Source: Mycobacterium botniense (lineage in GTDB: Bacteria; Actinomycetota; Actinomycetes; Mycobacteriales; Mycobacteriaceae). From it: a DNA stretch of 64,000 bases. The notes under the pieces were generated by a model. The model was not told the origin of the DNA, ran no database searches, and saw nothing but the letters and a program-made list of their open reading frames with translations. Location: the NCBI RefSeq assembly GCF_010723305.1, contig NZ_BLKW01000004.1:1240001-1304000 (forward strand). The letters are read 5' to 3'. Positions 1 through 64,000 of this stretch are shown in pieces. Position 1 is the stretch's first letter, and every line of letters starts with the position of its first letter. The position numbers and the translations under genes were made by a program.

Positions 1-1175
1 CCGGCGACGATCTCACCCGGCTGGACGAGCGGCGGCTGCTCAGCCTGATCCTGCTGGCCCGTGATCACGTGGTGCACGGCTGGGTGCTGGCCTCGGGATC
101 GTTCATGTTATGCGCCGCGTTCAACGCGATGCTGCGCGGGTTGTGCGGGCGAGCCACTGCGCCACCGGCGGGACCGGAGCTGGTCAGTGCGCGACCGCTG
201 GACGCGGTCTACCGCCTGGTGACCGCAGCCCGCCGTGATCCGGTTGTCAGTAGTCTGCTTGCGCAGCCGGGTAAGCACCTAGACGCGCTGGCCGCGCAGG
301 CCCCGGATTTTCTCGCCGCGCTGCGCGCCGAGTTGGCATCGATCGGACACCGCGGCCCGGCCGAGGTGGAGATGCGGGCAAGCACCTATGGCGATGACCC
401 GGAGCTGCTGGTGTCGATGGTGGCCAAGTCGTTGCGCGCAGCCGCGACACCGCGGCCTGAACATCAGGCTATTCCGTTGCGGGCCCGGCCCATTGCCGTG
501 CTGGCAGCAAACCAGCTGCGCGGCCGCGAGGTTCGTCGCGACACGATGGTGCGCGCCATCTGGGTGCTGCGGCGGCTGCTCCGCGAGTACGGGCGCCGCC
601 TTGCGGACCGCGGTGTCTTCCGGACCGCCGACGACGTGTTTTACCTGCTGGTCGATGAACTCGACGCATGGCCGCCAGACATTTCGGCCCTGGTGGCACG
701 CCGCCGCGCCGAACAACGCCGGCTGGCCACGGTGGCTCCTCCCGCGGTCTTCAGCGGCAGCTGGCAGCCGGGCAGCACCTTGGCGACTGTCTTGGCCCCC
801 GGAGAAACCCTGCACGGTGTGGGCGTGTGCGGCGGAAGGGTCCGGGGCCGGGTGCGTATCGTGCGCCCGGAGACCATCGACGAGCTCGAGCCGGGTGAGG
901 TCCTGGTGGCCGAGGTGACCGACGTCGGGTATACCGCCGCGTTCTCCTATGCGGCCGCAGTGGTTACGGAGCTGGGCGGACCGATGTCGCACGCCGCGGT
1001 GGTGGCCCGCGAGTTCGGGTTCCCCTGTGTGGTGGATGTCGCGGGCGCGACGCGGCGGCTGCCGCCGGGAGCGCTCGTGGAGGTCGACGGCGCTGCGGGG
1101 GAGATCCGGCTGCTGGAACTCGCCGCCGACGACTCGTCGCTGCCGTGGACTGACCGCAACCGCATGCGGCCATAG
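1..1175 (+). CDS. PEP-utilising mobile-domain protein, C-terminal part (Rv2047c-like)
   Basis: The frame is open to the left edge, so the N-terminus lies outside the window. The last ~100 residues form a phosphohistidine swivelling domain, with the motif GGPMSHAAVVAREFGFPCVV containing the His that carries phosphate in PEP synthase and PPDK relatives. The part before it is helical and Arg-rich, as in the central region of phosphotransferases of this type. The order with lppI and lipT matches what I recall for Rv2047c, whose N-terminal half is epimerase-like. The substrate is unknown. It ends six bases before the convergent lppI. Confidence 0.8.
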   Translation, partial: GDDLTRLDERRLLSLILLARDHVVHGWVLASGSFMLCAAFNAMLRGLCGRATAPPAGPELVSARPLDAVYRLVTAARRDPVVSSLLAQPGKHLDALAAQAPDFLAALRAELASIGHRGPAEVEMRASTYGDDPELLVSMVAKSLRAAATPRPEHQAIPLRARPIAVLAANQLRGREVRRDTMVRAIWVLRRLLREYGRRLADRGVFRTADDVFYLLVDELDAWPPDISALVARRRAEQRRLATVAPPAVFSGSWQPGSTLATVLAPGETLHGVGVCGGRVRGRVRIVRPETIDELEPGEVLVAEVTDVGYTAAFSYAAAVVTELGGPMSHAAVVAREFGFPCVVDVAGATRRLPPGALVEVDGAAGEIRLLELAADDSSLPWTDRNRMRP

Positions 1176-1180
1176 CAGGG

Positions 1181-1867
1181 TCAGCAGCTGAACTTTGCTC
1201 CGACGCCGTCCGGAGGCGGAACCGGACGCAGGCAGCCGAAGGGTTCGACACCGGCGGCGGCGAGCCGGACCGCCGACCGATAGGCGTAGTTCACACAGAA
1301 CAGGCCGACGTGATCGGCGCGGCAACGAAAATCACCGAATGACAACGACGAGCCGTCCGGCAGCTGCGGTCCGTCACCGTCGATGAACGGCCCCGGATCA
1401 GCACGAGCCGATCCGACCTGCAGGCTTGAGCCGCTGAAATCGACCCAGCCGCCCTTCCATTCGCCGTAGGCTGTCGCCGGGCGCGGCAGCGGTGTGGACA
1501 GATCGACCAGGCAGGACAGCGTTGCGCCGCTGTGTTTGGTGTCGGTCATGCAGCGAACTTTGCCGGCCGGGCCTGAGGGGCCCGTGAACGCGATGTCGTC
1601 GCCGAGTTCGGTGGTGGTGCCGTCGCGGATCGCGCTGTGATAGCGGGCCGCGTCGGCGGGGGCGGCGGCCTCCACCCAGGCGATGACATCGGCGATCGGC
1701 GCGCCCGCCCCCGGGGCGCTTCGCGGCACCGGCGGCTTGGCCGGGGGCGCGGCGACGGGTGCCGTGGTGGACAGGGACACGGTGGTGGTCGGATGCGAGT
1801 GACTGCCGATGGCATGTGAACACCCGGCGACCAGCAGCGACACCGCGACCAGCATGCTGACCCGCAT
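1181..1867 (-). CDS. lppI: Lipoprotein LppI
   Basis: A 228-residue exported lipoprotein. Residues 1-16 form a signal peptide that ends in the lipobox LVAGC, so Cys16 should be lipidated and the protein anchored outside the cytoplasmic membrane. A Thr/Pro/Ala-rich linker (about 25-60) precedes a Cys-containing globular domain. No catalytic motif is visible. Its position between an Rv2047c-like gene and lipT, divergent from lipT, matches lppI of M. tuberculosis as I remember it. The function is not known. Confidence 0.75.
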   Translation of the reverse strand: MRVSMLVAVSLLVAGCSHAIGSHSHPTTTVSLSTTAPVAAPPAKPPVPRSAPGAGAPIADVIAWVEAAAPADAARYHSAIRDGTTTELGDDIAFTGPSGPAGKVRCMTDTKHSGATLSCLVDLSTPLPRPATAYGEWKGGWVDFSGSSLQVGSARADPGPFIDGDGPQLPDGSSLSFGDFRCRADHVGLFCVNYAYRSAVRLAAAGVEPFGCLRPVPPPDGVGAKFSC

Positions 1868-1940
1868 GCGGCCAGGTTAGCCGCCGCGCGTAGCTGACCT
1901 GCCGTCCACGCCCAGCGTGGCGCCCGGCTAGCGTCAACGC

Positions 1941-3446
1941 ATGCACAGACGGATCGTTCGGGTTCACACCGCCGCCGGCAGCGTCGAAGGTTTCACCCGC
2001 GACGGGGTGAACCGCTGGCGCTCCATTCCGTACGCCCGCCCGCCGGTCGGGCCGCTGCGTTTCCGCGCCCCGCAGCCAGCTGAGCCCTGGCCGGGTGTGC
2101 GGGACTGCCACAGGTTCACCGCCTGCGCACCCCAGCAGCGCCGCTACACGATGATCGGCCCGGGCAAGTACCAGCCCACAAGCGAAGACTGCCTCACGCT
2201 CAACGTGGTGACACCGCGGTCAGCCGGCAGCCAACCCCTGCCGGTCATGGTTTTCATCCACGGCGGCGGTTACATTCTGGGCAGCTCAGCCACCCCGCTG
2301 TATGACGGCGCATCGCTGGCCCGCCGCGGTTGTGTATACGTGTCGGTGAACTATCGGCTCGGGGCTCTCGGCTGTCTTGACCTGTCGTCGCTGTCCACCC
2401 CGGATATCACCCTCGACAGCAACCTTTACCTGCGCGATTTGGTGATGGCACTGCGCTGGGTGCACGACAATATCGCACAGTTCGGCGGCGATCCCGGCAA
2501 TGTCACCATCTTCGGCGAAAGCGCAGGTGCGCACGCAGTCGCCACTTTGCTGGCGGTGCCCGCAGCGGAAGGCCTGTTCCGCCACGCGATTGCGGAAAGC
2601 CCGGCCACGGGTATGGTGCGCTCGCGTGAGGTCGCGGCCGAGTTCGCGGCCCGCTTCGCCGATCTGCTGGGGGTACACCGGCGAGACGCTGCCCATGCCC
2701 TGATGCGGGTGCCGGCTGCCGAGCTGGTGAAAGCGCAACACCGCCTGATCGATCAGGGCATGCGTGACCGATTGGGCGCCTTCCCGATCGGTCCGGTGTT
2801 CGGTGACGACTACCTGCCCCTCGACCCCGTCGAGGCGATGCGGAGCGGCCGGGCGCACCGGGTGCCGCTTATCGTGGGCACCAACGCCGACGAAGGCCGG
2901 CTGTTCACCCGTTTCCTCGGACTGTTGCCCACGACCGAGCCGATGGTCGAAGAGCTGCTCGCCGATGTGGACCCGGCCGCACGGGAACGCATTACCGCTG
3001 CCTACCCCGGCTATCCCAACCGATCCGCCTGTATCCGGCTCGGCGGCGACTTCGCTTTCAGCTCGGCCGCCTGGCAGATCGCCGAGGCACACGGCAGCCA
3101 CGCACCCACATACGTGTACCGATACGATTACGCGCCGCGGATGCTGCGCTGGTCGGGTCTGGGAGCCACGCATGCCACCGAGCTGCTCGCTGTTTTCGGC
3201 GTCTACCGCACTCGGCTGGGGTCGCTGCTGACCGGTATCGCTGATCGGCACACCGCACTCCGCGTCACCGACGACGTGCAGCGGCGCTGGCAGTCCTTCA
3301 GCCGCAGCGGAGTGCCGGGCGAGGACTGGCCGGCCTACACCGCGGCCGACCGTGCCGTGATGGTCTTCGACCGCCGGACGCGTGTCGAATACGATCCGCA
3401 TCCCGAGCGCCGAATGGCGTGGCAGGGCGTCTCGCTGGCGCGCTGA
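1941..3446 (+). CDS. lipT: Carboxylesterase type B LipT
   Basis: A 501-residue alpha/beta hydrolase of the carboxylesterase/para-nitrobenzyl esterase family, of normal length. The oxyanion-hole motif HGGGY is at about 107-111 and the nucleophile elbow GESAG at 192-196 (Ser194). The acid is expected in the GTNADEGRLF segment and the catalytic His in the GATHATELLAVFG segment. There is no signal peptide, so it should hydrolyse carboxylic esters in the cytoplasm. ATG start. It is divergent from lppI with a 73-bp gap that must hold both promoters. Its location supports the name lipT. Confidence 0.87.
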   Translation: MHRRIVRVHTAAGSVEGFTRDGVNRWRSIPYARPPVGPLRFRAPQPAEPWPGVRDCHRFTACAPQQRRYTMIGPGKYQPTSEDCLTLNVVTPRSAGSQPLPVMVFIHGGGYILGSSATPLYDGASLARRGCVYVSVNYRLGALGCLDLSSLSTPDITLDSNLYLRDLVMALRWVHDNIAQFGGDPGNVTIFGESAGAHAVATLLAVPAAEGLFRHAIAESPATGMVRSREVAAEFAARFADLLGVHRRDAAHALMRVPAAELVKAQHRLIDQGMRDRLGAFPIGPVFGDDYLPLDPVEAMRSGRAHRVPLIVGTNADEGRLFTRFLGLLPTTEPMVEELLADVDPAARERITAAYPGYPNRSACIRLGGDFAFSSAAWQIAEAHGSHAPTYVYRYDYAPRMLRWSGLGATHATELLAVFGVYRTRLGSLLTGIADRHTALRVTDDVQRRWQSFSRSGVPGEDWPAYTAADRAVMVFDRRTRVEYDPHPERRMAWQGVSLAR

Positions 3447-3531
3447 CGAGCGGTACGAGTTTTTCGGTTGTGCTGCGCGGGCGCCGACGGATGTGATTGC
3501 GTGAACGGGTCATGACATCGCACGCGGAACC

Positions 3532-4215
3532 GTGGCACACGCGCGCGTTATCGGCAACACCGAGCAGGTCATCGCGGGCCCGGCTGAGCTGAGCGCCTCC
3601 TGGCTGACCGCGACACTTGGAGCCGGAACCGTCGCCGATTTCAGCGTCGAGCGCATCGGCACCGGCCAGATGAGCGAGTGTTACCGCGTGGGGTTGCGCT
3701 ACGCCGACGGCGCCGACGGGCCCGATTCGGTGGTGCTGAAGGTCGCGGCTGCTGATCCGGTCAGCCGCCAGACCGGAGTGGCGCTCGGCCTCTACGAGCG
3801 CGAAGTGCGCTTCTGCCGCGATATCGCGCCCCGCCTCGGCGGGCCGGTTGCGCCGTGCTATCACGCCGCGTTCGACGCGGAGGCGTTCGATCTGCTGCTC
3901 GGTGACGCCGGGCCGGCGACCGTCGGCGACGAAATCCGAGGCACCACAATCGAACAGGCCCGACTAGCGGTCACCGAGTTGGCTCGCATGCAGGGTCCAC
4001 TGCTCGGCGACAGCACGCTGGCCGAAACCGCATGGCTCACCCGCGACGCGCCGATCAACCAGGCGATGATGAGCCAGCGCTACGCCGGCTTCCTCGACCG
4101 TTACGGCGATCAGATCGCGCCGCAGTACCGCACGGTGTGCGACCGCCTCGTGACCGCGTTCGACGACTACCTGGCTGTGGGATGGCTGGAATGGAACCGC
4201 AACCGCGCAAGCTAG
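3532..4215 (+). pseudogene. Truncated aminoglycoside/choline-kinase-like phosphotransferase
   Basis: The 227-residue reading frame matches the N-terminal lobe of APH-type phosphotransferases. It has an ATP-lobe glycine loop around IGTGQMSECYRV, a VVLKV lysine, and a LYEREVRFCRDIAPRLG helix. Family members normally run to about 340 residues and carry the catalytic loop HGDxxxxN and a DFQ-like metal motif. The frame stops just after FDDYLAVGWLEW, before either motif, so it cannot be an active kinase. The 3' half appears deleted rather than frameshifted, since I see no continuation downstream. GTG start. Confidence 0.65.
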
Positions 4216-4258
4216 GCGGGACGCCCCCTGACATTTGCCATCGTCTGATGACGCGAGC

Positions 4259-4810
4259 ATGCTCGGCGGCGTGCAGCACAGCGCGGCCGGTGCCGGCCCG
4301 CCGATCGTCGTCATGGGTGTGTCGGGTTCGGGCAAATCGACGGTAGGTGCGGCGCTGGCGCGCCGCTTACGGGTGCCGTTCGCGGATGCCGACGCCCTGC
4401 ACCCGCCGGCGAATATCGCCAAAATGCGTGCCGGTGAACCACTGACCGACGAGGACCGCCATCCGTGGCTGGACGCGGTCGGGGAGTGGCTGGCTGAGCA
4501 CAGTGACGGCGGGGTGATGAGCTGCTCAGCGCTCAAGCGCACATACCGGGACCAGCTCCGTGCGCGCTGCGCGCCGATCCGGTTCGTGCATTTATCGGGT
4601 TCACCGGAGCTGATCGAACGCCGCCATGTGAGCCGGCCGGGGCACTTCATGCCGACGGCGCTGCTCACCTCGCAGTTCGACACCCTCGAGCCGCTCGGCC
4701 CCGATGAGCGTGGTGTGGTCATCGATGTCAGTGGGACTGTCGAAGCGGTGGTCGAGACCGTCCTGGCCCGGTCGGGTATGACCGATCGATCACCGCACCC
4801 TAACAGCTGA
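4259..4810 (+). CDS. gntK: Gluconokinase
   Basis: It phosphorylates D-gluconate to 6-phosphogluconate using ATP, feeding the pentose phosphate pathway. The P-loop GVSGSGKST lies about 18 residues from the start. Family motifs follow in order: FADADALHPPANIAKM, GEPLTDEDRHPWL, SCSALKRTYRDQLR and GHFMPTALLTSQFDTLEPL. Full length for the shikimate-kinase-like GntK family. An in-frame TTG at 4235 is an alternative start; the ATG at 4259 is preferred because it keeps the normal N-terminus. The 3' end overlaps the convergent RDD gene by 11 bases. Confidence 0.88.
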   Translation: MLGGVQHSAAGAGPPIVVMGVSGSGKSTVGAALARRLRVPFADADALHPPANIAKMRAGEPLTDEDRHPWLDAVGEWLAEHSDGGVMSCSALKRTYRDQLRARCAPIRFVHLSGSPELIERRHVSRPGHFMPTALLTSQFDTLEPLGPDERGVVIDVSGTVEAVVETVLARSGMTDRSPHPNS

Positions 4811-5312
4811 CCACCTGGGTGCCGCCGGCCAATTCGTCGTGTTTGCCCTGTTTGGTGGGGCTGGCGCTGATGGTCACCGCGATGACGATATAGGCGATCA
4901 ACGCCAGCAGATTACCGATGTAGGGGAACAGCGTCAGCAAGGTGAAGGCATTGCGTATCGCGGACTGCTTCGCGTCGGGTTTGGGCAGGTTCCCGGCACC
5001 GCGCACCGCCAGGCCGAGCATCATTTTGCCCGGGGTGGCGCCCCGGGTGACTTCGAAGAGCACAAAATAGCCGAACATGAGAACACCGGAGAACAGGCCG
5101 GTCGCCAGCACCCAGGAGTCGGGTGCGAGCAAAACAACCGAAAGCATAAACGCTGCGAGGTTCACCAGGATGCCGTCGATGAGGCGGGCCAGCAAACGTA
5201 CGCCAAGGCCGGCGGGATGTGGGTGCCGCGGCAACGGGGGAGGCGACGGGGGAGGATAGGCCCCTGGCCGGTCGTAGGAGGACGGGGGAAAGTTGACGTC
5301 GTCGGTTGTCAT
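4800..5312 (-). CDS. RDD family membrane protein
   Basis: A 170-residue membrane protein. A proline-rich cytoplasmic head (about residues 8-32) is followed by the RDD signature LLARLIDGILVN and then by three hydrophobic segments. The second signature, TRGATPGKMMLGLAVR, is also present. RDD proteins are small membrane proteins of mostly unknown role; some act as Na+/H+ antiporters. A GGAG ribosome site stands eight bases before the ATG. It is convergent with gntK. Confidence 0.82.
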   Translation of the reverse strand: MTTDDVNFPPSSYDRPGAYPPPSPPPLPRHPHPAGLGVRLLARLIDGILVNLAAFMLSVVLLAPDSWVLATGLFSGVLMFGYFVLFEVTRGATPGKMMLGLAVRGAGNLPKPDAKQSAIRNAFTLLTLFPYIGNLLALIAYIVIAVTISASPTKQGKHDELAGGTQVVSC

Positions 5313-5454
5313 CAGATCTGCTCCTCGGCGCCTCGGTGTGCGTCAATCTACCCGGCCGGGGGAGCGCCGGGCTGGCTGCGGCGCCGTGACGGAGAACTAG
5401 CATCTGTACCGGGACCACCGGCCGCCCGAACGGTGGCGTTTCCGCAATCCGGTA

Positions 5455-5859
5455 ATGATGGATGAACTTCTGGTCGCGATGGTGGTGGCCGTGCACTTCG
5501 GCTTCCTCGGGTACGTGCTCGCCGGCGGTTTTGTCGCGCTGCGCTGGCGGCGCAGCATCTGGCTGCACATGCCCGCGGTGAGCTGGGGGATAGTCACCAC
5601 GGTCGCACACCTCGACTGCCCGCTGACCTTGTTGGAGCGCTGGGCTCGCGCCAGGGCCGGGATGGCGCCGCTTCCCCCGCAAGGATTCATTGCGCACTAC
5701 ATCACCGGGGTGATCTATCCGGCCGGTTGGGCGGGCGGTGTGCAGGTGTGTGCATTCGGGATCGTCGCACTGTCGTGGCTGTTATATCTCCGCCGCTATC
5801 TCCGCCCGTATTTCCGCCCCGGGCGCCATGGCGGGCTGCTGTTACGACATGGCCGGTAA
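5455..5859 (+). CDS. DUF2784-type membrane protein
   Basis: A 134-residue protein with about three to four membrane segments (residues 5-28, 38-52, 75-100, 100-115). The layout includes HFGFLGYVLAGGF, a Trp/His pair and CPLTLLERWAR, as in the DUF2784 family, whose function is unknown. The C-terminus is Arg-rich. It stands alone between the RDD gene and the convergent DoxX gene. An ATG three bases downstream is an alternative start. Confidence 0.75.
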   Translation: MMDELLVAMVVAVHFGFLGYVLAGGFVALRWRRSIWLHMPAVSWGIVTTVAHLDCPLTLLERWARARAGMAPLPPQGFIAHYITGVIYPAGWAGGVQVCAFGIVALSWLLYLRRYLRPYFRPGRHGGLLLRHGR

Positions 5860-5944
5860 AACGCCTGCGCTGCCGGGGGCAGCCTGGTCATCGCCGGGGC
5901 CCGCAGCAGAGCCCCGCGGCGACCGCGCAGAACAGCGGCCAAAG

Positions 5945-6730
5945 TCAGTGTTTGCGCCGGAGTGGGAACCGTCTGCGTGGGCTATCGCGCCGGGCAGTAT
6001 CGGCCAGACGGCTGCCACGTCGGCGGGTCAGCCCGGTTCCGCGCTGGCGGGCGGTTTGGGCCAGTTCCGTCCCGCGATCGCGGGCGATCTCAGCCAACTG
6101 GCCACCGCGTGCACGGGCAGCCTCCAGCAGGGGTGTGGTCTTCTCAACCGCCGTGCTGGCCAGCTCGCGGCCATGTTCGGCTCCTCTGGCCAGACCACGG
6201 CCGATCTTCTCACCGAGGTCGGAGTCCACCAGCATTCGATCGGAGGTGTGTGACGGCAGCGCTGCAGCGAGCGCGCCCGGGATCCGGCCTGCCACCTGGC
6301 GACCACGCCACCCAACCGATGGTTTGCCCGCGGTATCCGCGGCCGCGATCATCAACCCACCCAGCAGGCTTAAGTCGGTCAAAAACTGACGCCGTTTCTG
6401 CGCCCTGCGTTCAGGATCGATTTCGCTCCAAAACATGTGCGTACCAAGGTTTCCCGGAATCACCGTGCATGCCAGCGCGGCGGCGGCGAAGCGGGGCATT
6501 GTGCCGGTCGCAAGCAAGACGCCGCCGCCGATCTGGACGGCGGCGTTGATCCGGGCAAACGTTTCGGCGTCTCGCGGGATTTTGCGCTTAACCGGCTCCG
6601 GCAGCGACTGCAAACCGTCCAGTGCTGGCCGGGCGGCATCCGCGGCAGCCTTGGGATTTCGCAGTGAGTCCACTGCCTGGCCGACGAATGCCGCTGACAA
6701 CAGTGGTCGTGCGATTCTGCGGATAACCAT
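5945..6730 (-). CDS. DoxX family membrane protein
   Basis: A 261-residue protein whose first ~150 residues are the four-helix DoxX fold common in mycobacteria: IRRIARPLLSAAFVGQ, a long soluble loop, FARINAAVQIGGGVLLATG, and a WSEIDP motif before helix four. About 100 charged, Arg/Ala-rich residues follow, with a repeated AR-RGTxLAQ-like pattern that is probably helical. I prefer the ATG at 6730 because it begins directly at the conserved IRRIARPLL segment; a GTG at 6754 would add eight residues. DoxX proteins are linked to redox or sulfur metabolism in some bacteria, but this one's role is unknown. Confidence 0.8.
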   Translation of the reverse strand: MVIRRIARPLLSAAFVGQAVDSLRNPKAAADAARPALDGLQSLPEPVKRKIPRDAETFARINAAVQIGGGVLLATGTMPRFAAAALACTVIPGNLGTHMFWSEIDPERRAQKRRQFLTDLSLLGGLMIAAADTAGKPSVGWRGRQVAGRIPGALAAALPSHTSDRMLVDSDLGEKIGRGLARGAEHGRELASTAVEKTTPLLEAARARGGQLAEIARDRGTELAQTARQRGTGLTRRRGSRLADTARRDSPRRRFPLRRKH

Positions 6731-6867
6731 GGGCAAGGGGATTCCCCGGCTCACCGGCGCGCAAACCGCCCACCGTAGTCTCGAACCTCATGGCAGTGTT
6801 ATTTGTCCGGTGCGCCGTACCTGCCCGGTGTCGCTCATCACGCGCTTTCAGGCGCGCAGGCGATTAG

Positions 6868-7545
<678 letters not shown>

Positions 7546-7576
7546 GGACCGAGGTAAATAAGGGAAGGTCCGACGG

Positions 7577-8629
7577 TTAACGATCCGTTGGGCTGCTAAC
7601 GCATTCGCAGTCGTAGTCGCCCTCCAGGCCGCGTGGCAGATCGGTGCCGCGGAAGATGCCGCTGCCCGGCGTGGTGCGGGACAACGCGTCCGCTGCCAGG
7701 ATCACCGCCGCCCCGGTCCAAGTCGTCCGCTCGACCGGCCACCGCTTGCCGTCAGTGAACACCAGGCCGGTCCAGTAGGAACCATCGGCTTCCCGCAAAT
7801 GCTGCATAGCCGCGAACAGCTCCAACGCGGTCCGCCGCGTGCCCATGGCGTCGAGCGCCAGCACTAATTCGCATGTTTCGGCACCGGTGACCCACGGCCG
7901 GTCATCGACGCAACGAATACCCAGGCCGTCCACCACGAAATCAGACCAGCGCTCGGCGATCCGGGCGACCGCAGCGTGACCGCGAAGTGCACCACCCAGG
8001 ACGGGGTAATACCAGTCCATCGAGTGGTGCGGCTTCGGCGTGAACGCCCACGGGTGCGCGCAGATCGCGTGGCCCAGACGGCCCAGGGCAACCTCCCACT
8101 CGGGTTGCGGCTCGTCGACGTAGTTCGCCAGGGCCAGCGCGCAGCGGATACTGTGAAATACACTGGCGCTGCCGGTCAGGAGCGCCTCGGGGACAGGTCC
8201 CGAGGGCCCACGCGCCCAGGCGATCTCGCCACCTTCGAGCTGTAGCTCGAGCACGAAGTCGATCGCTGACCGCACCGTCGGCCACATCGCCGTGGCGAAC
8301 GCCCGGTCGCCGGTGATCAGCACGTGGTGCCAGACACCGACTGCGATGTATGCGCAAAAGTTGCTGTCACTGTTGGCGTCTTCGACCACTCCCGAACGTA
8401 GCTGGATCGGCCAGGACCCATCGGGCCGCTGCTGCTCGCGGCACCAGTCGAACGCGTGACGCGCCGGTTCGATCAACCCTGCTGCGGTAAGAGCCATCGC
8501 GCATTCGACATGGTCCCAGGGATCGGTGTGCCCGGTTTCTGACCAGGGGATCGCGCCGGATGGTTCCTGCACAGCCGCAATCGACTCTGCTGTTTGCCGG
8601 CATTGCGATGCAGACACGATGCCGGGCAC
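7577..8629 (-). CDS. Terpene-cyclase/prenyltransferase-like alpha-toroid protein
   Basis: About 350 residues with repeated helical segments and QW-like motifs such as EQQRPDGSWPIQ and LREADGSYWTG, the pattern of squalene-cyclase/prenyltransferase alpha-alpha toroids and some glycosidases. I do not see a clear DxDD cyclase acid motif, so the chemistry is uncertain. It is the last gene of a three-gene minus-strand operon. A longer frame reaches 8698 and would overlap the methyltransferase by 50 bases. I prefer the GTG at 8629, which lies just after that gene's stop. Confidence 0.6.
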   Translation of the reverse strand: MPGIVSASQCRQTAESIAAVQEPSGAIPWSETGHTDPWDHVECAMALTAAGLIEPARHAFDWCREQQRPDGSWPIQLRSGVVEDANSDSNFCAYIAVGVWHHVLITGDRAFATAMWPTVRSAIDFVLELQLEGGEIAWARGPSGPVPEALLTGSASVFHSIRCALALANYVDEPQPEWEVALGRLGHAICAHPWAFTPKPHHSMDWYYPVLGGALRGHAAVARIAERWSDFVVDGLGIRCVDDRPWVTGAETCELVLALDAMGTRRTALELFAAMQHLREADGSYWTGLVFTDGKRWPVERTTWTGAAVILAADALSRTTPGSGIFRGTDLPRGLEGDYDCECVSSPTDR

Positions 8630-8648
8630 ACCCGGCGCTTCTGCGCTG

Positions 8649-9380
8649 TTATACCAATTCAACGGCGTGAACCGGTTTCTCGAAGTACAGCGCGACACTC
8701 TTGCCGATCAGCGGGTTGAGCAGGGTCTCGGCCAGCCGGGTGAGCCTGGGCTGCTCCGTCATGTCCCACACCAGCATCTTGTGATATGCGGCAACGACGT
8801 GATGGGTTGAATTAGACACGCCGACGAGGCATTTGAGCCACCAAAAGGGTGTATGGAGACCGTGTGCGAAATGCGAATGGGTGAATTTCAGCCCCGCGCG
8901 GGTGACCTTGGCGCGCAGCCGGCTTGCCCGATAGATCCGGATATGGCCGCCTTCGTTGCTGTGGTATTCGCGGGAGAGCAGCCAGCACACCTGTTCGGGC
9001 AGCCACCGCGGGACCGTCACAGCGAGTTTGCCGCCAACCTTGAGGACGCGGGCCAGTTCGCCGATCAGCTCGGTGTCCGCGGGAATGTGCTCGAGGATTT
9101 CCGACGCGATCACGCAGTCGAACGTTTCGTCAGGGTAAGGCAGGGCCAGCGCATCTCCGAGGACGGTCTCGGCATGCGCTGAGGCAGGCGCTTCACCGGC
9201 CTCGGCCATGGCACGCAGCACGGTGTTGACCTGGTCCAGTTCAGCAGGGTTGTGGTCGAGAGCGATAACGTCGGCGCCCCGCCGGTAGGCCTCGAAGCTG
9301 TGACGCCCGGCACCACACCCCACGTCAATGACTTTGGTTCCGGGGCCGACGCCGAGCCGGTCGAAATCTACTGTCAGCAC
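8649..9380 (-). CDS. Class I SAM-dependent methyltransferase
   Basis: A 243-residue UbiE/Methyltransf_11-type enzyme. Motif I is VIDVGCGAGRHSFEAYRRGA, with VIALDHNPAEL, the post-I acidic site LPYPDETFDCVIASEILEHI, and RVLKVGGKLAVTVPRW. The C-terminal ~90 residues hold several His and Trp residues and a hydrophobic region, suggesting a lipid or polyprenyl-linked substrate. Its ATG overlaps the stop of the upstream glycosyltransferase by seven bases, which points to translational coupling. Confidence 0.85.
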   Translation of the reverse strand: MLTVDFDRLGVGPGTKVIDVGCGAGRHSFEAYRRGADVIALDHNPAELDQVNTVLRAMAEAGEAPASAHAETVLGDALALPYPDETFDCVIASEILEHIPADTELIGELARVLKVGGKLAVTVPRWLPEQVCWLLSREYHSNEGGHIRIYRASRLRAKVTRAGLKFTHSHFAHGLHTPFWWLKCLVGVSNSTHHVVAAYHKMLVWDMTEQPRLTRLAETLLNPLIGKSVALYFEKPVHAVELV

Positions 9381-10645
9381 GGCTCGCCCAGCGCCCTGGC
9401 GGCATCGCGTTGCTGGGTGTTGCGGGCGACGGCGCGTTCGTACACGTGTACTGTCTGGGCGGCAACCGATTCCCAGCTGTACACCGCGAGCGCCCGTCGG
9501 CGGCCGGCTAATCCGAGCCGGCGCCGCTCGTCAGGAGAAGACAACAGGTCATCGAGCACGCGGATCAAGTCGTCGGTGTCGCCGGGCCGGACCAGCCTGG
9601 CGCACATTCCGTCGGGCCCGAGAACTTCCGGCAAAGCGCCGGCGCGGCTGGCGACGATCGGCGTGCCGCTCGCCATCGCCTCCACAGCCGGCAACGAGAA
9701 TCCCTCGTATAGGGAAGGGACACACGCGATCTCGGCTGAAGCAAGCAACTGCGCGAGTTCAGTGTCAGAAAGGCCGCTGGAGGTGTGCACGATATCGGAG
9801 ATGCCGAGTTCGGCGATCAGTTTTTCAGTGGGCCCATTGGTTTCGAGCTTGGCGACGAGTTGCAGTTCAATGTCGTGCTCGGTCCGCAACTTGGCGACGG
9901 CGCGCAATAGGTGACCAACGCCCTTGAGTGGCCGGTCGGCGCTCGCGATTGCGATGATGCGACCGGGGATTCGTGGCTGCGCTGACGGGGTGAACACGGT
10001 GGTGTCGACCCCCAGCGGCACAACGGACAACTGCGCCAGGCTGACCCCGAAGTCGGTGGCGATATCGGCGGCTGACGACGTCGAGACCGTCAGCAGCTCC
10101 GGGATGCTGCGTGCCACCCGTTCTTGCATCTTCGAAAAGCCATACCATCGATGCACCAACGGCTTACGCCACCATGGTGCCGCTGCGAGGTCAAGCAACC
10201 GATCACGGGTGATGGGGTGGTGCACGGTGGCCACGACCGGTAGGCCCATCGCGGCGATCTTGATCAGTCCGGTGCCCAGACTTTGATTGTCGTGCACCAC
10301 ATCAAAATCGTTTCGGCGCTGAGCAAGTATTCTGGCGGCACGCAAGCTAAAGGTACGTGGCTCGGGAAATCCGGCGGTCCACACCGTGGCGAGTTCGAGA
10401 AGGTCGATACGGTCTCGTATTTCACGAGGATGCGGAATGCGAAAGGGGTCAGGCTCGCGATAAAGGTCGAGGCTGGGCACCTTGTTCAGCACGACCCGCG
10501 GGTCGATACCTTCGGGATAGGGCTGACCGGAGAACACTTCGACGTGATGGCCGAGTTCGACCAACCCCTGACTGAGATGACGGACGTAGACCCCTTGCCC
10601 GCCACAGTGCGTCTTGCTGCGGTAGGAGAGCAGAGCGATCCGCAT
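9374..10645 (-). CDS. Glycosyltransferase family 4
   Basis: A GT-B glycosyltransferase of about 423 residues. The N-terminal domain begins MRIALLSYRSKTHCGGQGVY, with the GG loop of GT4. The C-terminal nucleotide-sugar site has PSLYEGFSLPAVEAMASGTP, containing the E-x7-E retaining-transferase motif. A longer frame reaches 10765 but adds 40 Cys-rich residues unlike any GT4 N-terminus, so I start at the ATG at 10645. It is the first gene of the operon GT4 - methyltransferase - cyclase-like protein, so it probably glycosylates a lipid or polyol that the later enzymes modify. Confidence 0.88.
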   Translation of the reverse strand: MRIALLSYRSKTHCGGQGVYVRHLSQGLVELGHHVEVFSGQPYPEGIDPRVVLNKVPSLDLYREPDPFRIPHPREIRDRIDLLELATVWTAGFPEPRTFSLRAARILAQRRNDFDVVHDNQSLGTGLIKIAAMGLPVVATVHHPITRDRLLDLAAAPWWRKPLVHRWYGFSKMQERVARSIPELLTVSTSSAADIATDFGVSLAQLSVVPLGVDTTVFTPSAQPRIPGRIIAIASADRPLKGVGHLLRAVAKLRTEHDIELQLVAKLETNGPTEKLIAELGISDIVHTSSGLSDTELAQLLASAEIACVPSLYEGFSLPAVEAMASGTPIVASRAGALPEVLGPDGMCARLVRPGDTDDLIRVLDDLLSSPDERRRLGLAGRRRALAVYSWESVAAQTVHVYERAVARNTQQRDAARALGEPC

Positions 10646-10717
10646 GCTCAGGACCGTTCCGCATCGGCATCGCGGGCAGACATCGTCGTGGAACCAGCAC
10701 GAAGATCGGCACAGAGA

Positions 10718-10738
10718 TGTCTGGACACGTGTCTGGAC
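10718..10738. promoter_or_regulatory. Direct repeat TGTCTGGAC x2 upstream of the GT4 operon
   Basis: Two exact copies of TGTCTGGAC (10718-10726 and 10730-10738) are separated by ACG, creating an inner palindrome GACACGTGTC at the junction. An AT-rich stretch (TATAATTTGACA on the plus strand) follows directly. The site is about 75-95 bases upstream of the glycosyltransferase ATG and could be an operator for that operon. No regulator gene lies next to it. Confidence 0.4.
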
Positions 10739-10921
10739 TATAATTTGACAAGCTACGTGATGCAACGCGCCGGGTGGTCTTCAGCGAGGCGTGGCAAGGG
10801 AACCTCACCCGGCGGTGTGTGAGCTAAATCAACCTCATGCTGTGACGCGCGTCATTGCATAGTCAATCTATTTTAGGCGAGTTTGACCTCGTTACTTGCT
10901 ATTACTTGCTGTCGCTGCGCC

Positions 10922-11176
10922 GTGGAGCCACCCGTGCCGATTAACCTGCCAAATCTGGAATTCGCCTACGACCTGACGCTCGACGAGGTCCGTCGGCGCA
11001 GCGCTGTGCTGGAGGCAATCGGGGAGGGCTGGGATCCGATTCGGGCGCTAGCCGAGGAAGAGCAGGCGTACGCGATGCTGTATTCCAACCTCGACGCCGA
11101 GCAGCAGCGCTATTACGACGAGCTGGTCAGGGCCGGCGTGCTGCCGGATCGGGTGGCGGGCCATGCTGCCGATTGA
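10922..11176 (+). CDS. Small conserved protein upstream of pncA
   Basis: An 84-residue acidic helical protein with the segments DLTLDEVRRRSAVLEAIGEGW and LYSNLDAEQQRYYDELVRAGVLP. It has no cysteines, signal peptide or membrane segment if read from the GTG at 10922. A TTG at 10883 would add a Cys-rich stretch that looks untranslated. Its end overlaps the next gene by 14 bases. It lies in the slot of Rv2044c in the lipT-pncA region, though I cannot say which of the two small genes is its counterpart. Function unknown. Confidence 0.6.
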   Translation: MEPPVPINLPNLEFAYDLTLDEVRRRSAVLEAIGEGWDPIRALAEEEQAYAMLYSNLDAEQQRYYDELVRAGVLPDRVAGHAAD

Positions 11177-11384
11177 CCCGGATGCCGACAGGAGCCGGCG
11201 GGCCTGGGTAGCCTGCCCGAATTGCGACCACGGTGTGGGGTGTCAGGACTGCCTGCAGGGTCGCAATTGCCCGGCCCACTGGCAGTACCTGATCTCCAAC
11301 CACGCCACCGTCGTGCATCTGCAGTGCCCGAGCTGCACGCATCTGTGGTCACTCGACACCAGGACGCGACGCCGGGTCGCCTGA
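11163..11384 (+). CDS. Small Cys-rich zinc-ribbon-like protein
   Basis: A 73-residue protein with three Cys pairs: ACPNC, GCQDCLQGRNC and QCPSC. The pattern of two or more CxxC knuckles suggests one or two bound zinc ions. It has no signal peptide. The ATG overlaps the end of the preceding small gene, so the two are probably made together, about 40 bases upstream of pncA. It may bind nucleic acid or protein, but nothing in the sequence decides this. Confidence 0.6.
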   Translation: MLPIDPDADRSRRAWVACPNCDHGVGCQDCLQGRNCPAHWQYLISNHATVVHLQCPSCTHLWSLDTRTRRRVA

Positions 11385-11423
11385 CGGGCTACCCGCGCCG
11401 GCCCACGGCGATACGGTGGCCGT

Positions 11424-11984
11424 ATGCGCGCGTTGATCATCGTCGACGCCCAAAACGACTTCTGTGAGGGCGGCGCGTTGCCGGTGCCCGGCGGTTCCGC
11501 GGTGGTGCGCGCCATCAACAGCTATTTAGCCGCCGCGCCGGGCTATCAGCATGTCGTGGCCACGCAGGACTACCACAGAGATCCGGGTGACCACTTCTCC
11601 GAGACCCCGGACTACTCGACGTCCTGGCCGCCGCACTGCGTCGCCGGAACCCGGGGCGCGGAATTTCACCCCGATCTTGATACCCGCCCGATCGAAGCGG
11701 TCTTCAAAAAAGGCGCCTACAGCGCCGGCTACAGCGGGTTCGAGGGCGTCGATGCGCAGGGCACCCCGCTACTCGAGTGGCTGCGCCAACGCGGGGTCGA
11801 CGAGGTCGACGTGGTCGGCCTCGCTACCGACCACTGTGTGCGCGCAACGGCCGAGGACGCCGCGCGCGCAGGGTTTGTCACCCGGGTGCTGCTGGGTCTG
11901 ACGGCCGGTGTGACACCGAAATCCACGGCAGCCGCGCTCGAGCAGATGCGCAGCGCCGGCATCGCATTGGTCGACACCGGGTGA
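11424..11984 (+). CDS. pncA: Nicotinamidase/pyrazinamidase PncA
   Basis: It hydrolyses nicotinamide to nicotinate in NAD recycling and, in M. tuberculosis, activates the prodrug pyrazinamide. At 186 residues it matches the M. tuberculosis enzyme in length and register. The catalytic triad is Asp8, Lys96 and Cys138 (ATDHCVR), and the metal site is Asp49, His51, His57 and His71. The His57 that is Asp in M. bovis is kept, so nothing visible predicts loss of activity. Its TGA overlaps the ATG of the following hydrolase by one base, so the two should be co-translated. Confidence 0.96.
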   Translation: MRALIIVDAQNDFCEGGALPVPGGSAVVRAINSYLAAAPGYQHVVATQDYHRDPGDHFSETPDYSTSWPPHCVAGTRGAEFHPDLDTRPIEAVFKKGAYSAGYSGFEGVDAQGTPLLEWLRQRGVDEVDVVGLATDHCVRATAEDAARAGFVTRVLLGLTAGVTPKSTAAALEQMRSAGIALVDTG

Positions 11985-12730
11985 TGGCGCCACGGGATCC
12001 CGGTCTGCCCGCGGCGGTCGACCCATTGCCGCAGGCGGCAGCAACACACCGGTATACCCGGCCGCGGTCCGGTTCAGCCGCACTGGTTCTCATCGATGTC
12101 CAACGTGATACCTACGCCGAGGATGGTGCGCTCCCAGTCGAGGGAACGCGCGAAGCCATTCCGGCGATGGCCAGATTGGCACAGGCGTTCCGCGCACGCG
12201 GTTCGCCAATCGTGCACGTCGTGCGCCTGTACCGGCCGGACGGCTCGAATGTGGAGCTGGTGCGCCGCGAGGCGATCGAGCGGGGAGCGCGCATGCTCGC
12301 GCCGGGCAGTGCGGGCTCACAGATCGCACCGGAGTTATTGCCCAACGCGGTCACGCTGGACCATCAGTTGCTGCTGGCCGGTGGTTTCCAGCAGATCGGC
12401 CCACGCGAGCACGTGATGTACAAGCCCCGCTGGGGCGCCTTCTACCAGACCAAGCTCGAATCGTACTTACGTGAAAATAGCTGTGACACAGTTGTCTTCG
12501 GGGGATGCAACTTCCCCAACTGTCCCCGCGCGTCGATCTATGAGGCATCCGAGCGTGATTTTCGGATTCTCGTGGTTTCCGACGCCGTGTCGGGACTGGA
12601 CGACCGGGGCATCGAAGAATGCCGCCGAATAGGGGTCTCGGTGTGCGAGCTATCCGCGACACTGCACTGGCTGGCCGGCGGCCCACGGGCGAGCACCAAC
12701 GTCGACGACGCCGCCCAGGGCCCCGGGTAG
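11984..12730 (+). CDS. Isochorismatase-family cysteine hydrolase, coupled to pncA
   Basis: A 248-residue cysteine hydrolase of the same fold as PncA. Asp38 lies in LVLIDVQRD, the Lys in HVMYKPRWGAFYQT, and the nucleophilic Cys in GGCNFPNCPRASIYEA. About 30 Pro/Ala-rich residues precede the domain. It starts at the ATG overlapping the pncA stop (TGATG). It lacks the HxDxxH-type metal set of PncA, so it is more likely an isochorismatase- or N-carbamoyl-type hydrolase than a second nicotinamidase. The substrate is unknown. Confidence 0.8.
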   Translation: MAPRDPGLPAAVDPLPQAAATHRYTRPRSGSAALVLIDVQRDTYAEDGALPVEGTREAIPAMARLAQAFRARGSPIVHVVRLYRPDGSNVELVRREAIERGARMLAPGSAGSQIAPELLPNAVTLDHQLLLAGGFQQIGPREHVMYKPRWGAFYQTKLESYLRENSCDTVVFGGCNFPNCPRASIYEASERDFRILVVSDAVSGLDDRGIEECRRIGVSVCELSATLHWLAGGPRASTNVDDAAQGPG

Positions 12731-12924
12731 CCGGCGGGCGGCGACGCTCGCCCGTGGGCCGCCGGCACTCGCCGTCGCGCCGCGCGGCGGCGCCGGATCG
12801 GTAAGCTCGTCGCGACAGTCTCGTGCTGAGTGCCCCATGCGCAGCGGCTGCTGCGCGGGCCAGCAAAGGCGACGCCACACCCACTGTGAATACCGGCCAC
12901 GATTGAACCAAGATTGACAGCGTC

Positions 12925-14244
12925 ATGCTCGACAAACCGTTCGGACGGCGGACGCTGCTGCGCGGTGCCGGTGTGCTCGGCGCGGCGTCGCTGGCGACGT
13001 GGTCTGCTGGATGCGGCGCCGGCGACGATGCACTGACATTTTTCTTCGCGGCAAATCCGGAAGAGGCCGACGTTAGGCTGCGGATCATCGACGCGTTCGA
13101 GCGCCGCCACCCTGGGATCAAGGTGCGGGCGGTGTTGTCCGGGCCGGATCCCTTCCAGCAGATGTCGACGTTTTGTGCCGGGGGCAGATGCCCGGACGTG
13201 CTGATGGCGTGGGAATTCAGCTACGCCGAATTGGCTGACCGGGGGGTGCTCTTGGACCTCGATACCCTGCTAGCCCGCGATCCCGGTTTCGCGGCCGAAC
13301 TCAAAGCCGACAGCATTCCCCCGCTGTATGAGACCTTCACGTTCAACGGTGGCCAGTATGCGTTCCCGGAGCAGTGGTCGGGGAACTTCTTGTTCTACAA
13401 CAAGCAGCTGTTCGCCGAGGCCGGGGTGGATCCACCGCCCAGCCGGTGGCAGCAGCCGTGGAGCTTCGGTGAATTCCTCGATGCCGCCCGCGCTCTCACC
13501 AAGCGCGACCGGTCCGGACGGGTCAGTCAGTGGGGGTTCGTCGACACCTGGGTCGCTTGTTACTCGGCGGGGCTGTTCGGCATGAACAACGGGGTGCCGT
13601 GGTCCACCCCGCGGCTAAACCCCACTCATCTCAATTTCGACAACGCGGCGTTTCTCGAGGGTGTTCAGTTCTACGCCGACTTGGCGACCCGATACAAAGT
13701 CGCGCCCACCGCATCCGAAACACAGTCGATGTCGACCATGGACCTGTTCTCGTCGGGCCGGGCGGCGATGGCGCTTGCCGGGCACTGGCGATATCAGACC
13801 TTTGACCGGGCAGAGGGTCTGGATTTCGACCTCACCATTTTGCCGACCGGCCCCAAGTGCCGGGCCGCGCGCTCCAATATCGGCACCACGGGGCTGGCCA
13901 TCGCAGCCAGCAGCCGACGCAAGCAGCAGGCCTGGGAGTTCGTGAAGTTCGTCACCGGACCCGTCGGGCAGGCCTTGATCGGCGGATCCGGGCTTTTTGT
14001 GCCGGTGCTGCGCTCTGCGATCGAATCGGCCGGCTTTGCCGAGGCGCACCGCCGCATCGCCAACCTCGCGGTGCTGACCGGCGGGCCCGCCCATTCCGAA
14101 GGGCTGCCGATCACCCCGGCGTGGGAAAAGATCAACGCGCTGATGGATCGTAACTTCGGACCCGTTCTGCGTGGCACGCGGCCGGCGACATCGTTGGCCG
14201 ACGGACTGACGCACCAAGCCGACGAGGTATTGCGCAGTCCATGA
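12925..14244 (+). CDS. Sugar ABC transporter, substrate-binding lipoprotein (Rv2041c-like)
   Basis: A 439-residue extracytoplasmic solute-binding protein of family 1. The signal has twin Arg at residues 8-9 and the lipobox SAGC, with Cys30 lipidated, so export may go through Tat. The mature part has the family's FFFAANPEEADVRLRIIDAFERRHPGI-like opening, a PDVLMAWEF hinge segment and a carbohydrate-binding C-lobe. It begins a four-gene importer operon; its stop overlaps the first permease by four bases (ATGA). I match the operon to Rv2041c-Rv2038c from memory. Confidence 0.9.
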   Translation: MLDKPFGRRTLLRGAGVLGAASLATWSAGCGAGDDALTFFFAANPEEADVRLRIIDAFERRHPGIKVRAVLSGPDPFQQMSTFCAGGRCPDVLMAWEFSYAELADRGVLLDLDTLLARDPGFAAELKADSIPPLYETFTFNGGQYAFPEQWSGNFLFYNKQLFAEAGVDPPPSRWQQPWSFGEFLDAARALTKRDRSGRVSQWGFVDTWVACYSAGLFGMNNGVPWSTPRLNPTHLNFDNAAFLEGVQFYADLATRYKVAPTASETQSMSTMDLFSSGRAAMALAGHWRYQTFDRAEGLDFDLTILPTGPKCRAARSNIGTTGLAIAASSRRKQQAWEFVKFVTGPVGQALIGGSGLFVPVLRSAIESAGFAEAHRRIANLAVLTGGPAHSEGLPITPAWEKINALMDRNFGPVLRGTRPATSLADGLTHQADEVLRSP

Positions 14245-15173
14245 GCACCGTTGATCAGCCGATCCACGCCGCCGAGCGACCGTCGCAACGACGGGCCCGG
14301 GCTGGTTATCTGTTCATCGCACCCAACCTGGCCGCGGTGGCGGTGTTCATGCTGTTCCCGCTGGGATTTTCGCTCTATATGAGTTTCCAGGAATGGGACC
14401 TGTTCAGACCCGCGAGGTTTGTTGGCCTGGCGAACTTCCACAACCTCTTTACCGCTGACCCGCTTTTCCCCATCGCGATGCGTAACACGGTGGTGTTCAC
14501 CATCGGGACGATCGTGCCGACCGTGGTGATCAGCCTGGTGGTCGCCGGGGTACTGAACCGGAAAGTCAAAGGTATCGGCATTTTCCGAACCATCGTGTTT
14601 TTGCCGCTGGCGGTGTCGTCGGTGGTCATGGCGGTCGTGTGGCAGTTCGTGTTCAACACCGATAACGGGCTGCTCAACATCATGCTGGGTTGGATCGGGA
14701 TCCGCCCGATCCCGTGGCTGATCGACCCGAAATGGGCCATGGTGTCGTTGTGCCTGGTCAGTGTGTGGCGAAGCGTGCCGTTCGCCACCGTGGTCTTGCT
14801 GGCTGCGATGCAAGGGGTTCCGGAGAGTCTTTACGAGGCAGCAAAAATCGATGGCGCCGGGGAGATCCGGCGGTTCGTCTTCATCACCGTGCCGCTGATC
14901 CGGGGCGCTCTGTCGTTCGTGGTGGTGATCTCGATCATTCACGCGTTCCAGGCTTTTGATTTGGTGTATGTGCTGACCGGGCGCAACGGCGGTCCGGAGA
15001 CCGGGACCTACGTGTTAGGTATCATGCTGTTCCAGAACGCGTTCGCCTTCTTGGAGTTCGGATACGCATCCGCGCTGGCGTGGGTGATGTTCGCCATTTT
15101 GCTCGTCTTGACCGTGTTGCAGCTGCGGCTGGCGCGCCGGAGCGCTTGGGAGGCCGATCGTGGGCTTGGTTGA
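14241..15173 (+). CDS. Sugar ABC transporter permease, MalF/UgpA type
   Basis: A 310-residue permease with six membrane segments, beginning at about residue 25 (YLFIAPNLAAVAVFMLFPLG). The EAA loop, through which it contacts the ATPase, reads YEAAKIDGAGEIRRFVFITVP. It starts inside the stop of the binding-protein gene and ends 14 bases inside the second permease. This tight packing supports a single importer. Substrate is not decided by the sequence; mono-, disaccharides or glycerophosphodiesters are typical for this family. Confidence 0.92.
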   Translation: MSTVDQPIHAAERPSQRRARAGYLFIAPNLAAVAVFMLFPLGFSLYMSFQEWDLFRPARFVGLANFHNLFTADPLFPIAMRNTVVFTIGTIVPTVVISLVVAGVLNRKVKGIGIFRTIVFLPLAVSSVVMAVVWQFVFNTDNGLLNIMLGWIGIRPIPWLIDPKWAMVSLCLVSVWRSVPFATVVLLAAMQGVPESLYEAAKIDGAGEIRRFVFITVPLIRGALSFVVVISIIHAFQAFDLVYVLTGRNGGPETGTYVLGIMLFQNAFAFLEFGYASALAWVMFAILLVLTVLQLRLARRSAWEADRGLG

Positions 15174-16002
15174 ACGAGTGACCAAATTCGGGATCGTTCG
15201 TGCCGCAGCGCTTTATCTCGGGCTGACCGCCATCGCGTGGTGCGCGTTATTCCCGATCCTGTGGGCGGTGTCGGGCTCGCTGAAGAAAGAGGGAGAAGTA
15301 ACCGAACCGAGGCTGTTTCCCGCTCATCCGCGATGGTCGAACTACACCGAAGTGTTCACCCTGATGCCTTTCTGGCGGATGTTCCTCAACACCGTCGTGT
15401 ATGCGGGATGCGTCACGGCCGGCCAGGTGTTCTTCTGTTCCTTGGCCGGATATGCCTTCGCGCGCCTGCAATTTCGTGGCCGCGATGTGTTGTTCATCGT
15501 GTACCTGGGCACCTTGATGGTGCCACTGACCGTGACGGTGATCCCGCAGTTCATCCTCATGCGGATCGCGGGGTGGGTGGACACCCCGTGGGCGATGATT
15601 GTGCCGGGATTGTTCGGCAGCGCGTTCGGCACTTATCTTATGCGCCAATTCTTCCGGACCCTGCCGGCCGAGCTCGAAGAGGCGGCGATCCTCGACGGCT
15701 GCTCACCGTGGCAGATTTACTGGCGGATCCTGTTGCCCCATGCGCAGCCAGCGGTCATGGTGCTTGCGGTGCTCACCTGGGTCAACGTGTGGAACGACTT
15801 TCTGTGGCCACTGCTGATGATTGAGCGTAAGAGCCTGGCCACGCTTACTCTCGGACTGGTGCGGCTGCAAGGTGAATACGTTGCCAGGTGGCCGGTCCTG
15901 ATGGCCGCGTCGATGCTCATCCTGCTGCCGCTGGTCGTCGTGTACGCAGTCGCGCAACGGGCCTTCATCCGTGGTATCGCTGTCACCGGACTCGGTGGTT
16001 AG
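15160..16002 (+). CDS. Sugar ABC transporter permease, MalG/UgpE type
   Basis: A 280-residue partner permease with six hydrophobic segments. The EAA loop reads ELEEAAILDGCSPWQIYWRI, and the N-terminal segment SGSLKKEGEVTEPRLFPAHP is typical of MalG-type proteins before helix two. The GTG start overlaps the upstream permease by 14 bases. It should form the heterodimeric channel with the product of 14241-15173. Confidence 0.92.
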   Translation: MGLVERVTKFGIVRAAALYLGLTAIAWCALFPILWAVSGSLKKEGEVTEPRLFPAHPRWSNYTEVFTLMPFWRMFLNTVVYAGCVTAGQVFFCSLAGYAFARLQFRGRDVLFIVYLGTLMVPLTVTVIPQFILMRIAGWVDTPWAMIVPGLFGSAFGTYLMRQFFRTLPAELEEAAILDGCSPWQIYWRILLPHAQPAVMVLAVLTWVNVWNDFLWPLLMIERKSLATLTLGLVRLQGEYVARWPVLMAASMLILLPLVVVYAVAQRAFIRGIAVTGLGG

Positions 16003-16031
16003 CTCCTGAAGAGAGTGGAGATTCCGACAGC

Positions 16032-17102
16032 ATGGCGTCGGTAAGTTTCGAAGAGGCGACGCGGCAATACCCCGGCGCAAAGCGGCCTGCGGTGGACCAC
16101 CTGGACTTGACAATCGGCGACGGCGAATTCGTCGTGCTGGTGGGTCCTTCCGGATGCGGCAAGACGACGTCACTGCGGATGGTGGCGGGATTGGAAACTC
16201 TGGACTCCGGACGTATCCGTATCGGTGAACGTGATGTCACCAATGTTGACCCCAAAGACCGTGATGTGGCGATGGTATTTCAGAACTACGCGCTTTACCC
16301 GCACATGACGGTGGCGCAGAACATGGGGTTCGCTTTGAAGGTAGCCAAGACACCGAAAGCGGAGATCCGTGAGCGGGTGCTTGATGCAGCGCGATTGCTT
16401 GACCTGCAACCATTCCTGGATCGCAAACCCAAGGATCTCTCCGGTGGGCAGCGCCAGCGGGTGGCGATGGGCCGCGCTATTGTCCGTCGCCCGCAGGTTT
16501 TCCTGATGGACGAGCCGCTGTCGAATCTCGATGCCAAGTTGCGGGTGCAAACCCGCGCTCAGATCGCCGCTCTGCAACGCCGGCTGGGCACCACCACCGT
16601 CTACGTCACCCATGACCAAGTCGAGGCAATGACTATGGGGGACCGCGTCGCGGTGCTGCGCGACGGTGTGCTGCAACAGTACGCAACACCGCGAGAGCTT
16701 TACCGAACCCCCGCTAATGTATTCGTCGCGGAGTTCATCGGCTCTCCGGCGATGAACCTTTTTACCCTTCCGATCGCCAACAGCTCAGTAGCGCTGGGAG
16801 ACTGGCGGATTCCAGTGCCTCGCGAGGTCACCGACACTACCGGCGAAGTCGTCATCGGGATCCGGCCCGAACACTTCGAACTGGGCAGCCTCGGCGTGGA
16901 GATGGAGGTCGACGTGGTAGAGGAACTCGGTGCTGACGCGTACCTCTACGGCCGCATCACCGGGCCGGGCCCCGCACTTGACCGCCCCATCGTCGCCCGG
17001 GCCGACGGACACAACCCCCCGCAACGGGGCAGCCGGCTGCGCCTTAACCCGCAGCTCGGACACGTGCATTTCTTCGGGCGTGACGGCCGGCGGATCCGGT
17101 AG
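16032..17102 (+). CDS. Sugar ABC transporter ATP-binding protein, MalK/UgpC type
   Basis: A 356-residue ATPase. Walker A GPSGCGKTT is at about 38-46, followed by the Q-loop FQNYALYPHMTVAQNM, the signature DLSGGQRQRVAMGRA, Walker B VFLMDEPLSNLDAKLR and switch His in VYVTHDQVEAMT. The last ~110 residues form a TOBE/OB regulatory domain as in MalK. The ATG at 16032 lies 29 bases after the second permease. Some mycobacterial importers share one ATPase, but this operon carries its own. Confidence 0.95.
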   Translation: MASVSFEEATRQYPGAKRPAVDHLDLTIGDGEFVVLVGPSGCGKTTSLRMVAGLETLDSGRIRIGERDVTNVDPKDRDVAMVFQNYALYPHMTVAQNMGFALKVAKTPKAEIRERVLDAARLLDLQPFLDRKPKDLSGGQRQRVAMGRAIVRRPQVFLMDEPLSNLDAKLRVQTRAQIAALQRRLGTTTVYVTHDQVEAMTMGDRVAVLRDGVLQQYATPRELYRTPANVFVAEFIGSPAMNLFTLPIANSSVALGDWRIPVPREVTDTTGEVVIGIRPEHFELGSLGVEMEVDVVEELGADAYLYGRITGPGPALDRPIVARADGHNPPQRGSRLRLNPQLGHVHFFGRDGRRIR

Positions 17103-17274
17103 GCAGGCTGCCCTGTTGTCTATCAGCCGAACACTGAAAAGCCATTCGGTGAACAACAGGTGCTACAGATGACCATCGGGTTAACAGATTTCGCCTGAGC
17201 GTTGCGCCCGGTTCACAACGCGGATACTTCCTTGATACCGCCAGCAGCACGCCGACGTGTCGGGAGGTCCTCCC

Positions 17275-17712
17275 ATGATGCGACCCGCCAGATCAGGACC
17301 CGCGGCGATGCCGTCCCGCGTAATCGAGTACGCTCGCCGGGGCCGGGATAACCAGCGACGGGAACCGCGTCGGCTACCCAGAACCTCCGCACGTCGTCGG
17401 CTGCAGCCGGCGACCACGACGACGTGTCCGATACACCCGGGGGACGCGGCCCAAGCTGGTGTCTTCGAAGGTCTGCTGCGAGCCGAAATGGCTGAACTGC
17501 GGCACATGGCGACAGTCATGACTCCGCGTTTGTCCGCGGCGAACGCCGCCGGCCAGCTACCCAACAACCTCGTGGAGCTGATCGTGCGCATGGAGGAAGT
17601 GAACCGGCTCCTTGCGGCGTTGCGGAGTCGGTTTCACCCTCAGCTGTCGGATGACGAACCCGCCGTTCCGGCGGGCTCTGCGGCCAATCCGGTTCGCTGT
17701 CCTGCGCATTGA
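17275..17712 (+). CDS. Coiled-coil protein, paralogue 1 of a tandem pair
   Basis: A 145-residue protein I cannot assign. It has a basic, Arg-rich first half and a helical segment with heptad pattern (about 66-128). The core AGVFEGLLRAEMAELRHMA plus VNRLLAALRSRFHP closely mirrors the product of 17984-18418, so the two arose by tandem duplication. The ATG at 17275 has a GGGAGG ribosome site seven bases away. That site lies inside the perfect inverted repeat GGGAGGTCCTCCC (17262-17274), which might affect translation or bind a regulator. Confidence 0.55.
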   Translation: MMRPARSGPAAMPSRVIEYARRGRDNQRREPRRLPRTSARRRLQPATTTTCPIHPGDAAQAGVFEGLLRAEMAELRHMATVMTPRLSAANAAGQLPNNLVELIVRMEEVNRLLAALRSRFHPQLSDDEPAVPAGSAANPVRCPAH

Positions 17713-17983
17713 CTCGACAATTCCCGTGCGGCCACGATTTGCCGAGCCCGAAACCCCGGTGGCGTCGGGTACCGCATCACTTAATCCGGCACAATGCCGC
17801 CGGTGCCGCTAAGCTCACTCACGCAAGGGCCCAACCGGCATGTTTCGGTCGCAGCACTCAGCGCTGCGGTATGTTTTGGGCCGCAGGCATGGGAGCTCTG
17901 GCGATGCAGCCTCAGTGTGGGTCGGCCCGGTTGCAGCGACCGGGCGGACGGGGAACCGGGAAGACGTGGTGGGGGAGTTTCGG

Positions 17984-18418
17984 ATGATTCAGTCCGCCGA
18001 CTCAGGGCCCATCGCATTGCCGCGCGGTGGCGCCGGTAAGCAAGGGCGTGCGGTACGAGCTGGGGCCGGCAAAAGTGTGCCCTCTTCGCAGGAGACGCTT
18101 CGGGATCCCCGGGTTTCCCGCTTAGACCACCTGACAGAGCAGCCGCTCAACGCCGCCGACGTTGCCCAGGCAAGGCATTTCGAAGCGATGTTGCGCGCTG
18201 AGATCGCGCAATTGGAGCACCTGGCCAGGCAATGTGTCGACCGCAGGATGAAACCATCCCCGCGCGGCGCTGCCGATCACCGGCACGCCGAGGAACTCGC
18301 GCAGCTCCGTGCCCGGATCGGGGAGGCGCGCCGGCTGCTGGAGACGCTGCGGCGTCGTTTTCCCCCGTCGCAGACGCCGGCCGATCCCCGTCACGGGTCG
18401 ACCCCGCCCCCATCCTGA
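17984..18418 (+). CDS. Coiled-coil protein, paralogue 2 of a tandem pair
   Basis: A 144-residue protein of unknown function. The helical core ARHFEAMLRAEIAQLEHLA and EARRLLETLRRRFPP matches paralogue 1 position by position. The first ~50 residues are basic and disordered, and the tail is Pro/Ser-rich. The ATG at 17984 follows a GGGGGAG ribosome site; an upstream frame to 17840 has no such site. It sits 72 bases before the CapA-like gene, so it may be co-transcribed with it. No Cys or catalytic pattern is seen. Confidence 0.55.
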   Translation: MIQSADSGPIALPRGGAGKQGRAVRAGAGKSVPSSQETLRDPRVSRLDHLTEQPLNAADVAQARHFEAMLRAEIAQLEHLARQCVDRRMKPSPRGAADHRHAEELAQLRARIGEARRLLETLRRRFPPSQTPADPRHGSTPPPS

Positions 18419-18490
18419 CATCCAGGCGGGTAGCAACACGGAGCCGCCGCGCGCCGAGTTGGCTCGGAGGTCGAGGAACGAGAGCAAGGC

Positions 18491-19597
18491 ATGAGAGCCG
18501 CCGAGACCACTCACACGGTATTTCTCTGCGGGGATGTGATGACCGGCCGGGGGCTGGATCAGATACTGCCGCATCGGGGCAGTCCCGAGTTGCACGAGCC
18601 TGTGGTGACCGATGCCCGCACCTATGTGGCTCTTGCCGAGCAAACCAATGGCCCCATCGCGGTCCCCGTCGACTTCGCGTGGCCGTGGGGGGAAGCGGCG
18701 GCGTTACTCGATGAGGTCGCACCCGACGTGCGGCTGATCAATCTGGAAACCAGCATCACCGCCGACGGTGAATTCGCGCCCGGTAAAACTGTTCATTACC
18801 GGATGCACCCCGACAACATCGCCTGTCTGACGGTAATCCGACCGGATGCGGTCGCACTTGCCAATAACCACGTCATGGATTTCGGGATCCGTGGCCTGGC
18901 CGACACCTTACGGGCCCTTGACGAAGCCGGATTACGCGGCGTCGGCGCGGGCCTGACGGTCGAGGAGGCCGAGTGTCCTGCGGTTGTCGGCCTTCCCCAT
19001 GGTCGGCGTGTCGTCATTGCCGCGCGTGGAACGGAGTCCAGCGGGATTCCGCACAGCTGGGCGGCGGGTATCAATCGGCCGGGAGTGGCCCTGCTGGCCG
19101 ACCTGTCGGATCAGGCCGCCGACGAGATCACCGGCCGCGTCATGGCGCTCAAACAGCCCGGGGATATCGCGATCGTGTCGGTGCACTGGGGCTCCAATTG
19201 GGGCTATGGCGTCGAACCAGCTCAGAGACGTTTCGCCCACCGGCTAATCGACGCCGGAATCGATGTGGTGCACGGGCATTCGTCGCACCATCCGCGGCCG
19301 GTCGAAATCTACCGGGGCAAGCTCATCGTGTACGGCTGTGGGGACCTGATCGATGATTACGAAGGTATCCGAACGCATGGATCTTTCCGGCCTGAGCTGC
19401 GCCTGCTGTACTTCGCCCGGACTGATGGCGACGCCGCCGCATTGCTCATGGTCCCGATGCGGGCGAGACGAATGCGCCTCGAGCGCGCAACCCGCGATGA
19501 GGCCGAATGGTTGCGATCCACCCTCGAGCAGGTGAGCCGACCGTTCGGAACTCGTGTCCGGCTCACGAGCGACGGCGCGCTTACCGTCAGCGCCTGA
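18491..19597 (+). CDS. CapA-family metallophosphatase-like protein
   Basis: A 368-residue protein of the poly-gamma-glutamate CapA family, which has a calcineurin-like fold. Motifs in order: FLCGDVMTGRGLD, LINLETSIT, ALANNHVMDFG, SVHWGSNWGYG, and VHGHSSHHPRPVEIYRGKLI. These hold the Asp, Asn and His ligands expected for a two-metal site. No signal peptide is visible, unlike CapA of Bacillus. Mycobacteria carry a homologue (Rv0574c, recalled) with unproven function in capsule-like polymer or cell-wall metabolism. Confidence 0.88.
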   Translation: MRAAETTHTVFLCGDVMTGRGLDQILPHRGSPELHEPVVTDARTYVALAEQTNGPIAVPVDFAWPWGEAAALLDEVAPDVRLINLETSITADGEFAPGKTVHYRMHPDNIACLTVIRPDAVALANNHVMDFGIRGLADTLRALDEAGLRGVGAGLTVEEAECPAVVGLPHGRRVVIAARGTESSGIPHSWAAGINRPGVALLADLSDQAADEITGRVMALKQPGDIAIVSVHWGSNWGYGVEPAQRRFAHRLIDAGIDVVHGHSSHHPRPVEIYRGKLIVYGCGDLIDDYEGIRTHGSFRPELRLLYFARTDGDAAALLMVPMRARRMRLERATRDEAEWLRSTLEQVSRPFGTRVRLTSDGALTVSA

Positions 19598-19651
19598 GCC
19601 GTGGGCGAGCAGCGGCCGAGGAGCACAGACAGGTGGCCGTAGTCTCAGACT

Positions 19652-20566
19652 GTGTCGACCCGTGAGTTGATCGTGCTCGGCAGCGCCAGTCAGCTACCCA
19701 CACGACACCGCAATCACAACGGGTACCTGCTGCGCTGGGACGGCCAGGGTCTGCTCTTCGATCCAGGCGAGGGCACGCAGCGGCAAATGCTCCTGGCCGG
19801 CGTATCGGTCAACGGTGTCCATCGCTTATGCATTACCCATTTCCACGGTGACCATTGCCTGGGCGTGCCGGGTCTGGTGCAGCGGTTGTCAGTGGATGGG
19901 GTGGCGCATCCGGTGTGGGCATATTTTCCGGCTTCGGGCCGGCAATTATTTACCCGGCTGCGGTACGCCTGTGTTTTCCACGAGGTGGCGGACCTGCGTG
20001 AGGTGCCGGTCAGCGGGGACGGCGCGGTGGCGATGGCCTCGTTCGGTGTGCTCGAGGCGCGCCGGCTGGACCACTCCATCGATGCATTCGGCTATCGGCT
20101 GGTCGAGCCTGACGGGCGGCGGCTGGTACCAGAACTCCTGGCCCGCTTCGGCATCGAGGGCCCCGCCGTGGGCGAACTGCAGCGCGCCGGGTCTATTCGC
20201 GCCGGCGGGCGGCGGGTCCGGCTCGAGGAAGTCAGCCAGCCGCGGCGGGGCCAGCGGTTCGCGTTCATTATGGACACCCGGCTCTGCGACGCCGTCTACG
20301 CACTAGCCGACGGCGCCGATCTTTTGGTGATAGAGGCGACCTTCCTCAGCGAGGACTCCGAACTGGCAGCCCGCTACGGGCATTTGACTGCGCAGCAGGC
20401 AGCGACAGTGGCGGCGGAGTGCGGCGTGCGCCGGTTGGTGCTGACCCACTTTTCGCAGCGGTACCCCGATACCAATCGGTATGCGGCGCAGGCAGCCGAG
20501 GTGTTCAGCGGGGATCTGGTCATCGCCGAGGACTTTGCTCGGATCCCGGTTCCCGCGCGACCCTAA
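19652..20566 (+). CDS. rnz: Ribonuclease Z-type metallo-beta-lactamase-fold nuclease
   Basis: A 304-residue tRNase Z/ElaC-type protein. The zinc motif [10 protein letters not shown] (His63, His65, Asp67, His68) is followed by [25 protein letters not shown] (metal Asp). [12 protein letters not shown] and [12 protein letters not shown] carry the remaining His ligands. The enzyme trims 3' trailers of tRNA precursors. GTG start. It probably has its own promoter, because 54 bases separate it from the CapA-like gene. Confidence 0.9.
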
Positions 20567-20692
20567 GCACACTGGGGGACCAGCGCTTTTCACCGCCGAT
20601 GGCGACAGGTGCGCGCCGCGTCTTAGCCGCGCCTCCTGCCGGATCCCGGTCACGCGGAATCAACCCGGTTTCGGCACGATGAAGATAGATCC

Positions 20693-22120
20693 ATGACTCA
20701 GTTCCTACGCCGCGCCGCGCGGCTACCTAATCTGCACTGCGTGCGGTTCAAACCAATCCACGCGGCAGGGACAGCCGCGGAGTTAACCGACCGAGGCGAC
20801 AAGATCTCCCCGGGCGCAGCAGCGATCCCTGGCGCGCACCCGCGGCTGCCACGCCGGCTCGGCACCACCGATGCGGTGGTGATCGGGTTGGGCTCGATGA
20901 TCGGGGCCGGAATTTTCGTCGCAGTCGGTCCCGCCGCCCGGGCCGCGGGGCCCGGTCTGCTGATCGGGCTGGCGATCGCGGCGGTGGTGGCGTACTGCAA
21001 CGCCATATCATCAGCGTGCCTGGCCGCGCGCTATCCCGCCTCCGGTGGCACGTACCTGTACGGGCGGAAACGGCTGGGTGATTTCTGGGGCTATCTGGCT
21101 GGGTGGGGATTTGTGGTGGGCAAAATCGGCTCATGTGCGGCCATGGCACTCACCATTGGGGTATACGTGTGGCCAGCCGCCGCCCACCTGATCGCCGCCG
21201 CGTCCGTGGTCGCGTTGACCGCGGTCAACTACACGGGAGTGCAGAAGTCGGCCCGGCTGACCAGAGTGATCGTCGTGGCGGTACTGGCCGTGCTGACAGC
21301 CGTGGTGATCGCGGCATTGAGTTCCCCTACCAGCAGGCTGGGCCGGCTCCACGTCTTCGACGTGGCTGGTGCCACGGCTGGCGGGGTGCTGCAGGCCGCC
21401 GGCCTCTTGTTCTTCGCGTTCGCGGGGTATGCGCGGATTGCCACCCTGGGCGAGGAAGTCCGTGACCCCACCCGGACGATTCCCCGTGCGATCCTGCTCG
21501 CCTTGGGCATCGCCCTGACGGTTTACGCCGCCGTCGCGGCGACGGCGCTGACCGTGTTGGGGCCAGATCGGCTCGCCGCCGCCGTGGCCCCGTTGTCGGA
21601 CGTGGTACGCGCCGCCGGAGCGGGCTGGCTGGTGCCCGTCGTCCAAGCCGGCGCAGCGATCGCCGCGCTCGGTTCGCTCTTAGCCCTCCTGCTGGGTGTC
21701 TCCCGCACCACCCTCGCGATGGCGCGAGACCACCACCTGCCACACGGGTTATCGGCTGTGCATCCCAAATTCCATGTGCCGTACCGAGCCGAACTGCTCA
21801 TCGGCGTAGTGGTCACAGTCCTCGCAGCCTGCGCCGATGTGCGCAGCGCGATCGGGTTCTCCTCCTTCGCGGTGTTGCTCTATTACGCCATCGCCAACGC
21901 CTCGGCGCTGACATTGCGCCGCGCGGAAAACCGCCCGCCCCGCGGAATCCCGGTCATCGGCCTTCTTGGTTGCGCGGTCCTGGCGTTCGCGCTACCGCCG
22001 TCGTCGGTGGTATCCGCGACTGGGGTGCTGGGCGCAGGAGTCACGGCTTACGCGCTGCGCCGCGTCCACAGCGCCACTCGACGGCGTACCCGACCCGTGC
22101 GGCGACAAGGCCGCGGCTAA
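20693..22120 (+). CDS. APC-family amino acid permease
   Basis: A 475-residue transporter with about 12 membrane segments after a ~55-residue basic, soluble N-terminus. The first helix carries the APC substrate motif GLGSMIGAGIFVAVG. YPASGGTYLYGRKRLG and the EEVRDPTRTIPRAI loop also follow APC consensus. It should import or exchange amino acids by proton symport. The tail is Arg-rich. It stands alone, about 130 bases after rnz, and marks the left border of the accessory zone that follows. Confidence 0.88.
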   Translation: MTQFLRRAARLPNLHCVRFKPIHAAGTAAELTDRGDKISPGAAAIPGAHPRLPRRLGTTDAVVIGLGSMIGAGIFVAVGPAARAAGPGLLIGLAIAAVVAYCNAISSACLAARYPASGGTYLYGRKRLGDFWGYLAGWGFVVGKIGSCAAMALTIGVYVWPAAAHLIAAASVVALTAVNYTGVQKSARLTRVIVVAVLAVLTAVVIAALSSPTSRLGRLHVFDVAGATAGGVLQAAGLLFFAFAGYARIATLGEEVRDPTRTIPRAILLALGIALTVYAAVAATALTVLGPDRLAAAVAPLSDVVRAAGAGWLVPVVQAGAAIAALGSLLALLLGVSRTTLAMARDHHLPHGLSAVHPKFHVPYRAELLIGVVVTVLAACADVRSAIGFSSFAVLLYYAIANASALTLRRAENRPPRGIPVIGLLGCAVLAFALPPSSVVSATGVLGAGVTAYALRRVHSATRRRTRPVRRQGRG

Positions 22121-22736
22121 GCGGTCGACCACCTGACTACAGTCGGGAAAGCGGGGCCGGCACAATTCGTCACAGTGACGTATTGCGGGTGTGCAGGCCT
22201 GGGAGTGCGGACGGGTGTCAGGATCAGCTCCGCACCCAACGCCGGACTCGGCAAGCGGTGCTGGGCCGGCGACCCGCACCGCGTGCAGGCCGCGCCCGAC
22301 GTGTCGAATCACCTTCAATTATCAAGGGGCACCAGGTCTTTCCTCTGTAACCCGGCGTGGTTCTGTACCGATAAGCAACATTATGTCAGGTTGCGCTCTG
22401 ACATATCTCCTCTCGCGCAGGCGGCCGTTGGGAGTCAACATTGTCTGTTCCAGATTTAGTTGGCTGGCACTTTTCCAGATAATCCTGGCCTGACGACCAA
22501 TCATCAAGCCGGCAGCGAGGCCGCGTCGGCGCTCAAAGTGTTTTCCGAGCGCCTCAACGCGGCGTTCCTCTACGCCGGGATTGACCTCCTGCAAAGTGTC
22601 CTGTTCTCCGGTCACATGGGTCGACAGATCAAGGGCCGCATGACCGTTCACGAGATGCGCCCCTACGGTTCCGGATCGCAGGCGCAACGCCAGGCATGGG
22701 AAGAACTGGTGTCGGGTATCGAGAGCATTCTGGGGT
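22121..22736. other. Gene-poor interval after the permease
   Basis: I see no convincing gene. A 103-residue frame (22460-22771, plus) has a helical look (SERLNAAFLYAGIDLLQSVLFSG) but no recognised motif. It overlaps the decayed gene that starts at 22737 in another frame, so it may be its displaced N-terminal part. The stretch 22330-22480 is richer in A and T than its surroundings, consistent with foreign or decaying DNA. Confidence 0.4.
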
Positions 22737-23609
22737 GTGATCTCCTACTGCCAGCGCCACGGCACACGTAACCACAGCAATATCGCCGACATTGAACACG
22801 GCATCCGTCAGCGTGGTATCCGGCGGCCGAAAACATGCCTGTCACCGGAGCGCCTCGAAGTTTGGCGGCAACTCGGTTCCCTCCACCAGACCACGTTCAG
22901 CACGCCGGCCTCGATTGCCGGCAGCGTCGTCAGTGATCGACAACTGTGGCTGGCCTGCACGCAGGGCTATCGGGCCATGGGCCGAATGCCAGGCGTGGGA
23001 ATGGTCTGCCTGCGCCACAAGCGCTGGCTGGAAGCACCCCAGATCGGCCTGCATGACTATATTCCCGCTTTGACGGCTGAGCGGCAGTTCCGCAATCACC
23101 TGGCCCGCCGAGGCGTTCTGTTCGACTCGTTCGCGATGGAGCTCGCCCCGTGGATGCGCTAATTCGGTATTCATCGGCGACGAGGAAATGGAAAGGCGCC
23201 GACAATGTATCGGCATCGACACCGCCGGCGCGCTGGTCTACCCCGAACAGGTGAAGTTCGCGAGGCTACTCACGAATCGCAGCTTTTTGGAATATGTCAC
23301 CGATCCTGCGCTGGGAGCGCGTGAGCGTCGTGCCCGAATCGCGCACGAAGTCACGGGAATCCTGCCTATATGGGATGATTGTGAGTCTTGGCGCGTAACC
23401 GAACGGATTTGGGCTGTCGCGCGACGGCTCACCGAGTTACGACGCGAGTCCCGGCTGTGGGCGCGCCGGCCCGCGGCACCCATTACAACCTGCTCCGATT
23501 CATCGACCTACCAGACCTCGTGATCGATGATAGCTGGGATGACTACGCAATCCGACCGGCCGCGGTCCACCACGACGACCACCCGATTGCGGATGAACAC
23601 GCTGGATGA
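22737..23609 (+). pseudogene. Frameshifted accessory gene with TniQ-like zinc-knuckle segment
   Basis: Three consecutive reading frames join into one protein. 22737-23162 ends SFAMELAPWMR before TAA. The next frame resumes as NSVFIGDEEMERRRQ at 23161. It runs to RRLTELRRESRLWARR near 23470, where a further frame continues as GTHYNLLRFIDLPDLVID to 23609. An extra T at about 23160 and a lost base near 23465 would explain both breaks. The motif VGMVCLRHKRWL resembles the CxxH/RW element of TniQ-like transposition proteins, but the match is weak. I cannot name the family; it is inactive as it stands. Confidence 0.6.
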
Positions 23610-23760
23610 CGCGGCAACACCGAGCCGAGCCAGCACGCAGATTTTGCCCGAATTTAGAGAAATGGGAGTGATCGGATCCTCGTCTCGTTTGAGCTAGCTG
23701 CCAGCCTGGCTGGCGTGGCACGAAGACCTCGGTTTCTCCGGCTGATCCCGATAACCGTCC

Positions 23761-24423
23761 TCAGGCCGGGATCGGTGTGAACCCGGCGCCCGGGCCGCCT
23801 TTGGCGTTGACGTCGTCCAGGAGTACGGTGATTTTTAGAATCTCGGGTCGCGTCGGGGGCACAAGCGCTAACGTCACGGAGCCGTCGCGGAACATGCCGA
23901 TCAGTAGATCGTTGACGGTGGCCGGCGCCCCGTCATCGCCCGGTTGCCAGGGCGCTTTCGCGGTATAGATGGACGGGTCGAGGGCCCAGAATCTGAGCGA
24001 AAAGCAGCTTTGTCCGGTGGCGCGGCTTAGTTTGCAGGTCCATTGTCCGAGACCGGGGTTCGGGTCGATGCCGTTGATCGCGAAACCGTCGAAGTCGTGT
24101 ATCGGGGTCACCTTGGCCGGGTCGAACTTGATCACCGCGTAATCCAGTTGATCGTCGACGGCCACCACGCCGCCCACGGTGCCGGCCGCGCCCTCGGCGG
24201 CGACCGCGGCCCCGACACCCCCGCAGTGCGCCGAGGTGAAACCGACCAGTTCACCGGCACGGTCGTAGCCGATGGTGGCCAGCGTGCACGGGTCACCGTT
24301 GAGCACGATCCCGGCGCCGCCACCCAGCATTACCTTGTCGTCGCCTGCGGCCGTGGGAGCGAGGAGGCTGGCTATCAGTACCGTGCCGAGCCCTACAGCG
24401 AGCTGCCAACGATTGATGTGCAC
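23761..24423 (-). CDS. Secreted trypsin-fold protein with catalytic Ser replaced by Asp
   Basis: A 220-residue exported protein related to the Rv1815-like serine proteases (recalled). The signal peptide spans residues 1-27 (WQLAVGLGTVLIASLLAPTA). The catalytic His is His66 in FTSAHCGG and the Asp is Asp94 in LDYAVIKFD. The Ser position, normally GDSG, reads GDDGAP (162-167), so Asp164 replaces the nucleophile and hydrolysis should be lost. Cys pairs C46/C67 and C130/C140 fit disulfides. GTG start at 24423; the longer frame to 24558 reads through a duplicated tail and is unlikely. It may be a binding protein derived from a protease. Confidence 0.7.
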   Translation of the reverse strand: MHINRWQLAVGLGTVLIASLLAPTAAGDDKVMLGGGAGIVLNGDPCTLATIGYDRAGELVGFTSAHCGGVGAAVAAEGAAGTVGGVVAVDDQLDYAVIKFDPAKVTPIHDFDGFAINGIDPNPGLGQWTCKLSRATGQSCFSLRFWALDPSIYTAKAPWQPGDDGAPATVNDLLIGMFRDGSVTLALVPPTRPEILKITVLLDDVNAKGGPGAGFTPIPA

Positions 24424-24449
24424 CGCGCTACTTCTGTCTCTCCGATGGC

Positions 24450-24532
24450 TCAGGCCGGGATCGGTGTGAACGCGGCGCCCGGGCCACCTTTGGCGTTGAC
24501 GTCGTCCAGGATGGCGCTGAACAGTGTGAACC
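24450..24532 (-). pseudogene. Orphan C-terminal tail of a second protease-fold paralogue
   Basis: The minus strand encodes ILDDVNAKGGPGAAFTPIPA and a stop, nearly identical to the last residues of the gene at 23761-24423 (one residue differs, A for G). The DNA of 24450-24510 repeats 23761-23821 with only two or three changes. This is the 3' end of a tandem copy whose body is gone; its right edge abuts an IS256-type remnant at about 24533. Confidence 0.75.
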
Positions 24533-24649
24533 CGCATTGCGAATAACATGCACCACACAGGTTTGGATCACGGTGTCGGGGAAGATCGAGCGGATCGCAT
24601 CAGGCAAGCCGGGCAGCCCGTCGCACGCCGATGGCCAGATAGGCCCCTT
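24533..24649 (-). mobile_element. IS256-family (Mutator) transposase remnant
   Basis: The minus strand encodes GPIWPSACDGLPGLPDAIRS followed by IFPDTVIQTCVVHVIRNA, which matches the IS256 transposase core (CDGLKGLPDAI, then QTCVVHLIRN), including the first half of the Asp/Glu/Glu catalytic region. Only about 38 residues remain. The right half of the transposase is missing where the protease tail begins, so the element or a recombination at it probably removed the paralogue's body. Terminal repeats were not found. Confidence 0.7.
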
Positions 24650-25153
24650 GGTGCCCACCACCCCGCCCCCGGCCACGCCCACACCGGTAACCCATCGGCA
24701 GACACTGCCGGCCATCGCGACCCCCATCGTGTTGTTCGCGCCCACCCTTAAAGGCACGCAAGCGTTATTGAGCGTACTTAAGCTAAAGCTGAGGTGAAGT
24801 GGCGTTAAGGACGACGGCTTACCCCAGCAAGTTCCACAGCGAATAACGAAGTCCACAGGACGGGACGGACGCGAATGACAACGGCCTTCGGCGAGGTGTC
24901 CGGTGCCATTTCGTGCTGGCTCGACGACAGTCGAAAGCCGCATGCTGAGCCGCCTTGCCCATGCGCGTCCGCACGGTCTCAAATCCAGTCGTCTCAAATC
25001 CAGTCTCAGTGGGGTTGGCGCTTTTCGCAGTTGATCTGGCACCTTACGAAATCGCAGGGGCGTGTTATTCAAGCTGGCATTTGTGACCGCTTCGACCACG
25101 CGCGCGTCGCTCAGCGACTCAGACCTGTCGGTGGAAAGTCCTATCGTGATCGC
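24650..25153. other. Non-coding interval before the DUF6338 gene
   Basis: About 500 bases without a supported gene on either strand. Long frames cross it but have no family pattern or start signals. The stretch 24975-25000 repeats CAAATCCAGTC twice. The part from about 25080 must hold the promoter of the DUF6338 operon. Confidence 0.4.
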
Positions 25154-25864
25154 ATGCTCGTAACTGGATGGCAGCAGGCTCTGACCGTCCTGGTGATCGT
25201 GATTCCCGGATTCGTCCACCAGATCGTTCGATCGCGCCTGCGGGGGCCCACTCCCGAAGATGGCGACTTGGGCGTGCGCGTCCTGCGTGCGCTGACCACA
25301 TCAGGCCTGTTCGCCCTGATCTACCTCATCGCCCTCGGTCAAATACTCACATCGGCGATCAGTCATCCGAGGTCCTACCTTGACCATCCTCGCTCCACAG
25401 CGCTGCTGTTGTTCGCGCTCGTGTTCCTAATCCCGGCGGGTGTAGCGGTAGCACAACACGCCCGCAACACCCGCCGGCTCTATCCGAACGTGTCGTGGAA
25501 GCAGGTCTTTCGGGTCTACAACCCCACGCCGACCGCATGGGATTTCGCGGTGAACCGTGTCGGTCCAGGATACGTACGCGTCCTCAGTAAGGACGGCAAT
25601 TGGGTGGGTGGTTACGCCGGCGAGGACTCGTTCTACACCAACTTTCCGCAGTCTCGCGAGATCTTCGTCGAAACGGCTTGGCGCCTCGACGAGCAAGGCA
25701 AGTTCGAAAAGCCGATCGCGGGAAGTGCGGGCCAGTGGATCAAGTGCGATGATGCACCGGTTATTGAATTTCTCAGGCCACAGGACACCTCGCGGGATAG
25801 ACCGGCACCGCAGGACGAGCAGGCGGATACTGGTAGGAGCGAAGCAGGAGGTGAGCCGCAGTGA
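25154..25864 (+). CDS. DUF6338-family membrane protein
   Basis: A 236-residue protein. Helix one (MLVTGWQQALTVLVIVIPGFVH) is followed by a second at about 50-72 and a third at about 88-108, then a soluble domain. That domain carries the DUF6338 pattern: TAWDFAVNRVGPGYVRVLSK, DGNWVGGYAGEDSFYTNFPQ, and REIFVETAWRLDEQGKFEKP, ending IEFLRP. I start at the ATG at 25154, because 93 residues upstream in frame are non-membrane and low quality. Function unknown. Its TGA overlaps the GTG of a small proline-rich protein (GTGA). Confidence 0.75.
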   Translation: MLVTGWQQALTVLVIVIPGFVHQIVRSRLRGPTPEDGDLGVRVLRALTTSGLFALIYLIALGQILTSAISHPRSYLDHPRSTALLLFALVFLIPAGVAVAQHARNTRRLYPNVSWKQVFRVYNPTPTAWDFAVNRVGPGYVRVLSKDGNWVGGYAGEDSFYTNFPQSREIFVETAWRLDEQGKFEKPIAGSAGQWIKCDDAPVIEFLRPQDTSRDRPAPQDEQADTGRSEAGGEPQ

Positions 25865-26037
25865 GCGACTCAGACACGAGAACGTCGGCTAATGACGGCT
25901 GGATGCCGCCGCGAGGGGGCGGTTATCGTCCGGGCAGGAACACCGCGAGCCCATCGCCAACCCGGAAATCAGAGCCAGGTCCGCCACCGCCAGGACCAGC
26001 GGGTGTCACCAAAGCAGCGAGCCACGATGCCGACTAA
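25861..26037 (+). CDS. Proline-rich microprotein coupled to DUF6338
   Basis: A 58-residue protein starting at the GTG that overlaps the DUF6338 stop. It is polar and disordered, with GWMPPRGGGYRP near the start and a proline run KSEPGPPPPGPAGVTKA near the end. Small GYxP/proline-rich partners after DUF6338 genes are a pattern I recall from other actinobacteria and proteobacteria. No signal peptide, membrane segment or Cys. It is probably translated by coupling and may bind the membrane protein. Confidence 0.6.
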   Translation: MSDSDTRTSANDGWMPPRGGGYRPGRNTASPSPTRKSEPGPPPPGPAGVTKAASHDAD

Positions 26038-26164
26038 AGCCGTCTCCGGAGACGGCTTCGAGAAAAAAGGCGGGCGTCAGCCCTCACCGCACCGTGCACC
26101 CCCACCCCCACCACCGCCCCCACCTCCGCCACCGCCTGGTGGCGGCAGTGTCACGAAGAAGTAG
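26028..26164 (+). CDS. Second proline-rich microprotein
   Basis: A 45-residue protein. The ATG at 26028 overlaps the end of the previous microprotein by ten bases in another frame. After MPTKAVSGDGFEKKGGRQPS comes a run of 13 prolines and the end GGGSVTKK, echoing PPPPGPAGVTK of its neighbour. A perfect palindrome covers codons 4-11, so ribosome entry may be affected; alternatively the palindrome is a terminator and this frame is not translated. Confidence 0.42.
26037..26058 (+). terminator. 22-bp perfect palindrome, possible terminator or attenuator
   Basis: AAGCCGTCTCC is followed directly by its exact reverse complement. The dyad folds into a strong G+C-rich stem at the stop codon of the first microprotein. 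The downstream bases are CGAGAAAAAAGG rather than a T-run, so classical intrinsic termination on the plus strand is uncertain; on the minus strand the T-run would precede the stem. Confidence 0.5.
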
Positions 26165-26789
26165 CAGGCTTCAGTTGACGACCCTCCCGCGGCGCTGCTG
26201 GTCATTCGTGGCACCTATGCGCGCGGCTACGAGGGCTCATTCGCTTCGCCGCTAATCGCCAGTATTGGGCAGACGTGCACGAGGTCGCGCCGGAACGGAC
26301 TGGGGCCCATTGGCGCTTCCCGCCGTCGGCATAGCCGTGTGGATCGGGATCGCACGGAAATGTCATCTTGACTTGGACGCTATGGCTCGAACAAGTCCGA
26401 AAAATGTTGGCATACACCAAGCTCGCGCATGACAACTAAATCCGGAATGGACAAACATCGTGACGATCGGTTGGCGTGGGACGACCAGGTCCGACGATCA
26501 AAACGGAGGCAGCAAGCGAGCTTTCAATCCCTGAAACGTCATCATCCCCGCTCGATGAGTGTTGTGTGCCCAGTGCGGCGACGCGCGAGATCGGTGCGCT
26601 GACTTGCTGTAGCAAGCGCGGCCGGTCCAAATGAGCGGGTGGGCACTCTGCCGGGCCGTGCGGTCGACCGGCGAAGTCATCGGCGCAGTACTTCGGGTTC
26701 ATCAGGTGAATCGGGGACGTTTCGAGTGGCCCTGACCTGTGGGCCCGGGCGCGCCGTCGGAGGCATCGGGCCTGAGTGCGCAGTTGTCC
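26165..26789. other. Non-coding interval, possibly decayed coding DNA
   Basis: No gene is supported. On the plus strand, short peptides in different frames (RGTYARGYEGSFASPLI, QYWADVHEVAPERTGAHW and NVILTWTLWLEQVRKMLAYT) look protein-like but are broken by stops and shifts. This may be a dead gene. Base composition is more A+T-rich than the flanks. Confidence 0.3.
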
Positions 26790-27218
26790 CTAGGTGCAGG
26801 GATATTGCCCGTTGAGCACGCAATTCCTCGGTGGCGAGTAGGTACCGCTGAGCACACCTCGGAGACCGCCCGTGGCGGAACCACCGGGTGCGACGATGCG
26901 ATTCCAATTTGCCGGGGTGACGACATAGTGCGTGCCATATTGCGTGATGGTGCTGTTCCACGTGTGCGAGACGGATTCTCCTGGCGGCAAGTCGAATTCA
27001 AGCTTCCAATCTGTCAGCGGCGCGGTGCTCAGGTTTGTGACGACAAACCGTGCGATGAAACCGGTTTTCCATGTCGATGTCACCGACAAGGTCGCCGTCG
27101 CGGCAGCCGCGTGCGCTACGGGCGTGGCGGCGAGCCCGAGGACGGCAACGATCGACGCCCAGACGGTGACGTGAAGCACTATCCGCCAATGCTTCACGCA
27201 TGTGTTCAGGCCGGTCAT
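26790..27218 (-). CDS. Secreted CBM2 carbohydrate-binding protein (Rv1987-like)
   Basis: A 142-residue protein. Residues 1-37 form a Sec signal peptide that ends VAHAAAA. The mature protein is a single carbohydrate-binding module of family 2, with aromatic and Asn-Trp-Asn positions in TPLTDWKLEFDLPPGESVSH, GTHYVVTPANWNRIVAPGG and the closing Cys pair (NCVLNGQYPC). No catalytic domain is attached. From memory it is very like Rv1987, annotated as a possible chitinase although only the binding module exists. The frame continues upstream to 27290, but the ATG at 27218 gives the proper signal peptide. Confidence 0.85.
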   Translation of the reverse strand: MTGLNTCVKHWRIVLHVTVWASIVAVLGLAATPVAHAAAATATLSVTSTWKTGFIARFVVTNLSTAPLTDWKLEFDLPPGESVSHTWNSTITQYGTHYVVTPANWNRIVAPGGSATGGLRGVLSGTYSPPRNCVLNGQYPCT

Positions 27219-27412
27219 AGCAACCAACGGTAAAACCGAACCGGCGCTATGAGCGTGCCGCTGCGGGCAAGCTGCAGTAACTTTGCGCAACCGAAACCAT
27301 CATGAAATGTTTGGCCGCGATCCAGCCCCTCCCTGACGTCACGCGGCGAAGCCGGCTGCGACACCACGTCCGCGGGCATAGCCCCAGCGGGTCCAGGCCG
27401 TAGACTTCGTGC

Positions 27413-27883
27413 GTGCGAGTCGTGGCGATTCATATCGCGCCGGCCCGGCGATTGCCGATGCGCTCGCTCGAAGCCGTTGTCGCCGAAGCGGGGAAAGGGC
27501 TGGTCGGAGACCGCTATCACGGCAGCCGGCACCGGCACGTGACAGTTCAGTCGCTGGAGCTGCTCGACCGTGCGGCGCAGGAGCTCGGGTACGCATTTGA
27601 CTGCGGCGCCACCCGCCGTAATCTCACGGTCGACACCGGCGAGATTCCCGCGCAACCCGGCACCAGGATTGTGATCGGTGAGGTGGAGCTCGAGGTTGTG
27701 CGTGTGGCAGCCCCGTGCAAGCTACTCGACGACGCGATAGGTTCTGGCGCCGCCACGGCGTTGCGTCGGCGGGCGGGCTCGGCATGTCGGGCGCTCACCT
27801 CAGGCACGATCCGCGTGGGAGACGCCGTCAGCGTGCGGCCGCCGGCGACGACACATCCGGATATGTCCGGTTATCGGGTGTAA
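27413..27883 (+). CDS. MOSC-domain protein
   Basis: A 156-residue MOSC protein of the YiiM/MOSC-only type. These proteins bind molybdenum cofactor or handle sulfur in molybdoenzymes. The family pattern is GKGLVGDRYHGS, HVTVQSLELLD, CGATRRNLTVDTGEI and a Cys in VRVAAPCKLLDD, the position expected to bind sulfur or cofactor. GTG start at 27413. It is convergent with the ArsB-like gene, with a 101-base gap. Confidence 0.82.
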   Translation: MRVVAIHIAPARRLPMRSLEAVVAEAGKGLVGDRYHGSRHRHVTVQSLELLDRAAQELGYAFDCGATRRNLTVDTGEIPAQPGTRIVIGEVELEVVRVAAPCKLLDDAIGSGAATALRRRAGSACRALTSGTIRVGDAVSVRPPATTHPDMSGYRV

Positions 27884-27984
27884 ATCGTCGTTGTCAGCGA
27901 GTGCATCAATCCGCGTCATCGACCCGGCCGTCGACACCGATTGTGCCGCAGCTGTTCTGGTGGCGCCGCCTCCTTGCCGGGGTA

Positions 27985-29244
27985 TCAGCTTCCGAACAGG
28001 TGCAGCGACGCCCATAACGCCACCAGCGCGGCGAGAAGTGCCGCTGGTGTGGTGAGCACGCTAAGTCGGGTGAATTCGGTCAGGCTGGTGGCGTGGTCAT
28101 GCTGGTGCAGGACACGTCGCCACAACATGGTGGCAAGTGAGCCGGTGTAGGTGAGATTAGGGCCGATGTTGACCCCGATCAGCACAGCGAGCACTGCTGC
28201 GGGGCCGCCCGCGGCGGTCAGGGGCAGCAAGACCAGCACCGCGGGCAGGTTGCTGATCAGGTTGGCGGCCACTGCGGCCACCGCGGCGATGCCGAGCAAT
28301 CCGGTCAGCCCGCCGGTGTGGGGTAGCCACCCGTCAATCGTGTCATCGAGGCCGTTGTCGATGACCGCGTGGACCACGAGAGCCAGGGCCAGCACAAACG
28401 CCAAAAACGGCGGGTCAGCGGCACCGATGATCGAGGTTAGCCGCAGCCGCCGGCACCGGATGGCGCGTGCGGTCATGACCAGCGCTCCTGCCGCTGCCGC
28501 CCACGCCGGGTTCACACCGAGTGTTGAGGTGATGGCGAACCCGGCCAGGGTGGCGCTCAAGGTGGCGAGGGCAAACCATGGCGGCGCGCTGGGCTCGGGG
28601 GTCTCTGACGGGGCCGGTGCAGCGACGAGATCCCGGCGGAAGAAATAGCGGAACACCGCGAATTCGGTAATTATCGCGATGAGCCAGGGCAGCGCCATCA
28701 GACTCGCGAACCGGAGAAAACTCAACCCGCTGGCGTGAAAGGCCAACAAGTTGGTCAGGTTGGAGACGGGCAGCAACAGCGAGCCGGTGTTGGAGAGATG
28801 GGTACAGGCATAAACGTGGGGACGAGCCCGCGCTGCCAGGCGGGCAGCGGTCGCGAACACGACCGGGGTTAGCAGCACCACGGTGGCGTCGAGGCTGAAC
28901 ACCGCGGTCACCAGCGAGGCCACCACGAACACCGACGTCAGCAGCCGGTCCGGCTGGCCCCGCGCCATGCGCGCCATCGCGGTTCCGCACCAGCTGAACA
29001 GGCCCTCGTGGGCGCACAGCCGGGCCAACACCAGCACTGCGGCTAAAAATCCGATGACCGGTGCCAGCTCGGTGAGCTCGCTGCAGGCGTCGGTCGGCGA
29101 GATCACCCCAACGGTGACCAGAATCGAGGCTACGGGCACGGCGATGACGGCCTCGGACCAGCCGAAGGGGCGAATCACCGCCCACGCCAACACCGTCAGC
29201 AACCCGGCAACTGACCACGTTTCGGCCCCGATCGCGCTCATCAC
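27985..29244 (-). CDS. ArsB/SLC13-type anion transporter
   Basis: A 419-residue membrane protein with 10-11 hydrophobic segments, of the ArsB/NhaD ion-transporter superfamily. The two matching halves carry FSLDATVVLLTPVVFA plus LLPVSNLTNLLAF in the first and ISNLPAVLVLLPL plus GVNIGPNLTYTGSLATMLW in the second. The exact substrate (arsenite or another anion) cannot be read, and no arsR gene is nearby. It is 12 bases downstream of the MFS gene, so it belongs to the PadR-MFS-ArsB operon. Confidence 0.83.
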   Translation of the reverse strand: MMSAIGAETWSVAGLLTVLAWAVIRPFGWSEAVIAVPVASILVTVGVISPTDACSELTELAPVIGFLAAVLVLARLCAHEGLFSWCGTAMARMARGQPDRLLTSVFVVASLVTAVFSLDATVVLLTPVVFATAARLAARARPHVYACTHLSNTGSLLLPVSNLTNLLAFHASGLSFLRFASLMALPWLIAIITEFAVFRYFFRRDLVAAPAPSETPEPSAPPWFALATLSATLAGFAITSTLGVNPAWAAAAGALVMTARAIRCRRLRLTSIIGAADPPFLAFVLALALVVHAVIDNGLDDTIDGWLPHTGGLTGLLGIAAVAAVAANLISNLPAVLVLLPLTAAGGPAAVLAVLIGVNIGPNLTYTGSLATMLWRRVLHQHDHATSLTEFTRLSVLTTPAALLAALVALWASLHLFGS

Positions 29245-29256
29245 AGTCGTCCCCGA

Positions 29257-30543
29257 CTACTCGGCCGGCGAATGCGTCACACCGGGTTCGCAACCCGCGC
29301 TCGTCATCTCAGCGGCGCGCGCAGTGGTACCGGGTTGCAGCACCGAGCGGTACTTGACCCAAATGACCAGTGCTCCCACCGACAGCGCGCCCAGCACCGT
29401 GAATGTTGTTCGGTAGCCGAATTCTTGGGCGAGGTATCCCCCTAACAAGGGGCTTATCGCCGCGCCGATGCCTTGGGCGGTCAGCACCGCGCCCTGGCCG
29501 GCATTGATGTGGCCGGTGCCGTCCAGTAGCCGGGCCACCAGCCCGGGGACGGCTACCGAGAGCATGCCCGCGCCAATACCGTCGAGGATTTGCACGGGGA
29601 TGACGCCCCATGTGGTGATGATCCCGGCGGCAATGAGCCCGCGGATGGGTAGTGCGGTGAACGCGATCATGATGGCCAGCCAGTAGCCACGGGTTTCAGC
29701 GATGCGCATGGCGCTCAGCGCAGCGCCGATCATCACGGCTTGGGCGATCACGACGGTGCTCGCCACGGTGATAAACGGGTTGGCGTGGGTGGCGACGACG
29801 GCCAGCCCATACAGTGGCAGCATCGCGGCGTTGCCGAGGTGAAACAGGGTGACCGCGCCCGCTAGCGCCAGCAGTGGAGGAGATTCGACCAGCGCCTGCA
29901 GTCCTCTGCGGCGATTCTGGTGGTGGTCGGTTGTGATAGCGCCGCGCGCGGCTTGGTGGTCGATGCGGCGGGCCGGGATCATCAGCACCGCGGTGATGGT
30001 GATCAGTGCGAACAGGGCAGCTAACCAGAACACCGCGGCAAATCCATAGCGCCAGCCCAGCAACCCGGACAGCGCCGCGCCGGCCATGTTGCCCGCGTGG
30101 TTGTAGGCCTGATTACGGCCGTTTTGGGCGGTGAACCCGGCTTGGCGAACCACACCAAGGGTGATGCCGATCACCGCGGGGCCGAGCACCGCGCCGGCGA
30201 TCGCGGTGGCTGCCTGCGCGCCCGCAACAACCCAGAATTGCCGTGACAGCAGGATCAGGCCTGAGGCGGCGACGGTGAAGACACCGGCGACGATGACGGT
30301 GGCCCGTTTACGGGTGGTGGCATCGATCAACGCCCCCGCTGGGGTGGTTGCCACCAGCCCGGCGATTCCGCCGATGGCGGTGACAGTGCCGATGGCCCCG
30401 GTGGCCCAGCCACGGCCGGCCAGCAGCACCCCCAAAAACGGGCCGATACCTGCGTGCATGTCAGCCATGAAGAAATTCACCGCCAACAGCGCGGCGCGAT
30501 CGCGGGCCCGGCTCGCCGGTGCTGAACGGTCTGGTGTTACCAC
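29257..30543 (-). CDS. MFS transporter, copy 1 of the MFS/PadR cassette
   Basis: A 428-residue, 12-helix major facilitator. The motif-A loop reads GALIDATTRKRA between helices 2 and 3, and the second half has GVIPVQILDGIGAGMLSVAVPG. It shares the order and several stretches of copy 2 (35346-36713), including LLDGVGAG-like and HxGNAAMLPL segments. I place the start at the GTG at 30543, eight bases after an AAAGGA site; an ATG at 30615 would add 24 low-complexity residues. Substrate unknown; drug or sugar efflux is typical. It lies between the PadR and ArsB-like genes in one operon. Confidence 0.85.
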   Translation of the reverse strand: MVTPDRSAPASRARDRAALLAVNFFMADMHAGIGPFLGVLLAGRGWATGAIGTVTAIGGIAGLVATTPAGALIDATTRKRATVIVAGVFTVAASGLILLSRQFWVVAGAQAATAIAGAVLGPAVIGITLGVVRQAGFTAQNGRNQAYNHAGNMAGAALSGLLGWRYGFAAVFWLAALFALITITAVLMIPARRIDHQAARGAITTDHHQNRRRGLQALVESPPLLALAGAVTLFHLGNAAMLPLYGLAVVATHANPFITVASTVVIAQAVMIGAALSAMRIAETRGYWLAIMIAFTALPIRGLIAAGIITTWGVIPVQILDGIGAGMLSVAVPGLVARLLDGTGHINAGQGAVLTAQGIGAAISPLLGGYLAQEFGYRTTFTVLGALSVGALVIWVKYRSVLQPGTTARAAEMTSAGCEPGVTHSPAE

Positions 30544-30680
30544 TGGGCTGGTCCTTTCTCGCATGCTTGAGGACAGCGGCGGTGCCGGGGCGGGCCGGAG
30601 TGCTGTCATGCCCAACCGGTTTGTGGGGAGGCTTTCCGGCGAGCCGCAGGATGGGGAGCCGGGCTCAGCACCGCGCCCTG

Positions 30681-31535
30681 TTAGTCGGATTCGGCGAGCA
30701 GGGTGTAAATGTCGCGGCGGGCGTTTTTGAGGATGGTGACGACGCGCTGCAGTTGGTCCGGAGCGGTCGCGTAGACGGCCCGCACCGCGCCGATTAACTC
30801 ATCCAACAGCTCCCGCAGGTTCACGTGAGCGGAGTCGACCGCTTCGGCGATCTGCGTCCATGGCGGGGTTTTGATCGTCGCGGCGGCGGCGCGCCCCTTG
30901 TCGGTCAACTCGAAAAGCTTTTGGCTCCCCCGGCTTTCGGAACCGACGATCAGTCCCTCCTCGTCGAGCAGCTGCAGCGTCGGGTATATCGAGCCGGGGC
31001 TGGGCCGCCACAAATCGTGAGTGCGTGCGGCGATTTCCTGGATCATCTCGTAGCCATGCATGGGGCGCTCGCTGAGCAGCGCCAAGATGGCCGCGCGAAC
31101 ATCACCACGGCGCCCGCGGCGACCGGTGGCCGACCCGCGCCGGGTACCGCGGGCGCCTGGGCCGAAGTCGAATCCGAAACCGGCGCCGGGCCCGAGACCA
31201 AGGCCGGCGCTGGGCCGCAGGTCAACATCCCACCCGGGGCCGGCGGGGCCATGGCCGTGAGGCGGCGGAGGGTGGCCGGGATGTTTTTTCGGCCCGGGAA
31301 CCTTCTTCCCCGGCACCTTTTTGCCAGGAGCTTTCTTTGGGGCGGGCCGGTGCTCCCGGGGTGGCCGAGCGGGGCCCGGCGTGGAGCCCGGGGCGAGCCT
31401 GGGACGAGGGTCATGGCCGGGGCCGGGGTGATGCGCGCGGCCGTATCCGGCTTCCCCATCGGGTTCGGGTCTGACGCCCTTCTCATCGGACTCCCCGTGG
31501 ACCCGGCGGTCGTCCGGCGATGGTATTTCACTCAT
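30681..31535 (-). CDS. PadR-family regulator, copy 1, with basic Gly/Pro/Lys N-terminus
   Basis: A 284-residue PadR regulator. The winged helix is at about 145-225: GDVRAAILALLSERPMHGYE, PSPGSIYPTLQLLDEEGLIV and FELTDKGRAA. A C-terminal dimerisation helix follows. The first ~140 residues are unusual for PadR: Gly/Pro-rich with the lysine repeat KKAPGKKVPGKKVPGPKKH, likely to bind DNA or RNA without sequence specificity. It starts at the ATG at 31535 after an AT-rich inverted repeat (31574-31595) and heads the PadR-MFS-ArsB operon, so autorepression is likely. Confidence 0.88.
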   Translation of the reverse strand: MSEIPSPDDRRVHGESDEKGVRPEPDGEAGYGRAHHPGPGHDPRPRLAPGSTPGPARPPREHRPAPKKAPGKKVPGKKVPGPKKHPGHPPPPHGHGPAGPGWDVDLRPSAGLGLGPGAGFGFDFGPGARGTRRGSATGRRGRRGDVRAAILALLSERPMHGYEMIQEIAARTHDLWRPSPGSIYPTLQLLDEEGLIVGSESRGSQKLFELTDKGRAAAATIKTPPWTQIAEAVDSAHVNLRELLDELIGAVRAVYATAPDQLQRVVTILKNARRDIYTLLAESD

Positions 31536-31573
31536 GGTCGCCTCCCGCAGCCGCAGCACACTTGCGATATGAA

Positions 31574-31595
31574 ACGATATATCTATTAATATCGT
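31574..31595. promoter_or_regulatory. Inverted repeat ACGATAT-N8-ATATCGT, probable PadR operator
   Basis: Perfect 7-base arms with an 8-base AT-rich spacer lie 39-60 bases upstream of the first padR ATG. An additional ATATG/CGATAT half-site is just outside (31566-31580). PadR operators are commonly ATGT/ATAT-type dyads overlapping the promoter, so autoregulation is the simplest reading. Confidence 0.65.
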
Positions 31596-31709
31596 ATTGC
31601 AAGCACGGTGTGGAGGCTCAGTGCAGGCGGTGCTGGTGTCATCCCTTTCGGGGGTGCGCATGGCACAAGCGAGGTCAGGGCCGCCGGCGACGCCCGGGAG
31701 CGGCGTGGG

Positions 31710-33983
31710 TCAGTGCGTCAAGGTCAGTGCGTCAATGCGATAGTGGCCAGCAGTCCAGGGTGCAGTACTGGGGCTAGGTGTCAGCGTAACCGTGACAAGG
31801 GCTTTGCCTGCGGTGAGCGACTCAGGCACGAGGTATGCGTCCTCTAGCCAGCGGTGGGAGGTATTGCTGCGTGGCTGTAACCAGTTCCCGGCAGGTGCGC
31901 CGTCAAGGGCGACATCTGCCGATTGATAGCCGTCTCCCTGGTCAGACATGCGGCGCAGCACGATGCCGTGGTTGTCCGGGCCGATCAGGACGTGGAATGT
32001 GATCGTGTCGCGGGTGAAGCGCACGAACCCGATGACGGGGCGGGTGTCCTCGCTCCCCTCGTACTCGCTGATCAGCATGTGCTCGGTGGCGGCACCGTCG
32101 GTGTAGCCGTGCAGCAGCCGGCTGACCGGATCGGCGGGGTTGATGTCGTCGCTGCGTGTCATGGTGTCGTTCGGTTGCGTGTAGAGGAATGCGGTTGAGC
32201 TGTAATACGGTTGAACCAGATTGCGTTTGCCGTGTTCGATGCCGAAGCGGATGCCGGAGTGGTAGTCGATGGCGTCGGCAAGCAGCAGCCGGTAGGCGGC
32301 AACGCAGTAGTCTGTGCACCCGTTCGTGGCCACGCGGTGGTCGGGTTGGCCGGTGAGCGGAGCGCTATAGCGGCTGCCGTTGTTGAAGTACCAGCCACCC
32401 TCGTAAAAGTCCTCCGTGCCGGTGCCGTACCACTGCGGCGACGCGGAGCCGTCCGTGTACACGCGCTCGGCACCTTCCAGGAAGTACGGGGCTTCGGCGC
32501 TGAACGACGTTGTGATCCGGGAACCACGCATGGTGTGGCTGACGCCGACGAATTTGCCGTGGCCCTGCTCGTCGGCGAACAACCAGTCCTGGCCGAGAAT
32601 CGTTGGTCCGGCATGCGAGCGGGCGGTGAAGTAGCCGGCGCGGCCGCTGGCCAGCGCGGGTGCCCATTGCGGGTCGGGTGTGGTCGCGACCTCGCTGTCG
32701 AGCCCGGGGACGGGGTCGTCGGTGGTGTTGACGAGACAGATGCGGGCAGAGCGGGCGAAGGGCATCGGCCACCATTCCGCCAGCGACACCGGTCCCCCGG
32801 CTTGTGGGATGGTGGCGAACATCAGCGATCGCACGGTGCTGACACCCAGCCCGGCGCCGAAGAATTCCCCAACTGGGGAGTCGACCATGGTTCGTCCGTC
32901 GAACTCGATGCGCAGCCGCACGCCGGCCAGGAGCTGATCTGCCGATTCTGGTAGTTGCAGCCGCAGCGCCGAGATCATGCCCGGTCCCGCCGGTTCGGCG
33001 ACCGTGAGCTCGGTATGGGCGCCCAGGTCGACGCTCCGACGGTCATGGATGAGTCCGGGCATTTCCGGTTTGGGATCCATGGTGCCCGCCGCGCCGAGCA
33101 TGGCGAGTACGTCGAGCGCGGGATCGGAGGGCGAGAAAGTGCTCACGCCGTCGGCCGTTGCGAACTTGCGATAGTCGATGTGGTAGTACTCCACATTCGA
33201 TGTGACACTGATCCGCATCGACTGCCGGTACGGCATCGGCACCTTGACGTACACGCCCCCCGGCGACTGCGCGGCGTTGGCCACCAGAGGCCACCGGAAT
33301 GGCGCACCCAGCGCACCGTCGACCAATGCTTGCACCGGGGCGTCTACGACTGGGTTTCCATCTAGCTCAATGCGGATCGTTCCCAACGCACGCACATTGC
33401 CGCCGTCGCGGGTGAACCAGATCGAATCAACCTCGCCGGCACCGCGATCCTCGGCGATCACACAACCGGCACCACCGGAAGCCAGACAGCCACCGGTACC
33501 GTTGCGATTACCGGTGGACACGTCGAAATCTCCGCCGCTGCGATCGAAACTTGACACCTGCAGGGTTTGCGTGTCGGCGCTCAGATACGGCAACCGATCC
33601 AATCGGCGGTAGGTATCCCAGCCCACCAACCGTGTGCCGAGTTCTGGGATCACCGGCTCAGCGGGCGCCGCGCTTGCAGGACCCATGGCGGCACTCCCCA
33701 GCAGCGGTACCGCGAACATCGTCGACAACGCCCGGACCACCTCCGGCATAGCACCGAAGGCTACTTTCCCCTGAGGTTTCCCCCGGGGTTTCCCCTGAGG
33801 TTTCCCCCGGGGTTTCCCCTGAGGTTTCCCCCGGGGTTTCCCCTGAGGTTTCCCCCGGGGTTTCCCCGGAGGTTTCCCCCGGGCTGTTACACCGTTCAGG
33901 ATCTGCACTATCGCCGCGATGATGCGGGCCGGCGCCGGTGCCGCGGCGTCGGCCTGACGGCCCGCCGGGGACGTCATTGCCAA
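31710..33983 (-). CDS. Secreted GH172-like (DUF2961) glycoside hydrolase
   Basis: A 757-residue protein. Two DUF2961/GH172-type jelly-roll domains follow a signal-like segment (about 88-107, MFAVPLLGSAAMGPASAA). Recognisable parts are DRGAGEVDSIWFTRDGG, KVPMPYRQSMRI, SLAEWWPMPFARSA and GTGTEDFYEGGWYFN; GH172 catalytic Glu residues fall in such motifs. Known GH172 enzymes act on furanosides, including D-arabinofuranosides of mycobacterial cell walls, so a role in arabinan turnover is possible. The first ~75 residues contain five GKPRGKPQ repeats ahead of the signal. An ATG at 33749 would leave the repeats untranslated and give a normal signal peptide, so the start is uncertain. Confidence 0.78.
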   Translation of the reverse strand: MAMTSPAGRQADAAAPAPARIIAAIVQILNGVTARGKPPGKPRGKPQGKPRGKPQGKPRGKPQGKPRGKPQGKVAFGAMPEVVRALSTMFAVPLLGSAAMGPASAAPAEPVIPELGTRLVGWDTYRRLDRLPYLSADTQTLQVSSFDRSGGDFDVSTGNRNGTGGCLASGGAGCVIAEDRGAGEVDSIWFTRDGGNVRALGTIRIELDGNPVVDAPVQALVDGALGAPFRWPLVANAAQSPGGVYVKVPMPYRQSMRISVTSNVEYYHIDYRKFATADGVSTFSPSDPALDVLAMLGAAGTMDPKPEMPGLIHDRRSVDLGAHTELTVAEPAGPGMISALRLQLPESADQLLAGVRLRIEFDGRTMVDSPVGEFFGAGLGVSTVRSLMFATIPQAGGPVSLAEWWPMPFARSARICLVNTTDDPVPGLDSEVATTPDPQWAPALASGRAGYFTARSHAGPTILGQDWLFADEQGHGKFVGVSHTMRGSRITTSFSAEAPYFLEGAERVYTDGSASPQWYGTGTEDFYEGGWYFNNGSRYSAPLTGQPDHRVATNGCTDYCVAAYRLLLADAIDYHSGIRFGIEHGKRNLVQPYYSSTAFLYTQPNDTMTRSDDINPADPVSRLLHGYTDGAATEHMLISEYEGSEDTRPVIGFVRFTRDTITFHVLIGPDNHGIVLRRMSDQGDGYQSADVALDGAPAGNWLQPRSNTSHRWLEDAYLVPESLTAGKALVTVTLTPSPSTAPWTAGHYRIDALTLTH
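33765..33884. repeat. 24-bp tandem repeat, about five units
   Basis: TTTCCCCTGAGGTTTCCCCC plus GGGG is repeated about five times with almost no variation, encoding GKPRGKPQ on the minus strand near the start of the GH172-like gene. Because 24 is a multiple of three, unit gain or loss would not shift the frame. This is a candidate variable-number repeat. Confidence 0.88.
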
Positions 33984-34131
33984 GACGGGAGATCGTGCGG
34001 GTAGATTTTTGTGCCATAAGGGGCATTCGATCGACCAGGGGGTAGTGCTGCCGGTAACGATGGGTATCGGCTGCCGAGAGGTCTCGGCGAGGATCAGATT
34101 GCGGTCACCATGACCACCAACCCATCCCTGC

Positions 34132-34170
34132 TAACCCGATCAGGAGTGTGCAGTAACCCGATGAGGAGTG
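34132..34170 (+). promoter_or_regulatory. Duplicated ribosome-binding segment
   Basis: TAACCCGATCAGGAGTG (34132-34148) is repeated as TAACCCGATGAGGAGTG (34154-34170), with one difference. The second copy's GAGGAG lies four bases before the ATG at 34173 and serves as its ribosome site. The first copy gives a spare Shine-Dalgarno. Confidence 0.6.
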
Positions 34171-34172
34171 GT

Positions 34173-34484
34173 ATGCGAAGTGTGAAGAGCAAGAAACTCA
34201 TTGCTGGCCCGTTGCTCGCGGGTGTGGTGGGGATGGCCATGGCGGGCTTTGGTGTCCCGGCAGCGAGTGCGGACCCGCCGCCGGGGCCGTGGCAACCCGG
34301 ACCGCCACCGCCTGGACCGATGGGGCCGTGGCAACCCGGACCGCCACCACCTGGACCGATGGGGCCGTGGCAACCCGGACCGCCACCACCGCCGGAACCG
34401 TTCGGACCGCCGCCCCCGCCCCCACCGTTCGGACCGCCGCCCCCGCCGGCACCGTTCGGACCGCCGCCCCCGCCGGGTTTTTAA
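34173..34484 (+). CDS. Secreted proline-rich repeat protein
   Basis: A 103-residue exported protein. The signal peptide (residues 1-34) has a basic RSVKSKK start and ends PAASADPP. The mature part consists of GPWQPGPPPPGPM units (three) and FGPPPPPP units (three), an extended polyproline rod. Such small proline-rich secreted proteins are common in mycobacteria and thought to be cell-wall associated. The upstream ATGs at 34110 and 34161 are less likely starts. Confidence 0.7.
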   Translation: MRSVKSKKLIAGPLLAGVVGMAMAGFGVPAASADPPPGPWQPGPPPPGPMGPWQPGPPPPGPMGPWQPGPPPPPEPFGPPPPPPPFGPPPPPAPFGPPPPPGF

Positions 34485-34596
34485 CGCCGTCGCGCTACGG
34501 CACCTGGTTGTCCGCCTCAATCGAGGTGGTTGGGGCGGACAACCGGGTGTACCCGTACCTCGCAACACGGGCTGCCGGTCGCCCGTTGCCTGGTCC

Positions 34597-34938
34597 TCAA
34601 TCGGCCTCGGTCGCCCCTCCCACGAACCCGCGGCACGGATGCACTTCGACGGTGAAGATCCCGGCGGCCACTGCCGGGTCCTCGTTCATCAGCGCAACGG
34701 TGTCATCGACCGTGCCAGTTAACACCCGGATGCCCCAAAGATCTGAGTCATCGAGCACGACCAAAGTCGCTGCGAGCACACCGGCATCGCGCAGGCCAAA
34801 GTTGCGCCGCGCGTGCTCCCACATCAGCGACGGTGCCGATTCATCTGAGGAATTCGGCCCGGGTTTGAGGATGACGAGGCTATACGGCCGCGCATTGATC
34901 ATTTGTTGGTTCATCTCGTCGTCGGTGAAAGTTTTCAT
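34597..34938 (-). CDS. YCII-like small protein
   Basis: A 113-residue alpha/beta protein with a dimeric ferredoxin-like YCII pattern: helix WEHARRNFGLRDAGVLAATL, then LWGIRVLTGTVDDTVALMNE and DPAVAAGIFTVEVHPCRGF. It is cytoplasmic. The ATG at 34938 follows an AGGGACGG-type ribosome site; the frame open to 35295 is Arg-rich and unlikely. YCII proteins act in diverse small-molecule reactions, and the substrate is unknown. Confidence 0.7.
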   Translation of the reverse strand: MKTFTDDEMNQQMINARPYSLVILKPGPNSSDESAPSLMWEHARRNFGLRDAGVLAATLVVLDDSDLWGIRVLTGTVDDTVALMNEDPAVAAGIFTVEVHPCRGFVGGATEAD

Positions 34939-35345
34939 CCACCGTCCCTTTCTGCAGACCGGCCGAGCCTGTCGCCCCACGTCAGCCAGTCGGCGGGTGA
35001 GCCGTTGTTCGCTCCCGCAGCCGGCCTGGTGGTCGTAATCCTGCTTACCAGCTGATCGGCGCAACTGCTCCAGGCCAGCGCTGGGTGAATCCCAGCTACC
35101 GTCAGCTGGCAAGATCAATCCCCCGGCACAGCGTGAGCGGGCGGGCCGAAATCGTCGCCGAATGCGTGTCTGCGCGACGTGTAGCGGTGGGCTGATCAGG
35201 TCCGACGGCACAACCCGGGCGTGGGTCTTCAGATCTATTTCATCTTCGCTGGCTACCGTGGGCCGAACGACACCAATCCAGACCGGGAGTCCCATGACGA
35301 GCTACCCACCAATCGACACGGGCCCGAACCAACCCGCATCCAGCG

Positions 35346-36713
35346 ATGCCGGACATCGCTGACGTGCTTCCACGGCGAATATCACACGCCCTGGACTTAC
35401 TCAGTTTCTCATTGGCCGATGTTCGTGATGGTCTAGGTCCGTACCTGTCGATCTACCTGCTGCTGACCCACCATTGGGACCAGGCCTCGATCGGCTTTGT
35501 CATGGCGGTCGGCGGTATCGCGGCGATCATCGCGCAGACGCCGGTCGGCGCCTTGGTCGACCGCACAACCGCGAAGCGGGCGCTGATCATCGCCGCTGCA
35601 GCGGCGGTCAGTGCCAGCGCTTTGGCGATGCCGCTGTTTCCCGGCTTTTCTTCGATCTCGTTCCTGCAAGCGGCCACGGGGATCGCGGGCTCGGTTTTCG
35701 CGCCGGCATTGGCCGCGATCACGCTCGGGATTGTCGGTCCCCGATTTTTCTCCCGGCGAGTTGGCCGCAACGAGTCGTTCCGACATGCCGGAACTGCGGC
35801 GACCGCTGCTGCTGCCGGTGGACTGGCTTATTTCACCGGTCCCGTGGTGGTGTTTTGGGTGCTGGCGGGGATGGCGGTGATCAGTGTGCTGGCAACCCTG
35901 CGGATCCCGCGGGAAGCGATCGACCACGACATGGCACGCGGTATGGACCTCACCCCGGCTGGGCCGCCGAGACAACCCTCGCGGTTCGCGGTGTTGCTGC
36001 ACAACCGCAGATTGATGATTTTCGCCGTCGTTGTGGTGGTCTTTCATTTCGCCAACGCGGCCATGCTGCCGCTGGTGGGCCAAGAGCTGGCGCTGCACAA
36101 CAAAGGCATCGGCACGGCGCTGATGTCGGTGTGCATCGTCGCCGCGCAGGCGGTCATGGTCCCGGTGGCGTACATCGCGGGCGCTAAGGCCGATCGGTGG
36201 GGACGAAAGCCGATCTTTTTGACGGGTTTCGCGGTGTTAACGGTTCGTGGCTTGCTCTACGCGATCTCGGACAACTCCTACTGGCTTGTCGGTGTGCAGC
36301 TGCTCGACGGTGTCGGCGCCGGTATTTTCGGGGTCTTATTTCCGCTGATCGTTCAGGACGTTACCCATGGAACCGGGCGTTACAACGTCAGCCTGGCGGC
36401 GATCACCACCGCGTGGGGTGTGGGCTCTTCGCTCTCGAACTTCGCCGCTGGCTGGATCGTGGTCACCGCCGGCTACCACGTGGCATTCGTGACCCTGGGC
36501 GCTATCGCTGCCGCCGGTTTCGTCTTCTACCTGATCGCGATGCCGGAAACACGTGATAGTTCCCGATCGGTCGGCATCCCATCGTCGCAGGACGAGGCTG
36601 ATTGGCGGGTATTGGCCCAGTCACCCCCCAATCGTCACGTGCGGGTAACGGCGCCGGTCGACCGGCCTGGCCGGAGCCATCTGGCGCCCGACCCCAACGG
36701 GGACCGTGACTGA
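35346..36713 (+). CDS. MFS transporter, copy 2 of the MFS/PadR cassette
   Basis: A 455-residue, 12-helix major facilitator with motif A GALVDRTTAKRA and the helix 7-8 counterpart GAKADRWGRKPIF. The second half contains LVGVQLLDGVGAGIFGVLFP, as in copy 1. The last ~45 residues are polar. It precedes the second padR gene by 106 bases on the same strand, whereas copy 1 follows its padR. The gap holds a strong dyad, so padR copy 2 has its own regulated promoter. Confidence 0.86.
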   Translation: MPDIADVLPRRISHALDLLSFSLADVRDGLGPYLSIYLLLTHHWDQASIGFVMAVGGIAAIIAQTPVGALVDRTTAKRALIIAAAAAVSASALAMPLFPGFSSISFLQAATGIAGSVFAPALAAITLGIVGPRFFSRRVGRNESFRHAGTAATAAAAGGLAYFTGPVVVFWVLAGMAVISVLATLRIPREAIDHDMARGMDLTPAGPPRQPSRFAVLLHNRRLMIFAVVVVVFHFANAAMLPLVGQELALHNKGIGTALMSVCIVAAQAVMVPVAYIAGAKADRWGRKPIFLTGFAVLTVRGLLYAISDNSYWLVGVQLLDGVGAGIFGVLFPLIVQDVTHGTGRYNVSLAAITTAWGVGSSLSNFAAGWIVVTAGYHVAFVTLGAIAAAGFVFYLIAMPETRDSSRSVGIPSSQDEADWRVLAQSPPNRHVRVTAPVDRPGRSHLAPDPNGDRD

Positions 36714-36765
36714 GCCGAGCACCCGACCGCCGGAAATTCACCCCAAACCGTTGCATCTCGATAGC

Positions 36766-36791
36766 TTCCGATATATCTTTTGGTATCGGAA
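36766..36791. promoter_or_regulatory. Inverted repeat TTCCGATA-N10-TATCGGAA, probable PadR operator
   Basis: Perfect 8-base arms with a 10-base AT-rich spacer lie 29-54 bases upstream of the second padR ATG. The core CGATAT resembles the operator before padR copy 1 (ACGATAT/ATATCGT), so the two regulators may recognise related or even the same sites. Confidence 0.68.
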
Positions 36792-36819
36792 CTGCGCCAC
36801 TGGAACGGAGAGCTGAACG

Positions 36820-38082
36820 ATGACTGAGCCCCAAACATCCAGCGACCACCCGCACGGGCGATCCAAGAAAGACAAAGACAAGGCCGCACAGGTCACCGAT
36901 CCCCTCACCCGCGGGGAATCCGCGGACAGAAATATCGAAACTCCCGTCGAGCTCGAAGCTGGTGCCGACCATCGACCCTTGAGTCCCACGGCACGGCCGC
37001 ACGAGTACGGAGAGCCCAGCGAAGACCTCGACCTCTACCAAGACAAACACCCGATCGAGGCCGACTGGGAACCCGACTACGAGGAGGAGTCGGTGCTGGA
37101 GCCCGACGATGAGGAGGAGCCTGACTACGACGACGAAACCGACCTCGAACCGTACTACGGCGAGGAGCCCGGATTCGGCCCGGGTTTCGCCCCCGGCGAC
37201 GACCCTCAGCACCGTCCCGGATTAGGCCACCGCGAACCGAAACTCGCTCCTGGCCCCAAACATGGCCCGGGTCGCCCGGCAGGGCCGCCGCATGAGCACG
37301 GCCCAAAGAAAGGTCCCGGCAAGAAAGCCCCCGGCAAGAAGGTACCCGGGAAAAAGGCGCCCGGGCCGAAAAAGCACCGGGGCCACCTGCCCCCACCTCC
37401 GCATGAGCATGGCCCCGGCCACCCACCGCCGCCGGCTGAAGGACCCCCACCCCCGCCGCATGCAATCCGGGACGCTGAGCATCCCCATGGACATGGGCGT
37501 GAGCATCACCGCGAGGCGAACGGACCAGCGCCGGATTTTGGCCTTGGGCCCGGAGCTGGTTTCGGGCCCGGCCCCGGTTTTGGTTTCGGGATAGGTCTCG
37601 GCCGGGAGGGCCGCGGCCGCCGGCGTGGTGGCCCGGGTCGGCGCGGCCGCCGCGGTGATGTGCGCGCGGCGATTCTGGCCCTGCTCGCGGAGCACCCTAT
37701 GCACGGTTACGAGATGATCCAGGAGATCGCCGAACGGAGCCGGGACATGTGGCGGCCCAGTCCGGGATCGGTGTATCCGACATTGCAGTTGCTAGAAGAC
37801 GAGGGCCTGATCGTGGGCTCCGAAACTGAAGGCAACAAAAGGCGTTTCGAGTTGACCGACGAAGGTCGGGCCGCGGCTGAAAAGATCAAGACCCCGCCAT
37901 GGGAGGAGATCACGGAAGACGCCGACCAAGATCAGGTCAACCTGCGCGCAGCCTTGGGCCAGCTATACGGGGCGGTGGTGCAATCCGTGTACGCGGCCAC
38001 CGGTGAACAACAGCAACGCGTCGTGGCTATTCTCAAAAAAGCCCGCCGCGAGATCTACACCATGCTGGCTGAATCGGAGTAG
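36820..38082 (+). CDS. PadR-family regulator, copy 2, with long acidic and basic N-terminus
   Basis: A 420-residue PadR regulator, far longer than the usual ~110-190. Residues 1-130 are acidic with Glu/Asp runs. Residues 150-200 are basic with KKGPGKKAPGKKVPGKKAPG and PGPKKHRGH repeats. Residues 200-275 are His/Gly/Pro-rich. The winged helix starts at about 285 (GDVRAAILALLAEHPMHGYE) and is very close to copy 1. ATG start after a dyad operator. The acidic block could bind metal or mask the basic block. Autorepression and cross-regulation with copy 1 are likely. Confidence 0.88.
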   Translation: MTEPQTSSDHPHGRSKKDKDKAAQVTDPLTRGESADRNIETPVELEAGADHRPLSPTARPHEYGEPSEDLDLYQDKHPIEADWEPDYEEESVLEPDDEEEPDYDDETDLEPYYGEEPGFGPGFAPGDDPQHRPGLGHREPKLAPGPKHGPGRPAGPPHEHGPKKGPGKKAPGKKVPGKKAPGPKKHRGHLPPPPHEHGPGHPPPPAEGPPPPPHAIRDAEHPHGHGREHHREANGPAPDFGLGPGAGFGPGPGFGFGIGLGREGRGRRRGGPGRRGRRGDVRAAILALLAEHPMHGYEMIQEIAERSRDMWRPSPGSVYPTLQLLEDEGLIVGSETEGNKRRFELTDEGRAAAEKIKTPPWEEITEDADQDQVNLRAALGQLYGAVVQSVYAATGEQQQRVVAILKKARREIYTMLAESE

Positions 38083-38135
38083 ACATCAGCGGCCATTGTC
38101 ACGGTGATTGGCCGGGCGCTGGTGTTGTGCTGCTG

Positions 38136-38438
38136 TCAACAGGCCGGTACCGCGGGCCCTGCGAGCAGTTCACCCCATTCGTGACGGGCCGCTGACTGTG
38201 CACCGACGAAACTGTGGATGCTCTTTCGGTCGGCATCGGCACCGCTTGCGAGGTGAACAAGCGCCCACGCCATCGTGAACACCGGCATTTGGTGTCGTTT
38301 GGCGGCGCTGAGCAATTCGTGTAAAGCCGTCTCCGAAGAGCACCGGCGAAGGCCGATCAGTATGCCCTGCGCGGTGTCGAGGATCCGACCACCATGCAGG
38401 TCGAATGAGGTCTGGGCGGGAAACCAGTCCGCCGTCAT
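38136..38438 (-). CDS. ANTAR-domain protein
   Basis: A 100-residue protein whose residues 15-65 fit the ANTAR RNA-binding three-helix fold: RILDTAQGILIGLRRCSSET, ALHELLSAAKRHQMPVF, and MAWALVHLASG. ANTAR proteins bind paired hairpins in mRNA leaders to prevent termination. No sensor domain is attached, so it could act alone or be a short relic of a GAF-ANTAR protein. The tail is Ala-rich and ends in Cys. Confidence 0.72.
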   Translation of the reverse strand: MTADWFPAQTSFDLHGGRILDTAQGILIGLRRCSSETALHELLSAAKRHQMPVFTMAWALVHLASGADADRKSIHSFVGAQSAARHEWGELLAGPAVPAC

Positions 38439-38743
38439 GCCGTGCCTACCTCCTGCCTGATACTGGTCCCGCCGAGACGGCGGAAGAACCCTGTGGGCGC
38501 GGGACTCTCGCGGCGCTCATCAGTTATCGCGCCCTGTGCCATGATTTGGGTATTCCGCTGGCTGTGCCAGAGCGCCGTCGACATTGATATGGACCTGTGA
38601 TCGTCTCGGTACACAGCGGCGCCACGTCCCCGCGCGCATATGCGCCAATACCTGTGGTGGCAGGAGCATGAAAACGCCCAGCTGCCGGTAACGGCCACCT
38701 GCTGGTATTGACTTACACCGCAACGGATTTGCTTGTGGTGTGC

Positions 38744-39136
38744 CTAATCGTGTTTCGGGTTGGGAAGCCGTTCGATGAGATTGCGGAAGCTTGCCGCCGG
38801 ATAGGTGGATGCGCCCGCGTGCCGGACGCGGCCGGCCAAGGTGATGTCAGATGTCACGACGTTGATGTCCTGCGGTCGGTCATCAGCGCGGACCAGCCGG
38901 ACAATCTCGTCGTCGGCGGCGTTTGGGCCTGCGTTGGGGGCGTGTCCTACCTCGACAACGGATGAGTGAATCGGCGGTGACGTCCGCTGCTCGAATACCA
39001 CTGTCACGTGGTGTCCTTCCGCCGAAGCCCAGCGCTCCAACTGATCCACCAGCCTGACCATCGCACGTCGGCGGTCCTTCCACCAGCCGTCCGGGCGAGA
39101 ACCGATCACGTTCATGGCGTCAACGATCCATCGCAC
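38744..39136 (-). CDS. NYN-domain (PIN-like) putative RNase
   Basis: A 130-residue protein of the YacP/NYN nuclease fold. The first strand carries the metal-binding Asp in MRWIVDAMNVIGSRPDGWWK. AADDEIVRLVRADD and INVVTSDITLAGRVRHAGA supply the further acidic residues. The fold usually cleaves RNA with Mg2+. No antitoxin-like partner lies next to it, so a toxin role is not supported. ATG start. Confidence 0.78.
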   Translation of the reverse strand: MRWIVDAMNVIGSRPDGWWKDRRRAMVRLVDQLERWASAEGHHVTVVFEQRTSPPIHSSVVEVGHAPNAGPNAADDEIVRLVRADDRPQDINVVTSDITLAGRVRHAGASTYPAASFRNLIERLPNPKHD

Positions 39137-39248
39137 AATCTGACACTACGGGGCCGGCCTTCACTCGGGGACCCCGCACACTTGCACCCAGTCCGCCGGC
39201 GGCACCTCGTGGCCAGGCCGATAACGCAGCGAAACTAAGGTGCAAGCC

Positions 39249-40022
39249 ATGAGCCTCGTCACCTATGAGCTGACCCAGCACATCGCCACCATCACCCTCA
39301 ACCGTCCCGAGGCTCGCAACGCCATCAACGGAGCACTGCGCCGCGACCTGAACGCGGCCTGGGACCGGTTCCGTGATGAGGAAGACGCCTGGGTGGGGAT
39401 TCTGACGGCCAACGGTAGCGTCTTCTGCGCCGGCGCCGACCTTAACGATGGCGACGGCGCCGTCGGCACCTTCGGCGGCACCTTTTGGGAGAAGCCGACG
39501 ATCAACTCCTTCGAGAGCGGCATGGAACTTTTCAAGCCGACGATCGCTGCCGTGCACGGTCCCTGTATCGGCTACGGGCTGACCGGGGTGCTGTTCTGCG
39601 ATTTCGTGATCGCCGATACCGAGGCCAGCTTCTCCTTCCCCGAGGTGTTGCTCGGGATGCCCACCATCGTTGGAGCCATCCGGCTCCCCCATCGGGTCGG
39701 GTGGGCCAACGCGATGGAGCTGTTATTGACCGGGAAGCCGATGAGCGCGCAGCGGGCCAAAGAGATCGGTCTGGTGTGGAAGCTTGTCGAGCCCGACGCG
39801 CTGCAGGCGGAGGCTCGGGCGTGGGCGGAAACCCTGACCGAAGCCGCTCCTCTGGCCCAACGCGCAACCAAAGAGGTGGCCTGGCGCACCGCGGACATGG
39901 GCTGGATCGAGTCGGTGCGGTTCGGTGAAACGATGCGCAAGGTCGTCGGGTCAACCGGTGATGTGATCGAAGGTATTCGGGCGTGGCGCGAGAAACGCAA
40001 ACCCGAGTGGCGGGGTCGCTGA
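39249..40022 (+). CDS. Enoyl-CoA hydratase/isomerase family protein
   Basis: A 257-residue crotonase-fold enzyme, full length. The CoA loop NRPEARNAINGAL is followed by the oxyanion segment FCAGADLNDGDG. GPCIGYGLTGVLFCDFVIAD and the catalytic-region segment FSFPEVLLGMPT complete the core; the Glu of PEV is a normal catalytic position. It hydrates or isomerises enoyl-CoA thioesters in fatty-acid or sterol breakdown. Start ATG at 39249; a GTG nine bases earlier is possible. Confidence 0.88.
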   Translation: MSLVTYELTQHIATITLNRPEARNAINGALRRDLNAAWDRFRDEEDAWVGILTANGSVFCAGADLNDGDGAVGTFGGTFWEKPTINSFESGMELFKPTIAAVHGPCIGYGLTGVLFCDFVIADTEASFSFPEVLLGMPTIVGAIRLPHRVGWANAMELLLTGKPMSAQRAKEIGLVWKLVEPDALQAEARAWAETLTEAAPLAQRATKEVAWRTADMGWIESVRFGETMRKVVGSTGDVIEGIRAWREKRKPEWRGR

Positions 40023-40185
40023 CCCCGGCTCGGTCGGCCACTATTGTCAACTCGGGTGAAAACGCTGAAAGTTATTTTCTGTCTGTATTTTTCAGCTGCA
40101 ACCAGCAATCAGTTTTGGCCGCGCGGCAACTCGCCCGCCGAGACGGTGGTCACTGGTTAACCAAACGGCTGCTGCCCACCCAGTG

Positions 40186-40878
40186 CTAGACCGGCCATGT
40201 CTCGCGGCGCCAGGCGGCATCCCAAAACATCCACTCGTAGCGGGCAGCCGTGGTGAAATGCGATCGGGCGCGGATTTCCTCAGTCGTACAAAGGGTTTCG
40301 CCGATGTTGTTAGCCAGGTCCAGCACCTCGGCGACCATGGTCTGATAGTCGTCAGCGGAATAGGTGTCGATCCAACGCTGGTAACGCGGATCGGGTGAGC
40401 CGCACCGGCCCAGCTCGGCGCCCACCTTGGCGTAAATCCAGTAGCACGGCAGGACTGCCGCCACTCCGTCGGCAAAGCTGCCGCCGTACGCGGTGGCTAA
40501 CAGGTAGCTGGTGTAGGCACGGGTCGTCGGCCCGGCCGGCGCGGCACCGGCGTAGTCGATGTCGAGTTCGGGCAGCAGGGACTCGTGCAGAGTGAGCTCG
40601 ACGTCGACGGTGGCGGCGGCGTGCCGCACGAGCAAGCCCATATCAGCGTGGCCGGGTGCCTTGCCGGCCACGACGCTGAGCGCACGCGCGAAATCGGGCA
40701 GATAATACGTGTCCTGGACAAGGTAGTGGGCAAACGCATCTGGATGAAGGCTGCCGTCGGCCAGCCCGGCCACAAACGGGTGATGCAGGATTGCCGTGTA
40801 GGTGGGCACGACATCGGCCCATAACCGCCGGGTCCAACTTTTTCGCGTCACACCCGCGATGATTCCAGCGCCCAGCAC
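40186..40878 (-). CDS. tenA: TenA/thiaminase II family protein
   Basis: A 230-residue all-helical TenA protein. Family motifs are HPFVAGLADGSLHPDAFAHYL, QDTYYLPDFARAL, AVLPCYWIYAKVG with the catalytic Cys, and ARYEWMFWDAAW with the catalytic Glu. These enzymes hydrolyse aminopyrimidines from degraded thiamine for salvage. No thi genes or TPP riboswitch were recognised next to it. The alternative start, about ten residues in (GVTRKSW), cannot be excluded. Confidence 0.88.
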   Translation of the reverse strand: MLGAGIIAGVTRKSWTRRLWADVVPTYTAILHHPFVAGLADGSLHPDAFAHYLVQDTYYLPDFARALSVVAGKAPGHADMGLLVRHAAATVDVELTLHESLLPELDIDYAGAAPAGPTTRAYTSYLLATAYGGSFADGVAAVLPCYWIYAKVGAELGRCGSPDPRYQRWIDTYSADDYQTMVAEVLDLANNIGETLCTTEEIRARSHFTTAARYEWMFWDAAWRRETWPV

Positions 40879-41044
40879 CCTGGTGTCGCGGTGCTCGGGA
40901 TAGCGGCTCGACGGATGTCCACAACGATGGTTGAGTCGCCGTGCCCGTGCCGCGAATCGATCGCCCCGTATCCGCCGGTGCGCCCGGTGAGCGGAGATAT
41001 GGTTGCTGTAACGCGGACCGTCGATTTACCAGAGGTAACTGTTG

Positions 41045-41557
41045 ATGCGTTACAACCCTCCCCCGAACTGGCCCAAGCCGCCCGAGGGTTGGGTGCCGCC
41101 GCCGCAATGGTCACCGGATCCGTCCTGGCCGCCCCCTCCCCCGGGGTGGAAACTGTGGGTTGACGATGATGCCCCGGCCGTGCGTCCGGCCCAGTCTGTG
41201 CTGAATCGGTTCGAGCGCAGCAGCGACGATGTGGAGTATTTCGGCGACGACCGCGCATGGTCTGATGCCGCTGCACAGGCTGCGCCCGCTCATGCCCAGC
41301 CCACCGCCGGGCCACCGGCGTTAGCAGCGCAACCCACGGAGGTCGCCCCGGAGGAGCTTTCCGTACACCATCTCGGTCGTCCCGTCATGATCAGGTGGGA
41401 GGACGAGCACAGGTACCACATCGGCACCGTCGCCGCTGTCTCCGCGGACTCCTCGGCGATTAACGTCAAACTGGCCGGTTCTGACACCGTGGTTTCTTTC
41501 GCGCGAGAGGGTGCGCGCCGCGATCCGGCTAATCCCCGCCTGTACGTGTGGATGTGA
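41045..41557 (+). CDS. Pro/Trp-rich protein with small C-terminal beta domain
   Basis: A 170-residue protein I do not recognise. Residues 1-40 carry WP/PP repeats: NWPKPPEGWVPPPQWSPDPS and WPPPPPGWKLW. A disordered Ala/Pro linker follows, then residues 105-170 form a small domain (VHHLGRPVMIRWEDEHRYHI and GTVAAVSADSSAINVKLAGS) with an SH3-like strand pattern. The Pro/Trp head is known from proteins anchored to partners in actinobacteria. ATG at 41045, one codon after a TTG. Confidence 0.6.
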   Translation: MRYNPPPNWPKPPEGWVPPPQWSPDPSWPPPPPGWKLWVDDDAPAVRPAQSVLNRFERSSDDVEYFGDDRAWSDAAAQAAPAHAQPTAGPPALAAQPTEVAPEELSVHHLGRPVMIRWEDEHRYHIGTVAAVSADSSAINVKLAGSDTVVSFAREGARRDPANPRLYVWM

Positions 41558-41666
41558 ACCCGCTGCGGCTGTGCGATTGGCGCGGTGACCCATTCGGGTT
41601 CGCCGCAGCCGTCCGATCCTGCGCTGACGAGCAGCGCCGGACAGATTATGGTGGCATCCTCGCGGC

Positions 41667-42332
41667 ATGGGTGCACTAGTCCGGCTGGCGGAGCTTTTGC
41701 TGGTGATCCTGCCGCTGGCCGGTGCGATCATTGCCGCCGTCAAAGCGTTCACGGCTAATCCGCGGCGTAATGTCGAGTCCGCCGACGCCCGCGCCCCGGA
41801 TGAACGATCCCGCAGAGGCGTCGGCGGCAACCCCGCGGCGCGGTGGGCCTTGATCCGGCGCGTCATCGAAGAGCACAGCAGGACGGATGCGCGCTGGCTG
41901 GACTATGAACTCGACCCCGCCGCACTGCTGGATTTCCCGCTGATGACCGATCTGCGCGACCCGCTCACCATGGACTTTCACAAGGCCAAGTTGCGGGCGG
42001 ATCTTTTGCGGCCCGTCAAAGCCGAAGATCTGCTCGATGATCGCGAAGCCGCGGACCGGTACCTCACCGCCGTCGAGGAGTACGTGACCGCATTCAACGC
42101 CGTTGAGGCGGAGGCCATCCGCCGGCGCCGCAACGACTTTCCGCACGACGCGCAGCAGCGGATCTCTCGCGCCCAGACTCTTTTGCGCGTGGCGGCGGAC
42201 CCCGCGGCGACACCGCATGAGCGCCAGCGCGCGTACCACCGTGCACGCCATGAACTCGACGGTCTGATCGTGTTGCCGACGGTGACACAAGAGCGAATCG
42301 AGCGGGGGATCTCCGGTGAGATCGACCGGTAG
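41667..42332 (+). CDS. Membrane-anchored hypothetical protein
   Basis: A 221-residue protein with one N-terminal membrane helix (LVRLAELLLVILPLAGAIIA) and a charged, mainly helical cytoplasmic domain rich in Arg and Glu. Segments such as WLDYELDPAALLDFPLMTDL and DPLTMDFHKAKLRADLLRP look conserved, but I cannot name the family. ATG start at 41667. It ends 84 bases before the GH16 gene and could be co-transcribed with it. Confidence 0.65.
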   Translation: MGALVRLAELLLVILPLAGAIIAAVKAFTANPRRNVESADARAPDERSRRGVGGNPAARWALIRRVIEEHSRTDARWLDYELDPAALLDFPLMTDLRDPLTMDFHKAKLRADLLRPVKAEDLLDDREAADRYLTAVEEYVTAFNAVEAEAIRRRRNDFPHDAQQRISRAQTLLRVAADPAATPHERQRAYHRARHELDGLIVLPTVTQERIERGISGEIDR

Positions 42333-42416
42333 CACGTCGATACCGGGGATACCGGGCCAGCGGGGCTGACCTGCGCTGCTGGCGTCCACCATGGTCTGTT
42401 GGGCTATCGTTCAGCT

Positions 42417-43271
42417 GTGCCTGAGATGACTCGTCGCAGTGTGATGGTGATGGCAGGCATCGGTGTGCTGGGCGCCGCGATGCCAGCCCAGCCGGCCGGG
42501 GCCTCGGTATCCGGACGCCACACGCCGGCCCGACGCGGTCCAGGGCCCGAGGCGCCGCCCGGTAACACAGCCGCCGGGAGCTACCTTTTCCACGACGAAT
42601 TCGACGGACCGGCGGGTGCGGCCCCCGATCCGTCGAAATGGACGGTAGCGCGAGCCCGGGAGCCGATGAAGGATCCGACATTTTGGGAAAGACCCGAGAA
42701 CGTCGGGCAATATCGCGACGACCGCCGAAACGTATTCCTTGACGGCAAGTCCAACCTTGTTCTGCGGGCCGCGAAAGACGGTAACACCTACTACAGCGGC
42801 AAGGTTCAAAGCCCGTGGCGGGGTGGCATCGGTCATACCTGGGAAGCCAGGATCAAACTCGATTGCCTGACGGCCGGTTGCTGGCCTGCGTGGTGGCTGG
42901 GTAACGACGAGCGCGGCGAGATCGACGTGTTCGAGTGGTACGGCAACGGCAATTGGCCGTCGGCAACCACTGTTCACGCCAAAGCAAACGGTTCGGAATG
43001 GGCGACCCACCAGATCGCAATGGATAGCGGGTGGCACACCTGGCGATGCCAATGGGATGCGGCCGGCATCCGCTTCTGGCAAGACTACGTCGACGGCGCG
43101 CCACCCTATTTCGATGTTCCGGCGAATTCGTTGCCGGACTGGCCGTTCAACAATCCCAGCTATCAGCTCTACCCGGTGTTGAACCTGGCGGTGGCCGGCT
43201 CGGGTGGGGGCGATCCCCGGCCGGGCACCTACCCGGCGGAGATGCTCATCGACTATGTGCGCGTCTGGTAA
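42417..43271 (+). CDS. Secreted GH16 beta-glucanase-like protein (Rv0315-like)
   Basis: A 284-residue exported hydrolase. The twin-arginine-type signal is PEMTRRSVMVMAGIGVLGAA, and a Pro/Ala linker leads to the GH16 jelly roll from about residue 52 (FHDEFDGPAG). The catalytic motif ExDxxE is present in GEIDVFEWYG. TWEARIKLDCLTAGCWPAWW and the final LIDYVRVW are typical. Expected substrate: beta-1,3-glucan. I start at the GTG at 42417, because the mycobacterial homologue as I recall it begins MPEM before the Arg pair. Confidence 0.87.
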   Translation: MPEMTRRSVMVMAGIGVLGAAMPAQPAGASVSGRHTPARRGPGPEAPPGNTAAGSYLFHDEFDGPAGAAPDPSKWTVARAREPMKDPTFWERPENVGQYRDDRRNVFLDGKSNLVLRAAKDGNTYYSGKVQSPWRGGIGHTWEARIKLDCLTAGCWPAWWLGNDERGEIDVFEWYGNGNWPSATTVHAKANGSEWATHQIAMDSGWHTWRCQWDAAGIRFWQDYVDGAPPYFDVPANSLPDWPFNNPSYQLYPVLNLAVAGSGGGDPRPGTYPAEMLIDYVRVW

Positions 43272-43509
43272 GGGCCGCTGATGACATGGGCTTCGGCAAG
43301 TCGGTAGACCGGCGCCGGGTGGGCGCACCGTGGTCCGCGAAGATTCGGCGGTGGTCACCTGTTGTGCTCACCGTGGGTGCGGCGGGATCGTTCGTGGTGT
43401 TCGTCGTGGTTGTCCCCGCAAAGACCGGTGTGCTTTGAGCCTGTAAATCAGCATCGGAGGGTTTCCACGGGAACCGTGGATTGATGCCGTGAGCCCGTGC
43501 GTCAGACAT
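43246..43509 (-). CDS. Possible small protein, doubtful
   Basis: An 87-residue frame with a GGAGAG ribosome site six bases before its ATG and a plausible start MSDARAHGINPRFPWKPSDA. It has no signal peptide or membrane helix; the middle is Thr/Asn-rich. It overlaps the end of the GH16 gene in antisense by 26 bases and runs opposite a 50-residue plus-strand frame (43286-43438). It may be a decayed gene. I keep it only because the start signals are good. Confidence 0.3.
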   Translation of the reverse strand: MSDARAHGINPRFPWKPSDADLQAQSTPVFAGTTTTNTTNDPAAPTVSTTGDHRRIFADHGAPTRRRSTDLPKPMSSAALTRRAHSR

Positions 43510-43727
43510 CCGACTCTCCTGGCCTCCTCACGACGGACACGTTCACCCGGGTGCTCACCGGAAAAGGGAGCGCAGTGGGCGTCATTCACCCGCGCTGCGC
43601 GGGGCTTGGACATCCCCGCTATCGGGGAGTACACCGCCGGACAGCCATCCGCCGCGGTCCGACACCCTGGGCGAAGCGTCTGAACCGACCCCCCGCGAAC
43701 TCATCTCAGGTCAATCTTCTCGCCAGG
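43510..43727. other. Intergenic region with two adjacent perfect hairpins
   Basis: CCCGCG-CTG-CGCGGG (43589-43603) and CCCCG-CTAT-CGGGG (43614-43627) stand 10 bases apart, with further short dyads around CCCGGGTGCTCACCGG. No gene is seen on either strand. On the minus strand the pair would lie upstream of the doubtful frame at 43246-43509, like a structured leader; on the plus strand it could be a terminator. No known riboswitch consensus was matched. Confidence 0.4.
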
Positions 43728-44096
43728 TCAAAACGGCGAGCCGTGCAAGGTCAGGCTGATGAACAGGCAGGCCATGCACAACAGCAGGTTCAACGCGACG
43801 AGCACCAGGCCTGCCAGTAAAAGCCCTCGGATAGCCCGGCGCCGCATCTGCTGCAACTTCGCCAGGCGCTGCTGGCGCGTTATCTCGGTCGCGACAAGCG
43901 CAAAATGAACATCGACCAGTTCGTCGGAGGCGACCGGCGCGCCCGCCGCGATCGCCTGAAGGCGCGCCGCCGGTATCCCAATACCGACATCAGCAAAGCG
44001 CCGGCTCATCCGTCGCGCCCGTCTGCGGGTCAGCACCTGATTCATGTGCAGACGCGGTCCCCACGCGTCGCCCCACAGGTTTGCCGGCGTCGTCAT
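43728..44096 (-). CDS. Tail-anchored hypothetical membrane protein
   Basis: A 122-residue protein with a basic first half (MNQVLTRRRARRMSRRFADVG), a helical middle and one C-terminal membrane helix (RGLLLAGLVLVALNLLLCMA) ending in a short outside tail. I do not recognise the family. ATG start; it is convergent with nothing and lies 90 bases from the MDR gene on the same strand. Confidence 0.6.
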   Translation of the reverse strand: MTTPANLWGDAWGPRLHMNQVLTRRRARRMSRRFADVGIGIPAARLQAIAAGAPVASDELVDVHFALVATEITRQQRLAKLQQMRRRAIRGLLLAGLVLVALNLLLCMACLFISLTLHGSPF

Positions 44097-44186
44097 AGGC
44101 GATCACTTTAGTTCGATGACGTCACCAGCGGGACCATGGTGCGCGGTCTTTCGCCCTCAAAGCCAGCCCGCCGCCACGGGTGCACA

Positions 44187-45206
44187 TCAGGATGTGGTGG
44201 GCTCGCCGAGCTTGACCAGCATCTTGCCGATGTTGGCCCCGGTGAACAAGCCGTTGAGGGCATCGACACACGACTCGATGCCCTCCAGGATGGTCTCGCG
44301 ATGCACAAGCAGGCCTTTCTGCTCCCATTCGCGCAGCGCTGCGAAGGCCTCATCGAAGCGGCCCCACTGGTCCAGCGCGTTGAAGCCCTGCATGAGGGCG
44401 GTCTTGGCTAACAGATTGACATAGTTGGCTGGACCGGGATGCTCACCGGTGAGGTAGCTGGAAATGACGCCGCACAGCACGACTCGCGCCCTGGGCGCCA
44501 GCCGGCCCAGCACCGCATCGAGAACTGCCCCGCCGACGTTGTCGAAGTAGACATCGACCCCGCGGGGACAGTGTTGCTTGAGCGCCGCCGCCAGGTCACC
44601 CTGCTTGTAGTCGATGCACGCGTCGAACCCGAAGTCGTCGACCACAACGCGACACTTCTGCGGCCCGCCGGCGATGCCCACCACCCGGGCTCCGGCGATC
44701 TTGGCGATCTGACCGGCCACCGACCCGGTGGCGCCCGCCGCGGCCGACACCACCACCGTCTCCCCCGGTTGCGGCCGGCCGATGTCGGTCATCCCGAAGT
44801 AGGCGGTGGCGCCGGTCGGCCCGTACACCGACATCACCGCGAGCTGATCGGGTGCCCCGGGAATCGGTGTGGTGAACACATCATCGCGGACGATCACGTA
44901 CTCCTGGAAGCCCGAGAGTGTGGTGACCACATCACCGACGGTGTAGGCAGGACAACGGGAGGCCACCACCTCGCCGATCCCGGCCGCTCGGATAACCTCG
45001 CCTAGCTGCACCGGCGGCAGGTAGCTGGGCTGGTCATTGAGCCACGTACGGACCGCGGCATCGATGCCGACATAGGTGACACGTACCAGCGCCTCGCCCT
45101 CGGCGGGTTGCGGTGCGGGTGCGCTGACCAGTTCGGTGTCAGCAGGTTGAACCAGTCCTTTGGGGCGGCGGCGCAGCACAATCTGGCGGTTTGTCAAGTC
45201 GGGCAC
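44187..45206 (-). CDS. NADP-dependent MDR-family oxidoreductase (CurA-like)
   Basis: A 339-residue zinc-independent medium-chain reductase of the PTGR/CurA type. It has the N-terminal family segment NRQIVLRRRPKGLVQPADTE, the nucleotide-binding motif VVSAAAGATGSVAGQIAKIAGA, and YKQGDLAAALKQHCPRGVDV followed by YFDNVGG. These enzymes reduce the double bond of alpha,beta-unsaturated aldehydes and ketones. ATG start; monocistronic by spacing, with the next gene about 100 bases to its right on the same strand. Confidence 0.88.
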   Translation of the reverse strand: MPDLTNRQIVLRRRPKGLVQPADTELVSAPAPQPAEGEALVRVTYVGIDAAVRTWLNDQPSYLPPVQLGEVIRAAGIGEVVASRCPAYTVGDVVTTLSGFQEYVIVRDDVFTTPIPGAPDQLAVMSVYGPTGATAYFGMTDIGRPQPGETVVVSAAAGATGSVAGQIAKIAGARVVGIAGGPQKCRVVVDDFGFDACIDYKQGDLAAALKQHCPRGVDVYFDNVGGAVLDAVLGRLAPRARVVLCGVISSYLTGEHPGPANYVNLLAKTALMQGFNALDQWGRFDEAFAALREWEQKGLLVHRETILEGIESCVDALNGLFTGANIGKMLVKLGEPTTS

Positions 45207-45305
45207 GATGCGAAACTGCCACAGTCTGTTTCATTTCACCAGTGCTGACCGCACGGGCGTGCAGTCCGGACGCCGCGGCCACGCCGACGGCCGTTGTCGT
45301 GATGT

Positions 45306-46469
45306 TTACCTGGGCCCGGTTTCGTTGTGGTACTTCTTGGTCATCTGGTCGATGGCCTGCAGTTGGGTACGTGCGAGCTCGTCGCGCACGTCGCTGGCGC
45401 GGGCGGCGGCCTCGAGCGTGGGTTGCGCCTGGCCCTGGAAGTGTGGCAGCACCTCGGCGGCGAACAGCTCAGCCGAGCGTTTGGTGGCTGCCGGGTTTGC
45501 CCATTCGTGGGCCATCTGCAACATGCACCCGAATCCGCCGGACTGCTCCCACAGCCGCTGTATCTGTGCCCGCGCCCGCTCCGGTGTGCCGATCACCCCG
45601 GCTCCCGCATTGTTGATGATGTCGATCATCTCGTCGAGGCGATCACCCGGCATCGTCATCTGCGGGAACGCGGCCACCTTCTGGAAGTAGCGAAACCACG
45701 GCTCGATACCGAATTTCACGTCGGCGCGGGCCTGTTCGTCGCTCTCGGCGATATGGAAAGGGCCGACCAGTCTCCAGTCTTTACGGTCGACTTGCTTGCC
45801 GAAGGCTGCGGCGCGCTCTTCGGCGATGCCCCAGTGGTAGGCCAGCGCGTCGAAACCTTCGACGGTCATCGTCGCTCCGATGGACAGCAGGCCGATCCCG
45901 TGCTTGCCGGCCAGCCGTGCCCCGGTCGGCGACGCGACAGCGGCGACCGCCAGGGGAATTCCTCCCTCGGAGTACGGGGCGAGCTGCAGCCGGGCGTCGA
46001 ACAATTCGTGCGTCCTGGTTTTCGCGGTGACGGTCTCCCCGGCCAGCAGGCGGACCAGGATGTCGAGGTTGGTTTCCAGCAACTCTCGCGTGTCGGTCGG
46101 GTTCAGGCCGATCATCGCGGAGTCGGTGGGCAGCGAGCCCGGTCCCACCCCGCCGATCACACGGCCCCGCGTCAGGTGGTCAAGCAGCATTAGCCGGTCG
46201 GCAACCCACAGCGGATTGTGGTAGGCGAGTGAGATTACCCCGGTACCCAGCCGGATCCGTTGGGTCCGCTGCGCGGCGGCGGCGATGAAAATCTCCGGTG
46301 AACTGATGATCTCGCTGCCCGCCGAGTGATGCTCGCCGATCCAGACTTCGTCAAAGCCGAGCCTGTCGATATATTCGACGAATTCCAGGTCGCGCTGCAG
46401 CGCGAGTGTCGGGTTGGTGCCCGCTCGGTGAAACGGGGCGATGAAGTACCCGAATCTGAGTTTGGCCAT
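45306..46469 (-). CDS. LLM-class flavin-dependent oxidoreductase
   Basis: A 387-residue luciferase-like monooxygenase, a TIM barrel using F420 or FMN. Recognisable parts are MAKLRFGYFIAPFHRAGTNP, EYIDRLGFDEVWIGEHHS, RIRLGTGVISLAYHNPLWVA and RGRVIGGVGPGSLPTDSAMI. The limonene-monooxygenase-like subgroup has this start. Its substrate is not evident. It ends about 100 bases before the MDR gene and could be transcribed with it. Confidence 0.87.
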   Translation of the reverse strand: MAKLRFGYFIAPFHRAGTNPTLALQRDLEFVEYIDRLGFDEVWIGEHHSAGSEIISSPEIFIAAAAQRTQRIRLGTGVISLAYHNPLWVADRLMLLDHLTRGRVIGGVGPGSLPTDSAMIGLNPTDTRELLETNLDILVRLLAGETVTAKTRTHELFDARLQLAPYSEGGIPLAVAAVASPTGARLAGKHGIGLLSIGATMTVEGFDALAYHWGIAEERAAAFGKQVDRKDWRLVGPFHIAESDEQARADVKFGIEPWFRYFQKVAAFPQMTMPGDRLDEMIDIINNAGAGVIGTPERARAQIQRLWEQSGGFGCMLQMAHEWANPAATKRSAELFAAEVLPHFQGQAQPTLEAAARASDVRDELARTQLQAIDQMTKKYHNETGPR

Positions 46470-46582
46470 GGCGGTCCCCTTGCGGTCGAGATGCCCGAAC
46501 CTTAGCGTGCGCGATCGTTTCCGGGCGTCAAAGCAGCGATCGTGGGCCCTCGGGTGCGGCTAGCTCAGCGGTGCCGAGCCGG

Positions 46583-47083
46583 TCATGGCCATCCGGCGCA
46601 ACCTACGCTGGGAATACACCCGCCCCCTCCGCCGGGGCCTCCTCCCCCGCCGGGGCCGCCCGGAATGGTGCCCCAGCCGCCGCCGGGTCCGCCGCCGCCG
46701 GTGGGTCCGCCGGGGATGCTGCCGCCGCCTCCGCCGGGGCCTCCTCCCCCGCCGGGGCCGCCCGGAATGGTGCCCCAGCCGCCGCCGGGTCCGCCGCCGC
46801 CGGTGGGTCCGCCGGGGATGCTGCCGCCGCCTCCGCCGGGGCCTCCTCCCCCGCCGGGGCCGCCCGGAATGGTGCCCCAGCCGCCGCCGGGTCCGCCGCC
46901 GCCCGGCGACGGCGCAGGCGACACGCTGGACGGGGGGGTCGTCGTCATCGTCGTCGTCGTCGTTTTCGGGGTTGTCGTTGTGGTTGTGTTCGGTGACTTA
47001 CCGCCGCCACCGCATCCGACCGCTAAAACCAGCACGGCCGCACCGCCGAATAGTGCGGCCCGTGTCTTATCTTTGGAATTCAT
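46583..47083 (-). CDS. Gly-rich repeat lipoprotein
   Basis: A 166-residue lipoprotein starting at the ATG at 47083. The signal (RAALFGGAAVLVLAVGC) ends in the lipobox LAVGC, so Cys20 should carry lipid. A Thr-rich linker (TTTTTTPKTTTTTMTTT) leads to 34-residue repeats of GGGGPGGGWGTIPGGPG followed by GGGGPGGGGGSIPGGPT, nearly three units. The frame extends to 47350, but that part lacks a signal peptide. The repeats suggest a flexible surface or envelope protein; function unknown. Confidence 0.68.
   Translation of the reverse strand: MNSKDKTRAALFGGAAVLVLAVGCGGGGKSPNTTTTTTPKTTTTTMTTTPPSSVSPAPSPGGGGPGGGWGTIPGGPGGGGGPGGGGGSIPGGPTGGGGPGGGWGTIPGGPGGGGGPGGGGGSIPGGPTGGGGPGGGWGTIPGGPGGGGGPGGGGGCIPSVGCAGWP
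46634..46912. repeat. 102-bp tandem repeat, about 2.7 units
   Basis: The unit starting GGGGCCTCCTCCCCCGCCGG recurs at 46634, 46736 and 46838, exactly 102 bases apart, with near-identical sequence. It encodes the 34-residue Gly-rich repeat of the lipoprotein on the minus strand. In-frame unit change is possible, so it is a candidate VNTR. Confidence 0.88.
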
Positions 47084-47472
47084 TGGTCTCCCAACTCTCG
47101 TCGCAAGTCCGCGTGACGTATACCCGACCTGTGCATAACTAAAACGGTTGGATATCAGGGGGCGCGTTGCAGGAGAATTCATGCAGATTGGTATCGAGCG
47201 CTGCCGATGCGACACCGTGAGATGCCGCGGCGGCAAGGGATGCCGGGCCGGGTGTTCCGCAGCTGAGTGGTCTCGGGGATGCTCTGGACGTGTCCCTGCG
47301 TCGCCTGGTCTGAGGTAGCTGATTCGTCGACTACCCGGGGCGCTGGACAATTACTGCGGAGTCTCCTGAATTATCGAAATTTCTTGTGCGACTGTGTTTT
47401 AGGCTCGCCAAGCTGTGCCCAATTCAAGCTTGCAGCGCGGGAAGCCGGCAGCAACTAAAACGAGGAAAAGTA
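47084..47472. other. Intergenic region between Gly-rich lipoprotein and furA
   Basis: About 390 bases with no supported gene. The 5' part must hold the lipoprotein promoter on the minus strand. 47340-47470 is noticeably A+T-richer than average and leads into the furA promoter. A 63-residue frame at 47267 has no protein character. Confidence 0.45.
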
Positions 47473-47507
47473 TTGACTGAGTCCAGAAAAGTGCGAATAT
47501 TGTTTCT

Positions 47508-47510
<3 letters not shown>
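47473..47510 (+). promoter_or_regulatory. furA-katG promoter and probable FurA operator; leaderless start
   Basis: The -35 box TTGACT (47473-47478) and the -10 box AATATT (47496-47501) are 17 bases apart. Six bases later stands the furA GTG (47508-47510), so transcription should begin at or next to the start codon and no ribosome site is present. The sequence TTGACTGAGTCCAGAAAAGT closely resembles the FurA-bound operator of M. tuberculosis as I recall it, which overlaps the promoter and gives redox- and iron-dependent autorepression. Confidence 0.75.
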
Positions 47511-50140
<2,630 letters not shown>

Positions 50141-50172
50141 TCATCGCCGTTGCCGACCGATCATCCGGGGCG

Positions 50173-50208
50173 GACACCCCGTGAGCAGCTCCACGCTCGC
50201 GGGGTGTC
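50173..50208 (+). terminator. Strong hairpin downstream of katG
   Basis: GACACCCCG (50173-50181) pairs perfectly with CGGGGTGTC (50200-50208), and GAG/CTC extends the stem inside, about 33 bases after the katG stop. There is no T-run, as is usual for mycobacterial terminators. It probably ends the furA-katG transcript and may protect its 3' end. Confidence 0.75.
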
Positions 50209-50264
50209 ACGCATGACCGGGTGCCGGTGAGATCGGCGGGCGCCCTGCACCCGCCGCACCGTCC

Positions 50265-50957
50265 TCAGGGTCGCCGGGATAACTGTGCGCCGATGAGCGG
50301 GGCGATTTTGTCGGCTAGGTACGCATGCCCGGTGTCGTTGGGGTGCACACCGTCCGCGCCGATGAGATCGGGCCTGCCGACAAACCAGTGATCACCAATC
50401 GGATCGACGAACGCGGCGCCGGCACCCCGGGCTTGAGTGTTGAGCACGTCACGGACCTGCAGGATGGATTCGGGCACATCGTCGGTCGGCCACGGCGGCC
50501 CAATCACCAGGAGCCTGGCCGACGGCGCAGTGCGGCGGGCCAGATCGTAGGTGTCGTGGGCGATTTGAGCCAGCAGCTCAGGATCGACATCTTGGTCGTT
50601 GCGGGAGCCAAAGAACACCACCAGCACATCGTCGGGCCGGATCGCCCTGCTGGCGAGGTCTTGGAAAAGGTCGCCGTGGTCACCACGTACCGCATAACCG
50701 GCTCGGCCTTCCGAGGCCACGCCTGCTGCGATGTGCACCCCGTGCTGGGCGAGAATCTGCCAGGCGCGAGCCGTCCAGGACTTCGGGCCAATACCGCCTT
50801 CCGCGGTGCCGCTGGTATAAGAGTCACCGATCACGGCGACGTGATTCAGCGGGGAATCCAGGTTGGGTGACGTGCAGAGCCGCACCGGTACCCGATGCGC
50901 GTTGACCGCGCTGACCAGAAGGGTCAATGACATGACCCAGGTGGTCAGACGATTCAC
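50265..50957 (-). CDS. Secreted SGNH/GDSL hydrolase (Rv0518-like)
   Basis: A 230-residue exported hydrolase. The signal-like segment is LTTWVMSLTLLVSAVNA. The SGNH blocks are HVAVIGDSYTSG (Ser), LVVFFGSRND (Asn), and DGVHPNDTGHAYLAD (Asp and His). It probably deacylates or acylates a lipid or sugar. The GTG at 50957 follows a GGAGG site by five bases, better than the longer frame to 51005. It follows the acyltransferase on the same strand, as Rv0518 follows Rv0517 in M. tuberculosis (recalled). Confidence 0.82.
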   Translation of the reverse strand: MNRLTTWVMSLTLLVSAVNAHRVPVRLCTSPNLDSPLNHVAVIGDSYTSGTAEGGIGPKSWTARAWQILAQHGVHIAAGVASEGRAGYAVRGDHGDLFQDLASRAIRPDDVLVVFFGSRNDQDVDPELLAQIAHDTYDLARRTAPSARLLVIGPPWPTDDVPESILQVRDVLNTQARGAGAAFVDPIGDHWFVGRPDLIGADGVHPNDTGHAYLADKIAPLIGAQLSRRP

Positions 50958-51134
50958 ACCTACCTCCACCGCCAACCTGCAACCGCGTGGTCGCGGCGCG
51001 ATCACCGACAGCCTATGACCTGCCAGACGAAATGGGCCGTCAAAACGCTGCTTTCACGACTCGTGCCGGGCAGAACAGCTCATATTATTCGATAGACGCT
51101 GCGGCGCATCATGCTTCGCGTGACACTCCGGCAA

Positions 51135-52385
51135 TCACAGTGCGGGCACCGAGAGCGGCTCGGTTTGCCCCGTCCGAGCCCCCTGGACCGGCTCAACCGT
51201 GGTTGCCGGCGACTCGGAGAACCCGGACAGTGAGCCGATTTGCGGCGGGTAGGCGCTGATGTTGGCCATTCTGCGAATCCAGCGGCGAGCAGGTTCTTCA
51301 ACGAAATGGAACAGCAGAATTGCCATACCCACCGCGATCACCAGCAGGCCGACGACGTTCCATTTCCATGGTGAGCTTTGCAGGGTGAGCTGAAACTGCT
51401 GCACGGTCCATCCCCAGGCGGTATGCACCAGCTCGTGAACCATGTACAGGCAAAACGAGATCTGACCCCCATAGACCATCAACCGGGTCGACAGCAGTCT
51501 GGGCAAACTGCCTGTCCCGGTTGCCAGTGTCATCACCAGCGGCACGAACAGCATGTCGACCAGCCCCCCGCTGTCCACAACACCAGGCAAGGGGTGCGCA
51601 TCAAGCAGGTACAGAGCGCCCACAATCGCAACCGTCAAGAGCAGCGAAGCGTATCCCGCGCCGCGGCGAGCGCGGTTGGTCAGCCGCAATCTGCGGACCG
51701 CGGCGCAGGCCAGCGCACCCGCGATGAACTGCGTGACGATACGCGGCAGCCAGCTCCACGGGGTGTAGAACTGTCCGCTGGCCAACAACAACAGCACCGG
51801 TGGCAGCGAGGCGGCGAACGCCAGCCACATCAGACCGCGTGCCCGGGTAACCTGCTGCATCCGGAAAATCACCACGACCAGCAGGCCGAAAAGCAGGTAG
51901 GCCAGCCATTCGGCGCTGATCGACCAGGCCGGACCGTCCCAGCTGGACCCGTCGAAGTACGGTTGAAACCACAGCTGCACCAGCAGGATCTGGCGTACAT
52001 AACTCACCGCGGTGAGCTGGCTGGCGTCGGGGGACGGCACGTGGCCGACGTGCAGTGTGAATATGATCCACAGGGCAGCGAGGTGCAATGTCACCAGATA
52101 CACCGGCCACACTCTGGCCAGCCGTAGCCACAGGAAATGCAGTGTGGCACGCACTGACCACGACGGGCCCATCCGGTCGAGGTAATTCCAGGTCAGCACG
52201 AACCCGCTGAGGATGAAGAACAAATCAACCCCTTGGGCGCCGCAGTTCAGCACCGGCGCAAGCGCATCGCGGACACCCGGTGATGCGTCGCCCAGCATCG
52301 GCCGGTAGTGAAACAGCACAACCCATACCGCGGCGATAATGCGGAGTCCGGTCAAGGCTTTGATCTCTGCGGTACGCACAAACAC
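51135..52385 (-). CDS. Membrane acyltransferase family 3 (Rv0517-like)
   Basis: A 416-residue integral membrane acyltransferase with 10 membrane segments. The family start is IKALTGLRIIAAVWVVLFHY, with the catalytic His in VVLFHYRP. Also visible are VDLFFILSGFVLTWNYLDRM, WLRLARVWPVYLVTL and SISFCLYMVHELVHTAWG-like segments. The polar tail (~45 residues) is disordered. It transfers acyl groups to envelope sugars or lipids in related systems. With the SGNH hydrolase next to it, a joint acylation/deacylation of a surface glycan or lipid is plausible. Confidence 0.87.
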   Translation of the reverse strand: MFVRTAEIKALTGLRIIAAVWVVLFHYRPMLGDASPGVRDALAPVLNCGAQGVDLFFILSGFVLTWNYLDRMGPSWSVRATLHFLWLRLARVWPVYLVTLHLAALWIIFTLHVGHVPSPDASQLTAVSYVRQILLVQLWFQPYFDGSSWDGPAWSISAEWLAYLLFGLLVVVIFRMQQVTRARGLMWLAFAASLPPVLLLLASGQFYTPWSWLPRIVTQFIAGALACAAVRRLRLTNRARRGAGYASLLLTVAIVGALYLLDAHPLPGVVDSGGLVDMLFVPLVMTLATGTGSLPRLLSTRLMVYGGQISFCLYMVHELVHTAWGWTVQQFQLTLQSSPWKWNVVGLLVIAVGMAILLFHFVEEPARRWIRRMANISAYPPQIGSLSGFSESPATTVEPVQGARTGQTEPLSVPAL

Positions 52386-52813
52386 TCTTTCCGTCAGGAT
52401 TCTGCTGTTTTGTTGGCCTCGCAGCTCGGCTGGCCGGGCGCTCCGCAGCTCCGCGCCGTGGCAACCGGCGCCCTTCGCAGACTAACAGCGGGCCAGCCGC
52501 CACCGTGGGCACGGGATCGTGTGTGTATGCGGGTCGATCGTGAAACTGCTGATCACCGCGACCGCGGTACAGCCAGCCGACTGCCACTAACGGCTTTGCG
52601 TGGCTTTGCGCTGCGCAGTACCGGATCCGCAGCGCCCCGACGCCGCAAAACGCCGACGGCACTATTGCCTGACACGCCATCAACACGCGAAAGTCGTTTC
52701 TTAGCAAAGAGTTAGAGACGGCTTCCGGTCGCCTTAGGATTTGCGCGTTAGCGTGGATGGCAGATTGGTCGACACGGGTCGGCCGCTGTGACACCACCAG
52801 AGTGAGGTTGCGT
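52386..52813. other. Divergent promoter region between acyltransferase and STAS genes
   Basis: About 430 bases without a supported gene. It must hold the promoters of the acyltransferase (minus) and STAS (plus) genes. Short frames here are not protein-like. I did not find a clear -35/-10 pair for a known alternative sigma factor. Confidence 0.45.
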
Positions 52814-53272
52814 ATGAGTGCCACCATCGCCAGACCGGCTTCAAACCTCACCCCTCGATACCGAACCACCGCCATTGATTGCGGTGCGGCTCATATCCGG
52901 GCGCACTGCCGCCATCTTGCGATTGTCGTGACAATCGAAGGCACCATCGATGCCGGCAATATCGACCGGGTCACCGACTATATCCGGCAGTGCTCCCTGG
53001 TGAAAAACGCTGTGGTACTCGATCTCAGCGGTGTGACGTCTTTCGATCCGAGCGCTATCTCGATGTTGTACGTGCTCGACGACAGCTGCCGGGCCGCTGG
53101 AGTGGAATGGGCGCTGGTCCCAAGTCTGCACGTGCTCGACGTGCTCGGTAGTACCGGCCACGAGACGGTGTTTCCGTTAACACATTCGGCGCGCGAAGCA
53201 CTGCACAATTTCGCCGACATGATTTCCCGGCGCCGTGAACTGTTGCTACCGCTCATCAAGAAAACAGCGTAG
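52814..53272 (+). CDS. STAS-domain anti-anti-sigma-like protein (Rv0516c-like)
   Basis: A 152-residue STAS protein. Strand/helix pattern AIVVTIEGTIDAGNIDRVTD, then VVLDLSGVTSFDPSAISMLY with Ser at the phospho-site region, and CRAAGVEWALVPSLHVLDVL. The C-terminal helix ends RRRELLLPLIKK. From memory it is close to Rv0516c, a substrate of the PknD kinase linked to osmotic stress. The M. tuberculosis protein is phosphorylated at Thr2; here residues 2-4 are Ser-Ala-Thr. It is divergent from the acyltransferase, as Rv0516c is from Rv0517. ATG at 52814. Confidence 0.84.
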   Translation: MSATIARPASNLTPRYRTTAIDCGAAHIRAHCRHLAIVVTIEGTIDAGNIDRVTDYIRQCSLVKNAVVLDLSGVTSFDPSAISMLYVLDDSCRAAGVEWALVPSLHVLDVLGSTGHETVFPLTHSAREALHNFADMISRRRELLLPLIKKTA

Positions 53273-53678
53273 AGGTGTCGCTCGGAGGCGATACTTGCCC
53301 CGCAAAATCCAGGTCCTCTAATCCCCGTTGTGGGAGCGCCGAATGGGCAGAGAATTCTGTTCGGTTCACTGGCGCCAGCCAATTGCCAAACCCACACGAT
53401 CGCGTCGAATGCAGGATTTTCGCAGACGAGTCCTGCTGCCAATTCATGGTCCGTGTCAAGCGGTTGGGATCACCAGCGCACCGGGACGCATAGCGAGCGC
53501 AAAAGTCAGCGCGCGGCATAACCGTAGCAATATCGTGGCAATGAGATGCCAACGCCGGGCCCCGCCGCCTGCGCCCGATTGGCTGCTTGCGCTGGATATC
53601 GTGCTGGATATCGTGCCGGGTGCGGCGGCCGGTGGCTGAGAGTCACACCCGCGCAGGAAGCGGGTAGGCTGCTTGTCG
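53273..53678. other. Intergenic region before the Rv1906c-like gene
   Basis: About 400 bases with no supported gene. The frames across it (53328-53639 plus, 53506-53905 minus) lack protein character. 53585-53625 repeats GGATATCGTGC as a short tandem pair. It joins two blocks that are apart in M. tuberculosis. Confidence 0.4.
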
Positions 53679-54173
53679 ATGGGGTTTCCGATGAACGTGG
53701 CGATGGTATGCACGAAAGCGGTGATGGTCGCCGCGGCGCTTGTCCTGGCCGGCGGAGCATCGGCCGGGGGCGCCGGCGCCGACCCGCACCCGCCCGCTCC
53801 GTCGCCTAACCCTGGCCCCAAGACCACCATCGACCACGACGGCATGTATGCGGTAGGAACCGATATCGCGCCGGGAACGTACAGCTCCGCGGGGCCGGCC
53901 GGCAAAGGTGCGTGCTACTGGAAGCGACTCGGCGGTTCGAACGGCAACGAAATCATTGACAACGCGATGACCAAGAAGCCGCAAGTCGTGCAGATCGAGC
54001 CGAGCGACAAAGCGTTCAAAACGGACGGCTGCCAGCCTTGGCAGAAAACAGATTCCGCGGAGGCCCCGCCGCCCCTGCCCCCGTCGGCCGCGCAAGGCCA
54101 GTTGCAGACCATCATCGGTGGCCTGAACGGCGCCGGCCGTCAGTCTGGTGCAGGGCAGGTTCCCGGACCGTAA
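53679..54173 (+). CDS. Secreted small protein (Rv1906c-like)
   Basis: A 164-residue exported protein. A signal peptide (about 1-32, VMVAAALVLAGGASAGGAGA) is followed by a Pro-rich stretch and a compact domain with YAVGTDIAPGTYSSAGPAGK, GACYWKRLGGSNGNEIIDNA and a second Cys in FKTDGCQPW. The APGTYxS...CYW pattern recurs in secreted actinobacterial domains of unknown function. The C-terminus is Pro/Gly-rich. ATG choice among 53679 and 53691 is uncertain. In M. tuberculosis a similar gene lies near katG. Confidence 0.75.
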   Translation: MGFPMNVAMVCTKAVMVAAALVLAGGASAGGAGADPHPPAPSPNPGPKTTIDHDGMYAVGTDIAPGTYSSAGPAGKGACYWKRLGGSNGNEIIDNAMTKKPQVVQIEPSDKAFKTDGCQPWQKTDSAEAPPPLPPSAAQGQLQTIIGGLNGAGRQSGAGQVPGP

Positions 54174-54210
54174 GGGTGTGAAAGTTTTTCGTTCGGTGCT
54201 GATCGGCGTC

Positions 54211-55380
54211 TCACGCGGTCCAGCGCACAGGCAGTGCCTGCGGTTTGCGGAAGACCAGACCTTGTGGCATACAGGCACAATCGGGGTCGAGCCGCAGGCC
54301 GGGCAGGCGTTCCAGAAGGCGGCTCATCGCGATCACGGTTTCGGTCCTGGCGAGCTGGGCGCCGAGGCAGAAATGCGGCCCGTACGCGAAGGCCAGGTGG
54401 AGCCTGGCATTGGGACGCCGCACATCGAACCGGTCTGGGTTCGTGAACACGGCCGGATCCCGGTTGGCAGCGGTGATCGAGACGCTGACTAGATCACCGC
54501 GCTGAATCTGCACACCGGCGAGCTCGACATCCCGGGTGGCGTATCGGTCAACGATCGCCGCCGCGGGTTCCATCCGCATCGATTCTTCGATCGCGTTCGG
54601 TACAAGATCCCCCCGATCACGCACCAGCGTAAGCGTGTCGGGGTCGCCCAGCAGATACCGGGCGGCGTTGGCGATCATGCCCTCGGTGGTCTCCATACCG
54701 CCGAACAGCAACACCGCCGCGTTGGAGATGATCTCCGGGCGGCTCAGCCGCGCCTGCGCTGCCTGGGTGAGCAGCGATGGCCTGTCGTAGCGGTCGAGGC
54801 TGCGGACGACGGCGGTGCGCACGTGGCTGAAGGCCTGTGCGCCCGCCGCGGCGACCGGCCCGCCGGCGGTCACCCCGGACACCGCCCCGGCGATCGTGTC
54901 ATACCACGCCAGCACCGACTCAGCGCTGACGTCACGTAGCCCCACCACGTGGGTGATCACATCGGCCGCTAGCGGACCGGCGAATTCACGGCGCAGATCG
55001 GCGCCGCCGCCCGGTCGCATCGCGGCGATCAACCGGTCGGTCGTCGCCTCGACGAGCGCTGTGAACCGGTTCCGCACCCGAGTGGGATGGAACGGATGCG
55101 CGAACGGCGCACGATGCCGGGCGTGGTCTGCCCCGTCAAGCGAGAGCATGCTCGCGCCGATCACCTGGGAGGTGGAGAACCGACGGTCATCGACCGTAAA
55201 GGTTGCCGGATTCCGCAGTACGTGTACTGCAAGGTCATAGCGGGTGATCAGCCAGCCGCCCCGGGCGGGGATCCACGACACGGGCTCGGCCACCCGCAGC
55301 CGTGCCAGGATGGGATGCGGATCCTGCGCCAGCTCGTCCAGGATCACGCGACGGCCGAGAGGGAACTCCCGCACGGTCAT
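54211..55380 (-). CDS. Cytochrome P450
   Basis: A 389-residue P450 of typical bacterial length. The I-helix oxygen-activation region is VLLFGGMETTEGMI (G-G-x-E-T), the ExxR pair is in NAIEESMRMEP, and the haem loop FAYGPHFCLGAQLAR carries the Cys ligand. The N-terminus has no membrane anchor. Substrate not evident. It is divergent from the D-amino-acid oxidase gene with a 79-base gap, so both promoters share a short region. Confidence 0.92.
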   Translation of the reverse strand: MTVREFPLGRRVILDELAQDPHPILARLRVAEPVSWIPARGGWLITRYDLAVHVLRNPATFTVDDRRFSTSQVIGASMLSLDGADHARHRAPFAHPFHPTRVRNRFTALVEATTDRLIAAMRPGGGADLRREFAGPLAADVITHVVGLRDVSAESVLAWYDTIAGAVSGVTAGGPVAAAGAQAFSHVRTAVVRSLDRYDRPSLLTQAAQARLSRPEIISNAAVLLFGGMETTEGMIANAARYLLGDPDTLTLVRDRGDLVPNAIEESMRMEPAAAIVDRYATRDVELAGVQIQRGDLVSVSITAANRDPAVFTNPDRFDVRRPNARLHLAFAYGPHFCLGAQLARTETVIAMSRLLERLPGLRLDPDCACMPQGLVFRKPQALPVRWTA

Positions 55381-55459
55381 CCATCATCGCGCGGTAGGGC
55401 GTTGACAAGAGTGGACCGGGGCAAGGCCGTGTGGCCGAGGCGGCCAGTGCCCGCTGATC

Positions 55460-56509
55460 GTGGATGTCGATTACGGTGCTGATGTGGCCAGCGATGCCCA
55501 ACAAGCGGTGGTAGTGGGTGCCGGTGTCAGCGGGTTGACCACTGGTGTGTGCCTGGCTGAGGCGGGCTGGGCAGTCCAGGTGTGGACGGCCGCGAGACCG
55601 CAGGCGACGACCTCGATGGTGGCCGGTGCGGTGTGGAGCCCGGTATTCAGCGAACCGGTGGCTAAGACACTGGCCTGGACCGAACGGTCGTTGCGGGAAT
55701 TCCGCACACTGTCCGCCGATCCCTCCACCGGGGTGCGCATGGCGTCGGCCCTGATCGTCGGTGGGCGGTCCGGCGCAGCTGAGCTATTCGGGGTGGCTGA
55801 CGCGCGCAATCCAGTTGAGCTTCCGCCCCAGGCCCGGCTCGTCCCCGACCTGCGGCCAGCTGACCCGACCGAATTGCCGGACGGCTTCGAAATCGGATTC
55901 CATGCCACCATGCCGCTGGTCGATATGCCGCGCTATCTCGGCTATCTCAGCGAGCGCTTGACGGCCGCCGGCGGAGAAATCGAGACGCACCCGGTACGGT
56001 CGCTGGCCGAGGCCGCCGACGCCGCACCGATAGTGATCAACTGTGCCGGTCTCGGCGCGCGTGCTCTGCTCGGTGATGACACGATGCGGCCGGTGTTCGG
56101 CCAGCATGTCGTACTGACCAATCCCGGGCTCGAGCGTCTGTTTTTAGAACTCACCGCGGCCCCGGAATGGATCTGCTATTTCCCCCATCCGCAGCGCGTG
56201 GTCTGCGGCGGCATCCGCATTCCCGGCCGCTGGGATACCACTGCGGATCCTGAGGTCACCGAGCGAATTCTCCAGCGTTGTCGCCGGATCGAGCCACGGC
56301 TGGCCGACGCGGAGGTGATCGAGACGATCACCGGATTGCGTCCCGACCGCCCGGCGGTACGAGTGGCGGCTGAGCCGCTCGGTCGTGCCCGCTGTATCCA
56401 CAACTATGGTCACGGCAGCAGCGGCGTGACCTTGTCCTGGGGATGCGCTCATGATGCCGCCCACTTGGCGGCCGACGATTCCCGGTCTGATGGCGGCGTC
56501 ACGGACTGA
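55460..56509 (+). CDS. aao: D-amino-acid oxidase
   Basis: A 349-residue FAD oxidase of the DAO family, which deaminates D-amino acids to keto acids and peroxide. The dinucleotide motif is AVVVGAGVSGLTTGVCLAEAG. The DAO signature near the end is RCIHNYGHGSSGVTLSWGCA, with active-site Tyr and Arg in this region and FPHPQRVVCGG. GTG start at 55460; a GTG at 55484 would also give a full FAD domain. Its position matches Rv1905c (aao), as I remember it. The peroxide it makes is dealt with by the nearby KatG. Confidence 0.9.
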   Translation: MDVDYGADVASDAQQAVVVGAGVSGLTTGVCLAEAGWAVQVWTAARPQATTSMVAGAVWSPVFSEPVAKTLAWTERSLREFRTLSADPSTGVRMASALIVGGRSGAAELFGVADARNPVELPPQARLVPDLRPADPTELPDGFEIGFHATMPLVDMPRYLGYLSERLTAAGGEIETHPVRSLAEAADAAPIVINCAGLGARALLGDDTMRPVFGQHVVLTNPGLERLFLELTAAPEWICYFPHPQRVVCGGIRIPGRWDTTADPEVTERILQRCRRIEPRLADAEVIETITGLRPDRPAVRVAAEPLGRARCIHNYGHGSSGVTLSWGCAHDAAHLAADDSRSDGGVTD

Positions 56510-56714
56510 CCTCATGATGTCAACAGCCCGCAGTGCAGCACAGCGATCCATCAATACCCTTGCAGCTAAATCACATTCGGCCTCCGATCATCCTGTGGCC
56601 AAGATGGGTGTCGTTCCGCTTTCCGGCTGCGGCCTTGGAGGCGGCCCGGTGTAGCCGCACCGCACGGGTGGGATTGTGCGTGACACCCAGCTACGAGATC
56701 CAAGGAGGGACCGC

Positions 56715-57107
56715 GTGAACGCCCCGGCGATGATTGGTACCTTGTTCTTCGACGGCGACTGCGGAATATGCACTCGCGCAAGGAATTTTCTGTTACGGTT
56801 GAACCGTACAGGCAACCTGCAGACCAAGCCGCTGCAAGCGCGCGGAGTCGCCGAGCAACTGGGCATTCCCCCGTCGCGGCTACTCGAATCGGCGCGATGG
56901 CTGGACCCCTCCGGGGCCGTGTACTCGGGCGCCGAAGCCGCCAATGCGGCGCTGTCGGCCGCACTGGGCATCCGGGTGCCGCTGATTGTGTACCGCTTTC
57001 CGGGTGTCCGCTGGATCGAAGACGCGATCTATCACTGGGTGGCCACACACCGCGACCGCTTACCCGGAACAACTCCATACTGCCAGGCACACCCGGACGA
57101 GTGCTGA
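56715..57107 (+). CDS. DCC-family thiol-disulfide protein
   Basis: A 130-residue DCC1-type protein with the motif FFDGDCGICTRARNFLLR, which gives the family its name and contains CxxC. A thioredoxin-like fold follows: TKPLQARGVAEQLGI, a YSGAEAANAALSAAL helix and RFPGVRWIEDAIYHWVATHR. The GTG at 56715 has AGGAGGGA five bases upstream and is preferred over the longer frame to 56676. It precedes the nitroreductase by about 120 bases on the same strand. Confidence 0.85.
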   Translation: MNAPAMIGTLFFDGDCGICTRARNFLLRLNRTGNLQTKPLQARGVAEQLGIPPSRLLESARWLDPSGAVYSGAEAANAALSAALGIRVPLIVYRFPGVRWIEDAIYHWVATHRDRLPGTTPYCQAHPDEC

Positions 57108-57231
57108 CCGGCGAAATGCCGATATTCGCGCACTATTCGCACCGCTGCGTCAGCGGTCCGGCACCTGGACAACGATGGCCGGGATCTGGTTTGCTCACAC
57201 CGGTAAGGTTTGCACCGGCGGGAGCTTAACC

Positions 57232-57861
57232 ATGGACGTCGGGTCGGTTGACGAAGTGCTCAGCACCACCCGGGCGGTGCGCAAACGCCTGGACCTGACC
57301 CGGCCCGTCGGTCGTGACGTGATCCTGGAATGCATCCGCCTGGCGATGCAGGCGCCCACTGCGAGCAATGCACAGGACTGGCGCTGGCTGGTGATCACCG
57401 ACGCGGGCAAGCGCGCCGCGGTCGCCGAAATCTATCGCAGCATTGGTGCGCAATATCTTACGCATGCCGCGGCAACCGAACCCGATCCGCAGACCCGGCG
57501 CGTGTACCGCAGCGCCCTTGCCCTCACCGAAACCCTGGCCGCGGTTCCCGTCCACGTGATCCCCTGCCTGCAGCGGCGCATCGATGAACGCGACCGGCTG
57601 GTTGCCGCGTCAGCCTGGGCGTCGATCATTCCCGCCGGGTGGAGCTTTTTGCTGGCGCTTCGGTCGCGTGGGCTGGGATCGGTGTGGACCACGATGCATC
57701 TGGCCAGGGAAGCAGAAGTGGCCGAACTGCTGGGAATTCCGGCCACAGTGACACAAGCCGCGCTTTTTCCGGTGGCGTACACGGTGGGCTCCGGTTTCCG
57801 GCCTGCCTCGCGGCCCCCCGCGGAGACTGTCACCTTCTGGGACACCTGGGGAGAACACTGA
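57232..57861 (+). CDS. Nitroreductase-family protein
   Basis: A 209-residue FMN-dependent nitroreductase-like enzyme. Pattern: STTRAVRKRLDLTRPVGRDV, CIRLAMQAPTASNAQDWRWL (FMN phosphate contact), ASIIPAGWSFLLALRSRGLG and LLGIPATVTQAALFPVAYT. Reduces nitro groups, quinones or similar. The ATG at 57232 follows GGGAG; the longer frame to 56986 is unsupported. Its TGA overlaps the ATG of the SRPBCC gene by one base. Confidence 0.88.
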   Translation: MDVGSVDEVLSTTRAVRKRLDLTRPVGRDVILECIRLAMQAPTASNAQDWRWLVITDAGKRAAVAEIYRSIGAQYLTHAAATEPDPQTRRVYRSALALTETLAAVPVHVIPCLQRRIDERDRLVAASAWASIIPAGWSFLLALRSRGLGSVWTTMHLAREAEVAELLGIPATVTQAALFPVAYTVGSGFRPASRPPAETVTFWDTWGEH

Positions 57862-58355
57862 TGCAGTCCTATACGGTGCGGTTCCATGTTGACGCGCCCG
57901 CGCGGAAAGTTTGGCGGGTACTGCATCCGCCGGCGCCGCCGGACGCTCCCCGCCCACGGGTCCTGGAGTGGCCCACGGGCCGCATGGAGATCCTCAACGA
58001 GGGCGACGAGGCCGGTGCCGGGTTGGTGCGCACGTGTGTTTTTCCAGTGCCCAGGTATCTGTTATCTGGGGGCAAGGGCCGGTCGTGGGAGACCGTGACG
58101 GAGGCGAAAATCAACAAACTGTCGCGGTACGTGGCCATCGGCAAGCCGCTGTGGTCGCGCGCCGAGGGCTATTACGAACTGGAAGAGCAGCCCGACGGCA
58201 CCACGGTACTGACATTCCACGAGACCTATCACGCCTATAACCCGGTGCTGCGGTTTCTGCTGGAACGCCGAGTGCACGCAAAAATCTCGCGCGATAACCT
58301 CGCGACCTACCAGCATGTGCTCAGCTATGCCGGGCGCGTGCGGCGGCTTACCTAA
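57861..58355 (+). CDS. SRPBCC-fold (START-like) protein
   Basis: A 164-residue protein of the SRPBCC ligand-binding fold. Strand MQSYTVRFHVDAPARKVWRV, then ILNEGDEAGAGLVRTCVFPV, YYELEEQPDGTTVLTFHETY, and a long C-terminal helix AKISRDNLATYQHVLSYAG. It binds hydrophobic ligands in a deep pocket. Coupled to the nitroreductase by TGATG, so the two probably act on one substrate. Confidence 0.78.
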   Translation: MQSYTVRFHVDAPARKVWRVLHPPAPPDAPRPRVLEWPTGRMEILNEGDEAGAGLVRTCVFPVPRYLLSGGKGRSWETVTEAKINKLSRYVAIGKPLWSRAEGYYELEEQPDGTTVLTFHETYHAYNPVLRFLLERRVHAKISRDNLATYQHVLSYAGRVRRLT

Positions 58356-58394
58356 CCGGCGACAAAGGTTGGCGCCACTCCGCCAAAAACCGGT

Positions 58395-58967
58395 TCAGTG
58401 GGTGACGGCGTCGGCCTGGTCGTCTGCGCCGTTCGTTGCCAACGATTCGTCCCAGCCATTGAAGTGTGAGTCCGCCGGGCGCGTGTGCTCGACATCCGCC
58501 GGCGCGGCCACTCCCCCGAGCGCGGAGATGAGTTCTTTGACCTTCGCCGCCTCTTCGTCGGTGGGTGTTTGTCCGGCCTCGAGCTCATCTGGCAGATCGG
58601 GCCGAAGCCCCGCCCCGTTGGCCACCTCGTGGGCCGATAACTTGGCGCGGATGCGCGCGCTATAGAGCTGCTGCCCCAGCGTCGCATGGGGTGCGGCAGC
58701 CGCGCGTGCCATCAGGTCGTCGTAGCGGCGGCGCACCTCGCTGAGCGCCACGATGACCGCGGGTGTGGATCGGCTCCGGCTTGCTGCCTCGGCCAACGAC
58801 GCCCGTAATTTACGCAGACCGGAGAGAACTACTTCTGCCCGCTTCTGGAACTTCTTGTCCTCAGGGAAAGGCAAAGAATCGATGGCGGCGCGGTACATGT
58901 GCATCGCCGCCTCGGCGAGACTGACAATAACTTGTGATTCACCGTCATTCGGATCAAATTCGCCCAT
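58395..58967 (-). CDS. Conserved protein with C-terminal XRE-like helix-turn-helix
   Basis: A 190-residue protein. The first ~95 residues form a helical bundle (SLAEAAMHMYRAAIDSLPFP, then KRAEVVLSGLRKLRASLAEA). Residues about 96-150 (LGQQLYSARIRAKLSAHEVA, then VKELISALGG) follow an XRE-type helix-turn-helix layout. The tail is acidic and polar. It could be a DNA-binding regulator. I cannot name a family. ATG start; convergent with the SRPBCC gene. Confidence 0.68.
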   Translation of the reverse strand: MGEFDPNDGESQVIVSLAEAAMHMYRAAIDSLPFPEDKKFQKRAEVVLSGLRKLRASLAEAASRSRSTPAVIVALSEVRRRYDDLMARAAAAPHATLGQQLYSARIRAKLSAHEVANGAGLRPDLPDELEAGQTPTDEEAAKVKELISALGGVAAPADVEHTRPADSHFNGWDESLATNGADDQADAVTH

Positions 58968-59240
58968 GGCCCCTCAATTCTGTGGTGGTGTCCGGCTGCT
59001 GAAGCGGCTCGCCAACCGGGCGCCGTGACTGCAACTGCAAGGTTGAGGGTATCTGGTAACCGTGGGTAGAAGGAAATTTTGAATTCAGCGCCCGGGCTTT
59101 GACTGAAGCCCTTAGGGGCCGGCAACGCCACAACAACGAAACCCGCGACAGCCAACGCGTTGTCGCGACACCAATGCCCGCGGCGGCGGGCGCGCCGGTT
59201 CCTGCCGGCAGCAGCTGCACACAGCGTCAGTACCGTCCGA

Positions 59241-59642
59241 TCAGACACGCCCGGCGCGGCTGATGTCGCGAATCACCAGCGACAGCACCCAGCTCACGAT
59301 CGACAAGACGATCGCAGCCCAGATTGCGGTCCACCAAAAGTGGTCGATCTGGAGTCCCCAGTGCGTGGTGTGGCTGGTGATCCAGGCGGTGATCCACAGC
59401 ATCAACGCGTTTACCACGATATGGAAGAGGCCGAGCGTGAGGATGTAGAGAGGGATCGACAGGATCTGCACGATCGGTTTGATAAACGCGTTGACGAGAC
59501 CGAAGATCACCGCCACGACGAAGATGATGCCGATCGTCTGAAGTGTGGTGTGGCCGCCGACAAATGTGAGCCCGTGGACGAAAAGGGTGACAACCCACAG
59601 GGCGAACCCGGTCAACGCGGCGCGGACGAGAAAAGGCCCCAC
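59241..59642 (-). CDS. Phage-holin-IV/YvlD-type membrane protein (Rv1903-like)
   Basis: A 133-residue protein with four membrane segments: FLVRAALTGFALWVVTLFVH, TIGIIFVVAVIFGLVNAFIK, ILSIPLYILTLGLFHIVVNA and WTAIWAAIVLSIVSWVLSLV. The pattern NAFIKPIVQILSIPLYILTLGLF is the hallmark of the YvlD (holin superfamily IV) group. Function unknown. The position near cinA matches Rv1903 as I recall it. ATG start. Confidence 0.82.
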   Translation of the reverse strand: MGPFLVRAALTGFALWVVTLFVHGLTFVGGHTTLQTIGIIFVVAVIFGLVNAFIKPIVQILSIPLYILTLGLFHIVVNALMLWITAWITSHTTHWGLQIDHFWWTAIWAAIVLSIVSWVLSLVIRDISRAGRV

Positions 59643-59720
59643 CCGGCTGATTTTGCCACCATGCGCTGGCGTCAGGGGCGAATCGAATGCTGTGCGGTCA
59701 TATGCGTGGCGGGCGGGCTT

Positions 59721-60788
59721 CTAGTTCAGCCCGTAGAAGCGCTGTGCGTTGAGCCCGGCGATCTTCGCGCGCGCCTCCTCACCGATATCGCCGCGGGTAC
59801 GCAGACCCCTGGTGCTTTGCGGCCACTCTCCGTCCCAGTGCGGGTAGTCGCTGGCGAACATGATGAAGTCGGCGCCGAGCACCTCGATGACACCGGGCAG
59901 GATGGGTTCCTCCGGCTCGCAGGTTACCCAGATGTTGCCGGCACGCAGGTACTCCTGCGGATCGCGCTGCCAGCCGTTTTCGATCCATTCGCCGCGTTTC
60001 TCGAAGTGCTCGTGCAGGCGGTCGATGAAAAACGGCACCCAGCCCACCCCGGCCTCCAGAAACGCGACACGCAACTGCGGATGCCGGTCGAACACGCCGC
60101 CGGAGACAAGCGCGGTCATCGCCGTCATCTGGTCGAACGGGAAGCTGATGCAGTGCACCTGAATGTAGTTGGTGAAGCGGTCGACACCGATCTTGGGCAG
60201 GTGGATGCCCGGCGCGCCATGGATGCCCAATGGCATGTCGAGTTCGACGGCCGCGGCGTAAAACGGGTCGAGATCGGGGTGATCGAGGTTGCGGGTCGTG
60301 AGCGCCGGCGGGACCAGGGTGGCCACCAGCCCAAGCTCCTTGGCCTCGCGCATGACATCGATCGCGACCTGGCCGTGTTCGATGGGGGTCACGGCGACAC
60401 CACGCAACCGGCCGTTCGACGATGCGCAGTAATCCGCGATCCACTGGTTGTACAGCCGCGCGAACCCCGCGGCGAATTCGGGATTCTGCAAGGTCGGCGC
60501 GCAAAGCCCGAGGCTGGGATATAGCACCATGGTGTCGATATGATCGCGGTCGGCGTCACTCAGGACGCCCTCGGCCGATCGGCAGTGGATATCAGCGGCC
60601 TTGCTGATCCCGTGCTCGGGGGGACAACCGGCCCCGGGGCCGCGGTCCTCGGGATAGTTGCGGCCTTCGATGACCAGCCTCGGCTTGCCGTCCGCGCTCG
60701 CCGCGACGAACTGCGGCCAGCGCCTCATGGCTTCGACTGCCAGCGACGGGTTCTCGGCGACATGTCCGTCGGCGTCGATGATTCGCAT
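59721..60788 (-). CDS. Amidohydrolase-2 family protein (ACMSD-like TIM barrel)
   Basis: A 355-residue metal-dependent hydrolase or decarboxylase. Metal ligands are in DADGHVAE near the start (D-x-x-x-H type), a GIHGAPG His in the centre and FASDYPHWDGEWPQS at the end (catalytic Asp). Segments HIDTMVLYPSLGL and ERHPQLRVAFLEAGVGW-like fit the group that includes ACMSD and mycobacterial sterol or aromatic ring-cleavage enzymes. Substrate unknown. ATG start at 60788, with an IS607 remnant 136 bases upstream. Confidence 0.87.
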   Translation of the reverse strand: MRIIDADGHVAENPSLAVEAMRRWPQFVAASADGKPRLVIEGRNYPEDRGPGAGCPPEHGISKAADIHCRSAEGVLSDADRDHIDTMVLYPSLGLCAPTLQNPEFAAGFARLYNQWIADYCASSNGRLRGVAVTPIEHGQVAIDVMREAKELGLVATLVPPALTTRNLDHPDLDPFYAAAVELDMPLGIHGAPGIHLPKIGVDRFTNYIQVHCISFPFDQMTAMTALVSGGVFDRHPQLRVAFLEAGVGWVPFFIDRLHEHFEKRGEWIENGWQRDPQEYLRAGNIWVTCEPEEPILPGVIEVLGADFIMFASDYPHWDGEWPQSTRGLRTRGDIGEEARAKIAGLNAQRFYGLN

Positions 60789-60924
60789 GCTTCACCCCAC
60801 TTGACGTTTCACACCTGCCACTCGAAACCCTAAAGAATGTCGCGGTCAACGGCACCACATTGCGGATGGCAGGCTTGCCAGCCCGGCACAGCGGCGGCAG
60901 TATCCGAACCAGTCACGACCGTTC

Positions 60925-61806
60925 CTAGACACTGAGGGGAAGTGAGTTCTGCTCTGTGGGCGGCCCCGAACGGTGTTGGGTCGCCTGGTTGCCCGCGTTC
61001 TTCGACCCGGGTGGTTTCGCGGATCGTGTCCGTGTTCCAGCCGCGGGGTGGCGGGTTTCCTCGCGTCTTCGGGTGCCGGGTCTGGCCTGGCCGGTCCGAT
61101 GCCCGGCCACATCGCTCTGGCGTGGTCGGGGCGGTGCCGTTCGTCGCCGGATCCGGTGCCCAAGGGCGCGCCGTCCGATCGCCACGCTCGCGGCGTGGTG
61201 ACGGGTGGTCTGTGGGTGGGCGGCAGTCAAGGGCTCCTGCCAGTGCTGCGCACCCCATTTCGAGGTGTAGGCGGGGTCAACGGCGATAACGGCGATCCCG
61301 GCTTCGGTGGCCATCGCCAGCAAGCGTGCGCGCAGCCGCGCGGTGGGCATACCGGAGATGATCCGCCGGAACCGGCGCCGGCGGCCATGCGCCGAGAGCG
61401 CCGCCTCCACCAACTCGGTGTTCATCCGCCCCAACCGGTCCCGGTGCTCGACCACCACGGCGGTCACCTTCGGATCGGCCAGCAGCCGGCGTACCTTCGC
61501 CCGTGACCCGTTCATCCCGGACCCGACCTCGGCCTCCACCCGCACCACCGTCCCGCCCGCCTCGGCGGCCCAACTGGTCAGCCGCGCGACCTGGCGGTCC
61601 AAGTCCGGCTTTTGATCATGAGACGACACCCGCGCGTATAACCCGAACGCGCCCGCCGATGCCGATCCTGTGGGCGCATCCGGTGACACCAACACCGTGC
61701 GCTCATTCACCCGCACCGCCGGAACCGGCAACATCCCCTCCCGAAACCACCGGTACGCCGTTTGCGGATGCACGCCCTGAGCCCGCGCCCACTCCGTCAA
61801 ATTCAC
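60925..61806 (-). mobile_element. IS607-family element with tnpA-tnpB fused by internal deletion
   Basis: One 293-residue frame combines two transposon proteins. Residues 1-141 are an IS607-type TnpA: MerR-like helix-turn-helix (LTEWARAQGVHPQTAYRWFR) and a serine-recombinase domain with YARVSS (Ser61/62) and VVEHRDRLGRMNTELVEAAL. At residue 142 the sequence jumps to the C-terminal end of TnpB: ISGMPTARLRARLLAMATEA, IAVIAVDPAYTSKWGAQHWQ and RHHAASVAIGRRALGHRIRR. The TnpA C-terminus and most of TnpB, with the first two RuvC acidic residues, are gone, so neither protein can work. GTG start. Confidence 0.85.
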
Positions 61807-61817
61807 ACCACCAGCAC

Positions 61818-61845
61818 ACTCACTAGAACATTCGTACGCTCACTA
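61818..61845 (-). repeat. Direct repeats at the tnpA end of the IS607 element
   Basis: CTCACTA occurs at 61819-61825 and 61839-61845, 20 bases (two helical turns) apart, just upstream of the tnpA start. On the minus strand this reads TAGTGAG twice. Such repeats are typical of the TnpA-binding left end of IS607 elements. Confidence 0.5.
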
Positions 61846-61891
61846 TCACTCAGTATTCGCCAACTGCTCAGAACCCCTGGCTAGGTACTCC

Positions 61892-62320
61892 GTGAGTTCC
61901 CGCGTTCTGCCCTTCCTGGCATCCCTGGCTCTGGTGGTTGCAGGGTGTGCGGCGGGGCCGGGCCCGTCGGGCACCGCAACCACGGCGCACCGGCCGCCCG
62001 CCCGGCCGCCGGCCGCTCCGCGACCGTCCGAGCACGCGCCGCCGGGGGTCACGCCCACGACGCCGGGCCGGCCCGGGCGGCGCAACATCTATGCCGCGGC
62101 GGGGGTGGGTACCTTCGCTCCCGGTGTGGGTGAGGACCGGCCACTGGTGTATGTGCCGCATAACCGCTCGGGCGACGTTTGGGAGATAGACCCGGCGACC
62201 TATCAGGTGGTCGGCAAATACCCGGTGGGCTGCGAGGTACAGCATGTTGTGCCCGCTCACGATATGCGCACCCTGTACGCCACCGATGGCATCGGGTTTT
62301 CGGCTCACCGTCGAGCGTGA
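61892..62320 (+). pseudogene. Truncated beta-propeller lipoprotein
   Basis: The 142-residue frame starts with a lipoprotein signal (FLASLALVVAGC, Cys19). A Pro/Ala linker follows and then the first blade of a YncE/SMP-30-like propeller: LVYVPHNRSGDVWEIDPATY, QVVGKYPVGCEVQHVVPAHD and MRTLYATDG. Relatives continue for another ~250 residues with repeating blades. Here it ends after GIGFSAHRRA, so the last six or so blades are missing. No continuation exists in 62320-62427. It is probably non-functional. Confidence 0.68.
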
Positions 62321-62427
62321 TACCGCGCTCGGCGCAGTTACCGGCTAGCGCTCGATTCGACGAAACCTCAAGTCGGCCAATGTATTAGCCATTCTATCTG
62401 CGGGGCGGGCAAGTGTCACGTAGTCTC

Positions 62428-63699
62428 TTACGAGGTTTCCCGCGTGTCGCTGAGCGCACGCCGTAGCAGGTGCATCGCCACCGTCGTCGAGCGCTCACGA
62501 ATGTCGTCGCGGCCACCTGGCAAGCGCACGGTGCGGGTAAGCGTGTGCCCGCCCGCCAGCATCACACTGAAACACACTGTGCCTACTGGTTTTTCAGCTG
62601 TCCCTCCGCCCGGACCGGCGATTCCGGTGATGGCGATCGCGGTATCGGCGTCGAAGCGCCGCAGCGCACCCGCGGCCATTGCCTCCGCGACCGGCTCGGA
62701 CACCGCCCCGTGCGCCTCGATCAGCGCCGAATCCACATCCAGTAACTGCACTTTCGCCTCGTTAGCGTAGGCCACCACCCCGCCTGTGAGGTAGGCGGAC
62801 GAACCGGGCCGCTCGGTCAGCCGTGCCGCCAGCAGCCCCGCGGTGCAGGACTCCGCCGTCGCTACCCGGCGACCTGCCAGCAGTAACGCGACTTGATCGT
62901 CCACTCGCGAGCCGTCCTCGGAAAAGATGTGCTGGCGGTGTTTTTCGCGCAGCAACTCGATCAGCTGCTGATACACCCCGGCGGCGTCGGGTTGGTAGCG
63001 GGTGACCATTTCGATCTCGCCACGGCGCAAGCAGGTGGTGATCTCGAGCAACCGGAAACCGGGGATGCGCTTGTCCGCCTCGCGCAGCGTCTCAGCCAGG
63101 CCGGACTCGGGCAGCCCGAACATCCGCACGGTCTCCTGTCGGTAGATCGTGCGGCCCGCGATCGCCTGCTGCACGGCGGGTGTCTGCACCGCTGTGGGCC
63201 ACATCGGCTGAAGCTCGCGTGGCGGCCCCGGCAGCACGACCAGCGTCGGCTTGCCCGGCACCACCAGACCGGGCGCGGTACCCACCGGGTCGATCACTTG
63301 TGATCCTGCCGGGATCATGGCCTGCTTGCGGTTGGCCGCACGGACCGCGTCGAAGTCGACGCGGTCGGGCATCAAAGACCTCAGGATCGCCGCGATCTTG
63401 GCCTCGAGGGTGGTGTCCAACACCAGCTGGCGCCCGCAGAAGCGGGCCACCGTCTCGACGGTCATATCGTCAGCGGTCGGACCCAGACCGCCGCTGGTGA
63501 CGATTAGATTCACCCCCTCGCCGGCGAGAAAACGCAGCTGCGCCTCGATGTCGCGCGCACGGTCACCACAGATCGTCAGGTGCGCCAGCTCGACCCCCAG
63601 CTCAAAAAGCCGGTCGGCGATCCAGGGACCGTTGCGGTCCTGGACCCGCCCGCTCAAGACCTCGGTTCCGGTGACCACGATGCCCGCGCGCACACTCAC
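62428..63699 (-). CDS. cinA: CinA-like protein (NMN amidase / ADP-ribose pyrophosphatase family)
   Basis: A 423-residue CinA. The N-terminal COG1058 domain has [40 protein letters not shown] and [12 protein letters not shown]. The C-terminal domain is the NMN deamidase type: [20 protein letters not shown] with the catalytic Ser, [15 protein letters not shown] and [19 protein letters not shown]. It recycles damaged or breakdown products of NAD. I use the GTG at 63699 because the family begins at this segment; a start at 63717 would add six residues. It is divergent from lipJ, as in M. tuberculosis (Rv1901, Rv1900c). Confidence 0.93.
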
Positions 63700-63746
63700 C
63701 GGGATGAGACTACGCACCGCCCGTCGGCGCGGATATCGGCGCTGAC

Positions 63747-64000
63747 ATGAACGAGCCTGTTTCAGTGGCGCAGGTTCCGCGGACTCGCTACGCCAAGTGT
63801 GGCGACCCAGACCTCCGGCTGGACATCGCTTACCGGGTCTTCGGTGACGGCCCGGGTGATCTGCTCGTGCTACCGGGGCCGTCCATCCCGATTGACACCA
63901 TCGACGCCGAGCCGTCGATGTACCGCTTTCATCGGCGCCTGGCCACGTTCAGCCGGGTGATCCGGTTCCGCGGTATGGGCTTGTCGTCGCGCATTCCAGG
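63747..64000 (+). CDS. lipJ: LipJ, alpha/beta hydrolase-adenylate cyclase fusion, N-terminal part
   Basis: Partial: only the first 84 residues are in the window. The start [20 protein letters not shown] is followed by [20 protein letters not shown] and [20 protein letters not shown], the opening of an alpha/beta hydrolase. From memory the homologue Rv1900c joins this hydrolase to a class III adenylate cyclase. The segment [12 protein letters not shown] lacks the Asp-His that precedes RGxG in most relatives (D-x-RGxG), a two-residue deletion that could affect the fold. The cyclase half lies beyond the right edge. Confidence 0.82.

Follow-up and report, generated by a model that had tools for sequence, protein, structure and literature searches.

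Gene Content of the Locus

The window, i.e., the whole 64,000-nucleotide stretch of Mycobacterium botniense DNA that was analyzed, harbors two transporter–regulator units on either side of a gene for a hydrolase (Table 1). The initial annotation had presented these units as duplicated MFS-PadR cassettes. Its family assignments stand, with both transporters matching Pfam MFS_1 and both regulators matching Pfam PadR (PF03551, 72.6 and 73.9 bits, cut-off 27); the description of the hydrolase as GH172-like is likewise borne out by its DUF2961 match. The duplication does not stand, as the two MFS proteins are 38% identical and the gene order differs between the units, reading operator-padR1-MFS1-arsB-like on one side and MFS2-operator-padR2 on the other.

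Table 1. Positions in the window of the two units and of the genes between and beside them
Feature	Position	Strand	Evidence and remarks
ArsB/CitMHS-like transporter	27985..29244	-	last of three genes in the padR1 unit, 12 bp from the end of MFS1; Pfam CitMHS, ArsB
MFS1 transporter	29257..30615	-	Pfam MFS_1
PadR1, 284 aa	30681..31535	-	Pfam PadR; tree; KKxPG-repeat head of ~138 aa
Predicted PadR1 operator, 30 bp	31565..31594	-	ends 29 bp before padR1 start; 1 mismatch in 20 fixed letters
GH172 (DUF2961) hydrolase	31710..33983	-	Pfam DUF2961 206.8 bits, cut-off 27
Short poly-proline protein	34110..34484	+	ORF; likely signal peptide (by eye); no Pfam match; tandem repeats
YCII-like protein (label unverified)	34597..34938	-	accompanies MFS2-padR in two further genomes
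MFS2 transporter	35346..36713	+	Pfam MFS_1
Predicted PadR2 operator, 30 bp	36759..36788	+	in the gap between MFS2 and padR2, stopping 31 bp short of the padR2 start; 1 mismatch in 20 fixed letters
PadR2, 420 aa	36820..38082	+	Pfam PadR; relatives P0001-P0023; tree; long head with acidic part and KKxPG repeats
ANTAR-like gene	38136..38438	-	ANTAR 24.6 bits, below cut-off 27.3; borders the block

Two Regulators with Lysine-Proline Heads

The shared sequence reported for the two regulators is well founded: identity between the two PadR domains is 68% across 138 aa, and the segment taken as the DNA contact, WRPSPGS-YPTLQLL, differs between them by a single I/V exchange. The heads of both are as unusual as had been claimed, with four KKxPG repeats in each. 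Besides KKAPGKK-type letters, the heads contain PPHEHGPG repeats and an acidic stretch. Translation of PadR1 probably starts from the ATG at 31535, because a longer open reading frame from 31661 would include the operator; alignment to the heads of relatives also backs this start.

Of the 148 Mycobacterium genomes sampled, 132 carry a member of this PadR family. A tree obtained with a quick method places PadR1 and PadR2 in one mycobacterial clade with KKxPG-repeat heads without bringing them out as sisters: PadR2 is joined to P0011 and others with support 92, and PadR1 forms a long branch of unsure place. Lysine-proline heads occur in all 29 readable rows of this clade and in none of the 28 rows outside it. 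PadR1 may have originated by duplication of PadR2 followed by fast change. No description of this lysine-proline-headed clade was found in the open-licence literature.

A Conserved Predicted Operator Upstream of padR

The operator-like dyads noticed earlier before each padR are confirmed, both sites following a 30-bp pattern of four half-sites, CGATA-N5-CGATATATCG-N5-TATCG, with 20 fixed letters. The best of 200 dinucleotide shuffles reached 7 and 6 mismatches, compared with one at each real site. A wider regulon in the 4.3-Mb genome was sought by three routes: the 10-letter core, the 30-bp pattern and the site's left part. With the core, a single additional CGATATATCG came up (G000:C2:1362164), lacking well-matched outer half-sites, along with three CGATAAATC sites; with the left part, 7 matches of two mismatches lay outside the two operators, as against 1 in the reversed control. 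Searching the genome with the 30-bp pattern at ≤ 3 mismatches returned no further site beyond the two operators (reversed control 0), and the wider regulon was rejected. Upstream of the genes for GH172, the poly-proline protein, the YCII-like protein and MFS2, the best matches have 8–11 mismatches and lie inside the shuffle range. No mention of the operator sequence was found in the open-licence literature, where a search combining it with PadR yielded a single paper on an unrelated matter.

An inverted-repeat site near the promoter of its own padR, the predicted operator, is also conserved upstream of padR in other genomes. In 74 of 80 named loci the dyad core GATATATC is found upstream of padR; in five of the other six, the contig stops close to the gene. 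The core is absent from all 1013 control stretches of 900 bp taken away from padR in the same loci. Of the 24 genomes listed whose left part matches perfectly, 22 carry this match 293–428 bp from their PadR domain. A perfect site is lacking in 10 of the 34 genomes listed (34 of the 145 with a left-part match, the entry for the last, G120, perhaps being incomplete).

Scoring with fixed 5-bp spacers put 40 of 73 loci at 5 mismatches and 2 at 10–11, seven of the 80 named loci having been dropped (L023, L038, L053, L064, L069, L073 and L074). These mismatch numbers are raised by the right spacer, which measures 6 bp in 41 of the 70 sites with a short head. Once the spacers are left free, 69 of 70 short-head sites and all nine KKxPG-head sites have ≤ 4 mismatches; among 2000 random stretches from those loci, with the real sites counted in, 20 do as well. 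L036 gave no site. The nine KKxPG-head sites include the two window sites and the hand-added L217, L269, L272, L276 (the L038 locus) and L281. Several regions carry two names (L219 = L010, L218 = L054, L270 = L012, L271 = L016, L280 = L019). Since padR was taken to start at whichever ATG or GTG came first behind the dyad, the stretches scored with fixed and free spacers are anchored on the dyad; the GATATATC counts, the genome-wide 30-bp search and the left-part search are not touched by this.

Probably Distinct Histories of the Transporters

MFS1 has a 69% identical paralogue in its own genome and relatives of 65–75% identity in 11 of 147 other genomes. None of these 11 adjoins a padR of the PadR1/PadR2 family, leaving the padR1-MFS1 pairing without a second example in the 148 sampled genomes. 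Relatives of MFS2 (68–80%) occur in 27 of 147 other genomes, and the arrangement MFS2-operator-padR recurs in eight other loci (L010, L014, L017, L038, L054, L272, L281 and L282). With 65–80% relatives of each elsewhere in the genus against a mutual identity of 38%, the two transporters are not copies of one another, by the very comparison that the initial annotation had proposed for judging the matter. MFS identity and gene order are the grounds on which a recent cassette duplication was rejected.

All matches of MFS1 and MFS2 to NCBIfam models of named drug and sugar carriers fall far below cut-off. The proposed uptake of a glycan fragment is not supported by MFS2, whose NCBIfam and PDB relatives are weak and unspecific, mostly efflux carriers with some uptake carriers. 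The ArsB-like protein scores higher against Pfam CitMHS (110 bits) than against ArsB (92.5 bits, cut-off 22.2), both over cut-off, and stays far below the cut-offs of the NCBIfam arsenical pump models (167/457, 125.6/415 and 120.1/760 bits, score/cut-off). Relatives of it are found in 118 of 147 other genomes (E 1e-60). Of the 39 genomes that have a relative of MFS2, 10 carry MFS and ArsB-like genes side by side, a hint of a common function that a reading of the locus as two units leaves unexplained.

GH172 and Its Neighbors

The GH172 protein has a signal-like segment (by eye), and its PDB relatives include the exo-alpha-D-arabinofuranosidase 8ic8. An internal start at 33749 would put a 24-bp repeat outside the gene. 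In all 22 other genomes with GH172, no relative of MFS1, MFS2, PadR, the ArsB-like or the YCII-like protein and no GATATATC was found nearby (~ 3–6 kb a side, some stopped by contig ends). An ANTAR-like gene lies 1.5–1.6 kb from GH172 in two of the 22 (L224 and L226), with two genes between them that are absent from the window; from these two genomes, the ANTAR-like gene would be an older neighbor of GH172. GH172 itself looks like a bystander.

The YCII label given to the protein downstream of the poly-proline gene could not be upheld, as there is no Pfam match even at E 10, and its predicted structure (pLDDT 41) is too poor for use. It is 63 and 67% identical to proteins located after padR in L014 and L038. 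Neighboring genes in the other genomes were listed with a simple composition-based caller that overlooks some genes and starts, and one of the lists behind the GH172 count is shortened around L217.

Two Units and the Alternatives

We consider it fairly probable that the locus consists of two separately assembled transporter–regulator units flanking an older GH172 gene, with PadR1 and PadR2 as paralogues that likely control themselves at the predicted operators. Each PadR would probably repress its own gene via the 30-bp operator ending ~ 30 bp before the start codon. Equivalent half-sites are spaced by 10 bp, roughly one turn of the helix, which is what two dimers bound side by side would require. 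As the PadR1 operator heads padR1-MFS1-arsB-like, release of PadR1 by a ligand would increase expression of a small transporter operon, with export as the simplest function. Because the PadR2 operator sits downstream of MFS2, PadR2 would act directly on padR2 and at most indirectly on MFS2. No operator of this kind accompanies GH172 or its neighbors. Cross-binding of the two predicted sites is plausible, because the contact segment and the operator design are common to both regulators. Several observations count against this reading: the long branch of PadR1, the listed genomes with no perfect site, the adjacency of MFS and ArsB-like genes elsewhere, the support of the ANTAR-like link by two genomes, and, in L281, a 6-mismatch site in the stretch upstream of MFS2, under the lowest of 100 shuffles (8).

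The initial annotation had instead suggested an inverted cassette duplication around GH172 and a single regulon, in which a glycan fragment would be set free and transported, here taken as import, with two cross-talking PadR sensors in control. The similar PadR domains, the same operator design and the central position of GH172 agree with this, and cell-wall arabinan is a target of GH172 enzymes according to PMC10115798. Yet the MFS proteins have nearer kin elsewhere, gene order differs, and GH172 lacks both an operator and linkage to the units in 22 of 22 other genomes, which makes this explanation very improbable; operators are absent at the poly-proline, YCII-like and MFS2 genes as well, and the sugar or glycan regulon was rejected. 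What survives is the pairing of two related PadRs with a near-identical contact segment and one operator design; the membership of GH172 does not. A tempting sugar-regulon story thereby gives way to a testable one. Import or rearrangement of the block as a mobile island, with the two units close by chance, is unlikely in our view. A Mutator-family transposase fragment at 24428-25219, the padR1-MFS1 pair that is unmatched among the 11 MFS1 relatives and the apparent insertion of the block between GH172 and the ANTAR-like gene point that way, but GC content is flat over the block (0.62-0.67 per kb) and the relatives are mycobacterial in nearly all rows.

A different role could be read from the heads, in which KKxPG-headed PadRs mainly coat the chromosome, the operator tunes their own amount only and the transporters are incidental. 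The restriction of lysine-proline heads to the clade fits, as do, among the genomes listed, the finding of one perfect site in each genome next to the padR gene itself and the reported dormancy-related abundance of Msmeg_6227, for which a DNA-topology role has been suggested (PMC6131537). The long acidic part of the heads speaks against plain DNA coating, however, Msmeg_6227 would be of the core form, in which KKxPG repeats are probably missing, and the MFS2 neighborhood is recurrent; we hold this role to be decidedly unlikely. A combined version is more speculative still: the clade would have gained a histone H1/HupB-like lysine-proline head and serve as both site-specific repressor and chromosome-coating protein in slow or dormant mycobacteria, with the core form being the phage-protein-co-precipitating Msmeg_6227 and the 30-bp operator the point of self-control. 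Under the favored reading of two self-repressing units, the conserved operator offers a defined DNA target for this PadR family and a way into the study of a mycobacterial regulator about which little is understood.

Comparison with Known Systems

LmrR/PadR-type repressors of transporter or stress genes likewise adjoin a transporter gene and are probably self-controlled; PadR1 and PadR2 differ from them in operator, head and transporter family. Lysine-proline tails with repeated KKAPGKK-type letters are known from histone H1 and mycobacterial HupB. The PadR heads resemble these in their letters and differ in being joined to a PadR domain and in carrying PPHEHGPG repeats and an acidic stretch. 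The PadR fold is shared by M. tuberculosis Rv3488 (PDB 5zhc), which the PadR1 domain matches at E 2e-6; this protein is distant, the NCBIfam Rv3488 model giving 28.6-31.3 bits against a cut-off of 140. The hydrolase has its DUF2961 domain in common with the GH172 exo-D-arabinofuranosidases, whose homologue in M. avium paratuberculosis, MAP_0339c, was not obtained soluble in one study (PMC10115798).

A further connection may be to Msmeg_6227, a PadR-family protein of ~ 27 kDa that is reported to be abundant in dormant Mycobacterium smegmatis and to co-precipitate with two growth-inhibiting mycobacteriophage proteins; the available portions of the three papers (PMC7474061, PMC6131537, PMC10433963) describe no operator for it. 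Its locus number is near those of egtA-E (MSMEG_6246-6250; PMC6154287), and the core copy of the PadR1/PadR2 family lies near glpK- and egt-like genes. The core copies examined differ from PadR1 and PadR2 in lacking the KKxPG head. A search of the open-licence literature for MSMEG_6229 with glpK found nothing. Judging from size and locus number, Msmeg_6227 is probably the core member of the family, in which case a protein known from dormancy and phage-protein work gains a predicted, testable operator.

Results

The initial annotation had placed an operator-like dyad before each padR, and both sites are real: they are the sole sites in the genome (4,335,050 bases, Mycobacterium group) with at most three mismatches to CGATA-N5-CGATATATCG-N5-TATCG, and a reversed-pattern control across the genome returned no sites. 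Upstream of padR, GATATATC is present in 74 of 80 named loci, the six misses being five contigs that end near padR and the locus L036, and it occurs in 0/1013 control stretches (900 bp, same loci, away from padR). Sites of the group with the KKxPG head, a lysine-proline repeat region before the PadR domain, have 5-bp spacers on both sides in 8/9 cases; in the short-head group, the core family form that lacks KKxPG, spacers are 5 and 6 in 41/70 sites and 5 and 5 in 21/70. The left part of the site was searched in 148 genomes, and among the matches listed (34 genomes), 24 genomes hold one perfect match each, which lies 293–428 bp from the padR domain in 22 of them; the other two have their padR hit at the edge of another contig, and the remaining 10, window genome included, show imperfect matches only. 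Such placement of the predicted operator is the pattern of a padR gene that would control itself. A lone perfect CGATATATCG, without outer half-sites, was also noted in the window genome at G000:C2:1362164-1362173, between methyltransferase-like and glycosyltransferase-like genes (by eye).

Features of the locus in window coordinates, in order of discussion
Feature	Position	Strand	Remark
padR1 operator	31594-31565	minus	first in transcription order of the padR1 unit
padR1	31535-30681	minus	Pfam/NCBIfam domain call
MFS1	30615-29257	minus	Pfam/NCBIfam domain call
ArsB/CitMHS-like gene	29244-27985	minus	Pfam/NCBIfam domain call
MFS2	35346-36713	plus	Pfam/NCBIfam domain call
padR2 operator	36759-36788	plus	between MFS2 and padR2
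padR2	36820-38082	plus	Pfam/NCBIfam domain call
GH172 gene	33983-31710	minus	upstream of the padR1 unit, same strand; Pfam/NCBIfam
Poly-proline gene	34110-34484	plus	between the two units
YCII-like gene	34597-34938	minus	between the two units
ANTAR-like gene	38136-38438	minus	after padR2

The PadR1 site precedes padR1-MFS1-arsB-like, with gaps of 65 bp between padR1 and MFS1 and 12 bp between MFS1 and the ArsB/CitMHS-like gene, and the PadR2 site comes after MFS2. Upstream of MFS2 itself, the best operator match departs from the pattern at 10 letters in the window and at 8–10 in 7/8 MFS2 relatives, all within shuffle range. The match upstream of the MFS2 relative in the locus L281 has 6 mismatches, fewer than any of 100 shuffles gave (minimum 8), and counts against the reading that MFS2 has no operator of its own. 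Upstream of the GH172, poly-proline, YCII-like and ANTAR-like genes, the best matches have 8–11 mismatches. The poly-proline protein is built mostly of tandem repeats of 39 and 27 bp (34283-34476), and a Mutator-family transposase fragment (Pfam) lies at 24428-25219, a few kb before the block.

Relatives of the PadR1 domain were found in 132/148 genomes at E 1e-25, one per genome except for two each in the window genome and G026. The short-head copy stands beside a glycerol-kinase-like gene, identified by eye with a Pfam check (FGGY) in L012 only, in 6/6 short-head loci of a first gene listing and 9/12 of a second, three repeating the first; L010, L012 and L019 also have egt-like genes in its vicinity. 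This copy was not seen in the window genome, where the other two Pfam PadR hits fail E 1e-25. A sub-clade carries a far longer head that includes an acidic stretch along with KKxPG and PPHEHGPG repeats. On a quick domain-only tree of 58 rows, 30 rows form one branch (support 88), with KKxPG repeats in 29/29 readable heads within it, L038 being left out as its head is out of frame, versus 0/28 rows outside. Both PadR1 and PadR2 fall inside this branch, PadR2 grouping with P0011 and others (support 92) and PadR1 forming a long branch of unsure placement. The segment WRPSPGS-YPTLQLL, which we take to contact DNA judging from other PadR proteins, is identical in 23/29 aligned rows, PadR2 included; the remaining six carry one or two substitutions, the single change in PadR1 being V to I. 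The second PadR of L038/L276 and of L281 keeps an open PadR domain but has a KKxPG head that looks frame-shifted, which could be sequencing error or decay.

The two units had been read as a duplicated MFS-PadR cassette, a reading that does not hold for the transporters: MFS1 and MFS2 share 38% identity over 387 aa, whereas relatives at 65–75% (MFS1, 11/147 other genomes of the genus) and 68–80% (MFS2, 27/147) exist elsewhere, and gene order differs (padR1-MFS1 versus MFS2-padR2). A 69% relative of MFS1 is found in the same genome at C4:82160. By coordinates, neither a padR of this family nor an ArsB-like gene adjoins any of the 11 MFS1 relatives. Of the nine whose surroundings were fetched, four (L209, L210, L214, L215; domains checked in L209) sit next to a response regulator paired with a histidine kinase, which looks like PrrA/PrrB.

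The order MFS2-operator-padR is found again in eight other loci: L010 (M. sp. MFM001), L017 and L014 (M. celatum), L054 (M. kyorinense E861), L038 (M. kyorinense DSM 45166), L282 (elsewhere in the genome that carries L038), L272 (head matching M. xenopi protein P0006) and L281 (domain side matching M. heckeshornense protein P0021). The layout is restricted to few members of the genus: of 39 other genomes whose MFS2 relative passes E 1e-80, two have it (G071, G094). The YCII-like gene comes after padR in L014 and L038; neither L272 nor L281 yielded one. An ArsB-like gene adjoins the MFS2 relative in 10/39 genomes, so that MFS and ArsB-like genes meet repeatedly; in the window it adjoins MFS1, not MFS2. 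In L110, a TetR gene is followed by the MFS2 relative, a beta-lactamase-fold protein (just under cut-off) and the ArsB-like gene. A recurring cluster, with the ArsB-like gene ~0.9 kb after the MFS2 relative, is seen in L110, L113 and L115.

Membership of the GH172 gene in a PadR regulon, as the initial annotation proposed, is not supported: the best matches upstream of it and its neighbours have 8–11 mismatches, and the fetched neighbourhoods show linkage in 0/22 other genomes. GH172 relatives (68–74%) occur in 22/147 other genomes, and their 22 fetched neighbourhoods, some cut by contig ends, contain neither GATATATC nor, at E 1e-6, relatives of MFS1, MFS2, PadR, the ArsB-like or the YCII-like gene. 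An ANTAR-like relative (68–72%) lies 1.5–1.6 kb from GH172 in 2/22, L224 (M. sp. MFM001) and L226 (probably M. branderi, the source of P0032). In the window, GH172 is separated from the ANTAR-like gene by the poly-proline, YCII-like, MFS2 and padR2 genes, an arrangement suggestive of insertion into a pre-existing pair. Genes starting M[DN]LPVMPPVSP and MAAAEE, which we presume to be DNA-ligase genes from their look, are near GH172 in 13/19 other loci. The GH172 frame holds at its 5' end a 24-bp unit repeated five times in tandem (33765-33883), which would be translated as KPRGKPQG from the long start; matches of relatives mostly start past these copies. At L225:1735-7424, probably from M. sp. 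SM1, a gene for a GH92 glycosidase (Pfam) is found close to GH172, and this is a more promising glycan locus than the window. GH172 enzymes are described as exo-D-arabinofuranosidases, soluble protein not having been obtained for the mycobacterial homologue MAP_0339c (PMC10115798).

Discussion

This mycobacterial PadR family has a well-conserved putative self-control site, and a sub-clade of it carries an odd lysine-proline head, with two members in the window genome next to unrelated transporters. The individual parts belong to known kinds; within the literature searched, the operator and the sub-clade with the long head look new.

Msmeg_6227 belongs to the PadR family and was reported to be found in dormant M. 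smegmatis cells only; the same study raised the idea of a role in DNA topology (PMC6131537). Co-precipitation links it to the phage proteins LHTSCC gp46 and Wildcat gp11, and the protein is described there as non-essential (PMC7474061); it also appears in a list of ClpC1 partners (PMC10433963). Msmeg_6227 would fit the short-head copy by its size and by its locus number near egtA-E (MSMEG_6246-6250; PMC6154287), the short-head copy likewise having egt-like genes nearby.
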